A stretch of DNA of 64,000 bases, taken from Thauera propionica (GTDB lineage: Bacteria > Pseudomonadota > Gammaproteobacteria > Burkholderiales > Rhodocyclaceae). The DNA lies in NCBI RefSeq assembly GCF_002245655.1, contig NZ_NOIH01000006.1, positions 1-64,000 on the forward strand. Reading direction: 5' to 3'. A program made the position numbers and the translations under genes. The notes under the pieces are model-generated. The model saw nothing but the letters and a program-made list of their open reading frames with translations, was not told the DNA's origin and searched no databases. Numbering within the stretch: position 1 is the stretch's first letter; every line of letters starts with the position of its first letter. Shown here one piece after another: positions 1 to 64,000 of the stretch.

Positions 1-453
1 GCACGCCTCAGGCGCCCAAAAAAAGTAGGACCGCAGGCGTTGGGGCGCTCACGTGGAGGCCTGACGAGCAAGCTGCACTTTGCCGTCGATGCCTTGGGCA
101 AACCGCTGCGCATGATTCTGAGCGCAGGACAGGTCGCCGACATCGAGTGTGCGCACGATTTGATTGCCGATATGCCGTGCGCCAGTCTGGTTGCCGACAA
201 GGGATACGATGCCAACGCTTTGGTCATGAGTATCGAAGCATCCGGTGCCCAAGCAGTCATCCCGCCTCGATCCAACCGCATTGCCCCCAGGCACTACGAC
301 CGCTGCGCGTACCGCGCGCGAAATCTGATCGAGCGCTTCTTCAACCGTATCAAGCATTACCGTCGGATCGCCACACGCTACGACAAGCTCGCATGCAGCT
401 ACATGGCATTCGTGCGAATCGTTTGTGCGGTGATTTCATATCGCTATATGTGA
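1..453 (+). CDS. IS5-family transposase, C-terminal part (OrfB), cut by window edge
   Basis: This is the C-terminal half of a DDE transposase of the IS5 family, IS427-like by its two-frame layout. The frame is open from base 1, so there is no start here. Visible features are the block GRSRGGLTSKLH, the second catalytic Asp region (LVADKGYDA) and the C-terminal RNLIERFFNRIKHYRRIATRYDK, a transposase_11-type signature with the catalytic Glu. In the neighbouring frame the end of OrfA reads HASGAQKK and stops at 26-28. A run of seven A (18-24) joins the two frames by a -1 shift, giving the continuous family motif. It is probably expressed as a frameshift fusion with the upstream OrfA outside the window. 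Confidence 0.85.
   Translation, partial: ARLRRPKKVGPQALGRSRGGLTSKLHFAVDALGKPLRMILSAGQVADIECAHDLIADMPCASLVADKGYDANALVMSIEASGAQAVIPPRSNRIAPRHYDRCAYRARNLIERFFNRIKHYRRIATRYDKLACSYMAFVRIVCAVISYRYM
18..24 (+). other. A7 slippery site for -1 frameshift in the IS5-family element
   Basis: Seven consecutive A residues, followed by GTAG. Frame 2 ends HASGAQKK-stop here, while frame 1 continues VGPQALGRSRGG. A -1 slip on A-AAA-AAG fuses them into the expected transposase sequence. Seen in sequence; programmed slippage is inferred from the family. Confidence 0.7.
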
Positions 454-461
454 ACAGAGCC
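449..461. repeat. Right terminal repeat of the IS5-family element (probable)
   Basis: TGTGAACAGAGCC overlaps the transposase stop codon and is followed by TA. Its complement begins GGCTCTGTTCACA, the GGNNCTGTT-type end seen in IS5 relatives. The left end is outside the window, so the terminal repeat cannot be paired. The TAG stop of the convergent gene at 461-721 is formed at this junction. Confidence 0.5.
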
Positions 462-721
462 TAGTGTTTCGGCTGCCCCCGCCGCGGTGGCGCCTTCGCG
501 CCGGCGGGTTTCTGCCTCGCACCGTACTTGCGGAACACCGCGCGCGCGTCGGCCTCCGCGCGCTCCTGCGTGCAGATCGACGGGTCGTCGTCGTGGCCGC
601 TGAAGAAGTCGTCGGCCTGGGCGGCCATCACCAGCTTGATGGCGGCTTCCTCGCTCTGGTCGTAGCGTTCGTAGAGCAGGGTGGCGACTTCGTCGAGGTG
701 CTGTTCGTAGGTCATGGGCAT
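461..721 (-). CDS. hypothetical protein, 86 aa
   Basis: I do not recognise a family. Starting at MPMTYEQHLDEVATLLYERY, the product has an acidic helical N-terminal half, DDFFSGHDDDPS in the middle and a basic C-terminus rich in Lys, Arg, Gly and Pro. An upstream extension to 808 is open, but it lies in the relic end of the disrupted parE gene and lacks a good ribosome-binding site, so the internal start is preferred; MTYEQ two codons later is equally possible. The stop codon TAG is made exactly at the junction with the IS5-family element, so the original C-terminus may have been longer. The gene lies downstream of the disrupted toxin, in the same direction. Confidence 0.5.
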   Translation of the reverse strand: MPMTYEQHLDEVATLLYERYDQSEEAAIKLVMAAQADDFFSGHDDDPSICTQERAEADARAVFRKYGARQKPAGAKAPPRRGQPKH

Positions 722-734
722 GGTGGGTCTGGTC

Positions 735-810
735 CTAGCGGAGGGTGACATCGAAAACCGATTGCCGTTGGTGCCGTATCGACAACAGGTACACCGTGTC
801 TGTGACATGG
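735..810 (-). pseudogene. 3' fragment of ParE-type toxin gene, separated by IS insertion
   Basis: Joining this piece to the fragment at 2058-2363 across one copy of the ATGG target duplication restores a single frame. Beyond VLYAH it reads VTDTVYLLSIRHQRQS and ends DVTLR at the TAG at 735-737. This is the typical RelE/ParE C-terminus, with hydrophobic strand residues and the IRHxRQ motif. The fragment lacks a start and is inactive. Confidence 0.8.
807..810. repeat. Target-site duplication ATGG, left copy
   Basis: ATGG immediately outside the left terminal repeat matches ATGG at 2058-2061 immediately outside the right one. A 4-bp duplication is the usual length for the IS407 group. Confidence 0.85.
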
Positions 811-862
811 TGACCTGCCCCCGTCTTTAGTGCCATCGCCTGGTTAGCAGAGTCCCGAAATT

Positions 863-1702
863 TCACTCTTTCGAGTGGTGGTTGGTTTGCCCGTCATCGG
901 GTGAATTCACCCGATGACGGGCGGCGAACTCGGCCGGCGTCATGTAGTCGAGTGCGCTGTGCGGCCTTACCTCGTTGTAATCGCGGCGCCAGGCGGCGAT
1001 GAGAATACGCGCCTGGGCGAGGCTGGTGAACCATTGGTCGTTTAGGCATTCATCGCGGAAGCGGCCGTTGAAGCTTTCGATGAAGGCATTCTGGGTCGGC
1101 TTGCCAGGCTCGATGAGCTTCAGGCTGACGCCGTTCTCGAACGCCCATTGGTCGAGGGCTTTGCCAGTGAACTCCGGCCCCTGATCAGTACGAATGGCGC
1201 GCGGCAAACCCCGAAAGCGGCCCGCCCGATCAAGCACGCGCGTGACGTACTGACCGCTTATGCCGTGGTCGACCGCAAGCTCCACCGACTCCTTGGTGTA
1301 GTCATCGACGATGGTCAGGATCTTGATCCGCCGTCCATCAGCCAGTGCATCGCTGACGAAATCCATTGACCAGACTTCGTTCGGGGCCGATGGCAGACTC
1401 AGTGGCTCACGCTCGACCGCAACACGCTCGCGCCTGCGACGCCGACGCACGGCCAGCCCAGCTTCCGAGTACAGCCGATAGACCCGCTTGTGGTTTGCCT
1501 CAATGCCCTCCCGGCGGATGAGCGCGTGCAGGCGCCGATAGCCGAACCGCCGTCGCTCTGCCGCCAGCTCGATCAGGCGCGACCGTAAGACCGCGCTGCG
1601 CATCGATTCCGTGGGCGAGTAGCGAACGACGGTGCGCGATACCCCCACAAGACGGCAGGCGCGACGCTCGGAAATACTCGTCTGCATGCGCATCGCCATC
1701 AC
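863..1702 (-). CDS. IS3-family transposase OrfB (integrase core), 279 aa
   Basis: DDE transposase of the retroviral-integrase fold. An N-terminal helix-turn-helix (RRACRLVGVSRTVVRY, residues 13-28) is followed by the rve core. Catalytic residues are visible as D in VWSMDF, D in IRTDQGPEF and E in NAFIESFNGRFRDE. The C-terminus (NEVRPHSALDYMTPAEF) is typical of the group. GTG at 1702 is the first in-frame start, but the frame is open upstream and meets orfA at GGCCGAAAGCAC (1730-1740). There a -1 shift gives a continuous OrfAB protein, reading GPKALTPQGRREAV at the join. The active transposase is therefore probably the fusion. Confidence 0.9.
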   Translation of the reverse strand: MMAMRMQTSISERRACRLVGVSRTVVRYSPTESMRSAVLRSRLIELAAERRRFGYRRLHALIRREGIEANHKRVYRLYSEAGLAVRRRRRRERVAVEREPLSLPSAPNEVWSMDFVSDALADGRRIKILTIVDDYTKESVELAVDHGISGQYVTRVLDRAGRFRGLPRAIRTDQGPEFTGKALDQWAFENGVSLKLIEPGKPTQNAFIESFNGRFRDECLNDQWFTSLAQARILIAAWRRDYNEVRPHSALDYMTPAEFAARHRVNSPDDGQTNHHSKE

Positions 1703-1725
1703 TGCCTCTCGTCGGCCTTGTGGGG

Positions 1726-1989
1726 TCAGTGCTTTCGGCCCAGGGCGGCCTTGAGCGCCTCGGTGTCCAACAGCGCCTCGGCCAGCAGCTTCTTGAGCCG
1801 GGCATTCTCCCCTTCAAGCTCCTTCAACCGCCTCGCGTCAGGCACCGTCATCCCCCCGTACTTGGCGCGCCAGTTGTAGAACGAGGCATCACTGAAACCG
1901 TGTTGCCGGCATAACTCGCGCACCGGCACACCCGCCTCAGCCTGCTTCAGGAACCCAATGATCTGCTCTTCCGAAAACCGCTTCTTCAC
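1726..1989 (-). CDS. IS3-family transposase OrfA, 87 aa
   Basis: DNA-binding and multimerisation subunit. The helix-turn-helix (FSEEQIIGFLKQ through GFSDASFYNWRAKYGG, residues 5-46) is HTH_8-like. It is followed by a heptad-patterned leucine-rich region (RLKELEGENARLKKLLAEALL) that serves as a zipper. GTG start with the strong ribosome-binding site AAGGAG 8 bases upstream. It ends GRKH-stop at the frameshift junction with orfB. It probably represses transposition on its own and forms the N-terminus of OrfAB after the -1 shift. Confidence 0.9.
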   Translation of the reverse strand: MKKRFSEEQIIGFLKQAEAGVPVRELCRQHGFSDASFYNWRAKYGGMTVPDARRLKELEGENARLKKLLAEALLDTEALKAALGRKH

Positions 1990-2054
1990 GTCCGTTCTCC
2001 TTGCTGAAAACGGACTCTACTAACTTCACACTGGCACTGAAAATGGGGAGCAGG

Positions 2055-2363
2055 TCAATGGGCGTAAAGCACAAGGTAGTGCGCCATGACGTACTCCCGC
2101 AGTGATGCCGAAGCGTCGAGCCCGTGCAAGAGATGATGCACGCGCTCGATGCAGAGTTCGGCTTCGGCCGACTCCGTAATCCGGGAGAGAAAATCACGAC
2201 CGATGTCCGGGTGGCGTTCCAGCGTCGGTACGAGCATGTCGGCCAGTTCGTCCAGCAGCGCGACGAACGCGCCCGGCGCTTCGGCCTTGGTCAGGAATGT
2301 CTCGATGCCGTCGAGGTTGCGCTCGAAATTGCGCGTGGCCCGGACTGCGGCACGTACGCTCAT
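2055..2363 (-). pseudogene. ParE/RelE-family toxin, 5' part, disrupted by the IS3 element
   Basis: 102 codons remain, starting MSVRAAVRATRNFERNLDGI and ending VLYAH. The terminating TGA is supplied by the last bases of the IS repeat. Removing the IS and one ATGG copy gives a 125-codon toxin ending at 735. ParE toxins inhibit gyrase and RelE relatives cut mRNA; which applies here cannot be told from sequence. The truncated form lacks the last 23 residues, including IRHxRQ, which usually carries key basic side chains, so it is probably inactive. The start overlaps the antitoxin stop (ATGA), the usual coupled arrangement. Confidence 0.85.
2058..2061. repeat. Target-site duplication ATGG, right copy
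   Basis: Second copy of the 4-bp duplication flanking the IS407-group element. The matching copy is at 807-810. Confidence 0.85.
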
Positions 2364-2647
2364 GCGCGGGCTTGCTTGCGTGCTGCCAGGGCATCTCGTG
2401 CGTCACGCGTATGGCCAGCGGTGACATCCTCGAGCGCGCGCCGGGCTTCGTCGAGCATCAGCAGGTGGATTTGCGCCTGCTCGAGACGATGGTAGTAATC
2501 GAGCCGGCGCGCATCGACGAGCGCGACGCTGGCCTCGCCGTTTCGGGTGATGATCTTCTCGGCACCTGCCCTGACCTGATCGGCGAGTTCGGACAACTGC
2601 GACCGTGCGGTTGTAAGGGAAACAATGTCCTGAGTCCGGATTGGCAT
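2360..2647 (-). CDS. Phd/YefM-family antitoxin, 95 aa
   Basis: Type II antitoxin. The N-terminal Phd/YefM fold (residues 5-55) contains SLTTARSQLSELADQV and KIITRNGEASVALVDARRLD, matching the family pattern T-x-A-R-x-x-L-x-x-L ... IT-x-x-G-x-P/S-x-A-x-L-V. A helical C-terminal tail (residues 56-95) would bind the toxin. It overlaps the toxin start by four bases. A perfect 7-bp palindrome (2664-2683) ends 17 bases upstream of the start. Its partner has been broken by the IS, so it is now an orphan antitoxin that may still repress its own promoter. Confidence 0.88.
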   Translation of the reverse strand: MPIRTQDIVSLTTARSQLSELADQVRAGAEKIITRNGEASVALVDARRLDYYHRLEQAQIHLLMLDEARRALEDVTAGHTRDARDALAARKQARA

Positions 2648-2663
2648 GGCGAGGCCTCGGTGC

Positions 2664-2683
2664 AGAATTCGGGTCTGAATTCT
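2664..2683. promoter_or_regulatory. Candidate operator of the phd-parE module
   Basis: AGAATTC-GGGTCT-GAATTCT is a perfect inverted repeat with 7-bp arms and a 6-bp spacer, just upstream of the antitoxin start. Type II antitoxins usually repress through such sites. The assignment is inference from position and symmetry. Confidence 0.55.
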
Positions 2684-2722
2684 AGTTCACGGTAAGTGGA
2701 GGGGCCAGCTGCGCATTCGCAC

Positions 2723-2793
2723 TCAGCGCAGGGTGACGAACTCTTCGGCGCTGGTGGGGTGATGGCGAGCGTGCGGTCGAAGTCGGCCTTGCG
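2723..2793 (-). pseudogene. Remnant copy of the gor 3' end (71 bp)
   Basis: Matches 3623-3694, the last 23 codons and stop of gor, with two substitutions (2726 and 2732) and one missing base after 2760. The match begins exactly at the gor stop codon. The missing base shifts the frame, so it is a relic. Together with the intact copy it forms direct repeats 900 bp apart around the PIN toxin/antitoxin module. It begins 13 bp beyond the toxin stop. Confidence 0.85.
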
Positions 2794-2806
2794 CGAATCA
2801 TGGCGA

Positions 2807-3241
2807 TTAGACGCCCCCGTGCCGATTCCAGAAGGCTGCGGGCGTAAGGATGGGGTAGGCGTCTGCCATGGCGAGCAGGTCCTTGTCGCCGGTGATCAGG
2901 TAATCGACCTTTCCGCTCCGCATGCCTGCCAGCAAGGTACCCAGTACCGGCCGGTCATTCTCGTCGCGCAATGCTTCGTCGGCGATCGGGGCTGGCTCCA
3001 CGAGTTCGGCCTGGATGGAGAGGATATCTACGAGGTCTTCGATTTCACGGTCGGACAGGCCGTGGCGGGCGACGAGTCTCGGCAGCACGCGCCGCAGTTC
3101 ATCGAGGATGAAGTTCGATAGCACAACGTCGACCGACCCGTGCCGCCACGCGGCGATGATCCGGCCCGGGAGGCTCCCAGGGTAAGCCACGCCGGACATC
3201 AGCACGTTTGTGTCGAGGACGACACGTAGCGCGGACGGCAT
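2807..3241 (-). CDS. PIN-domain toxin (COG1569 type), 144 aa
   Basis: Probable toxin ribonuclease. PIN-domain acidic residues are visible: D10 in VVLDTNVLMSG, E48 in FILDELRRVL, D93 and D96 in LRDENDRPVLG, and D117 in YLITGDKDLL. Length and the AAFWNRHGG C-terminus fit the putative toxin, PIN family group rather than classic VapC. It is expressed after its antitoxin with a gap of two bases. PIN toxins cut tRNA or other RNAs in a metal-dependent way; the target here is unknown. The module sits between two copies of the gor 3' end, which suggests acquisition as a unit. Confidence 0.88.
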   Translation of the reverse strand: MPSALRVVLDTNVLMSGVAYPGSLPGRIIAAWRHGSVDVVLSNFILDELRRVLPRLVARHGLSDREIEDLVDILSIQAELVEPAPIADEALRDENDRPVLGTLLAGMRSGKVDYLITGDKDLLAMADAYPILTPAAFWNRHGGV

Positions 3242-3243
3242 GT

Positions 3244-3534
3244 TCAGCCCGGCGTTCGTTGATTGCGCTGGCGGCGGTCTGCGGCGATCGCGGCCTCGAT
3301 CTCGGCGATGCCGGCTTCCTCTGGCACGCCGTCATAGCCGGCCTCGATCCGCTGGCAAAGCTGGTCGAAACGGGCCTGCATGCGGCGGATGCGTTCGAAC
3401 AGTCGCGCATCGACGAGCGCGGCCACGGGTTTGCCGTCCTTGTTGATCAGTACACTGTCGTGGCGGTACTGGACTTGATTGAGCATTTCGCCGAGGTTCT
3501 GGCGAAAAGTCACGGCGCTGGCTTCAGTGATCAT
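3244..3534 (-). CDS. Phd/YefM-family antitoxin of the PIN toxin, 96 aa
   Basis: N-terminal Phd/YefM fold, with ASAVTFRQNLGEMLNQVQYR and VLINKDGKPVAALVDARLF (residues 6-46), then a charged helical C-terminus (residues 47-96) likely to bind the PIN toxin. ATG start with the strong ribosome-binding site AAGGAGG 6 bases upstream. It lies directly before the toxin gene. Phd-type antitoxins paired with COG1569-type PIN toxins are known. An AT-rich region with two TGATCA sites (3548-3571) and a CATAAT -10-like hexamer precedes it and is the likely promoter and operator. Confidence 0.85.
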   Translation of the reverse strand: MITEASAVTFRQNLGEMLNQVQYRHDSVLINKDGKPVAALVDARLFERIRRMQARFDQLCQRIEAGYDGVPEEAGIAEIEAAIAADRRQRNQRTPG

Positions 3535-3547
3535 GCGTGCCTCCTTT

Positions 3548-3571
3548 TGATCAATACGGTCATTATGATCA
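3548..3571 (-). promoter_or_regulatory. Candidate promoter/operator of the PIN toxin-antitoxin module
   Basis: Two TGATCA boxes (3548-3553 and 3566-3571) bracket an AT-rich spacer. On the minus strand CATAAT overlaps the upstream box and resembles a -10 element. The position just upstream of the antitoxin ribosome-binding site fits autoregulation. Confidence 0.4.
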
Positions 3572-3622
3572 TGCTGCTACACGGCGGCAAGCTGGAGGAT
3601 CAGTAGTAGCTCCTGTTCGTCA

Positions 3623-3694
3623 TCAACGCAGAGTGACGAACTCTTCGGCGCTGGTGGGGTGGATGGCGAGCGTGCGGTCGAAGTCGGCCTTGCG
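3623..3694. repeat. Direct repeat: gor 3' end, intact copy
   Basis: Last 72 bases of gor, repeated at 2723-2793. The PIN toxin-antitoxin module lies between the copies. Confidence 0.85.
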
Positions 3695-4963
3695 GGCGCC
3701 CATCCGCACGGCGACGGCGAAGCCTTGCAGCATCTCGTCGGCACCGTCGCCGATGACGTGCAGGCCGACGATGCGCTCGTCGTCGCCGGCGCACACCAGC
3801 TTCATCGCGGTCTTCGGCCGATGCTCGGTGAGGGCGTGGGCCATGGCGGTGAAGCGGGTGGTGTAGACCTTGACCGCGGCGAAGCGGTCGCGGGCTTCGT
3901 CCTCGGTGAGGCCGACGGTGCCGATCGGCGGGTGGCTGAAGACCACGGTGGGGATGCAGTCGTAGTCCAGCCGGCTGTCGGGCAGGTCGAGGAAGAGCCG
4001 CGCTGCCAGTTTGCGTCCGGCGGCGATGGCGACCGGGGTGAGTTCGGCGTGGCCGGTGATGTCGCCGATGGCGTAGACGCCGGGGGTGGTGGTGTTCTGG
4101 AAGGCATCGGTGGCGATCACGCCCTTCGCATCCGCGGCGAGTCCGGCGGCGGCGAGGTTCAGGCGGTCGGTGTTGGCGCGGCGGCCGGTGGCCCACACCA
4201 GCGCATCGACCTGCAGCGGCGGGCCATCCGTGCGCTCGATGCGCAGGCTGCCGTCGGCCTCGCGGGCGACGCGCTTTACCTGCGCACCGAAGTGGATGCG
4301 CACGCCGTCCTGTTGCATCTGCGCGGCCAGTTCGTCGCGCAGCAGGGCGTCGAAGGGGCGCAGCAGCTGCGCGCCGCGCACCAGCATGTCGACTTCGCTG
4401 CCGAGGCCGTTGAACACGCCGGCCAGCTCCACCGCGATGTAGCCCGCGCCGACGACCGCGACCCGACGTGGTTGGTGGTCAAGGGCGAAGAAACCGTCGG
4501 AGTCGATGCCGAGTTCGGCGCCTTCGATGTCGGGTACGACCGGGCGTCCGCCGGTGGCGATGACGATGTGCGGTGCGCTGAAGCGCTGGCCGTCGACCTC
4601 GATGCAGTGGGTATCGGCGAAGCGCGCAAAGCCATGGACGATCTCGACGCCTGCCTTGCCCAGCATGTCGGCGTAGATGCCGTTGAGGCGGGCGATGTAG
4701 GCGTCGCGCCGGGTCTTGAGGGTGGCCCAGTCGAGGGACACCGTTGCGGCGGCGAAGCCGTAGCCTGGCGCGTCGCGCATCGCCTGGGCGATGTTCGAGG
4801 CGTACCACATGACCTTCTTGGGCACGCAGCCCACATTCACGCAGGTGCCGCCAAGCCGCGCAGCCTCCACCAGCAGCACGCGGGCGCCGTACTCCGCCGC
4901 GCGGCGGGCGGTGGCGACGCCGCCGCTGCCGCCGCCGATGACGATGTAGTCGTAGGTCTTCAT
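3623..4963 (-). CDS. gor: Glutathione-disulfide reductase, 446 aa
   Basis: FAD- and NADPH-dependent reduction of glutathione disulfide in the cytoplasm. The FAD-binding Rossmann motif IGGGSGG lies at residues 9-15 and the redox disulfide CVNVGC at 41-46. A second Rossmann motif ([12 protein letters not shown]) marks the NADPH domain, which is followed by a basic residue pattern that suits NADPH. The C-terminal interface carries HPTSAEE with the catalytic His-Glu pair. The start is set at ATG 4963, which has GGAG 8 bases upstream; the longer frame to 4990 lacks this. The last 72 bases are duplicated at 2723-2793. Other pyridine nucleotide-disulfide oxidoreductases are possible, but length and motifs fit Gor. 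Confidence 0.9.
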
Positions 4964-4990
4964 TACGTACTCCGTTTCTTTCAAAGACAC

Positions 4991-5293
4991 TCAGTCCGGC
5001 CCAGGCTCATCCAGGCGGGAGTGGGCCTTTGAATAGACTCGCTGCTTGTCTCGCAGACCGACCGAGATGACGGTCACGAACACCACGTCTTCATCAACGC
5101 GATAGACCAGGCGGTAGCCGGCTGCGCGCAGCTTGATCTTGTAGCAGTCAGGCATGCCGGAGAGGGCAGACGAGCGGACGCGAGGGGTGATGAGGCGCTC
5201 TTCGAGCTTCTTCTTGAACTGCAGCCGCAGGCTGCCGTCGAGCTTTCGCCATTCTGCGAGCGCGAGACTGTGAAAGCGCAGCTTATAGCTCAT
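4991..5293 (-). CDS. RelE/ParE-family toxin, 100 aa
   Basis: Small basic toxin of the RelE/ParE fold. Family features are FHSLALAEWRKLD at the N-terminus, then RLITPRVRSSALSGMPDCYKIKLRAAGYRLVYRVDEDVVFVTVISVGLRDK, containing the YKIKLR-x-x-G-YRLVY strand pair and the basic C-terminal residues that RelE uses for mRNA cleavage. Length is normal and the frame intact. Its start lies inside the end of the antitoxin gene (11-base overlap), so expression is coupled. It is the only one of the two RelE/ParE-type toxins here left uninterrupted. Confidence 0.9.
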   Translation of the reverse strand: MSYKLRFHSLALAEWRKLDGSLRLQFKKKLEERLITPRVRSSALSGMPDCYKIKLRAAGYRLVYRVDEDVVFVTVISVGLRDKQRVYSKAHSRLDEPGPD

Positions 5294-5528
5294 CCAGGCT
5301 CACCTCGACGAACGGCCCCGTGCTGCGCTCGCGCACGTGCGCGATGTCTTCGAGGTCTTCCAGGTAAGCCATGAGGCGTTCGTAATGCGCGGCGGAGATG
5401 AGGTAGGCCTCGGGGCGGTTGTGGTTGAGCACAGCCACCGGGCTGTCGTCCGCCTGCGCAAGGATGCTGGAAAAATTGCGCTTGAGTTCGGTGACGCTGA
5501 CCGTCAGGTCGGCCATGATGGTTTGCAT
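5283..5528 (-). CDS. Phd/YefM (YafN-like) antitoxin, 81 aa
   Basis: Antitoxin partner of the RelE/ParE toxin. The Phd/YefM domain covers residues 9-55, with SVTELKRNFSSILAQADDSP and VAVLNHNRPEAYLISAAHYE, the family pattern around the DNA-binding N-terminus. The acidic tail (VRERSTGPFVEVSLDEL) would neutralise the toxin. The start at 5528 has GGAG upstream; MADLTV four codons later is an alternative. A palindrome at 5549-5579 overlapping a TATATT hexamer upstream fits autorepression. Confidence 0.88.
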   Translation of the reverse strand: MQTIMADLTVSVTELKRNFSSILAQADDSPVAVLNHNRPEAYLISAAHYERLMAYLEDLEDIAHVRERSTGPFVEVSLDEL

Positions 5529-5548
5529 TGAAGGTCTCCAAAGGCGAT

Positions 5549-5579
5549 GGATTTGATGCTGAATATAGCACTCAAATCC
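5549..5579. promoter_or_regulatory. Palindromic operator/promoter of the relE-phd module
   Basis: GGATTTGA-TGCT-GAATAT-AGCA-C-TCAAATCC is an almost perfect dyad of 31 bp, 21 bases upstream of the antitoxin start. On the minus strand its centre reads TATATT, a good -10 hexamer, so repressor binding would block the promoter. Inference from symmetry and position. Confidence 0.6.
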
Positions 5580-5625
5580 GTGCCTGGACCCTTGGTGAGG
5601 CGGCGGGACGTTCGCCGGGCCCGCC

Positions 5626-6564
5626 TCAGTCCAGCCCGATGACCTGCCCCAGCGGCGACAGGTCGTAGCCGCCGAGACGCTGTGCGAGGGCCTGCGATGC
5701 CGGGCCGGCGTGCGCGCGCAGCAGGTCCTGGAACAGGCGGCGGAACAGGATGTCGCGCGGCAGGGCGAGGTCGAAGGCTTCCCAGCCGAGCGGCAGGAAG
5801 TCGAGGCCGAACTCCGCGGCGGCGGCGCGGGTGCCCGGTGCGCAGTCGGCTTCCTCGCGGGCGACGATGCCGGCGGCCTCGCGTTCGGTGTGGGCGGTGG
5901 CGACGACCGTGCAGTCGGCGGCCGAGAAGCCGCGGCTGGCGAGGGCGGATTCGAGGAAGTGGCGCGAGCCGGCGCCGGTCTGGCGCATCGCCCAGCGGTA
6001 GTCGAAACCGGCCAGTGTCTCGATGCCGTCGATGTGCAAGCCGCGGCGCAGGATGACGCCCTGTTCGCGCAGCGCGAGGCGTACCAGCGCCCACTGGCGG
6101 TGACCGCCGAAACTGCGCAGCAGCGTGGCGTGCTGCTGTTCGCTGTGTTCGACGCCTCCCCAGTGCAGGGCGCAGACGTTGGCACGACGGCGAGCGAGCA
6201 GTTCCAGTCCGGTGAGCGTGCCGGTGGGGCTGTAGGCGACGAAGGCCTCGGCGCCGAGTGTGGGCGCCAGCGCCGACACGGTGGCGGCCAGCAGCGGGTC
6301 GTCGCTGCCGGTGATGAGCAGGCGATCGGTCAGGGCGCCGCCGTGGGCCTGCTCCAGCAGCCATTCCTCGAGCAGCGCGCGCGGAAACAGCCACTTGCCG
6401 CCGATGCGCGCGGCCGGGATGTCCTTGCTGTTGGCGAGCTCGTAGAGCTTCTTCTCGTTCAGGTTGAGAAAGGCAGCGGCTTCGCGGACGGTGAAGCAGG
6501 CGCCGGGCGAGGCTTCGGCGTCCGGTATGGCCGGTGCCGGAGCGTGGACGTTGCGCGGACTCAT
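5626..6564 (-). CDS. Helix-turn-helix regulator with molybdate-binding-like (COG1910) domain, 312 aa
   Basis: Residues 23-70 are an excisionase/MerR-like helix-turn-helix (CFTVREAAAFLNLNEKKLYELANSKDIPAARIGGKWLF). Residues 85-312 resemble a periplasmic substrate-binding domain of the molybdate type but have no signal peptide, so binding would be cytoplasmic. COG1910-type proteins are often linked to molybdenum metabolism. The gene is last in the fdhD-mobA set, 7 bases after mobA, beside the formate dehydrogenase operon. A role as regulator sensing molybdate, tungstate or another oxyanion is likely but inferred. The start at 6564 has GAGG upstream; the longer frame reads into mobA. Confidence 0.75.
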   Translation of the reverse strand: MSPRNVHAPAPAIPDAEASPGACFTVREAAAFLNLNEKKLYELANSKDIPAARIGGKWLFPRALLEEWLLEQAHGGALTDRLLITGSDDPLLAATVSALAPTLGAEAFVAYSPTGTLTGLELLARRRANVCALHWGGVEHSEQQHATLLRSFGGHRQWALVRLALREQGVILRRGLHIDGIETLAGFDYRWAMRQTGAGSRHFLESALASRGFSAADCTVVATAHTEREAAGIVAREEADCAPGTRAAAAEFGLDFLPLGWEAFDLALPRDILFRRLFQDLLRAHAGPASQALAQRLGGYDLSPLGQVIGLD

Positions 6565-6571
6565 GCGGGCC

Positions 6572-7225
6572 TCAGCCTGCTCCGGCCGGCAGGTCGCGCG
6601 CCGCTTCGGCGAGTTCGTCGCGGGTGTTGATGTTGCGGAAGGCGGCTTCCTCGTCATCGAAGGGCACTTCGACGACCTTCAGCGTGCCGTACCAGCGGTC
6701 GATCTTGCGCCCGCCGCTGGCCAGGAAGTCGCCGAGGTGGCCGGCGAGGTCGCGGCGGCACAGGCAGAACACCGGGTGCGGCTGGTCGAAGGTCTTGGCG
6801 ACTGCCAGTTGGGCGTCGGCCGCGTGCAGCGCGGCGGCCAGGCGCTCGACCAGATCGGCGGGCAGGAAGGGCGAGTCGCAGGGGGCGGTGACGACCAGCG
6901 GGTGGCCGGCGCGCGACAGGGCCGCGTGCAGCCCGGCCAGCGGGCCGGCGAAGCCGCCGATGTCGTCGCCGAACACCGGGTAGCCGAAAGCCTGCCATGC
7001 CGTGAGGTTCTGGTTGGCGTTGATGATCAGCTCGTCGACCTGGGGGGCGAGGCGTTCGAGCGCGTGCGCCGCCATCGGCCGTCCGGCGAGTTCGACCAGG
7101 CCCTTGTCGACGCCGCCCATGCGGCTGCCCTGGCCGCCGGCGAGCAGCACGCCGGTGATGCGGCGTTCGGCGGGGCGGGGGGCGTTCGGCGTGGCGGGGC
7201 TGGCGCTCATGGTTCTGTCCGTCAT
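6572..7225 (-). CDS. mobA: Molybdenum cofactor guanylyltransferase
   Basis: Transfers GMP from GTP to molybdopterin to make the bis-MGD cofactor used by formate dehydrogenase. The nucleotidyltransferase signature LLAGGQGSRMGGVDKGLVEL lies near the N-terminus. It is followed by PMAAHALERL, the metal-binding region VTAPCDSPFLP and the C-terminal FRNINTRDEL, all MobA features. ATG 7225 and ATG 7210 (MSASPATP) are both possible starts, the latter preceded by a weak GGACAG. It lies 26 bases after fdhD in the same direction, and its link to the divergent fdh operon is obvious. Confidence 0.92.
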   Translation of the reverse strand: MTDRTMSASPATPNAPRPAERRITGVLLAGGQGSRMGGVDKGLVELAGRPMAAHALERLAPQVDELIINANQNLTAWQAFGYPVFGDDIGGFAGPLAGLHAALSRAGHPLVVTAPCDSPFLPADLVERLAAALHAADAQLAVAKTFDQPHPVFCLCRRDLAGHLGDFLASGGRKIDRWYGTLKVVEVPFDDEEAAFRNINTRDELAEAARDLPAGAG

Positions 7226-7251
7226 GATGTGGTCTGTCGAAGGGCGGGCGT

Positions 7252-8079
7252 TCAGTCGCGCACGAAGCGGTCGGCGCCGGTGAACAGCAGGTGATGCTTG
7301 CCCTGTGCGCGTCCGACCATGGTCAGGCCGATGTTCTGTGCGATCTGCCAGCCCATGTGGGTCAGGCCCGAGCGCGACACCAGGAAGGGAATGCCCATCT
7401 GCGCGGTCTTGATCACCATCTCCGAGGTGAGCCGGCCGGTGGTGTAGAAGATCTTGTCCGCGCCCTCGAGCCCGTCCAGCCACATCTGGCCGGCGATGGC
7501 GTCCACCGCGTTGTGGCGGCCGACGTCCTCGAAGAACATCAGGATCTCGCAGCCGCCGGGCGTGGCCTGTGCCAGCGCGCAGCCGTGCACCGCGCCGGCC
7601 TGCTTGTAGATGGACTCGTGGTGGCGCACGGCCTCCATCAGCGCGTACAGCGTCGACTGCTTCAGCAGGCGGTCGTGTGGCAGACGCACCTGGTCGATCT
7701 CGTCCATCAAGCCGCCAAACACGGTGCCTTGGCCGCAGCCGGTCGTGACCGTGCGGCTGCCGAGCTTCTCGTCGGCGTCGCGCAGGCCGTTGCGGGTGGT
7801 CACCGACACCGCGTCGACCTCCCAGTCGACCTGCACCGAGGCGATCTCGTCTAGGCTGCGCACCAGACGCTGGTTTCGCAGCCAGCCGATGGTGAGCGCC
7901 TCGGGCGCGGCGCCCAGTGTCATCAGCGTGACGATCTCGCGCTTGTCCACGTAGAGCGTGAGCGGATGCTCGCCGGCGATGGCGGTGGGCACGGTTTCGC
8001 CATGCTCGTTGATGGCCGGGATCTCGACGGTGAGCGGGCGGCTGGCCTGGCTCAGCAGGGGGCGTTGGGACGCATTCAT
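7252..8079 (-). CDS. fdhD: Formate dehydrogenase accessory sulfurtransferase FdhD, 275 aa
   Basis: Transfers sulfur from the cysteine desulfurase IscS to the Mo-bisMGD cofactor before insertion in formate dehydrogenase. Family motifs include LYVDKREIVTLMTLG, GWLRNQRLVRSLDEI, MEDVGRHNA-type FFEDVGRHNAVDAIAG and FYTTGRLTSEMVIKTAQMG. The cysteine loop is TTGCGQGT with a single Cys, where E. coli has two in CxxC. Start ATG at 8079. It is the first gene of the minus-strand set with mobA and the HTH/COG1910 regulator, divergent from the DUF3305 gene across a 144-bp spacer. Confidence 0.95.
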   Translation of the reverse strand: MNASQRPLLSQASRPLTVEIPAINEHGETVPTAIAGEHPLTLYVDKREIVTLMTLGAAPEALTIGWLRNQRLVRSLDEIASVQVDWEVDAVSVTTRNGLRDADEKLGSRTVTTGCGQGTVFGGLMDEIDQVRLPHDRLLKQSTLYALMEAVRHHESIYKQAGAVHGCALAQATPGGCEILMFFEDVGRHNAVDAIAGQMWLDGLEGADKIFYTTGRLTSEMVIKTAQMGIPFLVSRSGLTHMGWQIAQNIGLTMVGRAQGKHHLLFTGADRFVRD

Positions 8080-8223
8080 CGGGGGCGTTCGCTGGGTTGC
8101 GGTAGGCGTCAGGCGGACGATTGTAGCGGCTTGCCGGCCAGGGGGTGGCGGGGCGCGCGGGTTTTCACGGTCGCGATGCGGCGATCGGCGACGTATGCTG
8201 TGGACTTCATAAGCCGATAAAAG

Positions 8224-8706
8224 ATGCGGGTGCGAGGCATGGAGAAATTCCCGGTTGCGGTGGTCATGGAGTGCCGCCGCCTGAACAATCCCTGGGTGGA
8301 CGAGGCCTGGGAGGCGGTGGGCGTGGTCCCCGCCTTCGATCTGGCCGATCCCGCGCCGGTCGAGATCGTGTCCGAGCCGGACCGCCGCCAGTGGCGCATC
8401 GGTGGCTGGGCGATCGAGCTGTTCCGCGACGAGGCGGACAACTACTTCCTCAACATGAGTTCGCCGATCCCCAAGGTGTTCGTGATGTGGCGCAAGGAAG
8501 GCGAACTGGCGCTGCCTGCGGCGGTGTCGGCGAGCTATGGCGAGGCGGCGCGCTGGCTGGATTCGGGCGAGCAGGTCGACGGTGTGCCGATGTCACGCGA
8601 GATCGCCGACTGGGTGGGCGATTTCGTCAACACGCACTACAAGCCGGCGCCGCGCAAGAAGGTGCGGCGCAACGACCCGTTGGCCCAGGACCGGGGGCGG
8701 GCGTGA
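8224..8706 (+). CDS. DUF3305 protein, formate dehydrogenase-associated, 160 aa
   Basis: Recognised as DUF3305 from KFPVAVVMECRRLNNPWVDEAWEAVGVVP near the N-terminus and from its neighbours. The middle carries IELFRDEADNYFLNMSSPIPKVFVMWR, and the C-terminus is basic (KPAPRKKVRRNDP). Such proteins are found beside membrane formate dehydrogenase genes in proteobacteria, but their biochemical role is unknown to me. ATG 8224 is used; ATG 8239 (MEKFPVAV) fits the family start better, but its GAGG is too close to be a good ribosome-binding site. The stop overlaps the DUF3306 start (GTGA). A TATGCT hexamer near 8194 may be its -10. Confidence 0.8.
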   Translation: MRVRGMEKFPVAVVMECRRLNNPWVDEAWEAVGVVPAFDLADPAPVEIVSEPDRRQWRIGGWAIELFRDEADNYFLNMSSPIPKVFVMWRKEGELALPAAVSASYGEAARWLDSGEQVDGVPMSREIADWVGDFVNTHYKPAPRKKVRRNDPLAQDRGRA

Positions 8707-9326
8707 GCGCGGGCGGCTTCCTGTCGCGTTGGTCGAAGCGCAAGCTGGCCGCTTCGCTTTCCGCTGCCAGCCAACCGGCGGCGGCCGAAGCGGGCGTGAC
8801 CGCCGACGCCGATGCGCGGGTTTCCGTTGACGCGGCTGATGGGCTGTCTGCGGGCGTCGCAGGCGAAGCGCGGGACCGTGCCGCGGTCGAAGCCGCGCTG
8901 CCGCCGGTCGAGGAGCTGACGCTGGCATCCGATTTCACCGCTTTCCTGAAGGAAGAGGTCAGCGAGTCGCTGCGCAGGCAGGCGCTGAAGAAGCTCTTCG
9001 CCGATCCGCATTTCAACCAGATGGACGGGCTGGACATCTATATCGACGACTACTCGATCGCCGACCCGATTCCGCCGTCGATGATGGAGAAGCTCAGGCA
9101 CGCGCGTGAGTGGCTGGACGACGTCGAGGAGAAAACCGAGGACGAAGCTGCCGGAGCCCGCGAAGAAGTCGCGAACGAGGCGGTGGGCGAGGCCGATGGT
9201 GCGCCCCGCGCCGTTCAGGACGACGATGCGGATGTCAGCGCCGAGGCTGGGGCAGAGTCTGGCAGCAACGCGCCGGACGAGATCGGTGCGGTAACGCCCC
9301 AGCCACGCCCGGCTGCTCGTGGTTGA
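8703..9326 (+). CDS. DUF3306 protein, 207 aa
   Basis: Starts at GTG, overlapping the previous stop by four bases. The N-terminal FLSRWSKRKL is the typical DUF3306 opening. The conserved core (residues about 75-135) has LTLASDFTAFLKEEVSESLRRQALKKLFADPHFNQMDGLDIYIDDYS and DPIPPSMMEKL. Both flanks are low-complexity and rich in Ala, Glu and Asp. It is always seen near DUF3305 and formate dehydrogenase genes, so it is probably an assembly or maturation partner; function is not established. A 151-bp spacer with a possible sigma-54 type promoter follows. Confidence 0.82.
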   Translation: MSAGGFLSRWSKRKLAASLSAASQPAAAEAGVTADADARVSVDAADGLSAGVAGEARDRAAVEAALPPVEELTLASDFTAFLKEEVSESLRRQALKKLFADPHFNQMDGLDIYIDDYSIADPIPPSMMEKLRHAREWLDDVEEKTEDEAAGAREEVANEAVGEADGAPRAVQDDDADVSAEAGAESGSNAPDEIGAVTPQPRPAARG

Positions 9327-9433
9327 TCCGGACAAAACGGCTCGGTCGGGACAATTTGTCGCACGTGTCGTCTGGCGGGGCTCCAAGGGTGATCGGTTTT
9401 GGCGCTTCTGGCGCTAATCGCGCTTCCTCCGCT

Positions 9434-9447
9434 GGCCCGCGGAGTGC
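9434..9447 (+). promoter_or_regulatory. Possible sigma-54 type promoter before the fdh operon
   Basis: GG at 9434-9435 and GC at 9446-9447 are separated by exactly ten bases within TGGCCCGCGGAGTGCTT, resembling TGGCACG-N4-TTGCW. It lies 30 bases before the start of the multi-Fe-S gene. One mismatch falls in each box, and no activator site is visible. Confidence 0.35.
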
Positions 9448-9477
9448 TTCTTATGAATAGATCCAACGGATGCATCG

Positions 9478-11574
9478 ATGCAGAACACCCAGAAACAGAT
9501 TCATCTCTGCGACTGTAATCGCAGCTTCAGTCTCGACGCCGAGCGGCTGGCCGCTGGGGCGGGCAGTCTTGCGTGTCATCACGCCCTGTGTGGCGCTGAG
9601 CTGCCGGCGCTGGAAACCGACTTGGCGGCGGGGCGCGACGTCTTCGTGTCCTGTACGCAGGAAACCGCGCTGTTCGGCGAACTGGCCGAGTCGCAGCAGG
9701 CCGGCCAGCGCATTCACTTCTTCAATCTGCGCGAGAACGCCGGCTGGTCGGCCGAATCCGCGCAGGCCACGCCCAAGCTCGCTGCGCTGATCGCCGCCGC
9801 GATCACTTTGCCGGAACCGGAGCCGGTGCCCGCGGTGCAGATGCGCGCCGGCCGCAGCCTGCTGATCATCGGCGAGGCGGGCGTTGCGCTGGGCTGGGCC
9901 GAGCGCTTGGCAGGCAGTTTCGAACCCGCGGTGCTGATCACCCAGCGCGCCGGTGAGGTTGAGCTGCCGGCGGTCAATGAATACCCGGTGTGGTCGGGCA
10001 AGCCGATGAAGCTGTCCGGCCACCTCGGTGCCTTCGAGCTGCACTGGGCGCAGCAGAACCCGATCGACCTCGAGCTGTGCGTGCGCTGCAACGCCTGCGT
10101 CAAGGCCTGTCCGGAAGGCGCCATCGGTTTCGACCTGCAGGTCGACCTCGACGCCTGTCGCAGCCACCGTGCCTGCGTCGCCGCCTGTAGCGAGATCGGC
10201 GCGATCGACTTTGCGCGCAAGGATGTCGCCCGCAGCGAGCGTTTCGACCTGGTGCTGGACCTGTCCGCGGAGCCGCTGCTGAAGCGCGTCGAACTGCCCG
10301 ACGGCTACGCCGCGCCGGGCCGCGACCCGTTCGAGCAGGCGTTGGCAGTGCAGGGGCTGGGCGAATTCGTCGGCGAGTTCGAGAAGCCGCGCTACGTCGC
10401 CTTCGACGCCGGGCTGTGCGCGCACAGCCGCTCGAAGAAGACGGGCTGTACGAACTGCATCGAGGTCTGCGCCACCGATGCGATTCGCTCCAATGGCGAC
10501 GTGATCGCGGTCGACCCCTACCTCTGCAAGGGCTGTGGCACCTGCAGCACGGTGTGTCCGTCGGGCGCCCTGGGCTTCCAGTTCCCGCGTGTGCCGGACC
10601 TGGGGCAGCGGGTGAAGACGCTGCTGGCCGAGTATGCGCAGGCCGGCGGCACGGATGCCTGCATCCTGTTCCACGCTGCCGAGGCCGGCACGGCCACAAT
10701 CGGCCGGCTCGCGCGCCGCGGCCGCGGACTGCCGGCGCGGGTGATTCCGGTCGAGGTGTGGAGCGCGGATGCGGTCGGGCTGGACCTGATGCTCGGCAGC
10801 CTGGCGCTGGGCGCCTGCCAGGTGGCGGTGCTTGCTGCCGGCAGCCATGATGCCGCGCCGCTGAAGGCACAGGCCGGGCATGGCCAGACCATCCTCTCGG
10901 CGCTCGGCTACACCGGCGAACATCTGCGCATCATCGAGGCCGACGCCGACGACTGGCAGGCGCTGGAAACCGCGCTGTGGTCGTGGGCGCCGGCCGCCGC
11001 TGTCGCCGCGCCGGCGCGTTTCCGCCTGCTGCCGAAGAAACGCGAAACGCTGGATTTCGCACTGCGCCACCTCGTCGAGCACGCCCCTGCGGCGAAAGCC
11101 GAGGCGGGCCTGCCGGCGGCGATCGCGCTGAAGGCCGGCGCGCCTTTCGGCCAGGTCATCGCGTCCGACGCCTGTACGCTGTGCATGGCCTGTACCGGCG
11201 CCTGTCCGGCGAGCGCCTTGCGCGCATCGGGCGACAGCTATCGCCTCGAGTTCGTCGAGAAGAACTGCCTGCAGTGCGGCCTGTGCGTGAGTTCCTGTCC
11301 GGAGTCGGCGCTGAGCCTCGAGCCGCGCCTGCTGCTGACGGAAGACGCACGCCGCGCCCGCGCGCTGCGCGAGGCCGATGTCTTCCACTGCACCGCCTGT
11401 GGCAAGGCGATGGGCGCGACGCCGCTGATCGAAGCCATGATCGCCCGCCTGTCCGGCCATTCCATGTTCGCCACCGAGGCCGAGCGCGCCCGCCTGCGCA
11501 TGTGTGCCGACTGTCGCGTGATCGACATGATGAAGACCGAACCGGCGGTCAAAGCCTGGGACCTGAGCGAATGA
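9478..11574 (+). CDS. Multi-[4Fe-4S] cluster protein of the formate dehydrogenase operon, 698 aa
   Basis: Large cytoplasmic iron-sulfur protein with no signal peptide. Cysteine sets are at 201/204/207/211, 227/233/237, 314/324/327/331, 350/353/356/360, 566/569/572/576 and 597/600/603/607. A zinc-ribbon-like pair lies at 638/641 with 676/679, and an extra Cys-rich N-terminus at 11-38. Residues about 390-500 contain VIPVEVWSADAVGLDLML ... CQVAVLAAGSHDAAPLK ... ALGYTGEHLRIIEADADDW. This recalls the FlpD/MvhD hydrogenase-subunit domain with its cysteines lost; that similarity is my inference. Placed between DUF3306 and the chaperone gene and overlapping the latter, it may carry electrons to or from formate dehydrogenase or serve its maturation. 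Confidence 0.8.
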   Translation: MQNTQKQIHLCDCNRSFSLDAERLAAGAGSLACHHALCGAELPALETDLAAGRDVFVSCTQETALFGELAESQQAGQRIHFFNLRENAGWSAESAQATPKLAALIAAAITLPEPEPVPAVQMRAGRSLLIIGEAGVALGWAERLAGSFEPAVLITQRAGEVELPAVNEYPVWSGKPMKLSGHLGAFELHWAQQNPIDLELCVRCNACVKACPEGAIGFDLQVDLDACRSHRACVAACSEIGAIDFARKDVARSERFDLVLDLSAEPLLKRVELPDGYAAPGRDPFEQALAVQGLGEFVGEFEKPRYVAFDAGLCAHSRSKKTGCTNCIEVCATDAIRSNGDVIAVDPYLCKGCGTCSTVCPSGALGFQFPRVPDLGQRVKTLLAEYAQAGGTDACILFHAAEAGTATIGRLARRGRGLPARVIPVEVWSADAVGLDLMLGSLALGACQVAVLAAGSHDAAPLKAQAGHGQTILSALGYTGEHLRIIEADADDWQALETALWSWAPAAAVAAPARFRLLPKKRETLDFALRHLVEHAPAAKAEAGLPAAIALKAGAPFGQVIASDACTLCMACTGACPASALRASGDSYRLEFVEKNCLQCGLCVSSCPESALSLEPRLLLTEDARRARALREADVFHCTACGKAMGATPLIEAMIARLSGHSMFATEAERARLRMCADCRVIDMMKTEPAVKAWDLSE

Positions 11575-12206
11575 GCGCGCCGATTTCCATCCAGTCGCAG
11601 CCGACCTGGTCCGAGGAGGACCGCGCGCGCGCCGACCACTACGCGCTGCTGGCGCGCCTGTTCCATGCCGCGCCCGACGCGGCGCTGCTCGACGCGCTGG
11701 TGCAGGCCGGGCGCAGCCTGGGCGGCACTGAGGGGGCGCTGCCGCAGGCCTGGGCCGCGCTTGCGGCGGTCGCATCCAGCCTGCCGCTGCAAGACGTGCG
11801 CGCCGAGTTCGATGCGCTCTTCGTCAGCGTTTCCAAGCCGGTCGTGATGACGAACGGCTCCTGGTACATCACCGGTTTCCTGCAGGAGGAGCCGCTGGCC
11901 GATCTGCGCGAGGATCTGGCCGAACTTGGCCTGGGGCGCCGCCAGGGCGTGACCGAGACCGAGGACCACATCGCCGCGCTGGCCGAGGTGATGCGCCACC
12001 TGGTGTTGACCGGACCGGACGGGGCAGGGCTGGCGCGGCAGCAGCGTTTCTTCGGCCGCCACATCGCGCCCTGGTATGCGGACCTGGCGGCAGCCCTGGC
12101 GAAGGCGCCGGGAGTGGATTTTTATGCGAGGGTCGGCGCGTTGCTGCTGGCCTTCATGGACATCGAACGCGAGGCGTTCGACATGCTGGAGGCGCCCGCC
12201 GAATGA
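11571..12206 (+). CDS. TorD/DmsD-family molecular chaperone, 211 aa
   Basis: All-helical chaperone that binds the Tat signal or apo-form of molybdoenzymes before export. The family core is DVRAEFDALFVSVSKPVVMTNGSWYITGFLQEEPLADLREDLAELGL (residues 78-124), followed by TETEDHIAALAEVMRHL. The signature (E-x-x-x-LF ... P-x-x-S-x-Y) is here in a modified form with NGSWY. ATG overlaps the previous stop (ATGA), showing tight coupling. The client is probably the catalytic subunit encoded two genes downstream. Confidence 0.88.
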   Translation: MSAPISIQSQPTWSEEDRARADHYALLARLFHAAPDAALLDALVQAGRSLGGTEGALPQAWAALAAVASSLPLQDVRAEFDALFVSVSKPVVMTNGSWYITGFLQEEPLADLREDLAELGLGRRQGVTETEDHIAALAEVMRHLVLTGPDGAGLARQQRFFGRHIAPWYADLAAALAKAPGVDFYARVGALLLAFMDIEREAFDMLEAPAE

Positions 12207-12241
12207 GCGGCGCCGGACCTTTATCGAAGGGGAGAGCGAGG

Positions 12242-12448
12242 ATGAAAGACGACAACACGAAGCTGTCGCGGCGGAATTTCCTGATGGCGATCGGTGCCAG
12301 TGGCGCCGCGGGTGCAGCGGCACTGGCCGCCACCGCGACCAAGACGGTGCCGGGCGCTGCGCAGGCCGTCGAGACCGCCCGCCGCGAGGAAGCGGACAAG
12401 GGTGTGAGCGAGCTCATGCGCAATTACTACCGCAGCGCGCGGGTCTGA
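12242..12448 (+). CDS. Small twin-arginine protein of formate dehydrogenase, 68 aa
   Basis: Short protein with a Tat signal (LSRRNFLMAIGASGAAGAAALAA, residues 7-29) and a short tail ending LMRNYYRSARV. It matches the formate dehydrogenase-region Tat target family seen just before fdh catalytic subunit genes. The start at 12242 has GAGAGCGAGG directly upstream; the longer frame from 12203 overlaps the chaperone gene. It may escort or stabilise the catalytic subunit during export, but its role is not proven. Confidence 0.85.
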   Translation: MKDDNTKLSRRNFLMAIGASGAAGAAALAATATKTVPGAAQAVETARREEADKGVSELMRNYYRSARV

Positions 12449-12461
12449 GGAGGACGCGACG

Positions 12462-15365
12462 ATGTTGACCAAGAAAAGCAGCGCCGCCACGGGCAGCGCC
12501 CGTCGCCTGCGGGGTTCCGCGGCGCGTGCCCTCGGCCAGACCATGGACCGCCGCGCCTTCCTGAAGCGCTCCGGCCTGGGCGTTGGCGCCGGGGCCATCG
12601 CGACGCAACTGCCGTACAACCTGATCGGCGCTGCCGAAGCCGCGGCGCCCGGCGTGTCGCGTGGCGAGGGCAAGGCCGATGTGCGCCGCACCGTCTGTAC
12701 GCACTGCTCGGTCGGCTGTGCGACCGACGCCATCGTGCGCAACGGCGTGTGGGTGCATCAGGAGCCGGTGTTCGATTCGCCGATCAATCTCGGCGCGCAC
12801 TGTGCCAAGGGCGCCTCGCTGCGCGAGCACGGCCACGGCGAACACCGCCTGAAGTACCCGATGAAGCTGGTGGACGGCAAGTACCAGAAGATCTCGTGGG
12901 AACAGGCGCTGAACGAAGTCGGCGACCGCCTGCTGAAGATCCGCGAGGAATCCGGCCCCGACGCGGTGTACTGGATCGGTTCGTCGAAGCACAGCAACGA
13001 GCAGGCCTACCTGCTGCGCAAGTTCGTGTCCTTCTGGGGCACCAACAACTGTGACCACCAGGCGCGCATCTGCCACTCCACCACCGTGGCAGGCGTGGCG
13101 AACACCTGGGGTTACGGCGCGATGACGAACTCCTACAACGACATGCAGTTCTCGAAGGCGGCGCTGTACATCGGCTCGAACGCCGCCGAGGCGCATCCGG
13201 TGTCGATGCTGCACATGCTGCATGCCAAGGAAAACGGCTGCAAGATGATCGTCGTCGACCCGCGCTTCACGCGTACGGCGGCAAAGGCCGACCAGTACGT
13301 GCGCATCCGCTCGGGCACCGACATCCCCTTCATCTGGGGCATGCTGTACCACATCTTCAAGAACGGCTGGGAAGACCAGAAGTACATCGACGACCGCGTC
13401 TTCGGCCTGGAGAAGGTCAAGGAAGAGATCATGACCTGGACGCCGGAGCGCGTTCAGGAAGTGACCGGGATCCCCGAGGAGCAGGTGTTCAAGGTCGCGC
13501 AGACACTGGCGATGAACCGGCCCTCGACCGTCGTGTGGTGCATGGGCCAGACCCAGCACACGGTGGGCAACGCCAACGTGCGCGCGATGTGCATCCTGCA
13601 GCTGGTGCTGGGCAACGTCGGCGTGTCGGGCGGCGGCACCAACATCTTCCGCGGCCACGACAACGTGCAGGGCGCGACCGACGTCGGTCCCAACCCGGAT
13701 TCGCTGCCCGGCTACTACGGCCTGGCTGCCGGCTCCTGGAAGCACTGGTGCCGCGTGTGGGGCGTCGACTACGAGTGGGTCAAGAGCCGCTACGCCTCCG
13801 AAGCGCTGATGACCAAGTCGGGCATCACGGTGTCGCGCTGGATCGACGGCGTGACCGAGAACAAGGAGCTGATCGACCAGCCGAGCAACCTGCGCGCTGT
13901 CGTGTACTGGGGCCATGCGCCCAACTCGCAGACCCGCGGCGCCGAGATGGTCGAGGCGATGAAGCAGCTCGACACCCTGGTGGTGATCGACCCCTATCCG
14001 TCGGCGACCGCGTCGATGGCAGCGATGGTGCGCAAGGACGGCGTGTATCTGCTGCCGGCCTGCACCCAGTTCGAGACCACCGGCTCGGCCACGGCGTCGA
14101 ACCGCTCGATCCAGTGGCGCGAGAAGGTCATCGAGCCGCTGTTCGAGTCCAAGCCCGACCACACCATCATGTACGCCTTCGCCAAGAAGTTCGGCTGGGG
14201 CGACGAGCTGGTGAAGAACATCAAGCTCGAGAAGGACGCCCAGGGCTGGGACGAGCCGAACATCGAGGACATCCTGCGCGAGATCAACCGCGGCACCTGG
14301 ACCATCGGCTACAGCGGCCAGTCGCCCGAGCGCCTGAAGCTGCACATGCAGAACATGCACACCTTCGACGTGAAGACGCTGAAGGCGGCCGGTGGCCCGT
14401 GCGACGGCGAGTACTTCGGCCTGCCGTGGCCGTGCTACGGCAACCCCGAGATGAAGCATCCGGGCACGCCCAACCTGTACGACACCTCCAAGCACGTCAT
14501 GGACGGCGGCGGCAACTTCCGCGCTAACTTCGGCGTGGAGAAGGACGGCGTGTCACTGCTCGCGGCCGAAGGCTCGGCCTCGAAGGGCGCTGACCTGCAG
14601 ATGGGCTACCCCGAGTTCGACCACACCCTGCTGAAGAAGCTGGGCTGGTGGGACGAACTGACCGATGCCGAGAAGGCCGAGGCCGAGGGCAAGAACTGGA
14701 AGACCGACCTGTCGGGCGGCATCATCCGCGTGGCGATGAAGAACCACGGCTGCCACCCCTTCGGCAACGCCAGGGCGCGCGCGCTGGTGTGGAACTTCCC
14801 CGACCCGGTGCCGCTGCACCGCGAGCCGATCTACTCGCCGCGTCCGGATCTGGTCGCCAAGTACCCGACCCACGACGACAAGGCCAAGTTCTGGCGCCTG
14901 CCGACCCTCTACAAGTCGCTGCAGGAAAAGGTCAAGGACATCTCCAGGGATTACCCGCTGATCATGACCTCGGGCCGTCTGGTCGAGTACGAAGGTGGTG
15001 GCGAGGAAACCCGCTCCAACCCCTGGCTGGCCGAACTGCAGCAGGAGATGTTCGCCGAGGTGAACCCCAAGGACGCCAACGACGCGGGCTTCCGCAACGG
15101 CGACTACATCTGGGTCGAGTCGCCCACCAAGGCGAAGCTGAAGGTGCGCGCCCAGGTCACGCAGCGCGTGGCGCCGGGCACGGTGTTCCTGCCCTTCCAC
15201 TTCTCCGGCTGGTGGCAGGGCCAGGACATGCTCAAGTACTACCCCGAGGGCGCGGCACCGATCGTGCGCGGCGAGGCGGTCAACACCGCCACGACCTATG
15301 GCTACGACCCGGTGACGATGATGCAGGAAACCAAGACCACCCTGTGCCGCGTGAGCAAAGCGTAA
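12462..15365 (+). CDS. fdhA: Formate dehydrogenase catalytic (alpha) subunit, cysteine type, 967 aa
   Basis: Oxidises formate to CO2 with a Mo/W-bisMGD cofactor. The Tat signal MDRRAFLKRSGLG (twin Arg 30-31) directs export to the periplasm. The [4Fe-4S] ligands are C78, C81, C85 and C113 (CTHCSVGC ... HCAKG). The metal ligand is C203 in ARICHSTTV, followed by the catalytic His204, where E. coli FdnG has selenocysteine; no in-frame TGA is present. The C-terminal molydopterin-dinucleotide domain includes LIMTSGRLVEYEGGGEETRSNPWL and the end VFLPFHFSGWWQGQDMLKYYP. Ribosome-binding site GAGGAGG about 8 bases before ATG. Co-transcribed with the beta, lipoprotein and gamma genes. Confidence 0.95.
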   Translation: MLTKKSSAATGSARRLRGSAARALGQTMDRRAFLKRSGLGVGAGAIATQLPYNLIGAAEAAAPGVSRGEGKADVRRTVCTHCSVGCATDAIVRNGVWVHQEPVFDSPINLGAHCAKGASLREHGHGEHRLKYPMKLVDGKYQKISWEQALNEVGDRLLKIREESGPDAVYWIGSSKHSNEQAYLLRKFVSFWGTNNCDHQARICHSTTVAGVANTWGYGAMTNSYNDMQFSKAALYIGSNAAEAHPVSMLHMLHAKENGCKMIVVDPRFTRTAAKADQYVRIRSGTDIPFIWGMLYHIFKNGWEDQKYIDDRVFGLEKVKEEIMTWTPERVQEVTGIPEEQVFKVAQTLAMNRPSTVVWCMGQTQHTVGNANVRAMCILQLVLGNVGVSGGGTNIFRGHDNVQGATDVGPNPDSLPGYYGLAAGSWKHWCRVWGVDYEWVKSRYASEALMTKSGITVSRWIDGVTENKELIDQPSNLRAVVYWGHAPNSQTRGAEMVEAMKQLDTLVVIDPYPSATASMAAMVRKDGVYLLPACTQFETTGSATASNRSIQWREKVIEPLFESKPDHTIMYAFAKKFGWGDELVKNIKLEKDAQGWDEPNIEDILREINRGTWTIGYSGQSPERLKLHMQNMHTFDVKTLKAAGGPCDGEYFGLPWPCYGNPEMKHPGTPNLYDTSKHVMDGGGNFRANFGVEKDGVSLLAAEGSASKGADLQMGYPEFDHTLLKKLGWWDELTDAEKAEAEGKNWKTDLSGGIIRVAMKNHGCHPFGNARARALVWNFPDPVPLHREPIYSPRPDLVAKYPTHDDKAKFWRLPTLYKSLQEKVKDISRDYPLIMTSGRLVEYEGGGEETRSNPWLAELQQEMFAEVNPKDANDAGFRNGDYIWVESPTKAKLKVRAQVTQRVAPGTVFLPFHFSGWWQGQDMLKYYPEGAAPIVRGEAVNTATTYGYDPVTMMQETKTTLCRVSKA

Positions 15366-15383
15366 GGGCGAGGAGAAGAAAAG

Positions 15384-16016
15384 ATGGGACGCATGAAATT
15401 TCTCTGTGACGCCGAGCGCTGCATCGAATGCAACGGCTGCGTCACCGCGTGCAAGAACGAGCACGAGGTGCCCTGGGGCGTTAACCGCCGCCGGGTGGTG
15501 ACCATGAACGACGGCGTGCCGGGCGAGCGCTCGATCTCGGTCGCGTGCATGCACTGTTCGGATGCGCCGTGCATGGCGGTGTGCCCGACGAACTGCTTCT
15601 ACAAGACCGAAGAAGGCGTGGTGCTGCACGACAAGGACCAGTGCATCGGCTGCGGCTACTGCTTCTACGCCTGTCCGTTCGGTGCGCCGCAGTTCCCGAA
15701 CGGCCCGGCGGCCTTCGGTGCGCGCGGCAAGATGGACAAGTGCACCTTCTGTGCGGGCGGTCCGGAAGAGACCGGCTCGCAGGCCGAGTACGAGAAGTAC
15801 GGCTCCAACCGCCTGGCCCAGGGCAAGCTGCCGCTGTGTGCCGAGATGTGCTCGACCAAGGCGCTGCTGGCAGGCGACGCCAACGTGGTGGCCGACATCT
15901 TCCGCGAGCGCGTGCTGCGCCGTGGTGGCGGAACCGATGCCTGGGGCTGGCAGACCGCCTATGGCGGCGGCGAGCAGAAGCGCGAACAGAAACGCGAGCG
16001 GGAGGGCCAGAAATGA
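15384..16016 (+). CDS. fdhB: Formate dehydrogenase beta (iron-sulfur) subunit, 210 aa
   Basis: Electron-transfer subunit with four [4Fe-4S] sets: CIECNGCVTAC near residue 13, CMHCSDAPCMAVCP near 54, CIGCGYCFYACP near 82, and KCTFC with LCAEMC near 112-147. It passes electrons from the catalytic subunit to cytochrome b. It lacks the C-terminal membrane anchor found in E. coli FdnH and ends in a charged tail (EQKREQKREREGQK). No signal peptide of its own, so it would be exported bound to the alpha subunit. Ribosome-binding site GAGGAGAAG before ATG; the stop overlaps the next start. Confidence 0.95.
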   Translation: MGRMKFLCDAERCIECNGCVTACKNEHEVPWGVNRRRVVTMNDGVPGERSISVACMHCSDAPCMAVCPTNCFYKTEEGVVLHDKDQCIGCGYCFYACPFGAPQFPNGPAAFGARGKMDKCTFCAGGPEETGSQAEYEKYGSNRLAQGKLPLCAEMCSTKALLAGDANVVADIFRERVLRRGGGTDAWGWQTAYGGGEQKREQKREREGQK

Positions 16017-16249
16017 GCATGCCGACCATGAAGCTGTTGCGTACCGCCGCGCTCGGCGGCGTCCTGGCGCTGGGCCTGTCGGCCTGCGGCGAGACTTCGC
16101 AGGTGCCGGTGTACAAGGACGGCAAGTACTCCGGCAAGGCCGACACCCGGCCGTGGGAGAGCGCCGAGTTCAAGGGTGACAAGGCTGCCTGGGAGGCTGC
16201 GCTGAAGAATCGTGCGCGCGGCCAGAACGAGTACAACCGCGGCGATTGA
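16013..16249 (+). CDS. Small predicted lipoprotein in the formate dehydrogenase operon, 78 aa
   Basis: Begins at ATG overlapping the fdhB stop (ATGA). The signal peptide is MKLLRTAALGGVLALGLSAC, with lipobox LSAC (Cys25), so the mature protein would be a lipid-anchored peptide of about 54 residues. The mature part reads VPVYKDGKYSGKADTRPWESAEFKGDKAAWEAALKNRARGQNEYNRGD, which I do not assign to a family. Its position between the beta and gamma genes, in a run of overlapping genes, suggests a periplasmic accessory role for the dehydrogenase complex. Confidence 0.75.
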   Translation: MSMPTMKLLRTAALGGVLALGLSACGETSQVPVYKDGKYSGKADTRPWESAEFKGDKAAWEAALKNRARGQNEYNRGD

Positions 16250-16259
16250 GGAGAGCACC

Positions 16260-17282
16260 ATGAAGGCATTCTTCATGCGACGGCCGGGCGGTGCGCTGCT
16301 CGCCGTGCTGCTGCTCGTGCTGACGCTGTTTGCATCGGCGCCGCCGGTGCGGGCGGCCGATCACGCGCACACCGGCAGCACGGCCGCCGATCAGGCCGAG
16401 CGGCAGCAGGAGCGTCCCGGCAACAACGCGCCGGTATGGCGCGCGGTGCGTTCGGGCGAAGCGCACTTCACCACCGTGCGCGGCCCCGAGGCCGGCGTGC
16501 TGATCCAGGCCGAAGGCAACTCGTGGCGCCATCTGCGCAACGGTCCCATCACCGTGTACGGCGGCGCGCTGCTCATCGCCATGGCCTCGGCCATTGCGCT
16601 GTTCTGGCTGGTCAAGGGCACGATGAAGCTGCACGGCGCGCGCACCGGCCGCACGATGAAGCGCTTCTCCGGCTTCGAGCGTTTCGTGCACTGGGGTACG
16701 GCCCTCAGCTTTCTGCTGCTGGCGGTCACCGGGGTGGCGATCCTGTTCGGCAAGCATGTGCTGGCGCCGATCTTGGGTTCGGACTTCCTCGCCTTGTTGC
16801 TGACCGCGGGCAAGCTGATCCACAACTACGTGGGGCCGGTGTTCGGCGTGTTCCTGCTGCTGATGATCCTGACTTTCCTGCGCGACAACGTGTGGCAGGC
16901 CTGCGACGCGATCTGGATCCGCCGTGCCGGCGGACTGCTCGACGGCAACCACGTGCCTTCAAGCCGCTTCAACTTCGGCGAGAAGACCTGGTTCTGGTTG
17001 GGCGTGACCTTCCTCGGGCTGGCGGTCGCGATCTCCGGGTTGGTGATGGACTTTCCGAACTACGGCTGGACGCGCGGCGAGATGCAGATCGCCAACATCG
17101 TGCATGCGGTCGGTGCCATCGTGCTGCTGGCCCTGTCCTTCGGTCACATCTACATGGGAACGGTCGGTGTGGAAGGCGCCTACGAGTCGATGAAGACCGG
17201 CTACGTGGACGAGACCTGGGCCAAGGAGCACCACGCGATCTGGTATGAGGACGTCAAGGCGGGCAAGTCCGGCCATCCCTGA
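16260..17282 (+). CDS. fdhC: Formate dehydrogenase gamma subunit, cytochrome b556, 340 aa
   Basis: Membrane cytochrome b that anchors the complex and reduces the quinone pool. A cleavable N-terminal signal (residues 1-32) is followed by a periplasmic segment of about 75 residues and four membrane helices starting near 100, 145, 195 and 245-285. Candidate haem ligands are the His residues in RFVHWGTALSF, KLIHNYVGPVFG and LSFGHIYMGTVG. Length is greater than E. coli FdnI because of the extra N-terminal periplasmic part. ATG at 16260 with GAGGAGAG upstream. Followed by two hairpins, the second a clear terminator. Confidence 0.93.
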   Translation: MKAFFMRRPGGALLAVLLLVLTLFASAPPVRAADHAHTGSTAADQAERQQERPGNNAPVWRAVRSGEAHFTTVRGPEAGVLIQAEGNSWRHLRNGPITVYGGALLIAMASAIALFWLVKGTMKLHGARTGRTMKRFSGFERFVHWGTALSFLLLAVTGVAILFGKHVLAPILGSDFLALLLTAGKLIHNYVGPVFGVFLLLMILTFLRDNVWQACDAIWIRRAGGLLDGNHVPSSRFNFGEKTWFWLGVTFLGLAVAISGLVMDFPNYGWTRGEMQIANIVHAVGAIVLLALSFGHIYMGTVGVEGAYESMKTGYVDETWAKEHHAIWYEDVKAGKSGHP

Positions 17283-17307
17283 GCAGTCACGACCAAAGCA
17301 CTTTTCC

Positions 17308-17341
17308 GGTTCGGGCACCTCCCTCCCTCATCGCCCGAACC
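17308..17341 (+). other. Hairpin downstream of fdhC
   Basis: GGTTCGGGC and GCCCGAACC form a 9-bp stem around a pyrimidine-rich loop. It lies directly before the U-rich terminator and probably protects or helps terminate the fdh transcript. Confidence 0.6.
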
Positions 17342-17345
17342 TTTC

Positions 17346-17385
17346 AACCCCGTCCTGCCCCGGTGGCGGACGGGGTTCTTTATTT
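17346..17385 (+). terminator. Rho-independent terminator of the fdh operon
   Basis: AACCCCGTC pairs with GACGGGGTT across a 14-base loop, followed by CTTTATTT. It separates the fdh operon from the convergent GGDEF/EAL gene. Confidence 0.85.
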
Positions 17386-17413
17386 CCAGGCGTCGGCTGT
17401 GCCCCATGGGCCT

Positions 17414-20281
17414 TCAGTGCAGTGTTCCCGAAATCAGGTGGATCGAGCGGGGGACATGTGGCGGCGGTGCCTTGAGCCACTCCCGCACCTCGGCCGCGGG
17501 CAGGGGTTGCGAGAACAGGTAGCCCTGGGCGGCGTCGCACCCCTGGCCGGCAAGGAAGCGCAGCTGGGCCTGTGTTTCCACGCCTTCGGCGACCACGCTC
17601 ATGCCCAGTCCGTGGGCTAGGGCGATGGTGCCGCGCACGATCGCCGCGTCGTCGCCTTCGCGGCCGACATCGCCGACGAAGCTGCGGTCGATCTTCAGTT
17701 CCGAGATCGGAAAGCGCTTCAGCAGCGAGAGCGAGGAGTAGCCGGTGCCGAAATCGTCCACCGACAGTCCGACACCCAGAGCGTCGATGCTGTGGAGCAG
17801 TTCAGCGGCGCGCTCGGCGCTGTGCATGGCCGTGGATTCCGTCACCTCGACCTTCAGCAGGCCAGGCTCGAGGCCGGTGTCGGCCAGTCCGTGGCGAATC
17901 GTGTCCACGATGCGCATGTCCGAACACTGGCGCGCGGACACGTTGACCGAGAGAGGGACGGGGGGCAAACCCTCAGCGCGCCAGCGGGCGCCCTGTTGCA
18001 AGGCCTCGCCGATTGCCCAGTCACCGATGCTGCAGATGAGGCCGGATTCCTCGGCAGCCGGGATGAAGGCGTCCGGCCTGACCAATCCGCCGTCCGGCCT
18101 GCGCCAGCGGATGAGGGATTCGAGTCCGACCAGCCGGCTCGTCGCGATGTCGATCTGGGGCTGGTAGAACAGCTCGAACTCCCGGTTCGCCAGCGCGTGG
18201 TGCAGTGCCGCCTCCAGGCTCAGGCGTTCGCGCGACCAGGTGTTCATTTCGGGCGAGTAGAAGGCGTAGCGGTGGCCGCCCTCGATCTTGCCGCGGTACA
18301 TCGCCTTGTCGGCCATCGACAGCAGGGTCGCGGCATCCTTGCTGTCCTTGGGGCCGATGCTGATGCCGACGCTGCACGAGAGCACGAGGTCGGTGCCGCT
18401 CTCGGTACGCAGGTCACGCTCGAGCAGCCCGAGCAGCTTGTCCGCCACCGCAACTACTGCATGGGTGTCGGTGATGTTGTCGAGCAGGATGATGAACTCG
18501 TCGCCTCCCCAACGGGCGACGGTGTCGCCGGCACGGACCGAGCTCTGCAGGCGCTCGGCCGCGACGCGCAGGACATGGTCGCCAGCGCTGTGACCGAGGC
18601 TGTCGTTGATGCGCTTGAAGCGGTCGAGGTCGACGAACAGCAGGGCAAGCAGTGAGCCGCGCCGCTCCGCGTTTGCCAGTGCCTGGTGCAGGCGGTCGAG
18701 CAGGAGGGCGCGGTTGGGCAGGCCGGTGAGCGGGTCATGGGTGGCTTCATGCTGCAACCGGGCGGTCATCGCGAGCGTGTCGGTGACGTCGGTGAGGGCC
18801 AGCACCGCGCCGTCGCCGGTGCCCCCGACAGGCGTGGCCGTCAGGCGCAGCATGTGGGCTTCGCCGTCCGGGGTCGTCCAGCGGATCGGGTCGGGCACGC
18901 GGATCGTCCGGCGTGTCTTCAGGCAGGCAAGCACGGCTTCGATGGCCCACCCTGCCTGTTCGGTATGGTTGCGCACCAGGGCGTCGATCGACTGTCCGCG
19001 CGCGCCGCTGCGGCTGAGGCCGCTCAGCTGCTCGGCGACAGGATTGGTCAGCGTGATGCGGGCGCTGGCGTCGAGCGTGATGACGGCATCAGCGATGGAC
19101 CGCAGCGTGGCGTCGGCGTCGTTGAGCGCGAGGTTCAGCGAGCCGCGCGTGCGTACCAGATGCAGCGCAAACCACAGGATGCTGCCGAGGATCAGGCCGA
19201 CGAGCGCCGTCATCGGCGGAATCCAGAGCTGCAGCGTATTCAAGGCGAGGCCACTTCCCAGCGGCGGCGCCACGAGCAGCCCGGCAAAGGCCAGCGTCGC
19301 CGGAACCCGTCCGAAGAGCGTTGCGGGCAGAACGAGGAAGGCGAGGCTCAGGACCACGGTCCACACAGGGTCTGCGCTGCGATAGACGAGGCCGCTGCGC
19401 AAGGCCTCGAAAGCGCGGGCGTGGAACTCGACCGCCGCCATCCGTCCGCCCTGGGCGCCGGCCGGGGTTGCCAATGCGGCGTCGATGCCGCTCGCCGTGG
19501 CGCCGATGAACACCGTCTTGCCCTGAAGCTGGCGGAGCAGTTCCGGGCGGGACGGCACGTCAAAATAGGACAGGTAGGCGGGGGCGCCGCGTCCGTCAGG
19601 ATAGGGCAGAAGGATCTCGCCCCGGCGCATCCATGACGTCCGGCTCGTGACCGGCCGTATCCACGTGTCGGCGCCGACACGCTGGGCCGCGCCGCCGTCG
19701 GAGGCGCGGCTCGCCTGCTTGAGCGTGGCCAGTGCGAGCGCATCCCAGTGCGGCGAGCCGCTGCCCGCTTGGGCGAAAGTGCGACGCGACAGGCCGTCGG
19801 CGTCGAGCTCGACATCGACATGACCGTAGGCCGCCGCGCCTTCTCCGAGTTTCGCGGTCGCCAGCAGTTCGATGACCCCTTCGCCTCCCGAGCCCGCCCG
19901 CGGTGCGACCGGCAGTACGACGCGTCCGGAGGCGGCGATCGATGCTGCGAGCCGGGTATCGTCAGGGCCCGGCTCGCTGAACAGGATGGAAACACCGATC
20001 GCCGCCACGCCCGCGGCGTCGAGGCGGTCGATCATCTCGGCATGGACGGCACGGCTCCACGGCCATTGCCCGAGCGCATCGAGCGTGTCGTCGTCGATGG
20101 CGACGATCACCGATGCGGGCGTCAACGCCGGGCCGCGGAAAACCGGCTCGATGGCGTCGTAGGCCAACAGGTCGAGCCGGTGCAGCGGCGACCAGACGCC
20201 GAGGCCGGTGATGCAGGCGAACAGCGCCGCGACCAGCCAGACGCCGTAGCGCTCGAGGATGGGGCCGTGTCGCCGGGGCAT
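17414..20281 (-). CDS. CHASE2-PAS-GGDEF-EAL cyclic-di-GMP protein, 955 aa
   Basis: Membrane signalling protein. An N-terminal helix (residues about 12-35) is followed by a periplasmic CHASE2 domain (DLLAYDAIEPVFRGP ... VIVAIDDDTLDALGQWPWSR), then three membrane helices (about 315-390), PAS, GGDEF and EAL. The cyclase site is RWGGDEF, with an intact inhibitory I-site RAGD five residues before it. The phosphodiesterase signature is LESLIRW (Ser for Ala in EAL); downstream acidic and Asn residues are kept (SVNVSARQ, VEVTES, DDFGTGYSSL, KIDRSFV, VVAEGVET), so both activities are possible. ATG 20281 shares a base with the FecR stop (TGATG), so translation is probably coupled. Confidence 0.92.
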   Translation of the reverse strand: MPRRHGPILERYGVWLVAALFACITGLGVWSPLHRLDLLAYDAIEPVFRGPALTPASVIVAIDDDTLDALGQWPWSRAVHAEMIDRLDAAGVAAIGVSILFSEPGPDDTRLAASIAASGRVVLPVAPRAGSGGEGVIELLATAKLGEGAAAYGHVDVELDADGLSRRTFAQAGSGSPHWDALALATLKQASRASDGGAAQRVGADTWIRPVTSRTSWMRRGEILLPYPDGRGAPAYLSYFDVPSRPELLRQLQGKTVFIGATASGIDAALATPAGAQGGRMAAVEFHARAFEALRSGLVYRSADPVWTVVLSLAFLVLPATLFGRVPATLAFAGLLVAPPLGSGLALNTLQLWIPPMTALVGLILGSILWFALHLVRTRGSLNLALNDADATLRSIADAVITLDASARITLTNPVAEQLSGLSRSGARGQSIDALVRNHTEQAGWAIEAVLACLKTRRTIRVPDPIRWTTPDGEAHMLRLTATPVGGTGDGAVLALTDVTDTLAMTARLQHEATHDPLTGLPNRALLLDRLHQALANAERRGSLLALLFVDLDRFKRINDSLGHSAGDHVLRVAAERLQSSVRAGDTVARWGGDEFIILLDNITDTHAVVAVADKLLGLLERDLRTESGTDLVLSCSVGISIGPKDSKDAATLLSMADKAMYRGKIEGGHRYAFYSPEMNTWSRERLSLEAALHHALANREFELFYQPQIDIATSRLVGLESLIRWRRPDGGLVRPDAFIPAAEESGLICSIGDWAIGEALQQGARWRAEGLPPVPLSVNVSARQCSDMRIVDTIRHGLADTGLEPGLLKVEVTESTAMHSAERAAELLHSIDALGVGLSVDDFGTGYSSLSLLKRFPISELKIDRSFVGDVGREGDDAAIVRGTIALAHGLGMSVVAEGVETQAQLRFLAGQGCDAAQGYLFSQPLPAAEVREWLKAPPPHVPRSIHLISGTLH

Positions 20282-21951
20282 CACAGTGCAAGCAGGATGG
20301 GCAGCAGGATCCACAGGGCACGCCAGTGGTCATGCGGGATCTCGATCAGCTGCGGCTTGCTCCAGGGACCGGGCTGGACGCCGCCTTCGAGCGTGCGGAT
20401 GCGGACATGCCAGGTGCCGGGCTCGGGGCGCGGGGCCTGCAGTTCCGCAAGGTTCGTGTCGAAGCTGTGCTCGGGAGCGGCAAAATCGGCACCTCGGCTG
20501 AGCTGGACCTGATAACTGTCGCCTTGGTTGCCTTCGCGCCAGCGCAGTCGCAGCGTTTCGTCTCCGATCTCCGGCGGCTCGGCCGTGGGGCCGGGCGGGG
20601 GGCGGCGGAAGCGCTGGATGTCGGAATACGGCCCCCGGCCCTCGTCCGTGCTGACCGCGACGCGCCAGAAGTAGTCGCCGGGCGGGAGCTCGTCGTCGAC
20701 CACGAGGCTGGTCGAGCTCAAGTCGTCCTGCCGCAGGATCTGGTTCTGGAATCCTGCATCGCCGGCGAGCTCGAAATGATAGGCATGCGCGTCCGGAGTC
20801 TGCGCCCAGGCAAAGGCGATCCGCTCGTCGATGGCGGCAGTCTCGTGCGCCGGACTCATCGGGAACGGCGGCTCGGGTCGGGCGTCGATCTCGATCTCGC
20901 GTACGGCATCGAGTCCGCCGAGGCCCTGCGTGCCGATGGCACGCACTTTGAGCTGGTAGCGGCCATCGGGCAGGTCGGCGTTGCCGACGACTTCGGCCGT
21001 GTTCGACTGGCGGTCCGAGGCCAGCACGCCCGGGCGGTCGCGCGGTGCGAACCGGCTGCGGTAGGCCGCAGCGCCTTCGACTGCTTCGATGGGCAGGCGG
21101 ACGGGCAGTCGCTCGATGCGTTCGGGCAGTCGCTCGATGCGTTCGGGCAGGGCGTCGAGCGCGGGGGCAGGCAGCAGCGGCAGGGGGCGTCCCGGGCGCT
21201 CGTCGCGCGCTGTCGCGATGCCGGTGCCTGCTTGCAGGCGGGCTTCGCCGCGCTGGTTGCGCACTGCGACCTCGCCGCTCAGCGTTTCGGCGCGCATGCG
21301 ATCGGCGTCGAGCGCGATGCGGAAATCGGTACCGCGTACCGCCGCGACTGCCGCGGGGGTCTCGATCTGGAAGCGTCGGCCGCCGATCGTCGATGGCGTG
21401 ACGACGTTCTCGACCTGGCCGCGCAACAGGTCGAGATGCACCTGCTGTGCGCCCGAGGCCTTCAGGCGCGTCGTGGTGCGAATGCGCAGCTCCGATCCGC
21501 CGCCGATCAGGCTGCGGCTGCCGTCGGCAAACTCGAGCGTCAGGCTGCCATTGGCGTCGGTGCGGATCAGCGCATCGGGGCCGAGTGCCATGCCGGACCG
21601 AACGGGTTCGAGGCCGTTGCCGATGTCGCAGGCGACGTCGCCATTTACATCGACGACATGTGCGAGCACGGTCTCGCCCCGCATCCATGCGTGCGGGATG
21701 CGTATGCGCGTGCCGGTCGGGATCGAGTTGGGCTCGGTGATGCCGTTGTAGTGCTGGATGCGCGGCCAGTAGTCGATGCTCTTCAGGTAGCGCTGGGTGA
21801 GGTTCCACGGGTTGTCACCGGGCTTCGCCACGTAGATGAAGTCCTGTGCCGCTGCGGCGGGTGCGGTCCCGAGCAGTGCGGCGAGGATCAGCGCAAGCGT
21901 CCGGGCCCGGCGGCGAATCGGGCGATTCGGCAAGGCGAGAAGGTTCATCAT
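20281..21951 (-). CDS. LysM-FecR domain exported protein, 556 aa
   Basis: Signal peptide (residues 1-34, ending AAAAQ), then a LysM peptidoglycan-binding domain (FIYVAKPGDNPWNLTQRYLKS through TGTRIRIP). A FecR domain follows (GDVACDIGNGLEPVRSGMAL ... FADGSRSLIGGGSELRIR ... FQIETPAAVAAVRGTDFRI). The C-terminal half holds fibronectin-like repeats (PPFPMSPAHETAAIDERIAFAW ... FEL) and a final hydrophobic anchor (LWILLPILLAL). GGAGGA precedes the ATG pair at 21951. A 21-bp tandem duplication (21103-21144) encodes the repeat LPERIER. Coupled to the CHASE2 gene, it probably conveys an envelope signal to the c-di-GMP protein; inference. Confidence 0.85.
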   Translation of the reverse strand: MMNLLALPNRPIRRRARTLALILAALLGTAPAAAAQDFIYVAKPGDNPWNLTQRYLKSIDYWPRIQHYNGITEPNSIPTGTRIRIPHAWMRGETVLAHVVDVNGDVACDIGNGLEPVRSGMALGPDALIRTDANGSLTLEFADGSRSLIGGGSELRIRTTTRLKASGAQQVHLDLLRGQVENVVTPSTIGGRRFQIETPAAVAAVRGTDFRIALDADRMRAETLSGEVAVRNQRGEARLQAGTGIATARDERPGRPLPLLPAPALDALPERIERLPERIERLPVRLPIEAVEGAAAYRSRFAPRDRPGVLASDRQSNTAEVVGNADLPDGRYQLKVRAIGTQGLGGLDAVREIEIDARPEPPFPMSPAHETAAIDERIAFAWAQTPDAHAYHFELAGDAGFQNQILRQDDLSSTSLVVDDELPPGDYFWRVAVSTDEGRGPYSDIQRFRRPPPGPTAEPPEIGDETLRLRWREGNQGDSYQVQLSRGADFAAPEHSFDTNLAELQAPRPEPGTWHVRIRTLEGGVQPGPWSKPQLIEIPHDHWRALWILLPILLAL

Positions 21952-22163
21952 CGAAGTCCTCCGGGGGCCGCGGCAGGGGCGGCAAACGGCAGCGTGAAGC
22001 AACCCCTTCATCATATTCCGATACTGCGCGGATCGTCCGCCCGAGCGCCGGCTCGCGAGAGAAAATTCCGGGCATCGCCGGCGGGGACGGTGCGCAGACG
22101 AAGGACGCGGCATGGCGGGTGGCGGAAGGTACAATGCGGGCCGTACTGTGCAAGGAGCCCGCG

Positions 22164-23333
22164 ATGGCCGAAGCGTTCTTTTCCCCCTGTCCTCGCGGAC
22201 TGGAGACCCTGCTCGCAGATGAACTGCGCTCATTCGGTGCGTCGGGCGTCCAGACCCTGCACGGTGGGGTTGCCTGGCAAGGCGATTGGGCGGCCTGCCA
22301 TCGCGCGAACCTCGAGAGCCGGCTGGCGACGCGCGTGATGTGGCGGGTGGCGCAGGGGCGCTACCGTGCCGAGGTCGACATCTACAAGCTGGCCTACAGC
22401 GTGACCTGGGCGAAGTGGTTCACGCCCGACGACACGATCCGCATCTACGTGACGGCGCAGAAGTCGCCGCTGAAGAGCCTCGAGTTCATCACGCTGCGGG
22501 TTAAGGATGCGGTGTGCGATCACTTCCGCACGGTCAGCGGCAAGCGCCCCAGCGTCGATACGGCGAACCCGGCGGTGCGCATCCACCTGTTCCTGACGGC
22601 AGACACCGCGACCCTCTACATCGACACCTCGGGCGAGCCACTCTACAAGCGTGGCTTCAAGCCGGCCGCCGTCGAGGCGCCGCTGAAGGAGAACCTGGCG
22701 GCGGGCATCCTGCGCCTGTCAGGCTGGCAGCCGGACGAGGTGCTGCTCGACCCGATGTGTGGCAGCGGCACCTTCCTGATCGAGGCGGCGATGATGGCAC
22801 TGGACATCGCGCCCGGGCTGGGGCGGCACTTCGGCTTCGAGAAGTTTCGTCATCATGACCGCGCCGGCTGGGCGGCGGTGCGCAAGGCGGCCGAGAACCG
22901 GCGGCAGGCACCGCGCCGGCTGGCGATCCATGGCTCGGACATCGTCGGTGAGTGGGTGCGGCGCAGCCGGGTGAACCTCGAGGCAGGCGGGCTGGCCGAT
23001 TGCGTGACGCTGGAACGTGCCGATCTGCTCGAGCGCGTGCCGCCCGCAGCGGAAGGCGTGATGGTGACGAATCCGCCCTACGGAGTGCGCATCGGCGAGG
23101 CCGAGGAGCTGGCGGCGCTCTATCCGAGACTGGGCGATGCGCTCAAGCAGCGCTGGGGCGGCTGGCGCTGCTACTTCTTCACCGCGGATGCCAATCTGCC
23201 CAAGCTCATCGGGCTGAAGGCCAGCAAGCGCACGCCGCTGTTCAACGGCGCGCTGGAATGCCGCCTGTACGAATACCGCATGGTGGCCGGCAGCAACCGG
23301 CGCAAGGAACGCGAGGAAACCGCCGGCGATTGA
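22164..23333 (+). CDS. THUMP-domain class I RNA methyltransferase (RlmL N-terminal-like), 389 aa
   Basis: N-terminal THUMP RNA-binding region (residues about 1-160; FSPCPRGLETLLADELRSFG), then a Rossmann methyltransferase domain. VLLDPMCGSGTFLIEAAMMA binds S-adenosylmethionine and VMVTNPPYGVRIGE is the N-P-P-Y catalytic motif of N2-guanine methylation. Resembles the rRNA m2G2445 methyltransferase half of RlmL without its second domain. Substrate assignment to 23S rRNA is by family only. ATG 22164 has AAGGAG 6 bases upstream; the long upstream open frame overlaps the divergent FecR promoter region and is not used. Confidence 0.88.
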   Translation: MAEAFFSPCPRGLETLLADELRSFGASGVQTLHGGVAWQGDWAACHRANLESRLATRVMWRVAQGRYRAEVDIYKLAYSVTWAKWFTPDDTIRIYVTAQKSPLKSLEFITLRVKDAVCDHFRTVSGKRPSVDTANPAVRIHLFLTADTATLYIDTSGEPLYKRGFKPAAVEAPLKENLAAGILRLSGWQPDEVLLDPMCGSGTFLIEAAMMALDIAPGLGRHFGFEKFRHHDRAGWAAVRKAAENRRQAPRRLAIHGSDIVGEWVRRSRVNLEAGGLADCVTLERADLLERVPPAAEGVMVTNPPYGVRIGEAEELAALYPRLGDALKQRWGGWRCYFFTADANLPKLIGLKASKRTPLFNGALECRLYEYRMVAGSNRRKEREETAGD

Positions 23334-23386
23334 GGTTGGCAACCGAGGTTGGCAACTGAGGCCGGCGGCTTCGCTTTGCGGCCCGT

Positions 23387-24520
23387 TCAGACGATGCCGA
23401 GGTTCTCGGTGCCGCTGCTGAGGTCGCGCTCGCCCAGCTTGCTGTGCAGCTTGATCTGCAGGCGCAGGTCGTTGATCGAGTCGGCGTTGCGCAGCGCGTC
23501 CTCGTAGGAGATCTTCTCCGCCTCGTAGAGGTCGAACAGCGCCTGGTCGAAGGTCTGCATACCCAGTTCGCGCGAGCGCTTCATGATCTCCTTGATCTCG
23601 GGCACGTTGCCCTTGAAGATCAGGTCCGAGATCAGCGGCGAATTCAGCATCACCTCGACGGCCGGTACGCGGCCCTTGCGGTCCTTCAGCGGCAGCAGGC
23701 GCTGCGAGACCATGGCGCGCAGGTTCAGCGACAGGTCCATCAGCAGCTGCTGGCGACGCTCTTCGGGGAAGAAGTTGATGATGCGGTCGATGGCCTGGTT
23801 GGCGCTGTTGGCGTGCAGCGTCGCAAGGCAGAGGTGGCCGGTTTCGGCGAAGGCGATCGCGTAGTCCATCGTCTCGCGGTCGCGGATCTCGCCCATCAGG
23901 ATCACGTCCGGCGCCTGGCGCAGGGTGTTCTTCAGCGCCGCTTCCCACGAGTCGGTATCGATGCCGATCTCCCGCTGCGAAACGATGCAGTTCTTGTGCG
24001 TATGCACGAACTCGATCGGGTCCTCGACCGTGATGATGTGGCCGTAGCTGTTCTCGTTGCGGTAATCGACCATCGACGCCAGCGAGGTCGTCTTGCCGGT
24101 GCCGGTGCCGCCGACGAAGATCACCAGGCCGCGCTTGCTCATCGCGATGTCGGTCAGCACGGGGGGCAGGCCGAGTTCATCGAAATTCGGGATGCGCTGC
24201 GGGATGGTCCGCAACACCAGCCCGACCTTGCCCTGCTGCATGAAGGCGTTGGCGCGGAAGCGGCCGATGCCGGCTGGCGAGATGCCGAAGTTGCATTCCT
24301 TGCTCGCTTCGAACTCGGCAGCCTGGCGGTCGTTCATGATCGCGCGGGCCAGTTCGGCCGTGTGCTGCGCCTGCAGCGCCTGGTTCGACTGCGGCGTGAT
24401 GCGGCCGTCGACCTTCACGGCCGGCGGGAAGCCGGCGGTGATGAAGAGGTCGGAGCCGTTCTTCTGCAGCATCAGCCGCAGCAGGTCGTGCATGAACTTG
24501 AGTGCCTGGTCGCGTTCCAT
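23387..24520 (-). CDS. pilU: Type IV pilus retraction ATPase PilU, 377 aa
   Basis: PilT-type hexameric ATPase accessory to pilus retraction. Walker A is GGTGTGKTTSL (about residue 135); the Asp box TVEDPIEFVH, Walker B region VILMGEIRDRETM and His box TGHLCLATLH follow. It differs from PilT by the longer N-terminus (FMHDLLRLMLQKNGSDLF) and the C-terminal tail ending SSGTENLGIV, as in PilU. Acts at the cytoplasmic face of the pilus base. Lies 81 bases after pilT on the minus strand, convergent with the methyltransferase gene. Confidence 0.95.
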   Translation of the reverse strand: MERDQALKFMHDLLRLMLQKNGSDLFITAGFPPAVKVDGRITPQSNQALQAQHTAELARAIMNDRQAAEFEASKECNFGISPAGIGRFRANAFMQQGKVGLVLRTIPQRIPNFDELGLPPVLTDIAMSKRGLVIFVGGTGTGKTTSLASMVDYRNENSYGHIITVEDPIEFVHTHKNCIVSQREIGIDTDSWEAALKNTLRQAPDVILMGEIRDRETMDYAIAFAETGHLCLATLHANSANQAIDRIINFFPEERRQQLLMDLSLNLRAMVSQRLLPLKDRKGRVPAVEVMLNSPLISDLIFKGNVPEIKEIMKRSRELGMQTFDQALFDLYEAEKISYEDALRNADSINDLRLQIKLHSKLGERDLSSGTENLGIV

Positions 24521-24601
24521 TTGTCTTGCTCCTGCGGGCGGGGCGTCGCGGCCCCGTTTGCGTGTCCGGTGGTTGCGTCGCGGTCGTGCGCGACCCTGGG
24601 A

Positions 24602-25645
24602 TCAAACGGCGAAGTTGTCCTTGTTCTGTGCGCGGAGCTTCGCTTCGGCAGCGGACACCACGTTGCGGCGTACGAGGTCGGCGAGACACTGGTCCAGCGT
24701 CTGCATGCCGACGTTCTGGCCGGTCTGGATCGCCGAATACATCTGCGCGATCTTGTTCTCGCGGATCAGGTTGCGGATGGCGGGCGTGCCGATCATGATC
24801 TCGTGTGCGGCGACCCGGCCCGAGCCGTCCTTGGTCTTGAGCAGGGTCTGCGAGATCACCGCGCGCAGCGATTCGGACAGCATCGAGCGAACCATGTCCT
24901 TCTCCGCCGCCGGGAACACGTCGACGATACGGTCGATGGTCTTGGCGGCGGACGAGGTGTGCAGCGTGCCGAACACGAGGTGACCGGTTTCCGCTGCGGT
25001 CAGTGCCAGGCGGATGGTCTCCAGGTCGCGCATTTCGCCCACAAGAATCACGTCCGGGTCCTCGCGCAGCGAGGCACGCAGCGCGTTGTTGAAGGACATG
25101 GTGTCGCGGTGGACCTCGCGCTGGTTGATCAGGCAGCGCTTGGATTCATGCACGAATTCAATCGGGTCCTCGACGGTGAGGATGTGGCCGTACTCGTTCT
25201 CGTTGACGTAGTCGATCATCGCCGCGAGCGTGGTCGACTTGCCGGAGCCGGTCGGGCCGGTCACCAGCACGATGCCGCGCGGCTGGTTCGCGATCTCCTT
25301 GAAGATCTTCGGGCAGTTCAGTTCCTCGAGCGTCAGCACCTTGGACGGAATGGTCCGGAACACGGCGCCCGCGCCGCGGTTCTGGTTGAACGCGTTCACA
25401 CGGAAGCGGGCGAGGTTGGGAACGGCAAACGAGAAGTCGCACTCCCAGGTTTCCTCGAACTGCTTGCGCTGTCCGTCGTTCATGATGTCGTACACCATGG
25501 CGTGCACTTCCTTGTGCTCCATGGGTGGCAGGTTGATGCGGCGCACGTCGCCGTGCACGCGGATCATGGGCGGCAAGCCGGACGAGAGGTGAAGGTCGGA
25601 GGCCTTGTTCTTGACGGCGAAGGCGAGCAGTTCGGTGATGTCCAT
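24602..25645 (-). CDS. pilT: Type IV pilus retraction ATPase PilT, 347 aa
   Basis: Main pilus disassembly motor for twitching motility. N-terminal MDITELLAFAVKNKASDLHLSSGLPP is characteristic. Walker A is GPTGSGKSTTLAAM, Asp box LTVEDPIEFVH, Walker B VILVGEMRDLETI, His box TGHLVFGTLHT, and the AIRNLIRE motif is near the C-terminus. Divergent from yggS across 91 bp. It belongs with the pil-chp chemosensory genes 9 kb away in this window. Confidence 0.97.
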   Translation of the reverse strand: MDITELLAFAVKNKASDLHLSSGLPPMIRVHGDVRRINLPPMEHKEVHAMVYDIMNDGQRKQFEETWECDFSFAVPNLARFRVNAFNQNRGAGAVFRTIPSKVLTLEELNCPKIFKEIANQPRGIVLVTGPTGSGKSTTLAAMIDYVNENEYGHILTVEDPIEFVHESKRCLINQREVHRDTMSFNNALRASLREDPDVILVGEMRDLETIRLALTAAETGHLVFGTLHTSSAAKTIDRIVDVFPAAEKDMVRSMLSESLRAVISQTLLKTKDGSGRVAAHEIMIGTPAIRNLIRENKIAQMYSAIQTGQNVGMQTLDQCLADLVRRNVVSAAEAKLRAQNKDNFAV

Positions 25646-25694
25646 CTGATCCCTTTGGCGAGCGGGTGCGAAAAGAACGCTGATGTCGCGATGT

Positions 25695-25700
25695 TATACT
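25695..25700 (+). promoter_or_regulatory. Possible -10 box of the yggS-proC-yggT operon
   Basis: TATACT lies 37 bases before the yggS start in the pilT-yggS divergent spacer. No convincing -35 element was found at the right spacing. Confidence 0.35.
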
Positions 25701-25736
25701 TTTCGCGGCCTTCGCCAGAGGAAAAAGACCACGGAC

Positions 25737-26438
25737 ATGAAGACAATTTCGGACCGGCTGCAGGATGTGCGGGCCCGGGTGGCCGCCGCGGCGACATCCG
25801 CCAGGCGGACGCCGGACGAGGTGCACTTGCTGGCCGTCAGCAAGACCTGGCCGGCCGCGGCCGTGCGCGAGGCTGCCGCCGCAGGGCAGCGTGCCTTCGG
25901 CGAGAACTACGTGCAGGAGGGCGTCGACAAGATCGAGGCCCTGCGCGAACTCGGTCTCGAGTGGCACTTCATCGGCCCGCTGCAAAGCAACAAGACCCGG
26001 CTGGTCGCCAGCGCCTTCGACTGGGTGCACAGCATCGACCGGCTGAAGATCGCCGAGCGCCTGTCCGCGCAGCGCGACGTGCATCTGGCGCCGCTCAACG
26101 TCTGCCTCCAGGTCAATGTCAGCGGCGAAGAGAGCAAGAGCGGCGTCGCCCCCGGCGAGGTCGCCGCACTGGCGCAAGCGGTAGCGGACTTGCCGCGGCT
26201 GCGTCTGCGCGGCCTGATGTGCATTCCCGAACCGACCGGGGATGTCACTCTGTTACGTGCGCGCTTTGCGCTGCTGCGCGAACTGCAGGCGCAACTGATC
26301 GCCGCGGGCCTCTCGCTCGACACGCTGTCGATGGGCATGTCGCACGATATCGAGCCGGCGGTTGCCGAAGGCGCCACGATCGTGCGCGTGGGTACCGCGA
26401 TCTTCGGCGAGCGCGCGCGCCCGGCAAATCCCAACTGA
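25737..26438 (+). CDS. yggS: YggS-family pyridoxal phosphate homeostasis protein, 233 aa
   Basis: Single-domain PLP-binding barrel (alanine racemase N-terminal fold) that buffers PLP and is not known as an enzyme. The PLP lysine lies in VHLLAVSKTWPA, followed by FGENYVQEGVDKI and EWHFIGPLQSNKTR. The C-terminal LSMGMSHDIEPAVAEGATIVRVGTAIFG binds the phosphate. The start at 25737 is chosen because the upstream frame extends into the divergent pilT promoter. A TATACT hexamer at 25695-25700 may be its -10. Followed by proC and yggT in the usual order. Confidence 0.93.
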   Translation: MKTISDRLQDVRARVAAAATSARRTPDEVHLLAVSKTWPAAAVREAAAAGQRAFGENYVQEGVDKIEALRELGLEWHFIGPLQSNKTRLVASAFDWVHSIDRLKIAERLSAQRDVHLAPLNVCLQVNVSGEESKSGVAPGEVAALAQAVADLPRLRLRGLMCIPEPTGDVTLLRARFALLRELQAQLIAAGLSLDTLSMGMSHDIEPAVAEGATIVRVGTAIFGERARPANPN

Positions 26439-26484
26439 GACCGGCCGCCTGGCACGGTCTCGCAATCCACACGAGAACACAGGC

Positions 26485-27309
26485 ATGAAGATAACTTTCC
26501 TGGGCGGCGGCAACATGGCGGCTGCGCTGATCGGCGGCATGGTTGAGCGCGGCTTTGCCGCGGCGGACATCCAGGTCATCGAGCTGGGTGCCGAGGCGCG
26601 TGCAGGCCTGAGCGAACGCTTCGGTGTGCGGGCGGTGGAGGCGATGGACGACGTGGCGCTGGGCTGCGATGTGCTGGTGCTGGCGGTGAAGCCGCAGCAG
26701 ATGAAGGCCGCGCTGATGCCGATCGCCGGTCGCCTCGGCGGCCAGCTGGTGATCAGCATTGCCGCCGGCCTGCGCCTGGCCGATCTCGGGCGCTGGCTGG
26801 GCGGTCCGGGTGCGCCCTACACCCGCTTGGTGCGCTGCATGCCGAACACGCCGGCGCTGATCGGCGCGGGGGTGACGGGCCTGTTCGCCGACCCGAGCGT
26901 CGATGCGGCCGGCCGTGATGCCGCGCAAAGTATCCTCGCGGCCGTGGGCAGCACCGTCTGGGCCGAAACCGAGGCACAGATGGACGCCGTCACGGCGATC
27001 TCGGGCAGCGGGCCGGCCTACGTGTTCCACTTCATCGAGGCGATGGAGGCCGCGGGGCGTGCGCTGGGCTTCGACGAGGCGGGCGCGCGCCGGCTGGCGA
27101 TCGACACTGTGCTCGGCGCGGCGAAGCTGGCCGCCGGTTCGGAGGACTCCCCGGCGGTGCTGCGGCAGAAGGTGACGTCCAAGGGCGGCACCACCGAAGC
27201 CGCGCTCGGCAGCCTGGCAGCGTCGGGCTGGCACGATGCGCTGGTTGCCGCGGTGAAGGCGGCTGAAATGCGCGGGCGCGAGCTCGGCGCCGAGCTGGGC
27301 AGGGACTGA
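26485..27309 (+). CDS. proC: Pyrroline-5-carboxylate reductase, 274 aa
   Basis: Last step of proline synthesis, reducing pyrroline-5-carboxylate with NADPH. N-terminal Rossmann motif ITFLGGGNMAAALIGGM; LAVKPQQM and RCMPNTPALIGAGVTGL follow. The C-terminal signature is TAISGSGPAYVFHFIEAM ... LRQKVTSKGGTTEAAL. Length is normal for ProC. It starts 46 bases after yggS and is followed by yggT 6 bases later, a conserved proteobacterial group. Confidence 0.96.
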   Translation: MKITFLGGGNMAAALIGGMVERGFAAADIQVIELGAEARAGLSERFGVRAVEAMDDVALGCDVLVLAVKPQQMKAALMPIAGRLGGQLVISIAAGLRLADLGRWLGGPGAPYTRLVRCMPNTPALIGAGVTGLFADPSVDAAGRDAAQSILAAVGSTVWAETEAQMDAVTAISGSGPAYVFHFIEAMEAAGRALGFDEAGARRLAIDTVLGAAKLAAGSEDSPAVLRQKVTSKGGTTEAALGSLAASGWHDALVAAVKAAEMRGRELGAELGRD

Positions 27310-27315
27310 TCCGAC

Positions 27316-27897
27316 ATGCTGACCAACATCCTGCTGCTGATCCTGAGTACCGCGGGCGGCTTCCTGACGCTGATGCTGCTGGCGCGCTTCTACATGCAGT
27401 GGCAGCGCATCTCCTTCCGCAACCAGATCGGGCAGTTCGTCGTCACCACGACCGACTGGATCGTGCGTCCGCTGCGCCGTTTCGTTCCCGGCCTGTTCGG
27501 GCTGGACATGGCGAGCCTGCTGCCGGCCTGGCTGGTGCAGGTGCTTCTGGTGCTGTTCGAGCTGAGCCTGCGTGGCGCGGTTTTCAGCGGCAACGCAGGC
27601 GCGGTGCTGCTCGGGCTGTGGGGCGTGGGCCTGATCGAGCTGATGCGCATGATGGTGTATCTGGTGTTCGCGGTCGTGCTCGGTTCCGCGGTGCTGTCAT
27701 GGGTGAGCCCGCACGCGCCGCTCGCGCCGCTGCTGCATTCGCTCGCCGCGCCTTTCCTGCGCCCGTTCCGCCGCATCGTGCCGACCATCGCCAACGTCGA
27801 CCTGTCGCCGCTGGTGTTGCTGCTGGTGCTGCAGATCGTGCTGATGGTGCTCGGCGGCATCCGCAACAGCTTTGCGCCGCTGCTGTTCGGCGCCTGA
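27316..27897 (+). CDS. yggT: YggT-family membrane protein, 193 aa
   Basis: Two YggT repeats, each of two membrane helices with a basic loop between them (NQIGQFVVTTTDWIVRPLRRFVPGL, and APLLHSLAAPFLRPFRRIVPTIANVDLSPLV). The helices are near residues 3-22, 65-90, 97-125 and 163-185. Family members are inner-membrane proteins linked to osmotic tolerance or cell envelope growth in other organisms; the molecular role is unknown. Last gene of the operon before a strong bidirectional terminator. Confidence 0.92.
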   Translation: MLTNILLLILSTAGGFLTLMLLARFYMQWQRISFRNQIGQFVVTTTDWIVRPLRRFVPGLFGLDMASLLPAWLVQVLLVLFELSLRGAVFSGNAGAVLLGLWGVGLIELMRMMVYLVFAVVLGSAVLSWVSPHAPLAPLLHSLAAPFLRPFRRIVPTIANVDLSPLVLLLVLQIVLMVLGGIRNSFAPLLFGA

Positions 27898-27916
27898 CCC
27901 GCAGCGTTCCCAATGA

Positions 27917-27951
27917 GGAAGGGGCGGCCACATGGCCGCCCCTTCCTTTTT
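27917..27951. terminator. Bidirectional terminator between yggT and the dihydroorotase-like gene
   Basis: GGAAGGGGCGGCC and GGCCGCCCCTTCC form a perfect 13-bp stem around ACAT, followed by TTTTT on the plus strand. It lies between convergent genes. Confidence 0.92.
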
Positions 27952-27990
27952 CAGGCAATCGGTGACGACCTTGTCGCCACCGTCCCGGAC

Positions 27991-29271
27991 TCAGCGGCCC
28001 TCGTACATCACCTGGCCTTCGACCAGGGTGTAGCGCACCTTGCCGGGCAGTTCCATACCCAGGAAGGGCGTGTTCTTGCCCTGGCTCCTGAGGTTCTCGC
28101 GCGTGATGGTGACGTGCGCGGCCGGATCGAACACGCAAACGTCGGCACGTGCCCCAACCGACAGGTGCCCCGCCTTGGTGATGCCGACGATCCTCGCAGC
28201 ATCGGACGTGATGCGCGCGAGGCCATCGAGCAGCGGCAGGCTGGCACGGTCCGCCCACTTCAGCGTCAGCGGCAGCAGCAGCTCCAGCCCGGTGGCGCCG
28301 GGTTCCGATTCCGAGAACGGCGCCTGCTTGCCGTCGTCGTCCACCGGGGTGTGGTCCGAGCACAGCGCGTTGATACGGCCTTCCGCCAGCCCCCTGCACA
28401 GCGCCTCGCGGTCGCGCTGGCTGCGCAGCGGCGGGATCAGGTGGCAGTTCGAATTGAAGTAGCCGATGTCCAAGTCGCACAGGTGCACATGGTTGATCGA
28501 CACGTCGCAGGTGACGTCCATGCCTTCCGCCCGGGCCTGTTCTATCAGCGCGAGACCCGCAGCGGACGACAGGCGGGTGATGTGCAGGCGTGCGCCGGTG
28601 ATCTTGGCCAGCTCAAGGTAGGTGTACAGCGCCACCGTTTCGGCCGCGACCGGAATGCCGGCCAGGCCAAGCCGCGTGGCGACCTCGCCGTCGTGGGCAT
28701 TGCCGCCGCGGGCGAGGAAGGGCGCGATCGGCTGCAGCCAGACGCGGAAACCGAAGGTGGCGGCGTACTGCAGTGCGCGCATCAGCACGGCGTTGTCGAC
28801 GATCGGCACATTGGCCTGCGAGAAAGCGACGCAACCCGCCTCGACCAGTTCGGCCATCTCCGACAGGCGCTCGCCCTTGAGGCCGAGCGTGAGCGCACCG
28901 ACCGGATAGATGTGCGCACGGTTCAGCTTCTTGGCGCGGTAGGTGAGCATCTCGACCAGGCCAGGCTCGTCGAGCGCGGGGTCGGTGTCGGGCGGAATGG
29001 CGAGGCTGGTGACGCCGCCAGCCATCGCCGCTTCCATCTCGGATTCGAGCGTGGCGCGGTATTCGAAGCCGGGCTCGCGCAGGCGCGCGGCGAGGTCGAT
29101 GAAGCCGGGGGCGACGACCAGTCCGCTGGCGTCGAGCGTGCGCTCTGCGACGAACCCGTCGGGTGCCGCGCCCAGCGCGACGATCTTGCCGCCGGAAACA
29201 TAGACGTTCTGCACCGCATCGCTGCGGTTGGCCGGATCGACGACGCGGCCGTTGGAAATCAGGATGTTCAT
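27991..29271 (-). CDS. Dihydroorotase-like protein without metal site (PyrC'), 426 aa
   Basis: Amidohydrolase-fold homologue of class I dihydroorotase, paired with pyrB. The first metal motif, normally DxHxHLREPG, reads DLAARLREPG here, so both His ligands are replaced. A conserved CSDHTP remains near the C-terminus. Such non-catalytic homologues (PyrC' of Pseudomonas) form the ATCase dodecamer with PyrB. It is therefore probably a structural partner of aspartate carbamoyltransferase, and a true dihydroorotase should lie elsewhere in the genome. It starts 27 bases after pyrB. Confidence 0.88.
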   Translation of the reverse strand: MNILISNGRVVDPANRSDAVQNVYVSGGKIVALGAAPDGFVAERTLDASGLVVAPGFIDLAARLREPGFEYRATLESEMEAAMAGGVTSLAIPPDTDPALDEPGLVEMLTYRAKKLNRAHIYPVGALTLGLKGERLSEMAELVEAGCVAFSQANVPIVDNAVLMRALQYAATFGFRVWLQPIAPFLARGGNAHDGEVATRLGLAGIPVAAETVALYTYLELAKITGARLHITRLSSAAGLALIEQARAEGMDVTCDVSINHVHLCDLDIGYFNSNCHLIPPLRSQRDREALCRGLAEGRINALCSDHTPVDDDGKQAPFSESEPGATGLELLLPLTLKWADRASLPLLDGLARITSDAARIVGITKAGHLSVGARADVCVFDPAAHVTITRENLRSQGKNTPFLGMELPGKVRYTLVEGQVMYEGR

Positions 29272-29298
29272 GCTTGATTGCCTATCGGTAGTGGGCGC

Positions 29299-30258
29299 TT
29301 AGTGGCTGCCCAGCATGCTCATGACCGCCATGCGCACGGCGATGCCGAAGGTGACCTGGGGCAGGATGACCGCCTGCGCGCCGTCGGCCACCGCCGAGTC
29401 GATCTCGACCCCGCGGTTCATCGGGCCGGGGTGCATCACGATGGCGTCGGGCTTGGCCAGTGCCAGCTTCTCGGCGGTGAGACCCCAGATCTTGTAGTAC
29501 TCCTGCGGCGTGGGCAGCAGCGCGCCGTTCATGCGCTCGTTCTGCAGGCGCAGCATCATCACCACGTCCACGCCCTTCAGGCCTTCGCGCATGTCGTGGA
29601 AGACACGCACGCCAAGCTTCTCGACCTCGGTCGGCAGCAGGGTCTTGGGGCCGATCACGCGCACCTCGGGCACGCCGAGCGTGGTCAGCGCGGCGATCTG
29701 GCTGCGCGCCACGCGCGAGTGCAGCACGTCGCCGACGATCGCCACCGTGAGGTTGGTGAAGTCCTGCTTGAAGTGGCGGATCGTGTACATGTCCAGCAGG
29801 CCCTGCGTCGGGTGCGCATGGCGGCCATCGCCGGCGTTGACCACGTGGATGTGGTCACGCCCGGTGTTCTGCAGGTGCTGGGCGATCAGCATCGGCGCGC
29901 CGCTGGCGGCGTGGCGCACGACGAACATGTCGGCCTGCATCGCGCACAGGTTGTCGACGGTGTCGAGCAGGCTCTCGCCCTTGGCCGCCGAGCTGGTGTT
30001 GATGTTGAGGTTCACCACGTCGGCCGACAGGCGCTTGGCGGCGATCTCGAAGGTGGTGCGGGTGCGCGTCGAGTTCTCGAAGAACAGGTTGAACACGCTC
30101 TTGCCGCGCAGCAGCGGCAGCTTCTTGACCTCGCGCTCGGCGACTTCGGTGAAGGGCGCGGCGGTGTCGAGGATGGCGGTGAGGATGTCGCGCGGCAGAC
30201 CGTCTAGCGTGAGCAGGTGCTGCAGTTCGCCGTGCTGGTTGAGCTGGGGGTTGCGCAT
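29299..30258 (-). CDS. pyrB: Aspartate carbamoyltransferase catalytic subunit, 319 aa
   Basis: Condenses carbamoyl phosphate and aspartate in pyrimidine synthesis. The carbamoyl-phosphate loop is [19 protein letters not shown] (about residues 59-77). [12 protein letters not shown] and [12 protein letters not shown] are also present. No regulatory PyrI is nearby, in line with the PyrB-PyrC' type of enzyme. It sits between pyrR and the dihydroorotase-like gene, so PyrR may regulate it, although no anti-terminator was identified by eye in the 70-base pyrR-pyrB gap. Confidence 0.96.
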
Positions 30259-30328
30259 CGGGCGTGCCTCGGAGTCAGCGAGTGGGCAGGGAAAGGTGGG
30301 TCGGTGTCATGCGGTGTTCGGCCGTGTG

Positions 30329-30832
30329 TCAGGTGCGCTGCGTCAGCTTCAGCGTGAAGCCGCCAGTGTCGTCGCGCTGCAGCTCGAGGCTTTGGTCGCG
30401 CGGCAGGGCTTCGGGCAGGGTGTGGGCGCAGTAACGCGCGGCGATCGGCAGCTCGCGGCTGCCGCGGTCGACCAGCACCGCCAGTTCCACCGCGGCCGGG
30501 CGGCCGAAGTCGAACAGCTCGTTGAGCGCAGCGCGGGTGGTGCGGCCGGTGTAGAGCACGTCGTCCACCAGGATCACGTGCGCGCCATCGACGTTGAACG
30601 GAATCCCCGTCTTCTGCGGCTTGGCGTGCAGGCCCTTGCTGCCGTAGTCGTCACGGTAGAAGGATACGTCGATCGCACCCAGCGGCTGCTGGATGCCGAG
30701 TTCCTTGTGCAGGCGCTCGGCCAGCCACAGGCCGCCGGTGTAGATGCCGACCAGTGCGGTGGCCGGCGTGACGTGAGGGCGGATCTGTTCGGCGAGTTGC
30801 CGGCATAGCGCTTCGGCATCAAGTTGTTTCAT
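30329..30832 (-). CDS. pyrR: PyrR bifunctional regulator/uracil phosphoribosyltransferase, 167 aa
   Basis: Phosphoribosyltransferase fold with the PRPP loop [21 protein letters not shown]. In Gram-positive bacteria PyrR attenuates pyr mRNA; in proteobacteria its regulatory role is less clear. Other family features are [29 protein letters not shown] and [15 protein letters not shown]. The start at 30832 (MKQLDAEAL) lies within the last 14 bases of ruvX. The longer frame from 30883 overlaps ruvX extensively and is rejected. Confidence 0.94.
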
Positions 30833-31298
30833 GGCGGCGTGCGTCCAGGAAGGTTTGCAGGATGATCTGGGCGGCGGCGGCATCGAGCACCGCCTTGCGC
30901 TGGCGCCAGCCCTTGAGGTTGCCGGCGGAAAGTTCGGATTCGGCGGCGACCGAGGACAGGCGTTCGTCGGTCGCGAACACGGGCAGGCCGAAGCGGCCGT
31001 GCAGCTGGTTGGCGAAGCGGCGGCAGCGCGTGGTGAGCTCGTGCTCGCTGCCGTCGAGATGGGTGGGAATGCCCACCACCAGCGCCACCGGACGCCATTC
31101 GGCGATCAGTTTGGTGATCGCCTTGAAGCGGGCGTCGTTCGATTCGTCGTGCAGCGTGACCAGGGCACTGGCCTGGCCGGTCTCGAGTTCGCCGGTGGCG
31201 ACGCCAATGCGCGCCAGGCCGAAGTCGAAGCCGAGCAGGGTGCCGCGCGCGGGCAGTGCGGCCTGGGGGGCGAGGGCGGCGGCAGCCGCGTCAGGCAT
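30819..31298 (-). CDS. ruvX: Holliday junction resolvase-like RuvX/YqgF, 159 aa
   Basis: RNase H-fold protein. [18 protein letters not shown] provides the first catalytic Asp, [14 protein letters not shown] the second motif, and [14 protein letters not shown] with [10 protein letters not shown] the remaining acidic positions. Proposed roles are pre-16S rRNA 5' end processing and junction resolution. The N-terminus is about 18 residues longer than in E. coli. It overlaps yqgE by 8 bases and pyrR by 14, so the three are one transcript. Confidence 0.95.
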
Positions 31299-31857
31299 GC
31301 CCTGCGACCTCGCTGAGGTTGGTGAAGTCCACGCCGAGCTTCTGCATCGCTGCGGCCAGGCGTTCTTCGGGGGGCAGGTCGAAGACGATGGCCATGTCGG
31401 CCGGCACGGTCAGCCAGGCGTTGTCCATCAGCTCCTGTTCGAGCTGGCCCGCGGCCCAGCCGGCATAGCCGAGCGTCACCAGCATGTCCCTTGGTTCGCC
31501 GTGGGCGCCGATGGCCTGCAGCACGTCGCGGCTGCTGGTAAGTCCGACGTCTTCGCTGACCTTCAGCGTCGAATGCCAGTCACCGACCGGGCGGTGCAGC
31601 ACGAAGCCGCGGTCGGTCTGCACCGGGCCGCCGAAATAGACCGGCTGGGCTTCGAAGCCATCAGCCTCGAGTGGCACCTCGATGCGTTCGAACAGCGTGG
31701 CCAGCGTCATGTCGATCGGGCGGTTCACGATGATGCCGAGCGCGCCCTGCTCGTTGTGCTCGGCGATGTAGGTCAGCGTGCGCGCGAAATGAGGATCGGC
31801 CATGTTGGGCATGGCGATCAGGAAGTGATGCGTGAAGTTGGCCGTGGGAGTTTCCAT
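31291..31857 (-). CDS. yqgE: YqgE/AlgH family protein (DUF179), 188 aa
   Basis: Family signature [36 protein letters not shown] at residues about 12-46. Then [16 protein letters not shown] and [29 protein letters not shown]. Function is unknown; AlgH was once linked to alginate regulation. The start at 31857 (METPTANF) is preferred to the codon three residues upstream. First gene of the ruvX-pyrR-pyrB set and divergent from phrB over 136 bp. Confidence 0.93.
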
Positions 31858-31975
31858 GCACGGCATTTTACGCCGATCGTCGGGGTTCTTGGCGCCGGCG
31901 CGCTGTCACGATGGGCGCAGGCTCAAACGCCGGGCTCAACCCCACGTACCTGCGGATGCGCCATAATGTGCCAAC

Positions 31976-31990
31976 TTTGTCCAGGACAAA
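31976..31990. promoter_or_regulatory. 15-bp palindrome directly before the photolyase start
   Basis: TTTGTCC-A-GGACAAA is a perfect dyad ending 3 bases before the phrB ATG and containing its AGGA ribosome-binding site. A CATAAT hexamer (31962-31967) just upstream may be a -10 box. It could be an operator or an mRNA hairpin that hides the ribosome-binding site. Confidence 0.45.
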
Positions 31991-31993
31991 ACC

Positions 31994-33433
31994 ATGCCCT
32001 CAGCCCTTGTCTGGTTTCGCCGCGACCTGCGCAGTTTCGACCATGCCGCGCTCCATCACGCGCTGCGTTTCGCCGAGCGCGTGCATTGCGCCTTCGTCTT
32101 CGACACCGCCATCCTCGATGTGCTGCCTTCGCGCCGCGACCGCCGGGTCGAGTTCATCCATGCAAGCGTGGCCGAACTGGATGTGGCCCTCGAGGCGATG
32201 GCACGGGTGGCAGGGGTGCCGGGTGCCGGACTCATCGTGCGCCATGGTCATGCCGAGGACGAGATCCCGCGCCTGGCACGCGAACTCGGCGTCGACAAGG
32301 TCTTCGCCAACCGCGACTACGAGCCGGACGCGATCGTGCGCGACAGCCGCGTGGCGCAGGCGCTGGCCGGGGAGGGCATCGGCTATGATGATTTCAAGGA
32401 CCAGGTGATCTTCGAACGTGACGAGGTGCTGACCCAGGCAGGCAAGCCCTTCAGCGTATTCACGCCCTACAAGAATGCCTGGTTGAAGGCCGTGGATGCG
32501 GCCCAGCTCAAGTCCTGGCCGGTGGAAGAGTACGCTGCGCATCTCGCCCCCAAGCCGGTGGGCGAGAGCCTGCCCGGCCTGGCCGACATCGGCTTCGAGC
32601 CCACCAATCTCGGCGAACTTCAGATGCCGGTCGGCATGAGCGGCGGCAAGCGCCTGTTCGAGGACTTCGCCGCACGCATCGGCCGCTACAAGCGTGCGCG
32701 CGACTTCCCGGCGGTGAAGGGTGTCAGCTACCTGTCGACGCACCTGCGCTTCGGCACCGTGTCGATCCGCCAGCTCGCCGCCCATGCCCGTGCGCACGGC
32801 GGCGAGGGGGCGGAGACCTGGCTGTCGGAGCTGATCTGGCGCGACTTCTACCACCAGATCCTGTGGCACCACCCGCAGGTGGTCGAACGCGCCTTCCGTC
32901 CCGAGTACGACGCGGTGAAGTGGGACGACGCGCCGGCGCTCTTCGCCGCCTGGTGCGAGGCGCGCACCGGCTATCCGATCGTGGATGCCGCGATGCGTCA
33001 GCTGAACCAGACCGGCTGGATGCACAACCGCCTACGCATGATCGTTGCCTCGTTCCTGACCAAGGACCTGGGCATCGACTGGCGCCTGGGCGAGCGCTAC
33101 TTCGCCACCCACCTCAACGACTACGACCTCGCCGCCAACAACGGCGGCTGGCAGTGGGCGGCTTCCACCGGCTGCGACGCGCAGCCCTACTTCCGCATCT
33201 TCAATCCGGTGACGCAGTCGGAGAAGTTCGATCCGGAGGGGCGCTTCATCCGCCGCTACCTGCCCGAGCTGGCGCGGGTGCCGGACAAGTTCATCCATGC
33301 GCCGTGGACCATGGGCAGCATCGACCAGACCGCGTGCCGGACGAAGATCGGCGTCGATTACCCCGGCCCCGTCGTGGATCATGCCATGGCGCGAGAGCGC
33401 ACCTTGCAGCGTTTCGGGGTGCTCAAGGGCTGA
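31994..33433 (+). CDS. phrB: Deoxyribodipyrimidine photo-lyase, 479 aa
   Basis: Light-driven repair of cyclobutane pyrimidine dimers. The N-terminal antenna-binding domain starts ALVWFRRDLRSFDHAALHHA. The C-terminal FAD domain contains TGYPIVDAAMRQLNQTGWMHNRLRMIVASFLTKDLGIDWR, LNDYDLAANNGGWQWAASTGCDAQPYFRIFNP and SEKFDPEGRFIRRYLPEL. Class I photolyase by motif and length. Starts just after a 15-bp palindrome. Transcribed alone or with the aminotransferase 61 bases downstream. Confidence 0.96.
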   Translation: MPSALVWFRRDLRSFDHAALHHALRFAERVHCAFVFDTAILDVLPSRRDRRVEFIHASVAELDVALEAMARVAGVPGAGLIVRHGHAEDEIPRLARELGVDKVFANRDYEPDAIVRDSRVAQALAGEGIGYDDFKDQVIFERDEVLTQAGKPFSVFTPYKNAWLKAVDAAQLKSWPVEEYAAHLAPKPVGESLPGLADIGFEPTNLGELQMPVGMSGGKRLFEDFAARIGRYKRARDFPAVKGVSYLSTHLRFGTVSIRQLAAHARAHGGEGAETWLSELIWRDFYHQILWHHPQVVERAFRPEYDAVKWDDAPALFAAWCEARTGYPIVDAAMRQLNQTGWMHNRLRMIVASFLTKDLGIDWRLGERYFATHLNDYDLAANNGGWQWAASTGCDAQPYFRIFNPVTQSEKFDPEGRFIRRYLPELARVPDKFIHAPWTMGSIDQTACRTKIGVDYPGPVVDHAMARERTLQRFGVLKG

Positions 33434-33494
33434 GTGCCCGCCTGCCGCGCGAATGCGGGACAATCCCTTCCGATCTCACGACCGGATTGTTCCC

Positions 33495-34658
33495 ATGAGC
33501 GACGCTGCCGCTTTCGACTTCGACCGCATCATCGACCGCCGCAGCCTGCCGAGCGAGAAATGGGGCCGCTATGCCGGTCGCGACGTGCTGCCCCTGTGGG
33601 TGGCGGACATGGATTTCGCTGCGCCGCCAACGGTCATCGAGGCCCTGCACCGACGCATCGACCACGGTGTGTTCGGCTACACCGAGGCCTGGCCGTCACT
33701 GGTGGAGGCGGTGGTCGAGGGGCTGCGGCGCGACCACGGCTGGTCGATCGAGCCCGACTGGCTGGTGTGGCTGCCCGGCGTGGTGACCGGCTTCAATCTC
33801 GCATGCGCGATCGCCGGTGAAGCGGGGGACGGCATCGTTACCGCCGCGCCGGTGTATCCGCCCTTCCTGTCCGCACCCGACAACACCGGCCGCCTGCTGC
33901 AGCGCTGCGACCTGGTGCTGGCTGATGGCCGTTGGCAATGGGATTGGGACGCGCTCGAGCGGACGGTGGATGCGCGCAGCCGGATGCTGCTGCTGTGCTC
34001 GCCACACAACCCGGTGGGGCGTGTGTTCGACAGCACGGAGCTGCGGCGGCTGGCGGATCTTGCTGCGCGCCACGACCTGCTGATCTGTTCCGACGAGATC
34101 CATTGCGGCCTTGTGCTCGACGAGGACAGACCGCATCGCCCGATCGCCGCGCTGGACGAGGCCGTGGCGAAGCGCACGATCACGCTGATGGCGCCGTCCA
34201 AGACCTGGAACATCCCCGCGCTGTACTGCGCGTTCGCCATCATTCCCGATGCCGCACTGCGCCGCCGTTACCGCCACGCGATGCGCGGGCTGATCCCGCA
34301 CGTGAACGTGCTCGGCATGGTGGCGACGGAAGCCGCATACCGCGACGGCGGAGCCTGGCGTACGGCGCTGCTCGATTACCTGCGCGGCAACCGTACTCGC
34401 GTGCTGGAAGCTGTCGCGGCGATGCCCGGATTAACGGCAACGCGGCCCGAAGCGACCTACCTGGCGTGGATCGACTGCCGCGGCATGATGGCGGCGCGCC
34501 GCGTCGAGGACCCGGCGGCCTTCTTCGAGGCGGCCGGCGTGGGCCTGTCCGACGGGCGTTATTTCGGTGCGCCGGGCTGGCTGCGGCTCAACTTCGGCTG
34601 TCCGCGGGCGACATTGGACGAGGCGCTCGCGCGCATGGCGGCAGCCCTGGTCGCCTGA
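33495..34658 (+). CDS. PatB/MalY-type PLP aminotransferase (cystathionine beta-lyase family), 387 aa
   Basis: Fold-type I PLP enzyme. FDFDRIIDRRSLPSEKWGRY and LPLWVADMDFAAPPTVIEAL at the N-terminus mark the MalY/PatB group. The PLP lysine lies in LMAPSKTWNIPAL; LLCSPHNPVGRVF and ICSDEIHCGLV complete the site, and the C-terminus has GWLRLNFGCPRATLDEAL. Likely activity is C-S beta-elimination from cystathionine or related substrates; exact substrate unknown. ATG 33495 is the family start; the longer frame begins within phrB. Confidence 0.9.
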   Translation: MSDAAAFDFDRIIDRRSLPSEKWGRYAGRDVLPLWVADMDFAAPPTVIEALHRRIDHGVFGYTEAWPSLVEAVVEGLRRDHGWSIEPDWLVWLPGVVTGFNLACAIAGEAGDGIVTAAPVYPPFLSAPDNTGRLLQRCDLVLADGRWQWDWDALERTVDARSRMLLLCSPHNPVGRVFDSTELRRLADLAARHDLLICSDEIHCGLVLDEDRPHRPIAALDEAVAKRTITLMAPSKTWNIPALYCAFAIIPDAALRRRYRHAMRGLIPHVNVLGMVATEAAYRDGGAWRTALLDYLRGNRTRVLEAVAAMPGLTATRPEATYLAWIDCRGMMAARRVEDPAAFFEAAGVGLSDGRYFGAPGWLRLNFGCPRATLDEALARMAAALVA

Positions 34659-34707
34659 CGTCGGTGGTCTGACGTCGGTGGCCTGAAACGGGCTGCCTGA
34701 AAGAAAA

Positions 34708-34744
34708 CGCCCCGGCCCGCCTGCATGCGGCGGAAACCGGGGCG
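34708..34744. terminator. Hairpin between convergent aminotransferase and pilL genes
   Basis: CGCCCCGG pairs with CCGGGGCG, with an inner GCC/GGC region, preceded by AAGAAAA, which would be U-rich on the minus-strand transcript. It probably terminates pilL transcription. Confidence 0.7.
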
Positions 34745-34760
34745 TCTGCCGCGGTGCAGC

Positions 34761-37700
34761 TCAGGCTGCGGCGGTCTCGGGCCGGGTGTAGCCGGCCAGC
34801 AGGGCCAGCAGCTCCTCTTCCTGGTACGGCTTGCCCAGATAGTGGTTGGCGCCCACTTCCTCCGCGTAGCGGCGGTGCTTGTCCGCCAGGCGCGAGGTGA
34901 TCATGATCACCGGGACCTGGCGGGTGCGGGCATCGGCGCGGATGTTGCGGACCAGATCGAAGCCGTCCATGCGCGGCATCTCGATATCCGACAGGACCAC
35001 GTCGGGGACCATGTCGACCAGTTGCTCCAGCGCATCCACGCCGTCCTTGGCCGTGATCACGCGGTAGCCCTCGCGTTCGAGCAGGCGGCCGGTGATGCGG
35101 CGCACCGTCAGCGAATCGTCGACCACCATGACCGTCGGCTGGTGCACCGCGACCGGCGGCGCTTCGGCGACGATGCGCGCCTCGTCCGTTTCGGTGCCGC
35201 TGTCGAGGCTGCGGCTGGCAAGGGCGACCGGGTTCAGGATCAGCGCGATCTCGCCGTCGGCGAGCACCGTGGCGCCGGTCATGCCGACGATGCGGGTGAG
35301 CTGCGGTCCGGCGTTCTTGACCACGATTTCCTGGTTGCCGCGCATGCTGTCCACATGCAGTGCCAGGGTCTGCGCGCCGGCACGCAGCAGCAGCAGCCAG
35401 TTGTAGCGCTGCTCTTCGGGCAGGCTCGCGCGGTCGCCGAGCAGGCGCGGCAGGTAGCGGTAGGCATAATGCTGGCCCTGCCACTCGATACCGCGTTCGT
35501 CCTGAACGCGCTTGAGCGCATCGGGCTTGAGCTCCATCGCCTGCGCGACCATGTTCGACGGAATCGCCCAAGTGCGGCCGCTGGCCTTCACGAGCAGCGC
35601 CTGAGTCACCGCGAGCGTCAGCGGCAGGTAGATGCGGAAGTTCGTCCCCTGACCGGCGGTGCTGGCGACGTCGATGCGCCCGCCCAGTGACGCGGTCTGC
35701 GCCTTCACCACGTCCATGCCGACCCCGCGGCCGGACACGGCCGACAGCTGGCCGGCCGTGCTGAAGCCGGACAGGAAGATCAGGTTGGTCAGGCGCTTGG
35801 TGTCCGGGTGCTCGTCGGGCCCGATCAGCCCGTTCTTGCGCGCGCGCTCGGCGATGCGCTCGAAATTGAGGCCACTGCCGTCATCCTGCAGGTCGATGGC
35901 GATTTCGTTGCCTTCCTGCGTGACCGTCAGCACGATCTGGCCGGTTTCGGGCTTGCCTGCAGCCGTACGGTCGGCCGGGCTCTCGATGCCGTGTGCCACC
36001 GCGTTACGCAGCAGGTGCTCGAGCGGTGCGGCCATCTGTTCCAGCACGCTGCGGTCGATCTCGATGCGGCCGCCGCGCAGGTCGAGGCTGGCACGCTTGC
36101 CGAGCTCCTTCGCGCTCTGGCGCACGACGCGATACAGGCGGTCGGCCAGGCTGTCGAAAGGCAGCATGCGCACGCGCATCAGCCCCTGTTGCAGCTCGCG
36201 GGTGGTGCGGCCCTGACCGTTCAGGGCGAGGTCGGCGCCGTCCAGGTTGTGCAGCAGGGTCTGCTGCACGGTGGTCACGTCGTTCACGCTCTCGGCCATC
36301 ATCCGCGTGAGTTCCTGGAGTCGCGTGTAGCGGTCCATCTCGAGCGGGTCGAACTCGGCGTGATGCGATTCGGCCTGGGCGATACGCGACTGCATCTGCA
36401 CTTCGGCCTGGATCTCGACCTCGCGCAACTGGTTGCGCAGGCGGATCACGTTCTCGGTCAGGTCGAGCAGCGAGCGGCGCAGCGTGCGCAGCTCGCCTTC
36501 GATGCGGGTGCGCGCAATGCCGATTTCGCCGGCTTCGTTGACGAAACGGTCGACCTGTTCGGCGCGTACACGCAGCGTCGCCGAAGCGATTGCTTCGCCT
36601 TCTGCCGCCACTTCGCCGGTGACGGTGGCGACCGCCGCCGCCGTTGCAGCGGCGGGGGCTGTGGCGCTTTCGCCAGCAGCGGCCTGCTCGGCGCCGGGCG
36701 CGGGCAGGCCCGCCAGCCCATCGATCATCTGTTCGCACAGGTCGAGGCCGAAGGCGAGGTCTTCGAACAGCGTGCCCGGGCCGGCCTTGTCGGCCAGTCC
36801 GTCCTCCAGCCGGGATTCGAGCTGATGGAGGTGGCTGCCCAGCGCCATCGCACCGGCCATGCGCGCGCTGCCCTTGAGGGAGTGCAACTGGCGCGCGATG
36901 GTCGTCGGGTACTGCGTTGCATCCGGCGCCGCATGCCAGGCCCGGACGGCGGCATGCAGCTGGCCCATGAGCTCGGCCGCTTCCTCAAGGAAGATCGGCA
37001 GCAGCTGGGTGTCGATTTCGTCCTGCGGAACGGGCAGCAGATCGGCTGGGGGCGCGCTCGGCGCTGCGGCAGACGTTGCGGGTGCCAGTTCGCCCGGCTC
37101 CGCCGTGGCTGCGACTGCCTGCGCTTCGGCGAGCGGCTCTTCTGCGAGCGGCTCTTCTGCCATGACAGGCATCGGACTGGGCGCCGGGACGTGGCAGCTC
37201 GCATTGAGTTCGGCGACAAGCGTGCCCGAGGCCTCGGGAACGGCTCGCAGCGCGACTTCGGCCAGCATGCCCTGCAGCGCGGTCTGGGCCCTGCGCAGCA
37301 CCGCGAGTTCGTCACGCTGGGGCGCGCGCCCCTGCTCGCGCAGGCGCTCGATTGCATGTTCGAGGGCGCGGCCCAGCTCGTGCGGTGCGTTGAAGCCCGC
37401 CGTGCCCGAGATGCCGGCCAGCGTGTGCGCGGCGCGCATGGCCGACTCCGTCGGCTGTGCGTCGGTGTGCTGGGACAGGCGCTCGAAGTCCTGTGCGAGC
37501 GTCGCCAGGTGCTGGCGGGCCTCGGACTGGTACAGTTCGTAGAGGGCAGGCGAGATCTCGATATCGCCGATCCGCAAGGTCTCGGCGGCTGGCGTCGCTG
37601 CGGCACTCTCCGTCTCTACCTCGACGGACGGCGTGGGCGCCTCAGCGGGTTCCGGTATCGCCTCGAACTCGACCACGGTTTCCGCCTCGGCCCAGGCTTC

Positions 37701-40574
37701 GGGTTCGATTGCGGCTTCGGCTTCGAGGCCGACTTCGCCTTCTACCGCGATCGGTGGGATGGTCTCTTCCTGGGCGGTCTCGGGCTGCTGCGCCTCGACT
37801 TCCAGCGCCTCGAACGGCTCAAGGACTTCCTCGGCCGGCTCGAGCTCTTCGGCGGCCGGCAGTTCGGCTTCGATGACCTCGTCCGGCGGCAGCGCGACAT
37901 CGACGGCGGCGATCTCCGGCGCCTCGAGTTCGATCGACTCGATCGTCGGTGCTTCTGGCTCGGCGGTGGTCGATGCCACTCCTGCCACGGCGGGTTCCGG
38001 TACTGCGCCGAAGTCGATCTCGGCGACGCCGGCGCTTTCGGGTTCCGGCTGCGCTTCCTGTTCGTCGAGGAAGGAGGCGTCCAGTTCCAGCAGGGTTTCG
38101 TCGTGCAGCGGCAGGATCTCGCCCGTCTCGGAAAGATCGAGGTTCGGGAATTGCGGCCACGCTTCGTCGGTGACGCTCGCTGCGGCGGCCATTTCCGGCT
38201 GCGCTGCCGGGGCGGCGAAGACTTCGCCCGGTTCCAGGGTCGCGGCATCACTGCTGCGCAGGCGTTCGGCCTCGCTCAGCACGGTGCTTGCGTCGGGTTG
38301 TCCGCAGCCGGTCTGCAGATGCTCGACCCACGCGGAGAAGACCTGATGCGCGGCATCGACAAGGTGCAGCAATGCCGGGGTGACGGGCCATTCGAGCTGC
38401 AGCCAGCGGTTCATGGTCTGTTCCAGCCCCCACGCCGCCTCGCCAAGCGCGCTGAGCCCCACCATGCGGCCACTGCCCTTGAGGGTATGGAAGCCACGGC
38501 GGATCGTGGTCAGATGCTCGCTGTCCTGCGGCGCACTGCGCGCAAGCTCGAGGTGCTCACGGATGGTGGCGAGGACCTCGGTCGCTTCTTCAATGAAGAT
38601 CTCCAGCAGTTCGGCGTCGATCTCGGCGTCGCTTTCCGGCAGGACGGCCGCAGCCGCAGGCGCGGGGGCTATGGGCTGGGGCGCCGGTGCGGTCTCCACG
38701 GCGAGGTCTTCGAGCTCTTCCAGTTCCTCGACGAACAGCGATTCGATCGCCTCGGCCGGCTCCGTCGTGGGTTCCGCCGCGATCTCGGGCGTGCCGGCGG
38801 CAACTTCGAGCGGTTGCGCCGGCTCGATCGGCACTTGCACGGCGCCGACCTCGGTCTGGGGCTCGAGCGCGGGTGCGAACTCGGGTTCCGGTTCGGCCGC
38901 TTCGGCCTCCGTGCGGCGGCGTTCGGGGTGCAGGAAGTCCTCGAGCCGGGCGGCGCCAAGCGGCAGGGCGTCGAGGTAGAAGCCCAGTGCCGACAGCTGG
39001 TGCGCCAGGGTCTCGAACTCCGCGGGGTCCGCTTCGGTCGGTGCGCTGGCGAGACTGGCGATACGGGTCGCGGCGTCACGCACGAGGCTCAGGGCCTCGG
39101 TCTCCCCGAGCATGCTCAGCGCGCCGACGACCTGCTGCAGCGGCTGGTGCAGTTGCGCGAGGGACTCATGCTTGTTCTGGTTGCGGAAGTAGTCGTCCAG
39201 AGTCTGCTCGACCTGCGCCAGGCTCGATCGCATTTCGCGGCAGAGCTGGGTGATCGCATCCTTCTCCTGGCTCTCGCGGGCATGCAGCAGGCCGTGCCCG
39301 GCCGTCTCCGCCGGGGGCAGCTCACCGCGCTGCAGCGCTTCCAGGCGCGCGAGGCGCAGGTTCATCTGTTCGGCAAGCGCAACGTCGGTGAAACGCTGTC
39401 CGAAGTCGCTTTCGAGCAGCAGCAGGGCGGACGCAACCTCGATCGCGATGGCGTCCGAGTGCTTCAAGGGGTCGCGGCGCAGCCACTGGGCGAGATCGCT
39501 CAGACCGGCGATGAGCTGCAGGGTTGCGGGGCGCGCGAGTGCGGCGGAGGCCTGGACCAGCGCCTTCAGGTGATCGTCGAAACGGCCGAGGGCCACCGCC
39601 GTGCCTTCGCAGAAGCTGTCCCATTGCTCGCGCGCCGGGGCAAGGATCTGCTGAAGGTTCTGCAGCAGGGGGCCGAGCGGGATATCGCTGACGCGGGCGC
39701 CGGCCAAGGGCATTAGTTCATCGAGCTGCCAGCAGGCGCGGACTTCGTGCTGGTGCGCGGTGCGTGCCGGACTGCCGGCCACACGGTAGAGGATGTCGCG
39801 CAACAGTCGGTCGGGTGCCGAGGGGGCACCCTTGAGCAGACGGCGGAACTGGGCGTCGATCTGGGTGCACAGGCGTTTGACGCCAATGTCGCCAACCAGG
39901 CTGTCGTTGAGCAGGGCGTCGTAGAAGGCCAGTGCGGCCCACCACAGGCTGCGGTTGGCCGCGGAGGCCTGTACCGACTCGACATCGGCGATGGCCTCTC
40001 GCATCGCGGCGGCGCCAGCGCTGCGGCCGCGCAGCCACTCGAGCAGGCCGCGTTCAAAACGCGCACGGGCCTGACGCAGGATGGCCTGCGATGTGGCCGG
40101 ATCGCGCGCGACGGCGCTGCGGCGTGGCGGACGGCGCGACAGATCCGGATAGAACAGGTCCGCGGCGCAGGGCAGGGGCAGGCCACGCGCAGCGGCGATT
40201 TCCTCGTACAGGGGAGCCAGCCGCATGGGCTGGTCCGGTGCCCCGTGCGCGAGTTCCTCGAGGTAGTTGCCCAGGCTGTGCACGGCGCGGGTGGAGAGCG
40301 ACAGCGTCGTTTCGTCGACAGGCATCTCGCCGCGCGCCATCAGGCCGAGCAGAAGCTCGGTCGCATCGGCGAACTGGGTCAGGCCATCGAGGCCGATGAT
40401 CGACAGCGCGCCACGGACCTGATGGAGATGCGTCTGTGCAAACTGCACCTGGCCCGCGGCGTCCTCCGCGCTCCGTGCCTGGTCGAGGGCGTCCGCCGTG
40501 CGCTGCAAGGCGGCATCGATCTCGCCCTTCACCCAGGTGAGCGGGCCCAGATCCGTCTCGGTGGCTAATGTCAT
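34761..40574 (-). CDS. pilL: PilL/ChpA hybrid chemosensory histidine kinase, 1937 aa
   Basis: Central kinase of the type IV pilus chemosensory system. Several N-terminal Hpt-like regions are followed by three clear Hpt sites: FHTLKGSGRMVG (about residue 690), AHTLAGISGTAG (about 1048) and LHSLKGSARMAG (about 1230). Then come the CheA dimerisation helix, the ATPase domain (HLLRNAVAHGIESPAD near 1520, DDGSGL, SGRGVGMDVV), a CheW-like domain (about 1670-1790) and a C-terminal receiver (VMVVDDSLTVRRITGR to end, phospho-Asp in VVLSDIEMPRMDG). Long Glu/Ala/Pro-rich acidic linkers separate the Hpt domains. Last gene of pilG-H-I-J-L. Confidence 0.95.
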   Translation of the reverse strand: MTLATETDLGPLTWVKGEIDAALQRTADALDQARSAEDAAGQVQFAQTHLHQVRGALSIIGLDGLTQFADATELLLGLMARGEMPVDETTLSLSTRAVHSLGNYLEELAHGAPDQPMRLAPLYEEIAAARGLPLPCAADLFYPDLSRRPPRRSAVARDPATSQAILRQARARFERGLLEWLRGRSAGAAAMREAIADVESVQASAANRSLWWAALAFYDALLNDSLVGDIGVKRLCTQIDAQFRRLLKGAPSAPDRLLRDILYRVAGSPARTAHQHEVRACWQLDELMPLAGARVSDIPLGPLLQNLQQILAPAREQWDSFCEGTAVALGRFDDHLKALVQASAALARPATLQLIAGLSDLAQWLRRDPLKHSDAIAIEVASALLLLESDFGQRFTDVALAEQMNLRLARLEALQRGELPPAETAGHGLLHARESQEKDAITQLCREMRSSLAQVEQTLDDYFRNQNKHESLAQLHQPLQQVVGALSMLGETEALSLVRDAATRIASLASAPTEADPAEFETLAHQLSALGFYLDALPLGAARLEDFLHPERRRTEAEAAEPEPEFAPALEPQTEVGAVQVPIEPAQPLEVAAGTPEIAAEPTTEPAEAIESLFVEELEELEDLAVETAPAPQPIAPAPAAAAVLPESDAEIDAELLEIFIEEATEVLATIREHLELARSAPQDSEHLTTIRRGFHTLKGSGRMVGLSALGEAAWGLEQTMNRWLQLEWPVTPALLHLVDAAHQVFSAWVEHLQTGCGQPDASTVLSEAERLRSSDAATLEPGEVFAAPAAQPEMAAAASVTDEAWPQFPNLDLSETGEILPLHDETLLELDASFLDEQEAQPEPESAGVAEIDFGAVPEPAVAGVASTTAEPEAPTIESIELEAPEIAAVDVALPPDEVIEAELPAAEELEPAEEVLEPFEALEVEAQQPETAQEETIPPIAVEGEVGLEAEAAIEPEAWAEAETVVEFEAIPEPAEAPTPSVEVETESAAATPAAETLRIGDIEISPALYELYQSEARQHLATLAQDFERLSQHTDAQPTESAMRAAHTLAGISGTAGFNAPHELGRALEHAIERLREQGRAPQRDELAVLRRAQTALQGMLAEVALRAVPEASGTLVAELNASCHVPAPSPMPVMAEEPLAEEPLAEAQAVAATAEPGELAPATSAAAPSAPPADLLPVPQDEIDTQLLPIFLEEAAELMGQLHAAVRAWHAAPDATQYPTTIARQLHSLKGSARMAGAMALGSHLHQLESRLEDGLADKAGPGTLFEDLAFGLDLCEQMIDGLAGLPAPGAEQAAAGESATAPAAATAAAVATVTGEVAAEGEAIASATLRVRAEQVDRFVNEAGEIGIARTRIEGELRTLRRSLLDLTENVIRLRNQLREVEIQAEVQMQSRIAQAESHHAEFDPLEMDRYTRLQELTRMMAESVNDVTTVQQTLLHNLDGADLALNGQGRTTRELQQGLMRVRMLPFDSLADRLYRVVRQSAKELGKRASLDLRGGRIEIDRSVLEQMAAPLEHLLRNAVAHGIESPADRTAAGKPETGQIVLTVTQEGNEIAIDLQDDGSGLNFERIAERARKNGLIGPDEHPDTKRLTNLIFLSGFSTAGQLSAVSGRGVGMDVVKAQTASLGGRIDVASTAGQGTNFRIYLPLTLAVTQALLVKASGRTWAIPSNMVAQAMELKPDALKRVQDERGIEWQGQHYAYRYLPRLLGDRASLPEEQRYNWLLLLRAGAQTLALHVDSMRGNQEIVVKNAGPQLTRIVGMTGATVLADGEIALILNPVALASRSLDSGTETDEARIVAEAPPVAVHQPTVMVVDDSLTVRRITGRLLEREGYRVITAKDGVDALEQLVDMVPDVVLSDIEMPRMDGFDLVRNIRADARTRQVPVIMITSRLADKHRRYAEEVGANHYLGKPYQEEELLALLAGYTRPETAAA

Positions 40575-40600
40575 GACTTGATTCCCGACGATGATCGCGT

Positions 40601-42739
40601 TCAGACCTTGAAGCCCGAAACCGAGCCCTTCAGTTCGACGGCAAGGTCGGACAGCTGGCCGATCGACACTGCCGTCTGTTGCGTGCCGAGCGTGGTCTGC
40701 TCGGTAATGGTCAGAATGTCCTTCATCGTTGCGGCAACGCGGTCGGCGGTGGCCGCCTGCTGCTGCGTGTCGGTCGAAATCTGTTCAATCAGGCGTGCGG
40801 CCTCGAGCGAAACCTGGTCGATCTCGGACAGGGCCTGGCCTGCGGCGTCGGACAGCTGGGCGCCCTCGACCACGTCGCGCGTGGCGTTCTCCATGGCGCC
40901 GACGGCGTCCTGGGTGTCGGTCTGAATCGTCTTCACGATCGCTGCGATCTGCTTCGTCGCTTCAGCCGAACGTTCGGCCAGACGCTGCACTTCTTCCGCA
41001 ACCACGGTGAAGCCGCGGCCCGCTTCGCCGGCCGACGCGGCCTGGATGGCGGCGTTGAGTGCCAGCACGTTGGTCTGCTCGGTAATGTCCGAAATCAGTT
41101 CCACGATCTCGCCGATTTCCTGCGAGGACTCACCCAGGCGCTTGATCCGCTTGGAGGTCTCCTGGATCTGGCTACGGATGTCGTTCATGCCGCGGATGGT
41201 GTTCTCCACCGCTTCCGCGCCCTTGCGCGCAGCGTCCAGCGAGCGGCGTGCAACCAGAGCGGACTGGGTGGCGAGCTCGGACGAGTCCGTCATCGACTGC
41301 GCCATGCGCTGGACCGTGGCACCGGCTTCCTCGATCTCGCGCGACTGGCGCTCGGTCGCCTCGAGCAGTTCCTTGGACGTGCGCTGGGCGGACTCGGTGG
41401 CGCTGGTCACGCGGCTTGCGGCGTCGTTGATTCGACGCACCAGCACCGAGAGCTCCTCGACCGTGTAGTTGACCGAGTCGGCAATGGCGCCGGTGATGTC
41501 CTCGGTCACCGTTGCACGCACGGTAAGGTCACCGTCAGCGAGGTCGCCCATTTCGTTCATCAGTCGCAGAATGGCCTGCTGCGACAGGTTGCGTTCGTTT
41601 TCCGCACTGCTTCGCTGGGCTTCCAGTTCCGCGCTACGTTCGGCCACGTCCGTGCGGTAGGCACGCACCATCGCCACCAGCACGAGCACGCTCAGCAGGG
41701 CGCCGGCGGCGATCAGCAGATGAATGAGGGTGAGGCCGCGGTAGTTGCGGTTCAGCTCTTCGGTGAGCTCGCCCGCGCGGGCAAGCAGCGGTACCGAGTC
41801 GCTGAAGATGCGGCTGCCGGCCTGCTTTGCCAGCACGGTGTTCTGGATCGTGGAGAGGATTTCGTCTGTTGCGTCGAAGGTCGGCGTGGCCGCGGTGGCG
41901 AGCGCTTCGACCTGGCGACGCAGCTCGCTGTCGATGGCGGTGCGCGACAGCGTCTCGAGTTCGGAACGCAGCGCTTCGGCGTCACGGCTCAGCACGAAGG
42001 CGACCTCGGGGTCGATGACGTCGGCGGCGAGCAGCGCGTTGGCGTTCTTCGCCAGGCGTTGTGTCAGCATCATGCCGCGGTGGGCGGCACTTTGTCCGGC
42101 CTGGTTCGCGCCCCCTTGTTCGGCGAGCTGCACGACGCGCTCGCTGATGTCGAGCAGTTCGGCATTCGAGTTGTTCATTGCGGACACCACGGAGTACAGC
42201 GCGATGAGGTTCTGGCGTTCCTTTATCAGCTGTGCGGTGTTGCGCTCGGTGTCCTGCCAGGCGCTTCCCAGTGCATCGAGTTGCCCCCGTACCGCGGCCG
42301 GGGCCGGCGGCGCGACTGCGTCACCGACTGCGCCGCCCTGGTTCAGCGCCTGCAGCAGCTCGGCGAAGCGGGTGCGGCTGCCGTCTAGTTCGTTGAATGC
42401 GTTGGCGTTTCCGCGCACGGCAAGCTGGGCGGATTTCGCAATCTGCTGGGAGAGCATCTGCAGTTCGCTCGACGCGGTGACGTGCAGGGTGCCGTTTGCC
42501 GTCTGCTGCCCCTGATACAGGGCCAGGCCTACGGTGGTGATCGCCAGTGCGCCGAACAGCATGCCCAGGTTGCGCAGGCGCTCGGCAATCGTGAGCGACG
42601 CAGCGGGCGCGCTGTCAGCCTTCGGCTTGGCCTTTGCCTTGGCAGCGGCCACTGCGGCGCCGGTATCGATGATTGTCGAGGTGTCGCTGCCCGGGGTTTC
42701 GAGGGCCGCTGCTTTGTTGCCGAAGAGCTTGAATGCCAT
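40601..42739 (-). CDS. pilJ: Methyl-accepting chemotaxis protein PilJ, 712 aa
   Basis: Membrane receptor of the Pil-Chp system. The cytoplasmic N-terminus contains an Ala/Lys-rich stretch. Membrane helices are near residues 58-80 ([20 protein letters not shown]) and 340-365 ([21 protein letters not shown]) with a periplasmic type IV pili methyl-accepting domain between them. A HAMP-like segment follows, then the signalling hairpin ([42 protein letters not shown]), which carries Gln-Ala-Ser-Ala where canonical receptors have R-A-G-E. Such N-termini and Q/S hairpins are usual in PilJ. AGGCGGAG ribosome-binding site. Confidence 0.95.
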
Positions 42740-42795
42740 GATGCTTGCTCCGCCTTGTTGGAGGAATGTGCGGGGATCGGGAATGAATACGGGGA

Positions 42796-43305
42796 TCAGG
42801 CCAGGCCGGCGTCGAGGAAGTCCGGGCTGGCCAGGAGCTTGCCGACGTCGAGTTGCAGCCAGAGGTTGTTCTGTGCGTCACGCAGCCGGTTTCTCACCCA
42901 CTGGCGCGCGTCGGCGTCCGTGTCGGGCTCGAAGTCGTCCTGGCTGCGCAAGCCCAGCGAGCTGCTGACCAGCAGCGCGCAATTGACGCCCTGCTTCGCG
43001 CCGACGAGCAGCAGGCGGGCGCGACCCGCGGCAATGACCGGGGCGTGGCCGTGGAACTGCGACAGGTCAACAACGCCGAAAAGCGTGCCGCGCACGTTTG
43101 CAAGCCCGCGGTACCACGGGCGGGTCAGCGGCACCGACGACAGCGGCGGTGGCGGCAGGATTTCGCCAGCCTCGGACAGGTCAATCAACCAGTTCTCGTT
43201 ACCGGCCTGGAATCCGAGCAGGCCGCGTCGGTCCGTGCTGCGGGCTTCCGCCAGCCGGCGGGCGAGGCCTTCCTGGAATTCGCGCAGGCTGCTGCGTCGG
43301 GCCAT
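42796..43305 (-). CDS. pilI: CheW-like adaptor PilI, 169 aa
   Basis: CheW-domain coupling protein linking PilJ to PilL. The core comprises [53 protein letters not shown], typical for the adaptor. [23 protein letters not shown] completes the second half. Short basic N-terminus. Lies 7 bases after pilH and 56 bases before pilJ in the same direction. Confidence 0.93.
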
Positions 43306-43312
43306 GATCGCC

Positions 43313-43678
43313 TCAGCCGATGGCCCGGATGCGGGCGAGCAGATCGTTGTGGTCGACCGGCTTCACCATATAGGCGTAGGCGCCCTGGCGCATGCCCCAG
43401 ATCTTGTCGGTCTCTTCGCCCTTGGTGGTGCACATGATGATCGGGATGTTGCGGGTGGCGTCGTCGCGCGAGATCGTGCGCGTGGCCTGGTAACCGTTCA
43501 TGCCGGGCATGACCACGTCCATCAGGATCAGGTCGGGCTTGTCGGCCTTGCTGCGCTGGATGGCTTCTTCGCCGCTTTCGGCGGTGATGATCTCGTAACC
43601 GTTGCGGGCAAGTACTTCCTGCAGGGCGAGGCGTTCGGTGGGCGAATCGTCCACCACGAGGATTTTGCGGATCGGCAT
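43313..43678 (-). CDS. pilH: Response regulator PilH, 121 aa
   Basis: Single receiver domain. ILVVDDSPTERLALQEVL holds the acidic pair, LILMDVVMPGMNGYQATRTI the phospho-Asp, and PIIMCTTKGEETDKIWGMRQGAYAYMVKPVDHNDLL the Thr/Ser and Lys switch positions. In Pseudomonas PilH affects retraction and phosphate flow in the Pil-Chp system. The start at 43678 (MPIRKILVV) is supported by the family; the longer frame merges with pilG sequence in another frame. Confidence 0.94.
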   Translation of the reverse strand: MPIRKILVVDDSPTERLALQEVLARNGYEIITAESGEEAIQRSKADKPDLILMDVVMPGMNGYQATRTISRDDATRNIPIIMCTTKGEETDKIWGMRQGAYAYMVKPVDHNDLLARIRAIG

Positions 43679-43704
43679 CGTGTGAAGTCCTAGGGAAGGT
43701 TGAT

Positions 43705-44094
43705 TCAAGTGGCGCTGCTGCGGCCGGCGTGTTGCGCGACGGCCTTCAGCAGGCTGTCCTTGGTGAAGGGCTTGGTGAGGTATTCGTCCGAGCCCACCAT
43801 GCGGCCGCGCGCGCGATCGAACAATCCGTCGCGCGATGACAGCATGATCACTGGGGTCGAGGCCAGCCGCGGGTTTTTCTTGATCAGGGCGCAGGTCTGA
43901 TATCCGTCCAGCCGCGGCATCATGATGTCGACGAAGATTACGTCGGGGTTGTGGTCGGCGATCTTCGCCAGGGCATCGAAGCCGTCCTCGGCGAGCAGCA
44001 CCTGACAGCCGGACTGGCCGAGAAAGATCTCGGCGCTGCGGCGAATCGTGTTGCTGTCGTCGATGACCATCACCTTCAGTCCGGCAAGGTCCAT
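43705..44094 (-). CDS. pilG: Response regulator PilG, 129 aa
   Basis: Single receiver domain that promotes pilus extension in homologous systems. KVMVIDDSNTIRRSAEIFLG carries the acidic pair, VIFVDIMMPRLDGYQTCALI the phospho-Asp, and PVIMLSSRDGLFDRARGRMVGSDEYLTKPFTKDSLL the Ser and Lys positions; SSRDGLFD...GRMVGSDEYLTKPF is PilG-typical. The start at 44094 (MDLAGLKVMV) agrees with relatives. First gene of the chemosensory set, 82 bases after rubredoxin. Confidence 0.94.
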   Translation of the reverse strand: MDLAGLKVMVIDDSNTIRRSAEIFLGQSGCQVLLAEDGFDALAKIADHNPDVIFVDIMMPRLDGYQTCALIKKNPRLASTPVIMLSSRDGLFDRARGRMVGSDEYLTKPFTKDSLLKAVAQHAGRSSAT

Positions 44095-44176
44095 GCAAGC
44101 TGTCCTCGGGTTGATCGTGGTGCAGGCCCATCGGGATCGCGATCCGGTGACGAGCCTCGGGGAGTGAAACGGGGTG

Positions 44177-44356
44177 TCAGATTTCGACGAGCTCGAAATC
44201 CTCCTTGCGCGCCTGGCATTCAGGGCAGGTCCAGTTCGGCGGGACGTCTTCCCAGCGCGTGCCGGGCGCAATGCCTTCTTCGGGCAGACCGGCGGCTTCG
44301 TCATAGATGAAACCGCAGATCAGACACATGTAGGTCTTGTAAGGCGTATCGGCCAT
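44177..44356 (-). CDS. Rubredoxin, 59 aa
   Basis: Small electron carrier with one iron held by four Cys: CLICG (C11, C14) and CPECQ (C44, C47). Conserved aromatic and acidic residues ([34 protein letters not shown]) match the family, with the usual insertion-free length. The start at 44356 is internal to a long false frame. Found next to pilG in many betaproteobacteria, but the functional link is unclear. Divergent from thiD. Confidence 0.96.
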
Positions 44357-44443
44357 CTTTCGACTCAATCCGGGGGCGGGAGTAAAATTGGACGCAATAT
44401 TAACGCATACTTTTCGCCGCCTTCTGTGGCGGACTTCTCGCTC

Positions 44444-45307
44444 ATGCCAATCGAGATTCCGGAAATGCCCCCCGCAGTACTCTGCCTGGGGGCGGGTGAC
44501 GTAACCGCTGGCGGCGGAATTGTCGCCGATGTGCTGACTTTGTCGAGCATGGGATGCCATCCGCTTGCCGTGCAGACGGCGGCGATCGCCCGCGACACGC
44601 GGGCTGTCGAGGAGGCTTGGGCGCAGTCGCCCGAGGTGATCGTGGCGCAGGCGCGGGCCGTGCTCGAGGACATTCCGGTCGCGGCGTTCAAGCTCGGGTT
44701 CGCGGGCAGCGTGGAGAACATCGCGGCCATCGCGGAGATCCTGTCCGACTACCCCGAACTGCCGCTGGTGGTGGAGCCTGCCCTCTATTCGGCCAACGAC
44801 ACGGCGGAGGGCGGGGAGGAGATGGCCTCGGCGCTGGCCGACCTGATCCTGCCGCAGACCACGCTGCTGGTGGTGGGGCGCCACGAACTGTGCCGGCTCG
44901 CCGGCATGACCGGGGCTGCCGAGGATGACGGCGCCGATGGCGACGAGGGGGACGAGCCCGGCGTCGACGATGCGCTCGAACGGGTGCTGTCGTGCGGCAC
45001 CGAGTTCATTCTGCTGACCGATGGCGCCGCGCACGGACCGCAGGTCGTCAACACCCTGGTGGCGCAGGACGGCGTGTTGCGCACCGATGCGTGGCCGCGG
45101 CTGGCCGAGCGCTATCTCGGCGCTGGGACGACTCTGGCCGCCGCGGTGGCGGCTGCGCTGGCACATGGCATGGCGGTTGCTGAGGCGGTACGCGAGGCAC
45201 AGGAGTTCACCCAGCAGACGCTGCGTCATGCCTATCGGCCGGGCATGGGCGTCGCACTGCCGGACCGCTTTTTCTGGGCGCGTGGCAAGGGAGCGGAAGA
45301 TGAGTGA
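44444..45307 (+). CDS. thiD: Hydroxymethylpyrimidine/phosphomethylpyrimidine kinase, 287 aa
   Basis: Phosphorylates the pyrimidine moiety of thiamine. Ribokinase-fold features are [36 protein letters not shown] at the N-terminus and [15 protein letters not shown] in the middle. The C-terminal anion-hole motif, normally GTGCTLS, reads GAGTTLAAA here. The middle has an acidic loop ([14 protein letters not shown], about residues 165-178) not usual for ThiD. Overlaps thiE by 8 bases. The atypical features leave some doubt about substrate. Confidence 0.85.
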
Positions 45308-45950
45308 GCAGGCGCCGCCGTCGCCTGTCCTGGCTTGCCGGCGCCTGCGTGGCCTGTATGCCATCACCCCCGACGAGACCGATGGCGCGCGCCTCCTCGA
45401 GCTGACACGCAGGGTGCTGGCCGGCCGGCCAGCCCTGTTGCAGTATCGCAACAAGCGCGTCGCTGGCACCGAGCGGCGGGAACAGGCGGAGGCGTTGCTG
45501 GCCCTGTGCCGCGCAGCTGGCGTGCCGTTGATCGTCAACGACGATCTGGCGCTCGCGCTCGAGATCGGTGCCGACGGCGTGCATCTGGGGCGCGACGATG
45601 GTGATCCCGCAGCCGCGCGCCGCGTGCTGGGCGAAGGCCGCATCCTCGGCGTGACCTGTTACGCCGACTGGGGTCGGGCGAAGGCGGGCGCTGCGGCGGG
45701 CGCCGATTATGTCGCCTTCGGCGCGATGTTCCCCTCTCCCACCAAGCCGCATGCGCCTCCTGCGCCACTTGCATTGCTGGCGCGCGCGCGGGACGAACTC
45801 GGCCTGCCAGTGGCCGCGATCGGCGGCATCACGCTGGAGAACGCAGCGCAGGTGATTTTGGCCGGGGCCGATCTGATCGCGGTGGTCAGCGACGTGTTCG
45901 GCGCGGCGGACCCGACGGCGCGCGCTGCGGCCTATCGCACGCTCTTCTGA
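45300..45950 (+). CDS. thiE: Thiamine-phosphate synthase, 216 aa
   Basis: Joins HMP-PP and the thiazole phosphate to give thiamine phosphate. TIM-barrel signature: LLQYRNKRV (diphosphate binding), [47 protein letters not shown] and [28 protein letters not shown]. Starts inside the end of thiD. No TPP riboswitch was seen upstream of the pair. Confidence 0.95.
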
Positions 45951-46057
45951 CGCAGGGTTGCCCGCGCCGTGCCGCGTTCTTGATCCGTGTGGTGGACCGG
46001 CCTGGCTTGCGGGCGCGACAATGGCGCCTTTCGAATGCAGTCCAGGACGAACGCACC

Positions 46058-47341
46058 ATGACCAGTCGCAACGAAACCCTCTTCCAGCGCGCCCAGCGGA
46101 CCATTCCCGGCGGCGTCAATTCGCCCGTTCGTGCCTTCCGTTCGGTCGGCGGCACGCCGCGCTTCCTCGAGCGCGCCGAGGGCGCGCGCGTGTGGGATGC
46201 CGACGGCAAGGCCTACATCGACTACGTCGGCTCCTGGGGGCCGGCCATTGCCGGCCACGCCCATCCGGCGATCGTCGAGGCGGTGCGCGAGGCGGCGCTG
46301 AAGGGCCTGTCCTTTGGTGCGCCGACCGAAAGCGAAGTCGAGATGGCCGAGCTGATCTGCGCGCTGTTGCCCTCGGTCGAGATGGTGCGCCTGGTCAGCT
46401 CCGGCACCGAAGCGACGATGAGCGCGATCCGCCTGGCGCGCGGTTTCACCGGTCGCGACGCGATCATCAAGTTCGAGGGCTGCTACCACGGCCATGCCGA
46501 CAGCCTGTTGGTGAAGGCGGGCTCCGGCCTGCTGACCTTCGGCAACCCATCCTCGGGTGGCGTGCCGGCCGACTTTGCCAAGCACACCATCGTGCTCCAC
46601 TTCAACGACCTGCAGCAGGTCGAGGACGTGTTCAAGGCGCGCGGCGACGAGATTGCCGCCATCATCGTCGAGCCGGTGGCCGGCAACATGAACCTTATCA
46701 AGCCGCAGCCGGGCTTCCTCGAGGGCCTGCGCCGCCTCTGCACCGAATACGGTGCGGTGCTGATCTTCGACGAGGTCATGACGGGCTTCCGCGTCGGCCC
46801 GCAGGGCGTGGCCGGGCTGACCGGTATCTCCCCCGACCTGACCACGCTGGGCAAGGTCATCGGCGGCGGCATGCCGGTGGGTGCCTTCGGTGGCCGCCGC
46901 GACATCATGGAGAAGATCGCGCCGCTCGGCAGTGTCTACCAGGCCGGTACGCTGTCGGGCAGCCCGGTGGCGGTGGCGGCGGGCATGGTGTCGCTGAAGC
47001 TGACGCGAGAGCCCGGTTTCTACGAAGGCCTGGCCGCCAGCGCCCAGCGCCTGGTCGATGGTCTTGCCGCTGCGGCCAGGGACGCCGGCGTCACCTTCAG
47101 CGCGGATTCGGTAGGCGGCATGTTCGGCGTCTATTTCGCCGACAAGGTGCCGGCTTCGTTCGCCGATGTGATGGCGTCGGACAAGGAGCGCTTCAACCGC
47201 TTCTTCCACGCCATGCTGGACGCGGGCCACTACTTCGCGCCCTCGGCCTTCGAGGCCGGCTTCGTGTCGGCGGCGCACGGCGCTGCGGAGATCGACGCGA
47301 CGGTGGCGGCGGCGCGCGAGGTGTTTACGAAGCTGGGTTGA
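46058..47341 (+). CDS. hemL: Glutamate-1-semialdehyde 2,1-aminomutase, 427 aa
   Basis: Converts glutamate-1-semialdehyde to 5-aminolevulinate for tetrapyrroles such as the haem of the cytochrome b here. PLP fold type I with [19 protein letters not shown] at the N-terminus, [35 protein letters not shown] and the PLP lysine in [17 protein letters not shown]. Start at 46058, with a weak GGACGA ribosome-binding site. Followed by a 410-bp gene-free region with large hairpins. Confidence 0.96.
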
Positions 47342-47362
47342 CGGGGGGGTGAGATCCGCCTG

Positions 47363-47450
47363 GGAGGTGCGGGGTATGCCTTCCGAGGCTGCGGAACTCG
47401 CCCTTCGGGCTCAGACAGTCCTCGCCTCTTCACGCATACCCCGCGCCTCC
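47363..47450. repeat. REP-like hairpin element A
   Basis: Outer stem of 17 pairs (47363-47379 with 47434-47450, one G-T wobble), ending GCGGGGTATGC and GCATACCCCGC. Inner pairs are GAGGC/GCCTC and a GCCC-TTC-GGGC hairpin. Read on the minus strand, the inner part is GGCGAGGACTGTCTGAGC ... CGAGTTCCGCAG. Confidence 0.75.
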
Positions 47451-47496
47451 CCGGCTACCGTCGTCTTCGCTCGGAGGCTGAAAGACATGCGCACGT

Positions 47497-47529
47497 CGGC
47501 AGTGGGTCCCGTCGCTTCGAGCACTGCCG
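47497..47529. repeat. Small hairpin between the two REP-like elements
   Basis: CGGCAGTG (47497-47504) pairs with CACTGCCG (47522-47529). The loop is GGTCCCGTCGCTTCGAG. No U-run follows. Confidence 0.5.
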
Positions 47530-47585
47530 GGAGATATGACCCGCTGGGGCCTTTGCGTTAAGCATCTTGCACGATTCAAGGATGC

Positions 47586-47661
47586 GTGCGGGGTGCTCCT
47601 GAAGGGGCGAGGACTGTCCGAGCGAAGCGAGTTCCGCAGACCCGGAAGGAGCACCCCGCAC
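47586..47661. repeat. REP-like hairpin element B
   Basis: Outer stem of 15 pairs, GTGCGGGGTGCTCCT with AGGAGCACCCCGCAC. The interior reads GGGGCGAGGACTGTCCGAGC-GAA-GCGAGTTCCGCAG on the plus strand, the same core as element A in reverse orientation. The outer stems share GCGGGGT but otherwise differ in sequence, as if covariation keeps the stem. Confidence 0.75.
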
Positions 47662-47751
47662 ACGTCCCCGCAGCGAGCGATCGAGCGGAGACGCCTGCGA
47701 GCCCCCGGAGAAACGCCCCTGCCGCACTGCCATTGCGGCGGCGCATGCTGC

Positions 47752-49248
47752 TTACATCAGGAACAGCGTCGCCAGTCCCAGGAAGATGAAGAAGCCCCCT
47801 GAATCCGTGAGCGCGGTGATCATCACCGAGCCGCCGATCGCCGGGTCCGCGCCAAGGCGCTGGCGCAGCATCGGGATCATCACGCCTGCGCTCGCGGCCA
47901 GCAGCAGGTTCAGCGTCATTGCACTGGTCATCACCGCACCCAGCGATGCGCTGCCGTACAGCCACCATGCCAGCACGCCCAGCAGGCCACCCCACACCAG
48001 GCCGTTGAACAGCGCCACCCCCAGCTCCTTCTTCAGCAGGCGCTGCATGGCCGACTGCTCCACCTGACCCATCGCGATCGCGCGCACGATCATCGTCGTC
48101 GTCTGGTTGCCCGAGTTCCCGCCGATGCCGGCCACGATCGGCATCAGCGCGGCCAGTGCCACCAGCTTCTCGATCGAATCCTCGAACATGCCGATCACCC
48201 GCGAGGCCACGAAGGCGGTCACCAGGTTGATCGCCAGCCAGGCCCAGCGGTTCTTCACCGAGTCCCACACCGACGCGAAGATGTCCTCCTCCTCGCGCAG
48301 ACCGGCGTTGCTCAGGATTTCGGCCTCGGACTCCTCGCGGATGAAGTCGACCACGTCGGCCACCGTCAGGCGTCCGATCACGCGCTTCTCGCTGTCGACG
48401 ACCGGAGCGGAAATCAGGTCGTAGCGCTCGAAGGCCTGGGCAGCCTCGTCCGCCTCGTCCTCGGGCGTGAAGCTGATCACCGTCTCCGAGCGCATCACCT
48501 CGGCGACCTCCAGTTCGGGGTCGCTGATCAGCAGGCTTTCCAGGGTCAGGATGCCCTTCAGGTGGTCCTCGCGGTCCACGACGAAGAGCTTGTCGGTATG
48601 GTCGGGCAGTTCGTCGAAGCGGCGCAGGTAGCGCAGCACCACCTCGAGCGTGACGTCCTCACGCACCGTCACCATGTCGAAGTCCATCAGCGCGCCGACC
48701 GAGTCCTCCGGATAGGACATCGCGGTGCGCAGTTGCTCGCGGCCCTCGGTGTCGAGCGACTGGAAGACGTCCTGGATGACCTCGGGCGGCAGGTCGGGCG
48801 CGAGGTCGGCGAGTTCGTCGGCGTCGAGCGATTCGGCGGCGGCCTTCAGCTCTTCCGGCGCCATCGTCTCGATCAGCGATTCGCGCACCGCATCCGAGAC
48901 TTCGAGCAGGATCTCGCCGTCGCGCTCGGCCTTGACCAGGTCCCAGACGTAAAGGCGCTCCTCGAGCGGCAGGGCTTCGAGGATGTAGGCGATGTCCGCT
49001 GGGTGGAGTTCGTCGAGCTTGGCGCGCAGGCTGGCCTCGTGCTGCTTGTGCACGAGGTTCTCGACCAGCTCGTGGCGCGGCATGTCCTGACGATGGACGA
49101 GATCCTCGACGACCTTCTGACGTGCGAGCAACTCCTGCACTTCACGCAGGTGCTGTTGAACGTCGTCGGGGTGGAGTTCCTCTTCCTGCGTCATGGGCGC
49201 GGCCGGTTGCGGTTTGAACCCGAATTCTACGGGCTTGGTGCGCTGCAC
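47752..49248 (-). CDS. mgtE: Magnesium transporter MgtE, 498 aa
   Basis: Inner-membrane Mg2+ channel gated by cytoplasmic Mg2+. N-terminal MgtE domain (LHPADIAYILEALPLEERLYVWDLV), a CBS pair (about residues 170-290: TVREDVTLEVVLRYLRRF ... HLKGILTLESLLIS ... APVVDSEKRVIGRLTVADVVDFI), a plug helix and five membrane helices (about 335-498). The pore signature is AGIGGNSGNQTTTMIVRAIAMGQV. GTG 49248 has AAGGG upstream; ATG 49194 (MTQEEELHPDD) is an alternative start. Confidence 0.94.
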   Translation of the reverse strand: MQRTKPVEFGFKPQPAAPMTQEEELHPDDVQQHLREVQELLARQKVVEDLVHRQDMPRHELVENLVHKQHEASLRAKLDELHPADIAYILEALPLEERLYVWDLVKAERDGEILLEVSDAVRESLIETMAPEELKAAAESLDADELADLAPDLPPEVIQDVFQSLDTEGREQLRTAMSYPEDSVGALMDFDMVTVREDVTLEVVLRYLRRFDELPDHTDKLFVVDREDHLKGILTLESLLISDPELEVAEVMRSETVISFTPEDEADEAAQAFERYDLISAPVVDSEKRVIGRLTVADVVDFIREESEAEILSNAGLREEEDIFASVWDSVKNRWAWLAINLVTAFVASRVIGMFEDSIEKLVALAALMPIVAGIGGNSGNQTTTMIVRAIAMGQVEQSAMQRLLKKELGVALFNGLVWGGLLGVLAWWLYGSASLGAVMTSAMTLNLLLAASAGVMIPMLRQRLGADPAIGGSVMITALTDSGGFFIFLGLATLFLM

Positions 49249-49311
49249 GCGACCCTTCCCGCACCTCTTGGGGGCGCGGTTTCGCCACTTGAGGGCAATT
49301 CTTGCTGCACT

Positions 49312-49334
49312 GCACCGCGGTCGCTCCGCGGTGC
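49312..49334. other. Hairpin just downstream of mtgA
   Basis: GCACCGCGG and CCGCGGTGC form a 9-bp perfect stem with a 5-base loop. It begins five bases after the mtgA stop on the minus strand and is not followed by a U-run. Possible mRNA 3' end or processing signal. Confidence 0.45.
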
Positions 49335-49338
49335 GGCG

Positions 49339-50040
49339 TCAGGGAACCTGCGAGGCGGCCATGCGGCGCTGGATACGGTCGGCGTGGGCCGCGAGGCGCG
49401 GGCCGTAGTTGTGCTCGTAGCGACGCGGGTTCGGCAGCATCACGGCCAGTCGCGCAGCTTGTCCGGGACCGAGTTGCGCGGCCGAAACGCCGTAATACCG
49501 CCTGGCGGCCGCCTCGGCGCCGAACAGGCCGTTACCCCATTCGACCACGTTCAGATAGACCTCGAGGATGCGGCGCTTGTCCCAGGTGCGCTCGATCATG
49601 ACCGTGATCACCGCCTCCTGCGCCTTGCGCAGCCAGCTGCGGGATGGCGACAGGAAGAGGTTCTTCGCCAGTTGCTGGGAGATCGTCGATCCGCCGGCGG
49701 CAAGTCGCCCCTTGCGCTCGTTCTTTTCCAGTGCGCGCTGGATACCTTCCCAGTCGAAGCCCTCGTGATCGAGGAAGCGATCGTCCTCGGCGGCGACCAC
49801 TGCACGCTTGAGGTGCACCGAGATGCGCTCGTAGGGCACCCACTGGTGGCGCAGTGTGGCCTTGGGGTCGGTCTGGCGCAGCTCGGCCAGCCGCATGCGC
49901 ATGAAACTGGTGCTGTCCGGGTCGAAGCGGCTCCACCAGATGACCTGGGTGAACAGCACTATCTGCCAGAACAGCAACAACAGCAGGGCCGCCAGCAGCG
50001 CGCGTCCGAGCCAGCCCAGCCAGGTGCGTGGCGTCCGCAT
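49339..50040 (-). CDS. mtgA: Monofunctional peptidoglycan glycosyltransferase, 233 aa
   Basis: Polymerises lipid II glycan strands at the periplasmic face. An N-terminal membrane helix (LGRALLAALLLLLFWQIVLF, residues 11-30) is followed by a GT51 domain. Catalytic Glu lies in AVVAAEDDRFLDHEGFDW; GGSTISQQLAKNLFL and RKAQEAVITVMIERTWDKRRILEVYLNVVEWGNGLFG are GT51 motifs. No transpeptidase domain. Six bases after aroE. Confidence 0.96.
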   Translation of the reverse strand: MRTPRTWLGWLGRALLAALLLLLFWQIVLFTQVIWWSRFDPDSTSFMRMRLAELRQTDPKATLRHQWVPYERISVHLKRAVVAAEDDRFLDHEGFDWEGIQRALEKNERKGRLAAGGSTISQQLAKNLFLSPSRSWLRKAQEAVITVMIERTWDKRRILEVYLNVVEWGNGLFGAEAAARRYYGVSAAQLGPGQAARLAVMLPNPRRYEHNYGPRLAAHADRIQRRMAASQVP

Positions 50041-50046
50041 CCGGTC

Positions 50047-50880
50047 TCAGCCGGCGTCGATCTGGCGCCGCAACTCGGCCAGCACCGCTCGGCTGTCGGG
50101 CCGGATGCCGCGCCACAGGGTGAAGCTCTCGGCCGCCTGCTCGACCAGCATGCCGAGGCCGTCGGCGACACGTGCGGCGCCGTCGGTGCGGGCGGCGGCC
50201 ATGAAGGCGGTGTCGCCCCGGCCGTACATCATGTCGTAGGCCAGCGCGCCGTCCGCATAGAGGCCGGGCGGTAGCGGCGGCACGTCGTCGCTCAGGCTGG
50301 CAGCGGTGGCGTTGATGATGACGTCGAAGGACTGCCCGGCCAGCGCGGCGAAGCTGCTGGCGCTCAGCCGGGTTTCACCGACATCGGCGGCGAATGCACG
50401 GACGAGTTCCTCGGCCTTGGCCATGGTGCGGTTGGCGATGGCCAGCACCGCGGGCCGTTCGCCGAGCAAGGGCAGGATTGCGCCGCGCGCCGCGCCGCCC
50501 GCGCCGAGCAGCAGCACGCGGCGTCCCTGCAGGGCGCAGCCGAGGTTCACCGTGAGGTCGCGCACCAGGCCTGCGCCGTCGGTGTTGTCGCCCAGGATGC
50601 CGTCCGCGCCGAACGCCAGGGTGTTCACCGCGCCGGCCGCCCGCGCACGTGGTGTGTGGCGGTCGGCGAGTGCGAACGCTTCGAGCTTGAACGGCACGGT
50701 GACGTTCATGCCGCGGCCGCCTGCGGCGCGGAAGGCCTGCACCGTGGCGACGAAGCCGTCGAGTGGTGCGAGGATCGCCTCGTAGCTGATGTCCTGCGCC
50801 GTCTGGCGGGCGAATGCCGCGTGGATCTGCGGTGACTTGCTGTGGGCGATCGGGTGGCCGATGACGGCGTAGCGGTCCAT
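50047..50880 (-). CDS. aroE: Shikimate 5-dehydrogenase, 277 aa
   Basis: NADPH-dependent reduction of 3-dehydroshikimate in aromatic amino acid synthesis. Substrate site [20 protein letters not shown] and [12 protein letters not shown] with the catalytic Lys; [11 protein letters not shown]; Rossmann motif [22 protein letters not shown] for NADP phosphate. Starts 8 bases after the TonB-like gene stop and is followed directly by mtgA, so the three probably form a transcript. Confidence 0.96.
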
Positions 50881-50888
50881 GGCGGGCC

Positions 50889-51797
50889 TCAGTTGGCGCG
50901 CACCTGGTCGGTGTTGGTGAAGGACCAGGTACGGGTGATCTCGATGATGTCCGTGTCCTTGCGGATGTCGGGCGGGAAGGGGGCGTAGGGCGCCGCCAGC
51001 TTGACGATGCGGATGGCGGCCTCGTCCAGTACCTTGTGGCCCGAGCTGCGGTGCACCTCGACCTTGTCCACGCTGCCGTCGGCGCGGATCGTGACCGACA
51101 GCAGCAGGCTGCCGTACAGGCGGCCGCGCGCGGCATCGGGGTAGTTCAGGGTACCGACGCGCTCGACCTTGAGGCGCCAGTCCTCGACGTACTGGGCGAA
51201 GCGGTACTCCTTGGCCTTGGCACCGATGAACTGCTTGCGCGGACGCTTGGCCAGTTCGTCCAGATTTCGGTCGATCTCGGCCTCGAGGCGCGCGACTGCG
51301 GCGGCGCTGTCGAGCAGGTCCAGGCCGCTGACCTGCGGCGTCGGGGCAGGCTGCTCGACCCGCTTCGGCGCCGCGGCGACCTTGGCGGGCGCCTTGTCGC
51401 GCGTGAGCACCTGTTTCTGCTCGCGTACGGGCTCCTGCGTACGGCGCTTCGCTTCGACCAGCGCGTCGCCCTCCTGCTGGGCCGGCTGGGGCGGCAGCGG
51501 AGACTTGGGCCGTGCCTGCTGCTCCGAGGTGCCGCCGCCGTCGACATTGGCCTGTGCCAGCACGTCGGCCTGCTCCGGCGCCTTCGCATGGCGGGCATTG
51601 ACGAGCACGACCTCGAGTCCGCGATCCCGGGTCGGTTTGGTCTCAGGCATGCGGAACTGCAGGCCCAGCAGCGCGGCATGGACGCCCAGTGAGATCACGA
51701 AGGCAATCGCCAGCAGCGGACCGCCGAGCCGTCGCACCCAGGGGCTCGGCATGGCGGGCGACGGGGGCTTGGGGGAGGAGGGCTGGCTTGCTTTCAT
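50889..51797 (-). CDS. TonB-family energy-transducing protein, 302 aa
   Basis: One N-terminal membrane helix ([21 protein letters not shown], about residues 32-52), a long Pro/Gln/Lys-rich periplasmic linker (60-180), and a C-terminal TonB domain (about 205-295). The domain carries [35 protein letters not shown] and [19 protein letters not shown]. It may couple the proton motive force to an outer-membrane process, but no receptor, exbB or exbD genes are nearby. Ten bases after the RNB ribonuclease gene. Confidence 0.88.
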
Positions 51798-51806
51798 CGC
51801 GCCGTG

Positions 51807-53720
51807 TCAGAGCGGGCCGAAGGGGTCGGCGGTCAGGCTTGCAGGGTCGGGTTCGGACAGCGTGCGCACGAAGCGGGCCTCGATGTCCACATCGAGCAGG
51901 TCGGTGTGCTCGACGCACAGGCGTACCTCGCTGCCCGGCAGCTGCAGCGGCATCGACGGCACCTTGAATACGAGCGGGATTTCCGTCAGCCGCACGACGT
52001 TCTCGCGCAGCACCACGGCATCGACCTCGCCGCGGCCATGCTGGCGCAGCCAGCGCAGGCACCAGTAGCGCTCCATGCCGCGCTGGAATTCGGCGTACTC
52101 GGCGTAGGTGAGCTCGAAGTCGCGCAGCGCGGCCATCAGGTCGGCGGAGCGTGGGGCGAAGGTGGGGGCCTCGCCCTTCAGCACCGACACGATCTGCCAC
52201 TGGTTGACCAGGTCGACGTAGCGGCGCAGCGGCGAGCTCGACCACGCGTAGCATTCCACGCCCAGGCCCTCGTGCGGCGCGGCCACGGTCGTCATGCGCA
52301 CCTTGCCGCCGCCCTGCGCCCGGTACAGGCCGGGCACGCCGGCCTCGTCGAGCAGGCGGCCCCAGGTGACGTTGGCGTGGATCATCAGTTCGGCGACGAG
52401 CTTGTCCATCGGCGAGCCGCGCAGACGGCGGCCGATGCTGACGTGGCCCGGACCATCGGCGGTCTCCTGCGTCCAGTCCACACTGAAACTGAAGTCGATG
52501 CGATCCTCGTTGCCGCCAGCTTTACCGCGTCCGGCTTCGAGCACCGTAGCGAGGTCCCACAGCAGCGTCAGTTCGCGTTTCCAGGCAAAGTCGGGGCCGT
52601 CGCCATGCACGGTTTCGTCGTTGAACACCGGTTCGATGTCGTGATGGCGAAGGTTGGCGACGATCGGCACCATTTCCACCCGGCTTTCCTCGCCGACGAT
52701 CGCCAGACCCGGCGTGACGTCGAGGTACAGCGACACGGCCGGGCAGTCGCGGCCTTCCGCAAGCGTGAAAGTCTGCACGACTTCGTCGGGCAGCATCGTG
52801 ATCTTGCCGCCGGGCATGTACACGGTGGATAGCCGGCGGCGCGCGATGGCGTCCAGGTCGGTGCCGCGGCCAAAGCCGAGCGCCGGCGCGGCGATGTGGA
52901 TGCCGATGCGCCAGCCGCCTTCGGCACGCGGGGTGACCGAGAAGGCGTCGTCGATCTCGGTGGTCGAAGCGTCGTCGATGGAGAAGGCGGCGACATCCGC
53001 GCGCGGCAGCGCGGTGGGCAGCGCGGCCGGCGCGAAGGCGGCAAAGCCCGCGCCCTCGGGGAAGTGCTCGAACAGAAAGCGGTTGTAGTGGAAGTCGTAG
53101 CTCGAGCCGAGTGCGCCACATTTCAGCAGCAGGCGGGCAGCGGACAGTCCGGTGTCGACGCAGGCGGCTTCCAGCGCCTTGATCTCGAGGCGGTTGCGGT
53201 CCGGGCGATACAGCGCCTGCGGCAGCAGGGCGGCGAGTTCGGGCGGCAGCCGGCCTTCGACCAGTTCGGTGCGCATGTGCTCGATGGCGGCGGCCTGCTG
53301 GCGCTTCTTCTCCAGGCCGGCCAGCGCGGCCTGCAGGATGTCGGCCGGCGCCTTGCGGAAACGCCCTTTGCCCTTGCGGTGGAACCAGATTGGCGCCGAA
53401 TGCAGGCGCAGCAGGATGGCTGCGGATTCGACCGCGGTCGGCGTGCGACCCTGATACTCGGCGGCGAACTCGACGAAGCCGAACTCGCCATCGCCACAGA
53501 CATCCCACAGGAACTCGGTGTCCAGCTCCTCCGCAGCGGCCTCTGCACGGCTCAGCAGCTCGGCGGGGCCAGGCTCGCGGAACTCGAGCAGCACATTGGC
53601 GCGCTTGAGCTTCACCCGCTTGCCGTGGGTGTTCTCGACCTGCAGCGTGGCTTCGTTATCGGTGAGGACCGTACCGGCCTTGAAGGCCCCGTCCTCTTCA
53701 TACAGCACGAACATCGGCAT
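51807..53720 (-). CDS. RNB-domain exoribonuclease (RNase II family), 637 aa
   Basis: Hydrolytic 3'-5' exoribonuclease of the RNase II/R superfamily. The RNB catalytic motif is AFSIDDASTTEIDDAFSV (about residues 245-262) with its aspartates, followed by GIHIAAPALGFGRGTDLD, STVYMPGGKITMLP and the C-terminal SSPLRRYVDLVNQWQ. The N-terminus is not a standard pair of cold-shock domains but has an SH3-like VLYEEDGAFKAGTVL start. Shorter than RNase R and closest to the short RNB group of beta- and gammaproteobacteria. Confidence 0.9.
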   Translation of the reverse strand: MPMFVLYEEDGAFKAGTVLTDNEATLQVENTHGKRVKLKRANVLLEFREPGPAELLSRAEAAAEELDTEFLWDVCGDGEFGFVEFAAEYQGRTPTAVESAAILLRLHSAPIWFHRKGKGRFRKAPADILQAALAGLEKKRQQAAAIEHMRTELVEGRLPPELAALLPQALYRPDRNRLEIKALEAACVDTGLSAARLLLKCGALGSSYDFHYNRFLFEHFPEGAGFAAFAPAALPTALPRADVAAFSIDDASTTEIDDAFSVTPRAEGGWRIGIHIAAPALGFGRGTDLDAIARRRLSTVYMPGGKITMLPDEVVQTFTLAEGRDCPAVSLYLDVTPGLAIVGEESRVEMVPIVANLRHHDIEPVFNDETVHGDGPDFAWKRELTLLWDLATVLEAGRGKAGGNEDRIDFSFSVDWTQETADGPGHVSIGRRLRGSPMDKLVAELMIHANVTWGRLLDEAGVPGLYRAQGGGKVRMTTVAAPHEGLGVECYAWSSSPLRRYVDLVNQWQIVSVLKGEAPTFAPRSADLMAALRDFELTYAEYAEFQRGMERYWCLRWLRQHGRGEVDAVVLRENVVRLTEIPLVFKVPSMPLQLPGSEVRLCVEHTDLLDVDIEARFVRTLSEPDPASLTADPFGPL

Positions 53721-53778
53721 CCGCCTGGAGAAAGCAAGTCGCGTAGTTTACTGGATTCGGACGCCTTGCCCTAAAGCG

Positions 53779-54759
53779 CTATCGACCGTCGGATCGAACC
53801 GGGGTTTCAGCGGGGGGCTTTCCCGCGCTGGCCGTGCCGCGACTCCGGGAGGCGCGCAGCATGTCGGCGGAGTAGATCGCCAGTGCGGCCCAGATCAGCA
53901 GGAAGCCGATGAACTGAGCGGCATCGAAGGGCTCGCGGAAGAGCCAGATCGCGATGATGAAGTTGAGGCTGGGCGCGAGGTACTGCAGGAAGCCCACGGT
54001 GGCCAGCGGCAGCCGCCGCGCGCCGATGGCGAACAGCATCAGCGGTACGGCGGTGATGATGCCCGACAGCGGCAGCAGCCAGTCGGTGTGGGCGCCGCCG
54101 CCGAAGCCGAGGTCGCCGCGGTAGGCGAGCCATGCCAGCCAGCCGATTGCCAGCGGTGCGACGAGCAGCGTCTCGATGAAGAGCCCGCTCGCGGCCTCGA
54201 TCGGGGCGCGCTTGCGCAGCAGACCATACAGACCGAAGGTGCCGGCGAGGAAGAGCGCGATCCAGGGCAGGTTGCCGAGCTGCCAGACGCGCCAGCCGAC
54301 GCCGGCAAAGGCGATCGCCACCGCGGCGGCTTGCAGTGGTCGCAGGCGTTCGCCGAGGAAGATCGCCCCGAGCGCGACGCTGACGAGCGGGTTGATGAAG
54401 TAGCCGAGGCTCGCCTCCAGCAGCCGTTCTGCGTCGACCGCCCAGATGAACACCAGCCAGTTGCTGCTGGTGAGCAGGGCGGTGATGGCGAGCAGGCCGA
54501 GCAGCTTCGGCTGCACGAGTACGCTGCGCACGCGGGCGAAGCCGCCGGTGAAGGGCAGCAGTGCGATCAGGGCGGCGAGGAACAGGGCCGACCACAGTAC
54601 CCGGTGGGCGACGATCTCGAACGGCGGCACGCTGCCGATGGCGCGGAAGTACAGCGGTGCCATGCCCCAGATGCAGAACGCGGCCAGTGCAGCCAGCGTG
54701 CCGTTGCGCGCTTGTTGCGTATCGGTGCCGGAGGGCGTTGGGGAGGAGGGGGCGGACAC
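53779..54759 (-). CDS. rarD: RarD-type EamA transporter, 326 aa
   Basis: Ten-helix DMT-superfamily inner-membrane protein. GTLAALAAFCIWGMAPLYFRAIGSVPPFEIVAHRVLWSALF at the N-terminus and NWLVFIWAVDAERLLEASLGYFINPLVSVALGAIFLGERL are RarD family motifs. PLMLFAIGARRLPLATVGFLQYLAPSL closes the second half. Substrate unknown; the name comes from chloramphenicol-sensitivity reports. The first in-frame start is a GTG at 54759 with no clear ribosome-binding site. Confidence 0.9.
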   Translation of the reverse strand: MSAPSSPTPSGTDTQQARNGTLAALAAFCIWGMAPLYFRAIGSVPPFEIVAHRVLWSALFLAALIALLPFTGGFARVRSVLVQPKLLGLLAITALLTSSNWLVFIWAVDAERLLEASLGYFINPLVSVALGAIFLGERLRPLQAAAVAIAFAGVGWRVWQLGNLPWIALFLAGTFGLYGLLRKRAPIEAASGLFIETLLVAPLAIGWLAWLAYRGDLGFGGGAHTDWLLPLSGIITAVPLMLFAIGARRLPLATVGFLQYLAPSLNFIIAIWLFREPFDAAQFIGFLLIWAALAIYSADMLRASRSRGTASAGKPPAETPVRSDGR

Positions 54760-54842
54760 GGAAAGAAGGCGGTCAGGGTATTCGTGGATTGGGCACGCCG
54801 CGAGTCGGGGGATGCAGACACGGCGTGGAGCGGCACCAGGCC

Positions 54843-55739
54843 TCAGTTGCCCGGATGGCGGGCGCTGGCGATCAGGGTGCGCGCGGGCAGCAGGTAGCCG
54901 CCCCGGCCGTCGTCACAGCAATGCGCCGCGAGGTCTTCCGTGACCGCGGCCTGCAGCGCACGCTGCGTTTCTTCCGGCAGACGTCCCAGTGCTTCGGCCG
55001 CGCCGCCGGCGAGATCGAGGAAGGCTTGCCAGTAGGCATCGGCGCTGGCGAAGTGGCAGCTGAATTCGCAGGGCCGGATGTCGATGTCGTCGAAGCCTGC
55101 GGCCGCCAGCGTCGCGTGCAGCGTTTCGAGCTCGCCGTAGCGGAACACCGAGGGACGGGCCACCTTCGGCGGCGGCAGCAGCCGGGCGATGCAGTCCTGC
55201 GCGCGATGGATCAAGGGGACGGTCTGACGCGGCCCCCACACCGACAGCACGACCCGCCCACCGGGTGCCAGCACGCGACGCATCTCGGCCAGTGCCTGCT
55301 CGGGATGCGGAAAGATGAACAGCGCGAGCCCGGCGAGCACGCGGTCCATGCTCGCGTCGGCGATGCACAGCTGTTCGGCGTCGGCGGCGGCGAAGCAGGG
55401 TGCGTCGGCCTTGGCGCCGCAGCGGCGCGCGCCTTCGGCCAGCATGCCTTCGGCGATGTCGGTCGCAAGCACGCTGCCGCCGGGGGCGACGCGCAGTGCC
55501 GCCTCGCGCGCGAGCAGGCCAGGGCCGCTGGCGAGGTCGAGCACGCGCTGGCCGGGTTCGAGCGCGGCGGCGTCGAGCAGGGCGGCGGCGAGATCGGCGC
55601 GCAGGTGTGCGCCTTCGGCATAGCGTGCGGCGATGCGGTTGAAGCCGGCGCGTTCCATCGCCTTGAAGCGGCGGGCGTCGAAGCCGGGCGAGGCTGTCGT
55701 GCCGGCTGTCGAGCTGTCTGCAGACTTTGGCTTGCTCAT
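54843..55739 (-). CDS. Class I SAM-dependent methyltransferase, 298 aa
   Basis: Methyltransferase_11-type Rossmann fold. Motif I is RVLDLASGPGLLAREAALRV (about residues 84-103), followed by VLATDIAEGMLAEGARRC, ASMDRVLAGLALFIFPHPEQALAEMRRVLAPGGRVVLSVWG. Resembles UbiE/small-molecule methyltransferases; substrate not determinable. It is preceded by a four-base overlap with the hydrolase gene (ATGA). The N-terminal 25 residues are low complexity. Confidence 0.85.
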   Translation of the reverse strand: MSKPKSADSSTAGTTASPGFDARRFKAMERAGFNRIAARYAEGAHLRADLAAALLDAAALEPGQRVLDLASGPGLLAREAALRVAPGGSVLATDIAEGMLAEGARRCGAKADAPCFAAADAEQLCIADASMDRVLAGLALFIFPHPEQALAEMRRVLAPGGRVVLSVWGPRQTVPLIHRAQDCIARLLPPPKVARPSVFRYGELETLHATLAAAGFDDIDIRPCEFSCHFASADAYWQAFLDLAGGAAEALGRLPEETQRALQAAVTEDLAAHCCDDGRGGYLLPARTLIASARHPGN

Positions 55740-56326
55740 CGCGTTCCTCCTGCGTCCAGCCCTGCAAAGGCAATGACGGCGTCGAGATAGTCGTTCCAGC
55801 GCGAGAAGCCGTGGTCGCCGCCTTCGAGCACGGTCTGGCGCGCGCCGGCGTACTTCTGCACCGCGTGGCGGTAGTCGAGGACCTCGTCGCCCGTTTCAGC
55901 GAGCAGCCAGTAGTGCTCGGGCTGCGTGATCGCGGGCACTTCGAGCGCGCGCAGTTCGTCGATGTGGTCGCGGGTGAATTCGAAGGTCTCGCCAGTGTAG
56001 AGGTTGGTCTGCGTGCCGATGTAGGCTTCCAGCGACAGGGGCGCGACGACCGCGGGGTTCACCAGCACCGCGCGCAGGTCGTGGCGCTCGGCGAGCCAGG
56101 TGGCGTAGTAGCCGCCGAGCGAGCTGCCGACCACGGTGGGCGCGAGGCCTGCGGCGCGTGCGCGCGCGATCTCGGTTTCGGCCAGTTCGATCGCGGCACG
56201 CGGCGAAACCGGCAGCTGTTCGCACCAGAAGCGGTCGGCCAGGCCGCGGTCGATCATGCGCGCCCTGAGGGCCTCGGCCTTGATCGAGGCCGGGGCGGAG
56301 CGGAAGCCATGGAGGTAGATGATCAT
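55736..56326 (-). CDS. YqiA/YcfP-type alpha/beta hydrolase, 196 aa
   Basis: Small esterase-like protein. IIYLHGFRSAPASIKAEAL gives the oxyanion region, VVGSSLGGYYATWLAE the nucleophile elbow with Ser, and GGDHGFSRWNDYLDAVIAF the catalytic His near the C-terminus. Length and motif layout match the UPF0227/YqiA group. Substrate unknown. Lies 13 bases after uppP in the same direction and overlaps the methyltransferase gene. Confidence 0.88.
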   Translation of the reverse strand: MIIYLHGFRSAPASIKAEALRARMIDRGLADRFWCEQLPVSPRAAIELAETEIARARAAGLAPTVVGSSLGGYYATWLAERHDLRAVLVNPAVVAPLSLEAYIGTQTNLYTGETFEFTRDHIDELRALEVPAITQPEHYWLLAETGDEVLDYRHAVQKYAGARQTVLEGGDHGFSRWNDYLDAVIAFAGLDAGGTR

Positions 56327-56339
56327 CGGCGGTGTTCCG

Positions 56340-57164
56340 TCAGACTTCCGACCATTCCACCCAGCCGAAGTACCAGGTCGCCAGCACGAAGAGGCCGAAG
56401 GCGATGCGGTACCAGGCGAAGACCATGAAGGTGTGGTTGGAGATGAACTTGATGAAGCTCTTCACCGCCCACATCGCGGCGACGAAGGAGGCGACGAAGC
56501 CGACCGCGAACACCGGCAGGTCTTCGATCCGCAGCAGCGCCCAGTTCTTGTACAGGTCGTAGGCGGTGGCGGCGAACATGGTCGGGATCGCCAGGAAGAA
56601 GGAAAACTCCGCTGCCGTCTTGCGTGACAGGCCGAAGATCAGCCCGCCCATGATGGTCGCACCCGAGCGCGAGGTGCCCGGGATCATCGCCAGCGCCTGG
56701 GCGAAGCCGACCTTGAGCGCGTCGGTCCAGCGCATCTCGTCGACGTCGTTGATGCGCGGATGGTAGGCGCGCTTTTCCACGTACAGGATGATCAGGCCGC
56801 CCACCACCAGCGCGGTCGCCACCGTGATCGGGTTGAACAGCAGGCCCTTGATCGTGGAGTGGAATATCAGCCCGAGGATGGCTGCAGGCAGGAAGCCGAT
56901 GAACAGCATCCACACGAAGCGCTGTGCGCTGCGCTCCGTCGGGAGGCCCACGGCGACCTTGATCAGGCGTTCGCGGTAGTCCCAGCACACGGCAAGGATG
57001 GCGGCGAGCTGGATGACGATCTTGAATACCTTGCTGGTGTCGTCGTTGTAGCCAAGCAGGTCGCCGAAGATGATGAGGTGGCCGGTGGAGGACACCGGCA
57101 GGAATTCGGTGAGGCCTTCGATGATGCCGAGGACGAGGGCGACGAGGAGGAGAGAGAGGTCCAT
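56340..57164 (-). CDS. uppP: Undecaprenyl-diphosphate phosphatase, 274 aa
   Basis: Recycles the lipid carrier for cell-wall synthesis; confers bacitracin tolerance. BacA family motifs: [28 protein letters not shown] (about residues 13-40) and [25 protein letters not shown] (about 155-180). Around seven to eight membrane helices across the length, which is typical. Upstream ribosome-binding site is weak. Confidence 0.96.
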
Positions 57165-57245
57165 GCGGCTGTGGGAGTCTGGAGCGGGGGAAGCGCGAGA
57201 TTATAGCCGGCCGGATGTTGCACCGCGGCGCGCGACGTGCGTGAT

Positions 57246-57500
57246 TCAGGCCGCTGTCATGATCTCCAGCTGTGTCAGGAAGTGCATGGCATGGCTGCGA
57301 TCGGCGCCGCACATCTCGACCGAAGGCGCCAGGCTGCCGCACACGGCAGGGCGGCGCGGGTCACCGAACAGGCGGCAGCGGTCCGCTTCATCGAGCTGGA
57401 TGCAGCGCACGCCGGCGGGCTTGCCGCTCTCCATGCCGGGAATCGGCGAGGAAATGGAGGGCGCGATGCAGCACGCGGCGCAGCCCGGGCGACAGTTCAT
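57246..57500 (-). CDS. YkgJ-family cysteine cluster protein, 84 aa
   Basis: Small protein with eight Cys. CRPGCAACC (C3, C7, C10, C11) at the start, then [34 protein letters not shown]. This is the Zn/Fe-S-chelating YkgJ pattern. Function unknown. Starts 3 bases after the DUF2478 gene. Confidence 0.85.
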
Positions 57501-57503
57501 CGA

Positions 57504-58019
57504 TCAGGGGGCCTTCCGCTGGTCCCACCACGCCAGGATCGGCTCGAGCCGGGGCGGCAGCAGGACGCCCTCGCCACCGGTGAATGCCTTCCAGTCGTCA
57601 AGGAAGCGCTCGCCCACCGCCGTCAGCAGCGGTACGCCGGCGAGCACAGTCTCGGCCATCTCGTCGCGCAGGCCCGCGCCCGAGACTTCCTGGGCGCCGA
57701 ACTTGTTGATGATGACCAGATCGACACCGCGCTCGATCGCGCCGCGCACCGCGACCGAACCGCGCGCCAACGCGTCCGGGTCGACGCGGCAGGCCACCGA
57801 GCCGCGGCCGAGTTCCTGCGACAGCGGAATGCTCTCGCCGGTCTCGAGGTTTTCCAGCTCCATCGCGCAGGGGTCGTCGATGACACCGGCGATGTCGTGC
57901 TGCAGCACGCCGCCCAGCTTCACTCCGCGTGCGGCCAGTTCGCGCGCTGCCTGCGCGAGCAGGGCCTCGATGTTGTCGGTGGGCTTGTAGACGACGGCGG
58001 CGATGGCGTGGGCGGGCAT
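57504..58019 (-). CDS. DUF2478 protein, 171 aa
   Basis: Residues 3-160 match my recollection of DUF2478: AAVVYKPTDNIEALLAQAARELAARGVKLGGVLQ, LGRGSVACRVDPDALA and VDLVIINKFGAQEVSGAGLRDEMAE. No Walker A loop, though the layout resembles a THEP1-type fold. Proteins of this group often occur by molybdenum uptake genes, so a link to the Mo cofactor use in this genome is possible but indirect. Divergent from hrpA. Confidence 0.75.
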   Translation of the reverse strand: MPAHAIAAVVYKPTDNIEALLAQAARELAARGVKLGGVLQHDIAGVIDDPCAMELENLETGESIPLSQELGRGSVACRVDPDALARGSVAVRGAIERGVDLVIINKFGAQEVSGAGLRDEMAETVLAGVPLLTAVGERFLDDWKAFTGGEGVLLPPRLEPILAWWDQRKAP

Positions 58020-58133
58020 GGTCGGGCTCGGCTTGCGGGGCGTACGAGAACAGCCGCCATTGTCGCACTGCGACGCCTACAAGGGGACGATGAGGAGGAT
58101 AATGCGCGCCCTGACGAACCCGATCGCGGATCC

Positions 58134-61100
58134 ATGAGGGCTGAAAACCGGGGCGCGCGCCGCCCGTCCGACACGCCGAACTTCGACGACTGCCTGAGCG
58201 CCGACCGGCCACGCCTGCGCCGGATGGCGCGGGGCCTGGCACGCCCAGCGAAGGGCGACGAGCGTGCGGCGGCACAGCGCACGCGTCTGCAGGCCGATTT
58301 CGACACCCTGCTTGAACGCTCGCGCACTGCACTCCTTGCCCGCCGCGCGGCGTTGCCGGTGCCGGAATTCCCGCCCGAGCTGCCAGTGTCGGCCCGCCGC
58401 GACGAAATTGCCGCCGCGCTCGCCGCCCACCAGGTCATCATCGTCTGCGGCGAGACCGGCTCGGGCAAGACCACCCAGTTGCCCAAGATCGCGATGACGC
58501 TGGGGCGCGGCGTCGCCGGCCTCATCGGCCATACCCAGCCGCGCCGGCTGGCCGCACGCGCCACCGCGACCCGCATCGCGCAGGAGCTCAAGAGTCCGCT
58601 CGGCGAGGTGGTCGGCTACAAGATCCGCTTCACCGACAAGACCGGCGAGCGCAGCCACGTCAAGCTGATGACCGACGGCATCCTGCTCGCCGAAACCCAG
58701 ACCGATCCGCTGCTGGCCGCCTACGACACCCTGATCATCGACGAGGCGCACGAGCGCAGCCTCAACATCGACTTTCTGCTCGGCTACCTGAAGACGCTGC
58801 TGCCGCGCCGGCCCGACCTGAAGGTCGTTGTGACTTCGGCGACGCTGGACGCCGAGCGCTTCGCCAAACACTTCGCCGACACCGCGGGCAAGCCCGCGCC
58901 GGTGATCGAGGTTTCCGGCCGCCTGTATCCGATCGAGATTCGCTACCGGCCGGTGGAGGGCGAGGACATCGAGCCGGCAGCCGCCCCGCGCATGGCTGCG
59001 GCGAAGGGCGACAAGTCAAAGGACAAGGGCCGCGACCTGCTGGAAGCCCTGGTCGAGGCGGTCGACGAGGCGCAGCGCTGCGGCCCGGGCGACGTGCTGG
59101 TCTTCCTGCCCGGCGAGCGCGAGATCCGCGAGGCCGCCGAGGCGCTGCGCAAGGCCCACCACCTCCCCGGCACCGAGATCCTGCCCCTGTTCGCGCGCCA
59201 GTCGGCGCAGGAGCAGGCACGCGTGTTCTCGCCCTCCAGCGGCCGCAGGGTGGTGCTGTCGACCAACGTCGCCGAGACCTCGCTGACCGTGCCGGGCATC
59301 CGCTACGTGGTCGATACCGGCCTGGCGCGCATCAAGCGTTACTCGCCGCGCAACAAGGTCGAGCAGCTGCAGGTCGAGAAGATCGCCCAGTCCGCCGCCA
59401 AGCAGCGCGCCGGTCGTTGCGGCCGGGTCATGGACGGCATCTGCTTCCGCCTCTACGACGAGGACGACTTCGACCGCCGCCCGCCGCACACCGACCCGGA
59501 GATCCTGCGTTCCTCGCTCGCTGGCGTGATCCTGCGCATGAAGGCCCTGAAGCTGGGCGCGGTGGAGGACTTCCCCTTCATCGACGCGCCCGGCTCGCGC
59601 CTGATCGGCGACGGCTATGCGCTGCTCGCCGAGCTTGGCGCCGTCACCGACGACGAGGCGCGCCAGCTCACCCCGATCGGCAGCGAGCTGGCGAAGCTGC
59701 CGCTCGACCCGCGCATCGGCCGCATGATCCTCGCGGCGCGTGACCGCGGTGCGATCGCCGAGCTGCTGGTGATCGCCGCCGCGCTGTCGGTGCAGGACCC
59801 GCGCGAGCGGCCGCAGGACAGCCCCGGTGCCGCCGATCAGGCGCATGCGAAGTTCCGCGGTGGCGAGCAGGACCAGAAGTCCGAGTTCCTGTGGTACTGG
59901 CACCTGTGGAAGGCCTGGGACGAGGTGCAGCGCCATGAGTCGTCCAGCAAGCAGAAGGCCTGGTGCAAGAAACACTTCCTCAACTACATGCGCATGCGCG
60001 AGTGGCGCGACGTGTTCAGCCAGCTGCATACGCTGTGCGCCGAGCACGGCTGGAAGGAGAGCACCCTGCCGGCCAACTATGAGGCGATCCACAAGGCGCT
60101 GCTCGCCGGCCTGCTCGGCAACATCGGCTGCAAGGTGGAAGATGCCTCCGGGCCGCAGGCCGGGTCCTACCTCGGCGCGAGGGGCATCAAGTTCTGGCCG
60201 CATCCCGGCTCGTCGCTGGCGAAGAAGGCCGGCAAGTGGATCATGGCCGCCGAGCAGGTCGAGACCTCGCGCCTCTTCGGCCGCTGCATCGCGCGCATCG
60301 AGCCCGAATGGGTGGAGGAGGTCGGCGGCCACCTGATCAAGCGCCAGGTCTTCGAGCCGCACTGGTCGAAGGCCTCCGGCGCGGTGCGCGCCTGGGAGCG
60401 CGGGACGCTGTACGGGCTGGTGATCTACCCGCGCCGCGGCGTGGCTTATCGTGACATCGACCCCGCGTTGTGCCGCGAGCTCCTTATCTGCGAGGGTCTG
60501 GTGCAGGGCGATATTGCGGAGGGGCCGGCGCGTGCCATGGCCTTCCTCGCCCACAACCAGCGCCTGGTGGCGGAAATCGAGCGCCTCGAGCACAAGTCGC
60601 GCCGTCCCGACGTGCTGGTGGACGAGGCGCTGATCGAGGCCTTCTACGACAGCAAGATCCCCGAGGATGTGTGCGATCTCGCCGGCCTGGAGGCGTGGCG
60701 GAAGAAGGCGGAGAAGGCCGAGCCCAAGCTGCTGCACCTGTCGCGCGAACAGTTGATGCGCCACGAGGCGGAAGGCGTCACCACCGACCGCTTCCCGCCG
60801 GCGCTGGAGGTGCTGGGGCAGAAGCTCAAACTCACCTATCTGCATCAGCCCGGCGAGGCCGACGACGGCGTCACGCTCGCCGTGCCGCTGGCCATGCTGA
60901 ACCAGATTCCCTCCAACCGCTGCGAGTGGCTGGTGCCGGGGCTGCTGGAAGAGAAGGTCGCGGCGCTGATGAAGACCGTGCCGCAGAAGCACCGCCACCG
61001 CCTGCAGCCGGTGGCGGAGAGCGCGGCGGCGTTCATGGCGGCCTTCGAGGCCGGCGAGTTCGATACCGACGAGCCGTTATTGAAGATGCTGCAGCGCTTC

Positions 61101-62345
61101 GTGGAGGAGCGCGTGCAGCTGAAGCTGCCGCTCGAGAGCTTCCGCGCGGAGAACCTCAAGCCGCACTGCTTCATGAACTTCCGCGTCATCGACGAGCACG
61201 GCCGGGTGATGGGGCAGTCGCGCAACCTGATGGAGTTGCGCGCGCGTTTCCGTGAGCAGGTGGCGGCGCGTTTCTCGGCGGCGAAGATCGGCGGTGCGCT
61301 TGCGGGCGCGCTGTCGGCAGCGGGCGTTGGGGCGGTGGGCGCGGGTGGTGATGGCGGAGGCCGTGTGTCCGGCGACGCTGCTGTGCGCGGGGGCGCCGAG
61401 ATCGAGCGTCGTGCCCCCCCGGGCAAGGCAGCGAGGCAGCGGGGCGGTGAGGTGGTCGAACCGGCCACGGCGGCGGCAATGCCAGCGCAGGTGTTGTCCG
61501 GCTTCACGGCATGGACGTTCGGTGCCCTGCCCGAACTGCTCGAAGTCCGTGTCGCTGGTCGCGAGGTGATCGGTTTTCCTGCCCTGCACGATGACGGTGA
61601 GAGCGTTTCACTGCGACCTTACGACACGCCGGAAGAGGCCGCGAGCGTGCACAAGCGCGGTCTCGCCCGCCTGTTCGCGCTCAACCTGAAGGATCAGGTG
61701 CGCGCGGTCGAGCGCCTGCCTGGTCTGCGCGAACTTGCGCTGCAATACATGAGCTTCGGTACCGAGGCCGAGCTGAAGGCTCGTCTGGTCGAGGCGACGT
61801 TGAATCGCTGCTGCCTGCTCGAGCCGCTGCCGACCACTTCGGACGCGTTTGCCAAGCGCTGCGCCGAGGCCAAGACGCGGGTGAGTCTGGTTGCGCAGGA
61901 ATTCATGCGTCTCACCGGGCAGCTCCTTGCCGAGCATGCGGCGCTGCAGAAGCGCCTGGCCGGACTGAAGACCTTCCCGGAGGTCGTCGCCGACATCCAG
62001 GCGCAACTCGCCGCGATGCTGCCCAAGGATTTCCTCGTCGCCTTCGCGTGGGAGAGGCTGGCGCACTTCCCGCGCTACCTCAAGGCCGATTCGGTGCGAC
62101 TGGACAAACTTCGCAACAATCCGGCGCGCGATGCGCAGGCCATGGCGGAATGGAAGCAGCTCGCGCAAGCCTGGGAACGCGAACGCATCGCCCGTCGGCG
62201 TGCTGGTGTCGAGGACCCGGCACTGGAGGAATTCCGCTGGCTGCTCGAGGAGTTGCGCGTCGGCCTTTACGCGCAGGAACTGAAGACACCGATGCCGGTG
62301 TCGGTCAAGCGCCTGCAGAAGATCTGGGACAGCCGCCCGCGCTGA
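58134..62345 (+). CDS. hrpA: ATP-dependent RNA helicase HrpA, 1403 aa
   Basis: DEAH-box helicase involved in mRNA processing and ribosome rescue in other bacteria. Walker A [16 protein letters not shown], DEAH box [31 protein letters not shown], helicase C motif [27 protein letters not shown], and [9 protein letters not shown]. HA2/OB and DUF3418 C-terminal regions follow, ending LQKIWDSR. A Gly/Ala-rich linker (about 61285-61460) splits the C-terminal domain. ATG 58134 ([13 protein letters not shown]) is used; the frame is open for a further 890 bases upstream but this is antisense to DUF2478. Confidence 0.94.
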   Translation: [1403 protein letters not shown]

Positions 62346-62373
62346 TGCGTGGAGGCGGTCCCGGTGCTGGCCG

Positions 62374-62706
62374 TCAGCGCAGCGGGATCACCAGTGGCGG
62401 GATGTCCACTCCGATCACCACTGCCGGCGCGCGGCTGTAGCTGTATGAGCGGTAGGCCGGCTCGTAGTAGTGGTGGTGGACGATCGGTTCGCGGTAATAG
62501 CGCGGACGCTCGCGGATGATGACCTTCTCGCGATAGACGGTGCGTTCGTCCCAGTGGCGGCGGTGGTGGTGCTTGTGAGCGTGCTTCTGGTGGCCCCAGT
62601 ACGGGCCGCGATCATCGCGGTCAGCCAGTGCGGCCGGCGCGAAAGCCGAAAGGATGCCGCCGCAGAGGAGGGTGGCGGCGAGCTTGCGGGTCAGGGTGGT
62701 GTTCAT
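62374..62706 (-). CDS. Exported His/Tyr/Arg-rich small protein, 110 aa
   Basis: Signal peptide MNTTLTRKLAATLLCGGILSAFAPAALA, then a mature region of about 80 residues rich in His, Arg and Tyr (QKHAHKHHHRRHWDE; YREPIVHHHYYEPAY) and a hydrophobic end with VVIGVDIPPLVIPLR. Many similar low-complexity periplasmic proteins exist in betaproteobacteria; metal binding is a guess. ATG 62706 is chosen over the codon 24 bases upstream because it gives a better signal peptide. Convergent with hrpA. Confidence 0.75.
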   Translation of the reverse strand: MNTTLTRKLAATLLCGGILSAFAPAALADRDDRGPYWGHQKHAHKHHHRRHWDERTVYREKVIIRERPRYYREPIVHHHYYEPAYRSYSYSRAPAVVIGVDIPPLVIPLR

Positions 62707-62849
62707 GGTCTGCCTCGTTCGTGTTGTCATCGCAGGGCAGGGCCCCGATGCGCCGGATACTAGGCGAGGCGGTCATCTGCGCGCTGCGGCAGAGTGTAAG
62801 CAGGCTTTTGTAACGCCGCCGCGCCGCAGCGGAAACAAAGCGCCGGACT

Positions 62850-62877
62850 TTGATTTTTCAGCAGTTCTTGATAGACT
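62850..62877 (+). promoter_or_regulatory. Candidate promoter of the rpsF operon
   Basis: TTGATT (62850-62855) and TAGACT (62872-62877) are spaced by 16 bases and would place the transcript start about 60 bases before rpsF. Reasonable sigma-70 match, not tested. Confidence 0.5.
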
Positions 62878-62883
62878 GCCGGG

Positions 62884-62940
62884 CTTCCCTTGCTCCACCG
62901 GACCGCATGCCGGGGGGCTGCACCAACCAACCGCAAGGAG
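62884..62940 (+). promoter_or_regulatory. Possible S6:S18 leader structure before rpsF
   Basis: The leader contains a CACCG box (62896-62900) between short G/C-rich inverted repeats, as described for S6-S18 binding leaders. The pairing seen by eye is weak. Confidence 0.3.
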
Positions 62941-62945
62941 TTTGC

Positions 62946-63332
62946 ATGCGACATTATGAAATCGTCTTCATCGTCCACCCGGACCAGTCGGAACAGGTGC
63001 CGGCGATGGTTGAGCGCTACAAGACGCTCGTGACCGGCCGCAACGGCCAGATCCACCGCCTGGAAGACTGGGGCCGCCGCCAGATGGCCTACCCGATCCA
63101 GAAGGTGCACAAGGCCCACTACGTGCTGATGAACATCGAGTGCGACGGCGAGACGCTGGCCGAACTCGAGCACGCCTTCAAGTTCAACGATGCCGTGCTG
63201 CGCCACCTCACCATCAAGATGAAGAAGGCCGTCACCACGCCTTCGCCGATGATGAAGGAAGAGAAGTCGCGCTCGCTGAACACCGCGTCCGACGAAGCCA
63301 AGCCGGCCGACAGCGAAGCGGCTGCAGCCTGA
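62946..63332 (+). CDS. rpsF: 30S ribosomal protein S6, 128 aa
   Basis: Binds 16S rRNA with S18. [25 protein letters not shown] and [36 protein letters not shown] identify S6. The C-terminal tail (about 25 residues, Lys/Glu/Ala-rich) is longer than in E. coli but common in this order. Strong AAGGAG ribosome-binding site. First gene of rpsF-priB-rpsR-rplI. Confidence 0.98.
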
Positions 63333-63333
63333 G

Positions 63334-63648
63334 TTGCCTGACCCGGGGCTGAACGAACTGCGCCTCGATGCGCGTGTGGCCGAGTTGCTGCCGCTGCGTC
63401 GAACGCCTGCCGGAGTGCCGATCGCAAGCTGCGTGCTGGCACACGAATCGAAACAGATCGAAGCGGGGTTGACCCGTGATGTTTCGGTGGAAGTGCAGGC
63501 GGTAGCCGTCGGTGATCTCGCCGGTGTGCTAGCGGCAGCAAGGCCCGGGGCGGCGGTGCGGCTCAGCGGATTCCTCGCGGCGAGAAGCCTGCGGAGTCGG
63601 AGCCCGGTGCTGCACCTGAATACAATCGAATTTCTCGAAGGAAACTGA
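63334..63648 (+). CDS. priB: Primosomal replication protein N (PriB), 104 aa
   Basis: Single-stranded-DNA-binding OB-fold protein that loads the replication restart primosome. [33 protein letters not shown], then [54 protein letters not shown] start one base after the rpsF stop. The position between rpsF and rpsR is diagnostic. Confidence 0.92.
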
Positions 63649-63649
63649 A

Positions 63650-63925
63650 ATGGCTTTCAAGCCCAAGTCCAAGTTCAAGAAGAAAGATGATCGCGGCGGT
63701 CGTGGTCTGTTCAAGCGTCGCAAGTTCTGCCGCTTCACCGCTGAGAAGATCGAAGAAGTCGACTACAAGGATGTCGAAATCCTGAAGGACTTCATTACCG
63801 AGAACGCCAAGATCATGCCGGCGCGCATTACCGGTACCAAGGCCGGTTACCAGCGTCAGCTGTCGGTCGCCGTCAAGCGCGCCCGTTTCCTGGCTCTGAT
63901 GCCTTACACCGACCTGCACCAGTAA
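63650..63925 (+). CDS. rpsR: 30S ribosomal protein S18, 91 aa
   Basis: S18 signature [66 protein letters not shown] Lys-rich N-terminal extension ([16 protein letters not shown]) is longer than in E. coli. Begins directly after priB. Confidence 0.98.
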
Positions 63926-63940
63926 GAGGGGATCGAACTC

Positions 63941-64000
63941 ATGCAAATCATTCTTCTCGAAAAGGTCGTGAACCTCGGTGGCCTCGGTGACGTGGTCAAG
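63941..64000 (+). CDS. rplI: 50S ribosomal protein L9, start only (runs off window)
   Basis: MQIILLEKVVNLGGLGDVVK is the typical L9 N-terminus. Only the first 20 codons are in the window. GAGGGG ribosome-binding site upstream; last visible gene of the operon. Confidence 0.96.
   Translation, partial: MQIILLEKVVNLGGLGDVVK

Follow-up and report, generated by a model that had tools for sequence, protein, structure and literature searches.

Relationships and proposed role of an iron–sulfur protein encoded beside a TorD-like chaperone in a formate dehydrogenase gene cluster of Thauera propionica

The window, which is the whole stretch of 64,000 nucleotides analysed here (contig NZ_NOIH01000006.1, positions 1 to 64,000), contains a formate dehydrogenase (FDH) gene cluster in which a gene for a 698-residue iron–sulfur (Fe–S) protein precedes a TorD-like gene. 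The locus raises the question of what a protein with 34 cysteine residues, probably located in the cytoplasm, does beside an enzyme whose catalytic subunit carries a twin-arginine (Tat) motif. The genes are as follows.

7252–8079, minus strand: FdhD sulfurtransferase, 275 residues, divergent (PF02634, E 4.1e-75)
8224–8706, plus strand: DUF3305 protein (PF11749, E 5.9e-48)
8703–9326, plus strand: DUF3306 protein (PF11748, E 2.1e-33)
9478–11574, plus strand: multi-cluster Fe–S protein, 698 residues, open reading frame from the ATG at 9478 to the stop codon ending at 11574
11571–12206, plus strand: TorD-like chaperone, 211 residues (PF02613, E 1.5e-23)
12242–12448, plus strand: small twin-arginine protein, 68 residues (TIGR02811, 40.2 bits, below the 48.45 cut-off)
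12462–15365, plus strand: FdhA, molybdopterin catalytic subunit, 967 residues (PF00384, PF04879, PF01568)
15384–16016, plus strand: FDH3 beta subunit, 210 residues (NF038355, 340.6 bits, above the 240 cut-off)
16227–17282, plus strand: FdhC, cytochrome b gamma subunit, 351 residues (TIGR01583, 176.8 bits, above the cut-off)

This succession from DUF3305 to FdhC bears out the formate dehydrogenase operon proposed in an earlier note on this DNA, as does the 4-base ATGA overlap at 11571 the proposed coupling of the Fe–S gene to the TorD-like gene. FdhA scored 471 bits against TIGR01591, below the 666 cut-off, and its Tat motif (RRAFLK) was read by eye. No signal peptide was seen by eye in the Fe–S protein, and no clear membrane anchor was found in it; in a 19-residue hydropathy scan, the top four windows (maximum 1.86) begin at residues 433–437, so that the sole listed peak above 1.6 falls within the modelled MvhD-like domain (described below).

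The earlier note had called a cytoplasmic relay of this size unexpected, which was too strong: relatives are widely annotated as "4Fe-4S binding protein", and the gene order in Shewanella is identical. In Shewanella oneidensis, SO_4503 (FdhD), SO_4506, SO_4507 (the "FdhT" chaperone) and SO_4509 (FdhA) follow in this order, and we take SO_4506, an "iron-sulfur cluster-binding protein", to belong to the same family by gene order. We do likewise for the "fer4" of published TorD-fdh operons, which the available part of a 2015 survey lists together with hypothetical ferredoxins (PMC4464133). FdhA proteins are periplasmic Tat substrates in Shewanella, as given in the portion of PMC3623810 at hand; for SO4504-4507 and VC1515-1516, the available portions of the literature hold expression, annotation or localisation data and assign no function. 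The family is widespread, little studied and already annotated; neither a functional study of it nor an experiment on any member was found in the open-licence literature, and a study may exist elsewhere.

The Fe–S protein was divided into the following parts.

9508–9654, plus strand: N-terminal HdrA-like Cys domain, residues 11–59, with C11, C13, C38 and C59 (conservation and profile search of the PDB)
9853–10053, plus strand: remnant of the HdrA thioredoxin-reductase-like (FAD) domain, residues 126–192, GxGxxG lost
10078–10188, plus strand: first ferredoxin pair, residues 201–237, second motif C-x2-H-x2-C-x3-C
10417–10557, plus strand: second ferredoxin pair, residues 314–360, C314-x-H316-x7-C-x2-C-x3-C followed by C350 to C360, related to the HdrA C-terminal ferredoxin
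10573–11157, plus strand: predicted MvhD/FlpD-like domain without conserved Cys, residues 366–560 (AlphaFold2 and Foldseek)
11173–11298, plus strand: third ferredoxin pair, residues 566–607, HycF-like
11389–11514, plus strand: C-terminal metal site, residues 638–679, CxxC-x34-CxxC, a HycF-type quartet

Conservation was read from 70 sequences, namely the window protein and 69 locus proteins, whose starts were chosen by script (those of L010 and L011 may be wrong). Alignment A1 comprised 47 sequences (the window protein and 46 of the 69), alignment A3 comprised 62 of the 70, and alignment A4 comprised 44 of the 49 having the N-terminal domain; those left out were mainly near-duplicates, and L073 was left out as a non-FDH type. 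Genome lineages are described by kinship to the window and by the named loci (Thauera, other Rhodocyclaceae, Aurantimonas).

Six ferredoxin-type Cys sets had been claimed for this chain, and six motifs are indeed present: Cys201/204/207/211 and Cys227/[His230]/Cys233/237 in the first pair, Cys314/324/327/331 and Cys350/353/356/360 in the second, and Cys566/569/572/576 and Cys597/600/603/607 in the third. One of them, however, has a histidine replacing a cysteine, and because this second set reads C-x2-H-x2-C-x3-C, six clusters are the upper count for these motifs. The first pair occurs in 18 of the 70 aligned sequences, all 18 of which have His230. In the second pair, C314, C324, C327, C331, C350, C356 and C360 are invariant, H316 is present in 69 of 70 sequences and position 353 is Cys in 51; the eight Cys of the third pair are invariant throughout. 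Since most motif cysteines are invariant in the alignment, the motif pattern is not due to chance. The N-terminal domain is lacking in 21 of the 70 sequences, 19 of which also lack Cys353; therefore, not every cluster is needed.

General searches returned the ferredoxin character of the chain. All 15 Pfam families that matched are of ferredoxin type, the 25 families listed of 100 in NCBIfam matched via ferredoxin motifs, and PHROGs gave two weak matches to the ferredoxin region. TIGR02179 (PorD/KorD; 68.1 against a cut-off of 60.05) was the only listed NCBIfam family above its cut-off, and we read this match as generic. The best whole-chain PDB match of the family profile was FwdF (E 2.6e-27), and generic ferredoxins matched too. 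In the full AlphaFold2 model, pLDDT was below 50 over large parts of the ferredoxin regions.

The relationship to HdrA, which the earlier note had raised, is right and reaches further than stated, covering the N-terminus, the FAD remnant and the second ferredoxin pair: (i) The N-terminus is Cys-rich, as had been noted (Cys11, 13, 33, 38 and 59). Wherever this part is present (49 sequences; gaps in the other 21), positions 11, 13 and 38 are Cys, and position 59 is Cys in 50 of 70. A profile of 44 N-termini found HdrA chains as its four best PDB matches, at E values from 1.3e-5 to 0.0046 (4.5e-4 for the best single stretch), followed by a match at 0.088. HdrA models matched 9 and 3 of the 44 N-termini and left that of the window protein unmatched; a Pfam scan of the 44 turned up no meaningful recurring family, two families each matching 2 of the 44, and residues 1–196 modelled alone had a mean pLDDT of 50. 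By its sequence, this domain appears related to HdrA and is a putative cluster-binding domain. (ii) Family profile positions 40–189 aligned to HdrA 61–245 (i-E 1.9e-7), across the start of the Rossmann fold. The first glycine of GxGxxG is retained in 69 of 70 sequences, the second in 8, and the third position is Ala in 54. From G184 to C314 there are 84–129 residues (four sequences), compared with roughly 350 in HdrA as bounded by the alignment ends (245 and 592). The loss of the FAD motif led us to reject a bifurcating enzyme of the HdrA type. (iii) Profile positions 281–343 aligned to HdrA 592–654 (53.7 bits, i-E 1.1e-13). The three parts thus align with the N-terminal Cys domain, the Rossmann start and the C-terminal ferredoxin pair of HdrA in the same order.

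The middle of the chain had been described as resembling FlpD/MvhD and as cysteine-free. For the fold, the proposed check came out in favour: residues 371–550 were modelled with ten-residue pLDDT means of 67–91, and four of the five top Foldseek matches were MvhD at probability 1.00 (8rvu_F, 7bkb_F, 5odh_D and 5odc_D, named hydrogenase subunit D; E 1.8e-3 to 4.3e-3, none at or below 0.001; TM 0.65–0.73 by target). The middle domain is thus predicted to have an MvhD/FlpD-like fold. "Cysteine-free" needs rewording, since the domain holds Cys395 and Cys447; what is absent is conserved Cys. Of the 70 sequences, 7 have Cys at position 395 and 8 at position 447, and Cys counts stay at or below 9 in every middle column. 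Sequence comparisons were fainter. FlpD (PF02662) was the only Pfam family matching more than one of 62 middle domains, with 14 matches at E up to 1, all weak (best 0.0089); the window domain scored 11.8 bits against a gathering cut-off of 22.3. The 62-sequence middle profile found no MvhD in the PDB (best match a designed protein, E 0.017). PF02662 had no match at E 0.001 in the window's own genome and five relatives, and a weak match below the cut-off (E 8.5e-4) from a search of 150 genomes fell in the Fe–S protein of G478. In two other proteins examined, an FlpD domain is fused to cytochrome b.

The order of HdrA-like and MvhD-like parts is also found on one chain in HdrA–MvhD fusion proteins, which we presume to be of the QmoB type. 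The comparison set comprised 25 sequences, of which 19 were partial frames (five of these sharing their gene with a full frame), with an Neff of 1.8. In hhalign comparisons with this set, the ferredoxin and middle regions together aligned in register (E 6.7e-10, owed largely to the ferredoxin region; reversed control 0.025), the N-terminus gave E 0.003 at probability 10 (reversed control 0.65), and the middle alone aligned in the correct place with P 0.25, hardly above its reversed control (0.51). Unlike HdrA and the fusions, the Fe–S protein lacks most of the FAD domain and the GxGxxG motif, has other gene neighbours and carries an additional HycF-like end; unlike MvhD, its middle lacks conserved Cys ligands for a cluster.

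The C-terminal Cys pair of the earlier note is present as CxxC at 638/641 and 676/679. The quartet occurs in 70 of 70 sequences with a spacing of 32–38, and the window protein shares the ferredoxin pair and the spacing of CxxC-x34-CxxC with HycF/HyfH of formate hydrogenlyase; here, however, the HycF-like end belongs to a larger chain. HycF (7z0s_F) matched family profile positions 511–635 at E 9.9e-15. According to the available part of PMC9474812, the HycF quartet is Cys117/120/155/158 (CxxC-x34-CPxC) with a metal tentatively taken as iron, and the site lies near FdhF, whose affinity it was proposed to tune by redox state. A Foldseek match to HycF (probability 1.00, rmsd 8.4) was not relied on, because it is expected to lie in the low-pLDDT ferredoxin region of the model. 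NF009053 scored 51.2 against a cut-off of 204, and no hydrogenase catalytic family was found in the ten cluster proteins scanned with Pfam and NCBIfam. For the C-terminus, a zinc-finger regulator was also considered and gave way to the HycF site. Overall, the architecture looks like that of an HdrA–MvhD relative without a flavin and with a HycF-like C-terminus, and the protein appears to be a reduced relative of an electron-transfer complex known from methanogens.

Among 398 genomes sampled across the phylum of the window, 62 carry the Fe–S protein (E ≤ 1e-20), 61 the FDH3 beta subunit above its cut-off and 61 DUF3305. The latter two sets are identical, and all 61 genomes carry the Fe–S protein, which one extra genome has without them. 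Of the 69 FDH loci, 34 have TorD directly downstream on the same strand, 25 have it on the opposite strand, 4 have it on the same strand and not directly adjacent by the rule applied, and 6 are unmatched. In G016, some 31 kb separate the Fe–S gene from DUF3305, and some 36 kb separate it from the FDH3 beta gene. A divergent copy occurs outside FDH in 8 of 80 genomes of one family, these being the extra genome and seven relatives. In all eight, a TorD-like gene on the same strand precedes this copy with no other recognised gene between them, and a different molybdoenzyme and an Fe–S subunit are encoded alongside (for L161, the molybdoenzyme match was confined to the C-terminal part of its frame); DUF3305/3306, FdhC and FdhD are not among the matches listed for the surrounding stretches. 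Therefore, a TorD-like chaperone and a molybdoenzyme are the shared context.

Two functions had been offered: assistance in maturation, and a connection between formate oxidation and ferredoxin in the cytoplasm. The former fits better, because the Fe–S protein also occurs next to molybdoenzymes other than FDH, where it comes after a TorD-like gene, and because its constant FDH partner has a Tat signal; the latter has a topological problem and no direct support. We therefore favour, with slightly more than even confidence, a role as a cytoplasmic redox or Fe–S maturation partner of the Tat-exported FdhA of the FDH3 class, which would work together with TorD in the way that NapF serves NapA. In this scheme, the cytoplasmic precursor, FdhA or FdhAB, would be bound by the MvhD- and HycF-like domains and meanwhile kept from the Tat system by the TorD-like chaperone, and the cluster chain may then supply reducing equivalents, or an Fe–S cluster, that would complete FdhA before export. 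By analogy with NapF, it would be a protein of the cytosol that carries several clusters and serves a molybdoenzyme exported through Tat. We know of no HdrA- or MvhD-like parts in NapF. In the available text of PMC10609526, NapF is a cytosolic four-cluster protein with four tetra-Cys motifs, is needed for in vitro cluster reconstitution of NapA and was shown in complex with it; the NapF equivalog model of NCBIfam scored 42.4 bits against a cut-off of 102.2 on the window protein, best over the third ferredoxin pair. Loss of the ferredoxin-like proteins HydN and YsaA lowers FDH-H activity, as given in the part of PMC6004506 at hand. Against a maturation role stand the loci in which TorD is on the opposite strand, non-adjacent or unmatched, the distances in G016 and the dispensable clusters. 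A further, rather doubtful elaboration is that this flavin-less HdrA–MvhD descendant might serve as a test bench before export, docking the precursor through its MvhD- and HycF-like surfaces, acting as a surrogate electron partner that reduces and checks newly loaded Mo and Fe–S cofactors, and licensing Tat release together with TorD.

All recognised modules are electron-transfer modules, so a true relay would look alike, and co-occurrence by itself does not separate the rivals. In their own complexes, the HdrA, MvhD and HycF modules sit within enzymes taking electrons from hydrogenase or formate dehydrogenase, and MvhD is the entry point of electrons to HdrA (PMC9012536, available part). Electrons from formate oxidation, by unexported FdhAB or at the cytoplasmic face of FdhC, could accordingly cross as many as six or seven clusters on one chain before reaching cytoplasmic ferredoxin or a different acceptor, in the manner of methanogen MvhD and HdrA. 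We consider this unlikely, in view of the Tat motif and the periplasmic listing of Shewanella FdhA (PMC3623810, portion at hand), the MvhD-like domain without conserved Cys, the FAD domain without its glycine motif, and the family members adjoining non-FDH molybdoenzymes; because the MvhD-like Cys and the FAD glycine motif are missing, HdrA-type bifurcation is unlikely as well.

The presence of the protein with FDH3 beta in 61 of 61 genomes, often in clusters including FdhC, and the two FlpD–cytochrome b fusions would suit a subunit of the mature membrane complex that remains attached under FdhC and draws electrons off cytochrome b to the cytoplasmic side. This appears very unlikely, given the lack of a clear membrane anchor, the position of the hydropathy peak, members accompanied by an NrfD subunit (G219) or by no FdhC match, and the direction of FDH-N-type enzymes, which are periplasmic and quinone-reducing. 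A redox or oxygen sensor gating TorD or FDH export, whose clusters decay when oxidised so that assembly halts, seems highly improbable: so many clusters are hardly needed for it, and no DNA-binding or signalling domain is among the 15 Pfam and 25 listed of 100 NCBIfam families, even though the clusters are many, the metal site is like that of HycF with its proposed redox tuning (PMC9474812, available part), and the torD overlap suggests coupled synthesis.

The maturation role bears on how FDH3-type enzymes mature without FdhE, and the genome counts favour that role: FdhE occurs in 55 of the 398 genomes and in only 2 of the 61 FDH3 genomes, where 8.4 were expected (hypergeometric P 0.004, uncorrected for relatedness). 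FdhE is a rubredoxin-type factor for periplasmic FDHs (PMC10609526, available text). The 2015 survey, in its available part, puts the share of TorD-fdh species with FdhD/E in trans at 97% and judges that TorD does not make up for these factors (PMC4464133), a figure that sits uneasily with our FdhE count and that pools FdhD with FdhE in other genomes. Formate dehydrogenases matter for CO2 reduction; if the Fe–S protein is the missing factor, its co-expression with TorD and FdhD for active enzyme is directly testable. An HdrA–MvhD electron-transfer scaffold would then have been reused for protein maturation, with loss of the flavin motif and one Cys set. The question is broad because the family occurs in 62 of 398 genomes across the phylum.

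The gene for the Fe-S protein is an intact ORF (window 9478–11574, forward strand; 698 residues), and its end shares 4 bases with the start of the TorD-like gene, in line with the coupling described in the earlier note. Of the 34 cysteines of the protein, 5 form an N-terminal group and 2 (Cys395 and Cys447) are isolated; the others make up 6 ferredoxin-type motifs and a C-terminal CxxC/CxxC pair. The 6 ferredoxin-type cysteine sets described earlier are present as motifs, one of them having His230 in place of its second cysteine; the middle region described as cysteine-free is literally not so, given the 2 isolated cysteines. The neighbors of the gene are DUF3305, DUF3306, the TorD-like gene, FdhA, FDH3 beta, FdhC, and the following small gene:

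12242–12448, small Tat-signal protein of 68 aa, a cluster member with little sequence past the signal

Its apparent Shewanella counterparts, matched by gene order, are SO4508 and SO4512, which are termed accessory proteins (PMC3623810). FdhD lies upstream of the cluster in divergent orientation and is adjoined by a MobA-like frame recognized by eye only. Transposase-like frames (40–453 and 863–1702) were also noted by eye at the window edge.

A profile built from 47 family members and searched against the PDB matched HdrA chains at 2 colinear places: (i) the N-terminal domain and the start of the Rossmann fold (i-E 1.9e-7); and (ii) the C-terminal ferredoxin pair of HdrA (53.7 bits, i-E 1.1e-13). 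In this sequence comparison, the N-terminal part and the second ferredoxin pair (residues 314–360) are colinear with HdrA, for which the earlier note had proposed a structural comparison. The ferredoxin-region matches are partly generic: the polyferredoxin FwdF was the top chain overall (E 2.6e-27), although no single stretch of it scored above 32.4 bits, less than HdrA. With the N-terminal profile alone, 4 HdrA chains led the PDB matches (E 1.3e-5 to 0.0046); the next match, at 0.088, was noise. Only HdrA models of NCBIfam matched more than 1 of 44 N-termini (9/44 and 3/44); the window's own N-terminus did not match them, and a Pfam scan of the 44 was uninformative. The family is related to HdrA, yet it lacks a defining feature, the FAD motif: the FAD fold has a degraded glycine motif, and the bulk of the domain is absent.

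The middle domain (residues 366–560) was not placed by a sequence search of the PDB. The AlphaFold2 model of the protein, based on an alignment of 10 sequences, was moderate overall (mean pLDDT 62), good in the middle domain, and poor across large stretches of the ferredoxin regions. MvhD provided 4 of the top 5 Foldseek matches to this model, with a probability of 1.00 each and E-values of 1.8e-3 to 4.3e-3 (none ≤0.001), so that the FlpD/MvhD-like fold suggested earlier for the middle domain is also the predicted one. FlpD was the sole Pfam family found in more than 1 middle domain (14/62, weak matches), with E 0.25 for the window protein. In another search, the member in genome G478 matched FlpD at E 8.5e-4, short of the cut-off. 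Together, the ferredoxin and middle parts aligned in register with same-order HdrA-MvhD fusions (E 6.7e-10); the middle domain alone did not reach significance against them. The family is related to MvhD but lacks its defining cysteine ligands. At two other loci (L164:5069–6739 and L165:5479–7137), one frame of 553–557 aa unites a FlpD domain with cytochrome b and ferredoxin motifs; these MvhD-like fusions, from same-order genomes, would be membrane-bound.

The C-terminal third matched HycF (E 9.9e-15, 47-member profile against the PDB), with which the window protein shares the x34 spacing of the cysteine quartet (residues 638–679). In HycF, this quartet, whose iron assignment is tentative, is described as lying near the surface that contacts FdhF, a formate dehydrogenase (PMC9474812).

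In an alignment of 69 collected homologs and the window protein, the cysteines of the second and third (residues 566–607) ferredoxin pairs and of the quartet are invariant (70/70), except Cys353 (51/70); H316 and H661 each occur in 69/70. Each of the 49 sequences possessing the N-terminal domain has Cys11, Cys13, and Cys38. This domain is absent from all 19 sequences that have lost Cys353, and because these sequences may be one lineage, the loss is counted as possibly one event. The first ferredoxin pair occurs in 18 of the 70 sequences (the window protein, 6 named beta-type contigs, and 11 genomes of the window's order), all with His230. The corresponding segment (window 10078–10188, residues 201–237) encodes an extra ferredoxin pair and is a candidate for a His-ligated or [3Fe-4S] cluster.

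In a phylum-wide sample of 398 genomes, exactly 61 have all three of FDH3 beta (above the model cut-off), DUF3305, and the Fe-S protein (E ≤1e-20), and the three occur in the same genomes. The co-occurrence persists in genome G016, where the Fe-S gene (C1:1236511–1238433) lies >30 kb from DUF3305 and FDH3 beta (C1:1269109–1275071). One further genome, G219, has the Fe-S protein without either marker; there, the genes for a different molybdoenzyme, an Fe-S subunit, an NrfD subunit, and a TorD-like protein precede the Fe-S gene. Copies of this type were found in 8/80 genomes of the family to which G219 belongs. In all 8 loci, the molybdoenzyme and Fe-S subunit adjoin the Fe-S gene, which is the next recognized gene after the TorD-like gene (within approximately 200 bases in 7 loci, 0.6–0.9 kb in L159). 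The TorD-like genes were identified by Pfam in 2 loci and by 60–74% identity to one of these in 6. All 8 copies retain C-x-H-x7-C-x2-C-x3-C, 3 full ferredoxin motifs, and the quartet; the best models for the molybdoenzymes were ArrA and PhsA, both sub-threshold. Since these non-FDH loci also carry a TorD-like chaperone and a molybdoenzyme, the common factor is these two and not formate. In the first collection (69 loci), TorD immediately follows the Fe-S gene at 34 loci; at 25 it lies on the other strand, and at 4 it shares the strand but is more distant or overlaps under the frame rule. TorD was not matched at 6 loci, including L073. In L073, a TorD-like chaperone beside a non-FDH copy (4846–5784) has its own C-terminal CxxC...CxxC, which by eye resembles that of the Fe-S protein.

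FdhE is described as a rubredoxin-type factor for periplasmic FDHs (PMC10609526). It was found in 55/398 genomes, but in only 2/61 FDH3 genomes (counts that ignore phylogeny), which suggests that FDH3 enzymes usually mature without it; the scarcity may simply mirror the FDH class of a genome. A 2015 survey of other genomes reported FdhD and FdhE, pooled, in 97% of TorD-fdh species (PMC4464133).

On balance, the presumably cytoplasmic Fe-S protein probably acts with TorD in the redox or Fe-S maturation of FdhA, a step that would precede Tat export. We favor FdhA maturation because it accounts for the constant association, for the contexts outside FDH, and for the rarity of FdhE, and because ferredoxin-like proteins acting on molybdoenzyme catalytic subunits have precedents in NapF (PMC10609526) and HydN/YsaA (PMC6004506). 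That the protein is instead an electron relay to the cytoplasm is less likely. In the maturation of FdhA, the Fe-S protein might dock through its MvhD- and HycF-like parts, as inferred from the place of such modules in other complexes (PMC9474812, PMC9012536). The proposed working of the Fe-S protein is closest to that of NapF, but the protein does not reach the NapF family score. As far as searches of open-licence papers show, two points are new: the HdrA-MvhD-HycF make-up of the protein and the occurrence of TorD-linked copies beyond FDH operons. Relatives are annotated as "4Fe-4S binding protein", and we take the "fer4" gene and hypothetical ferredoxins reported within TorD-fdh operons in the 2015 survey (PMC4464133) to be this family.
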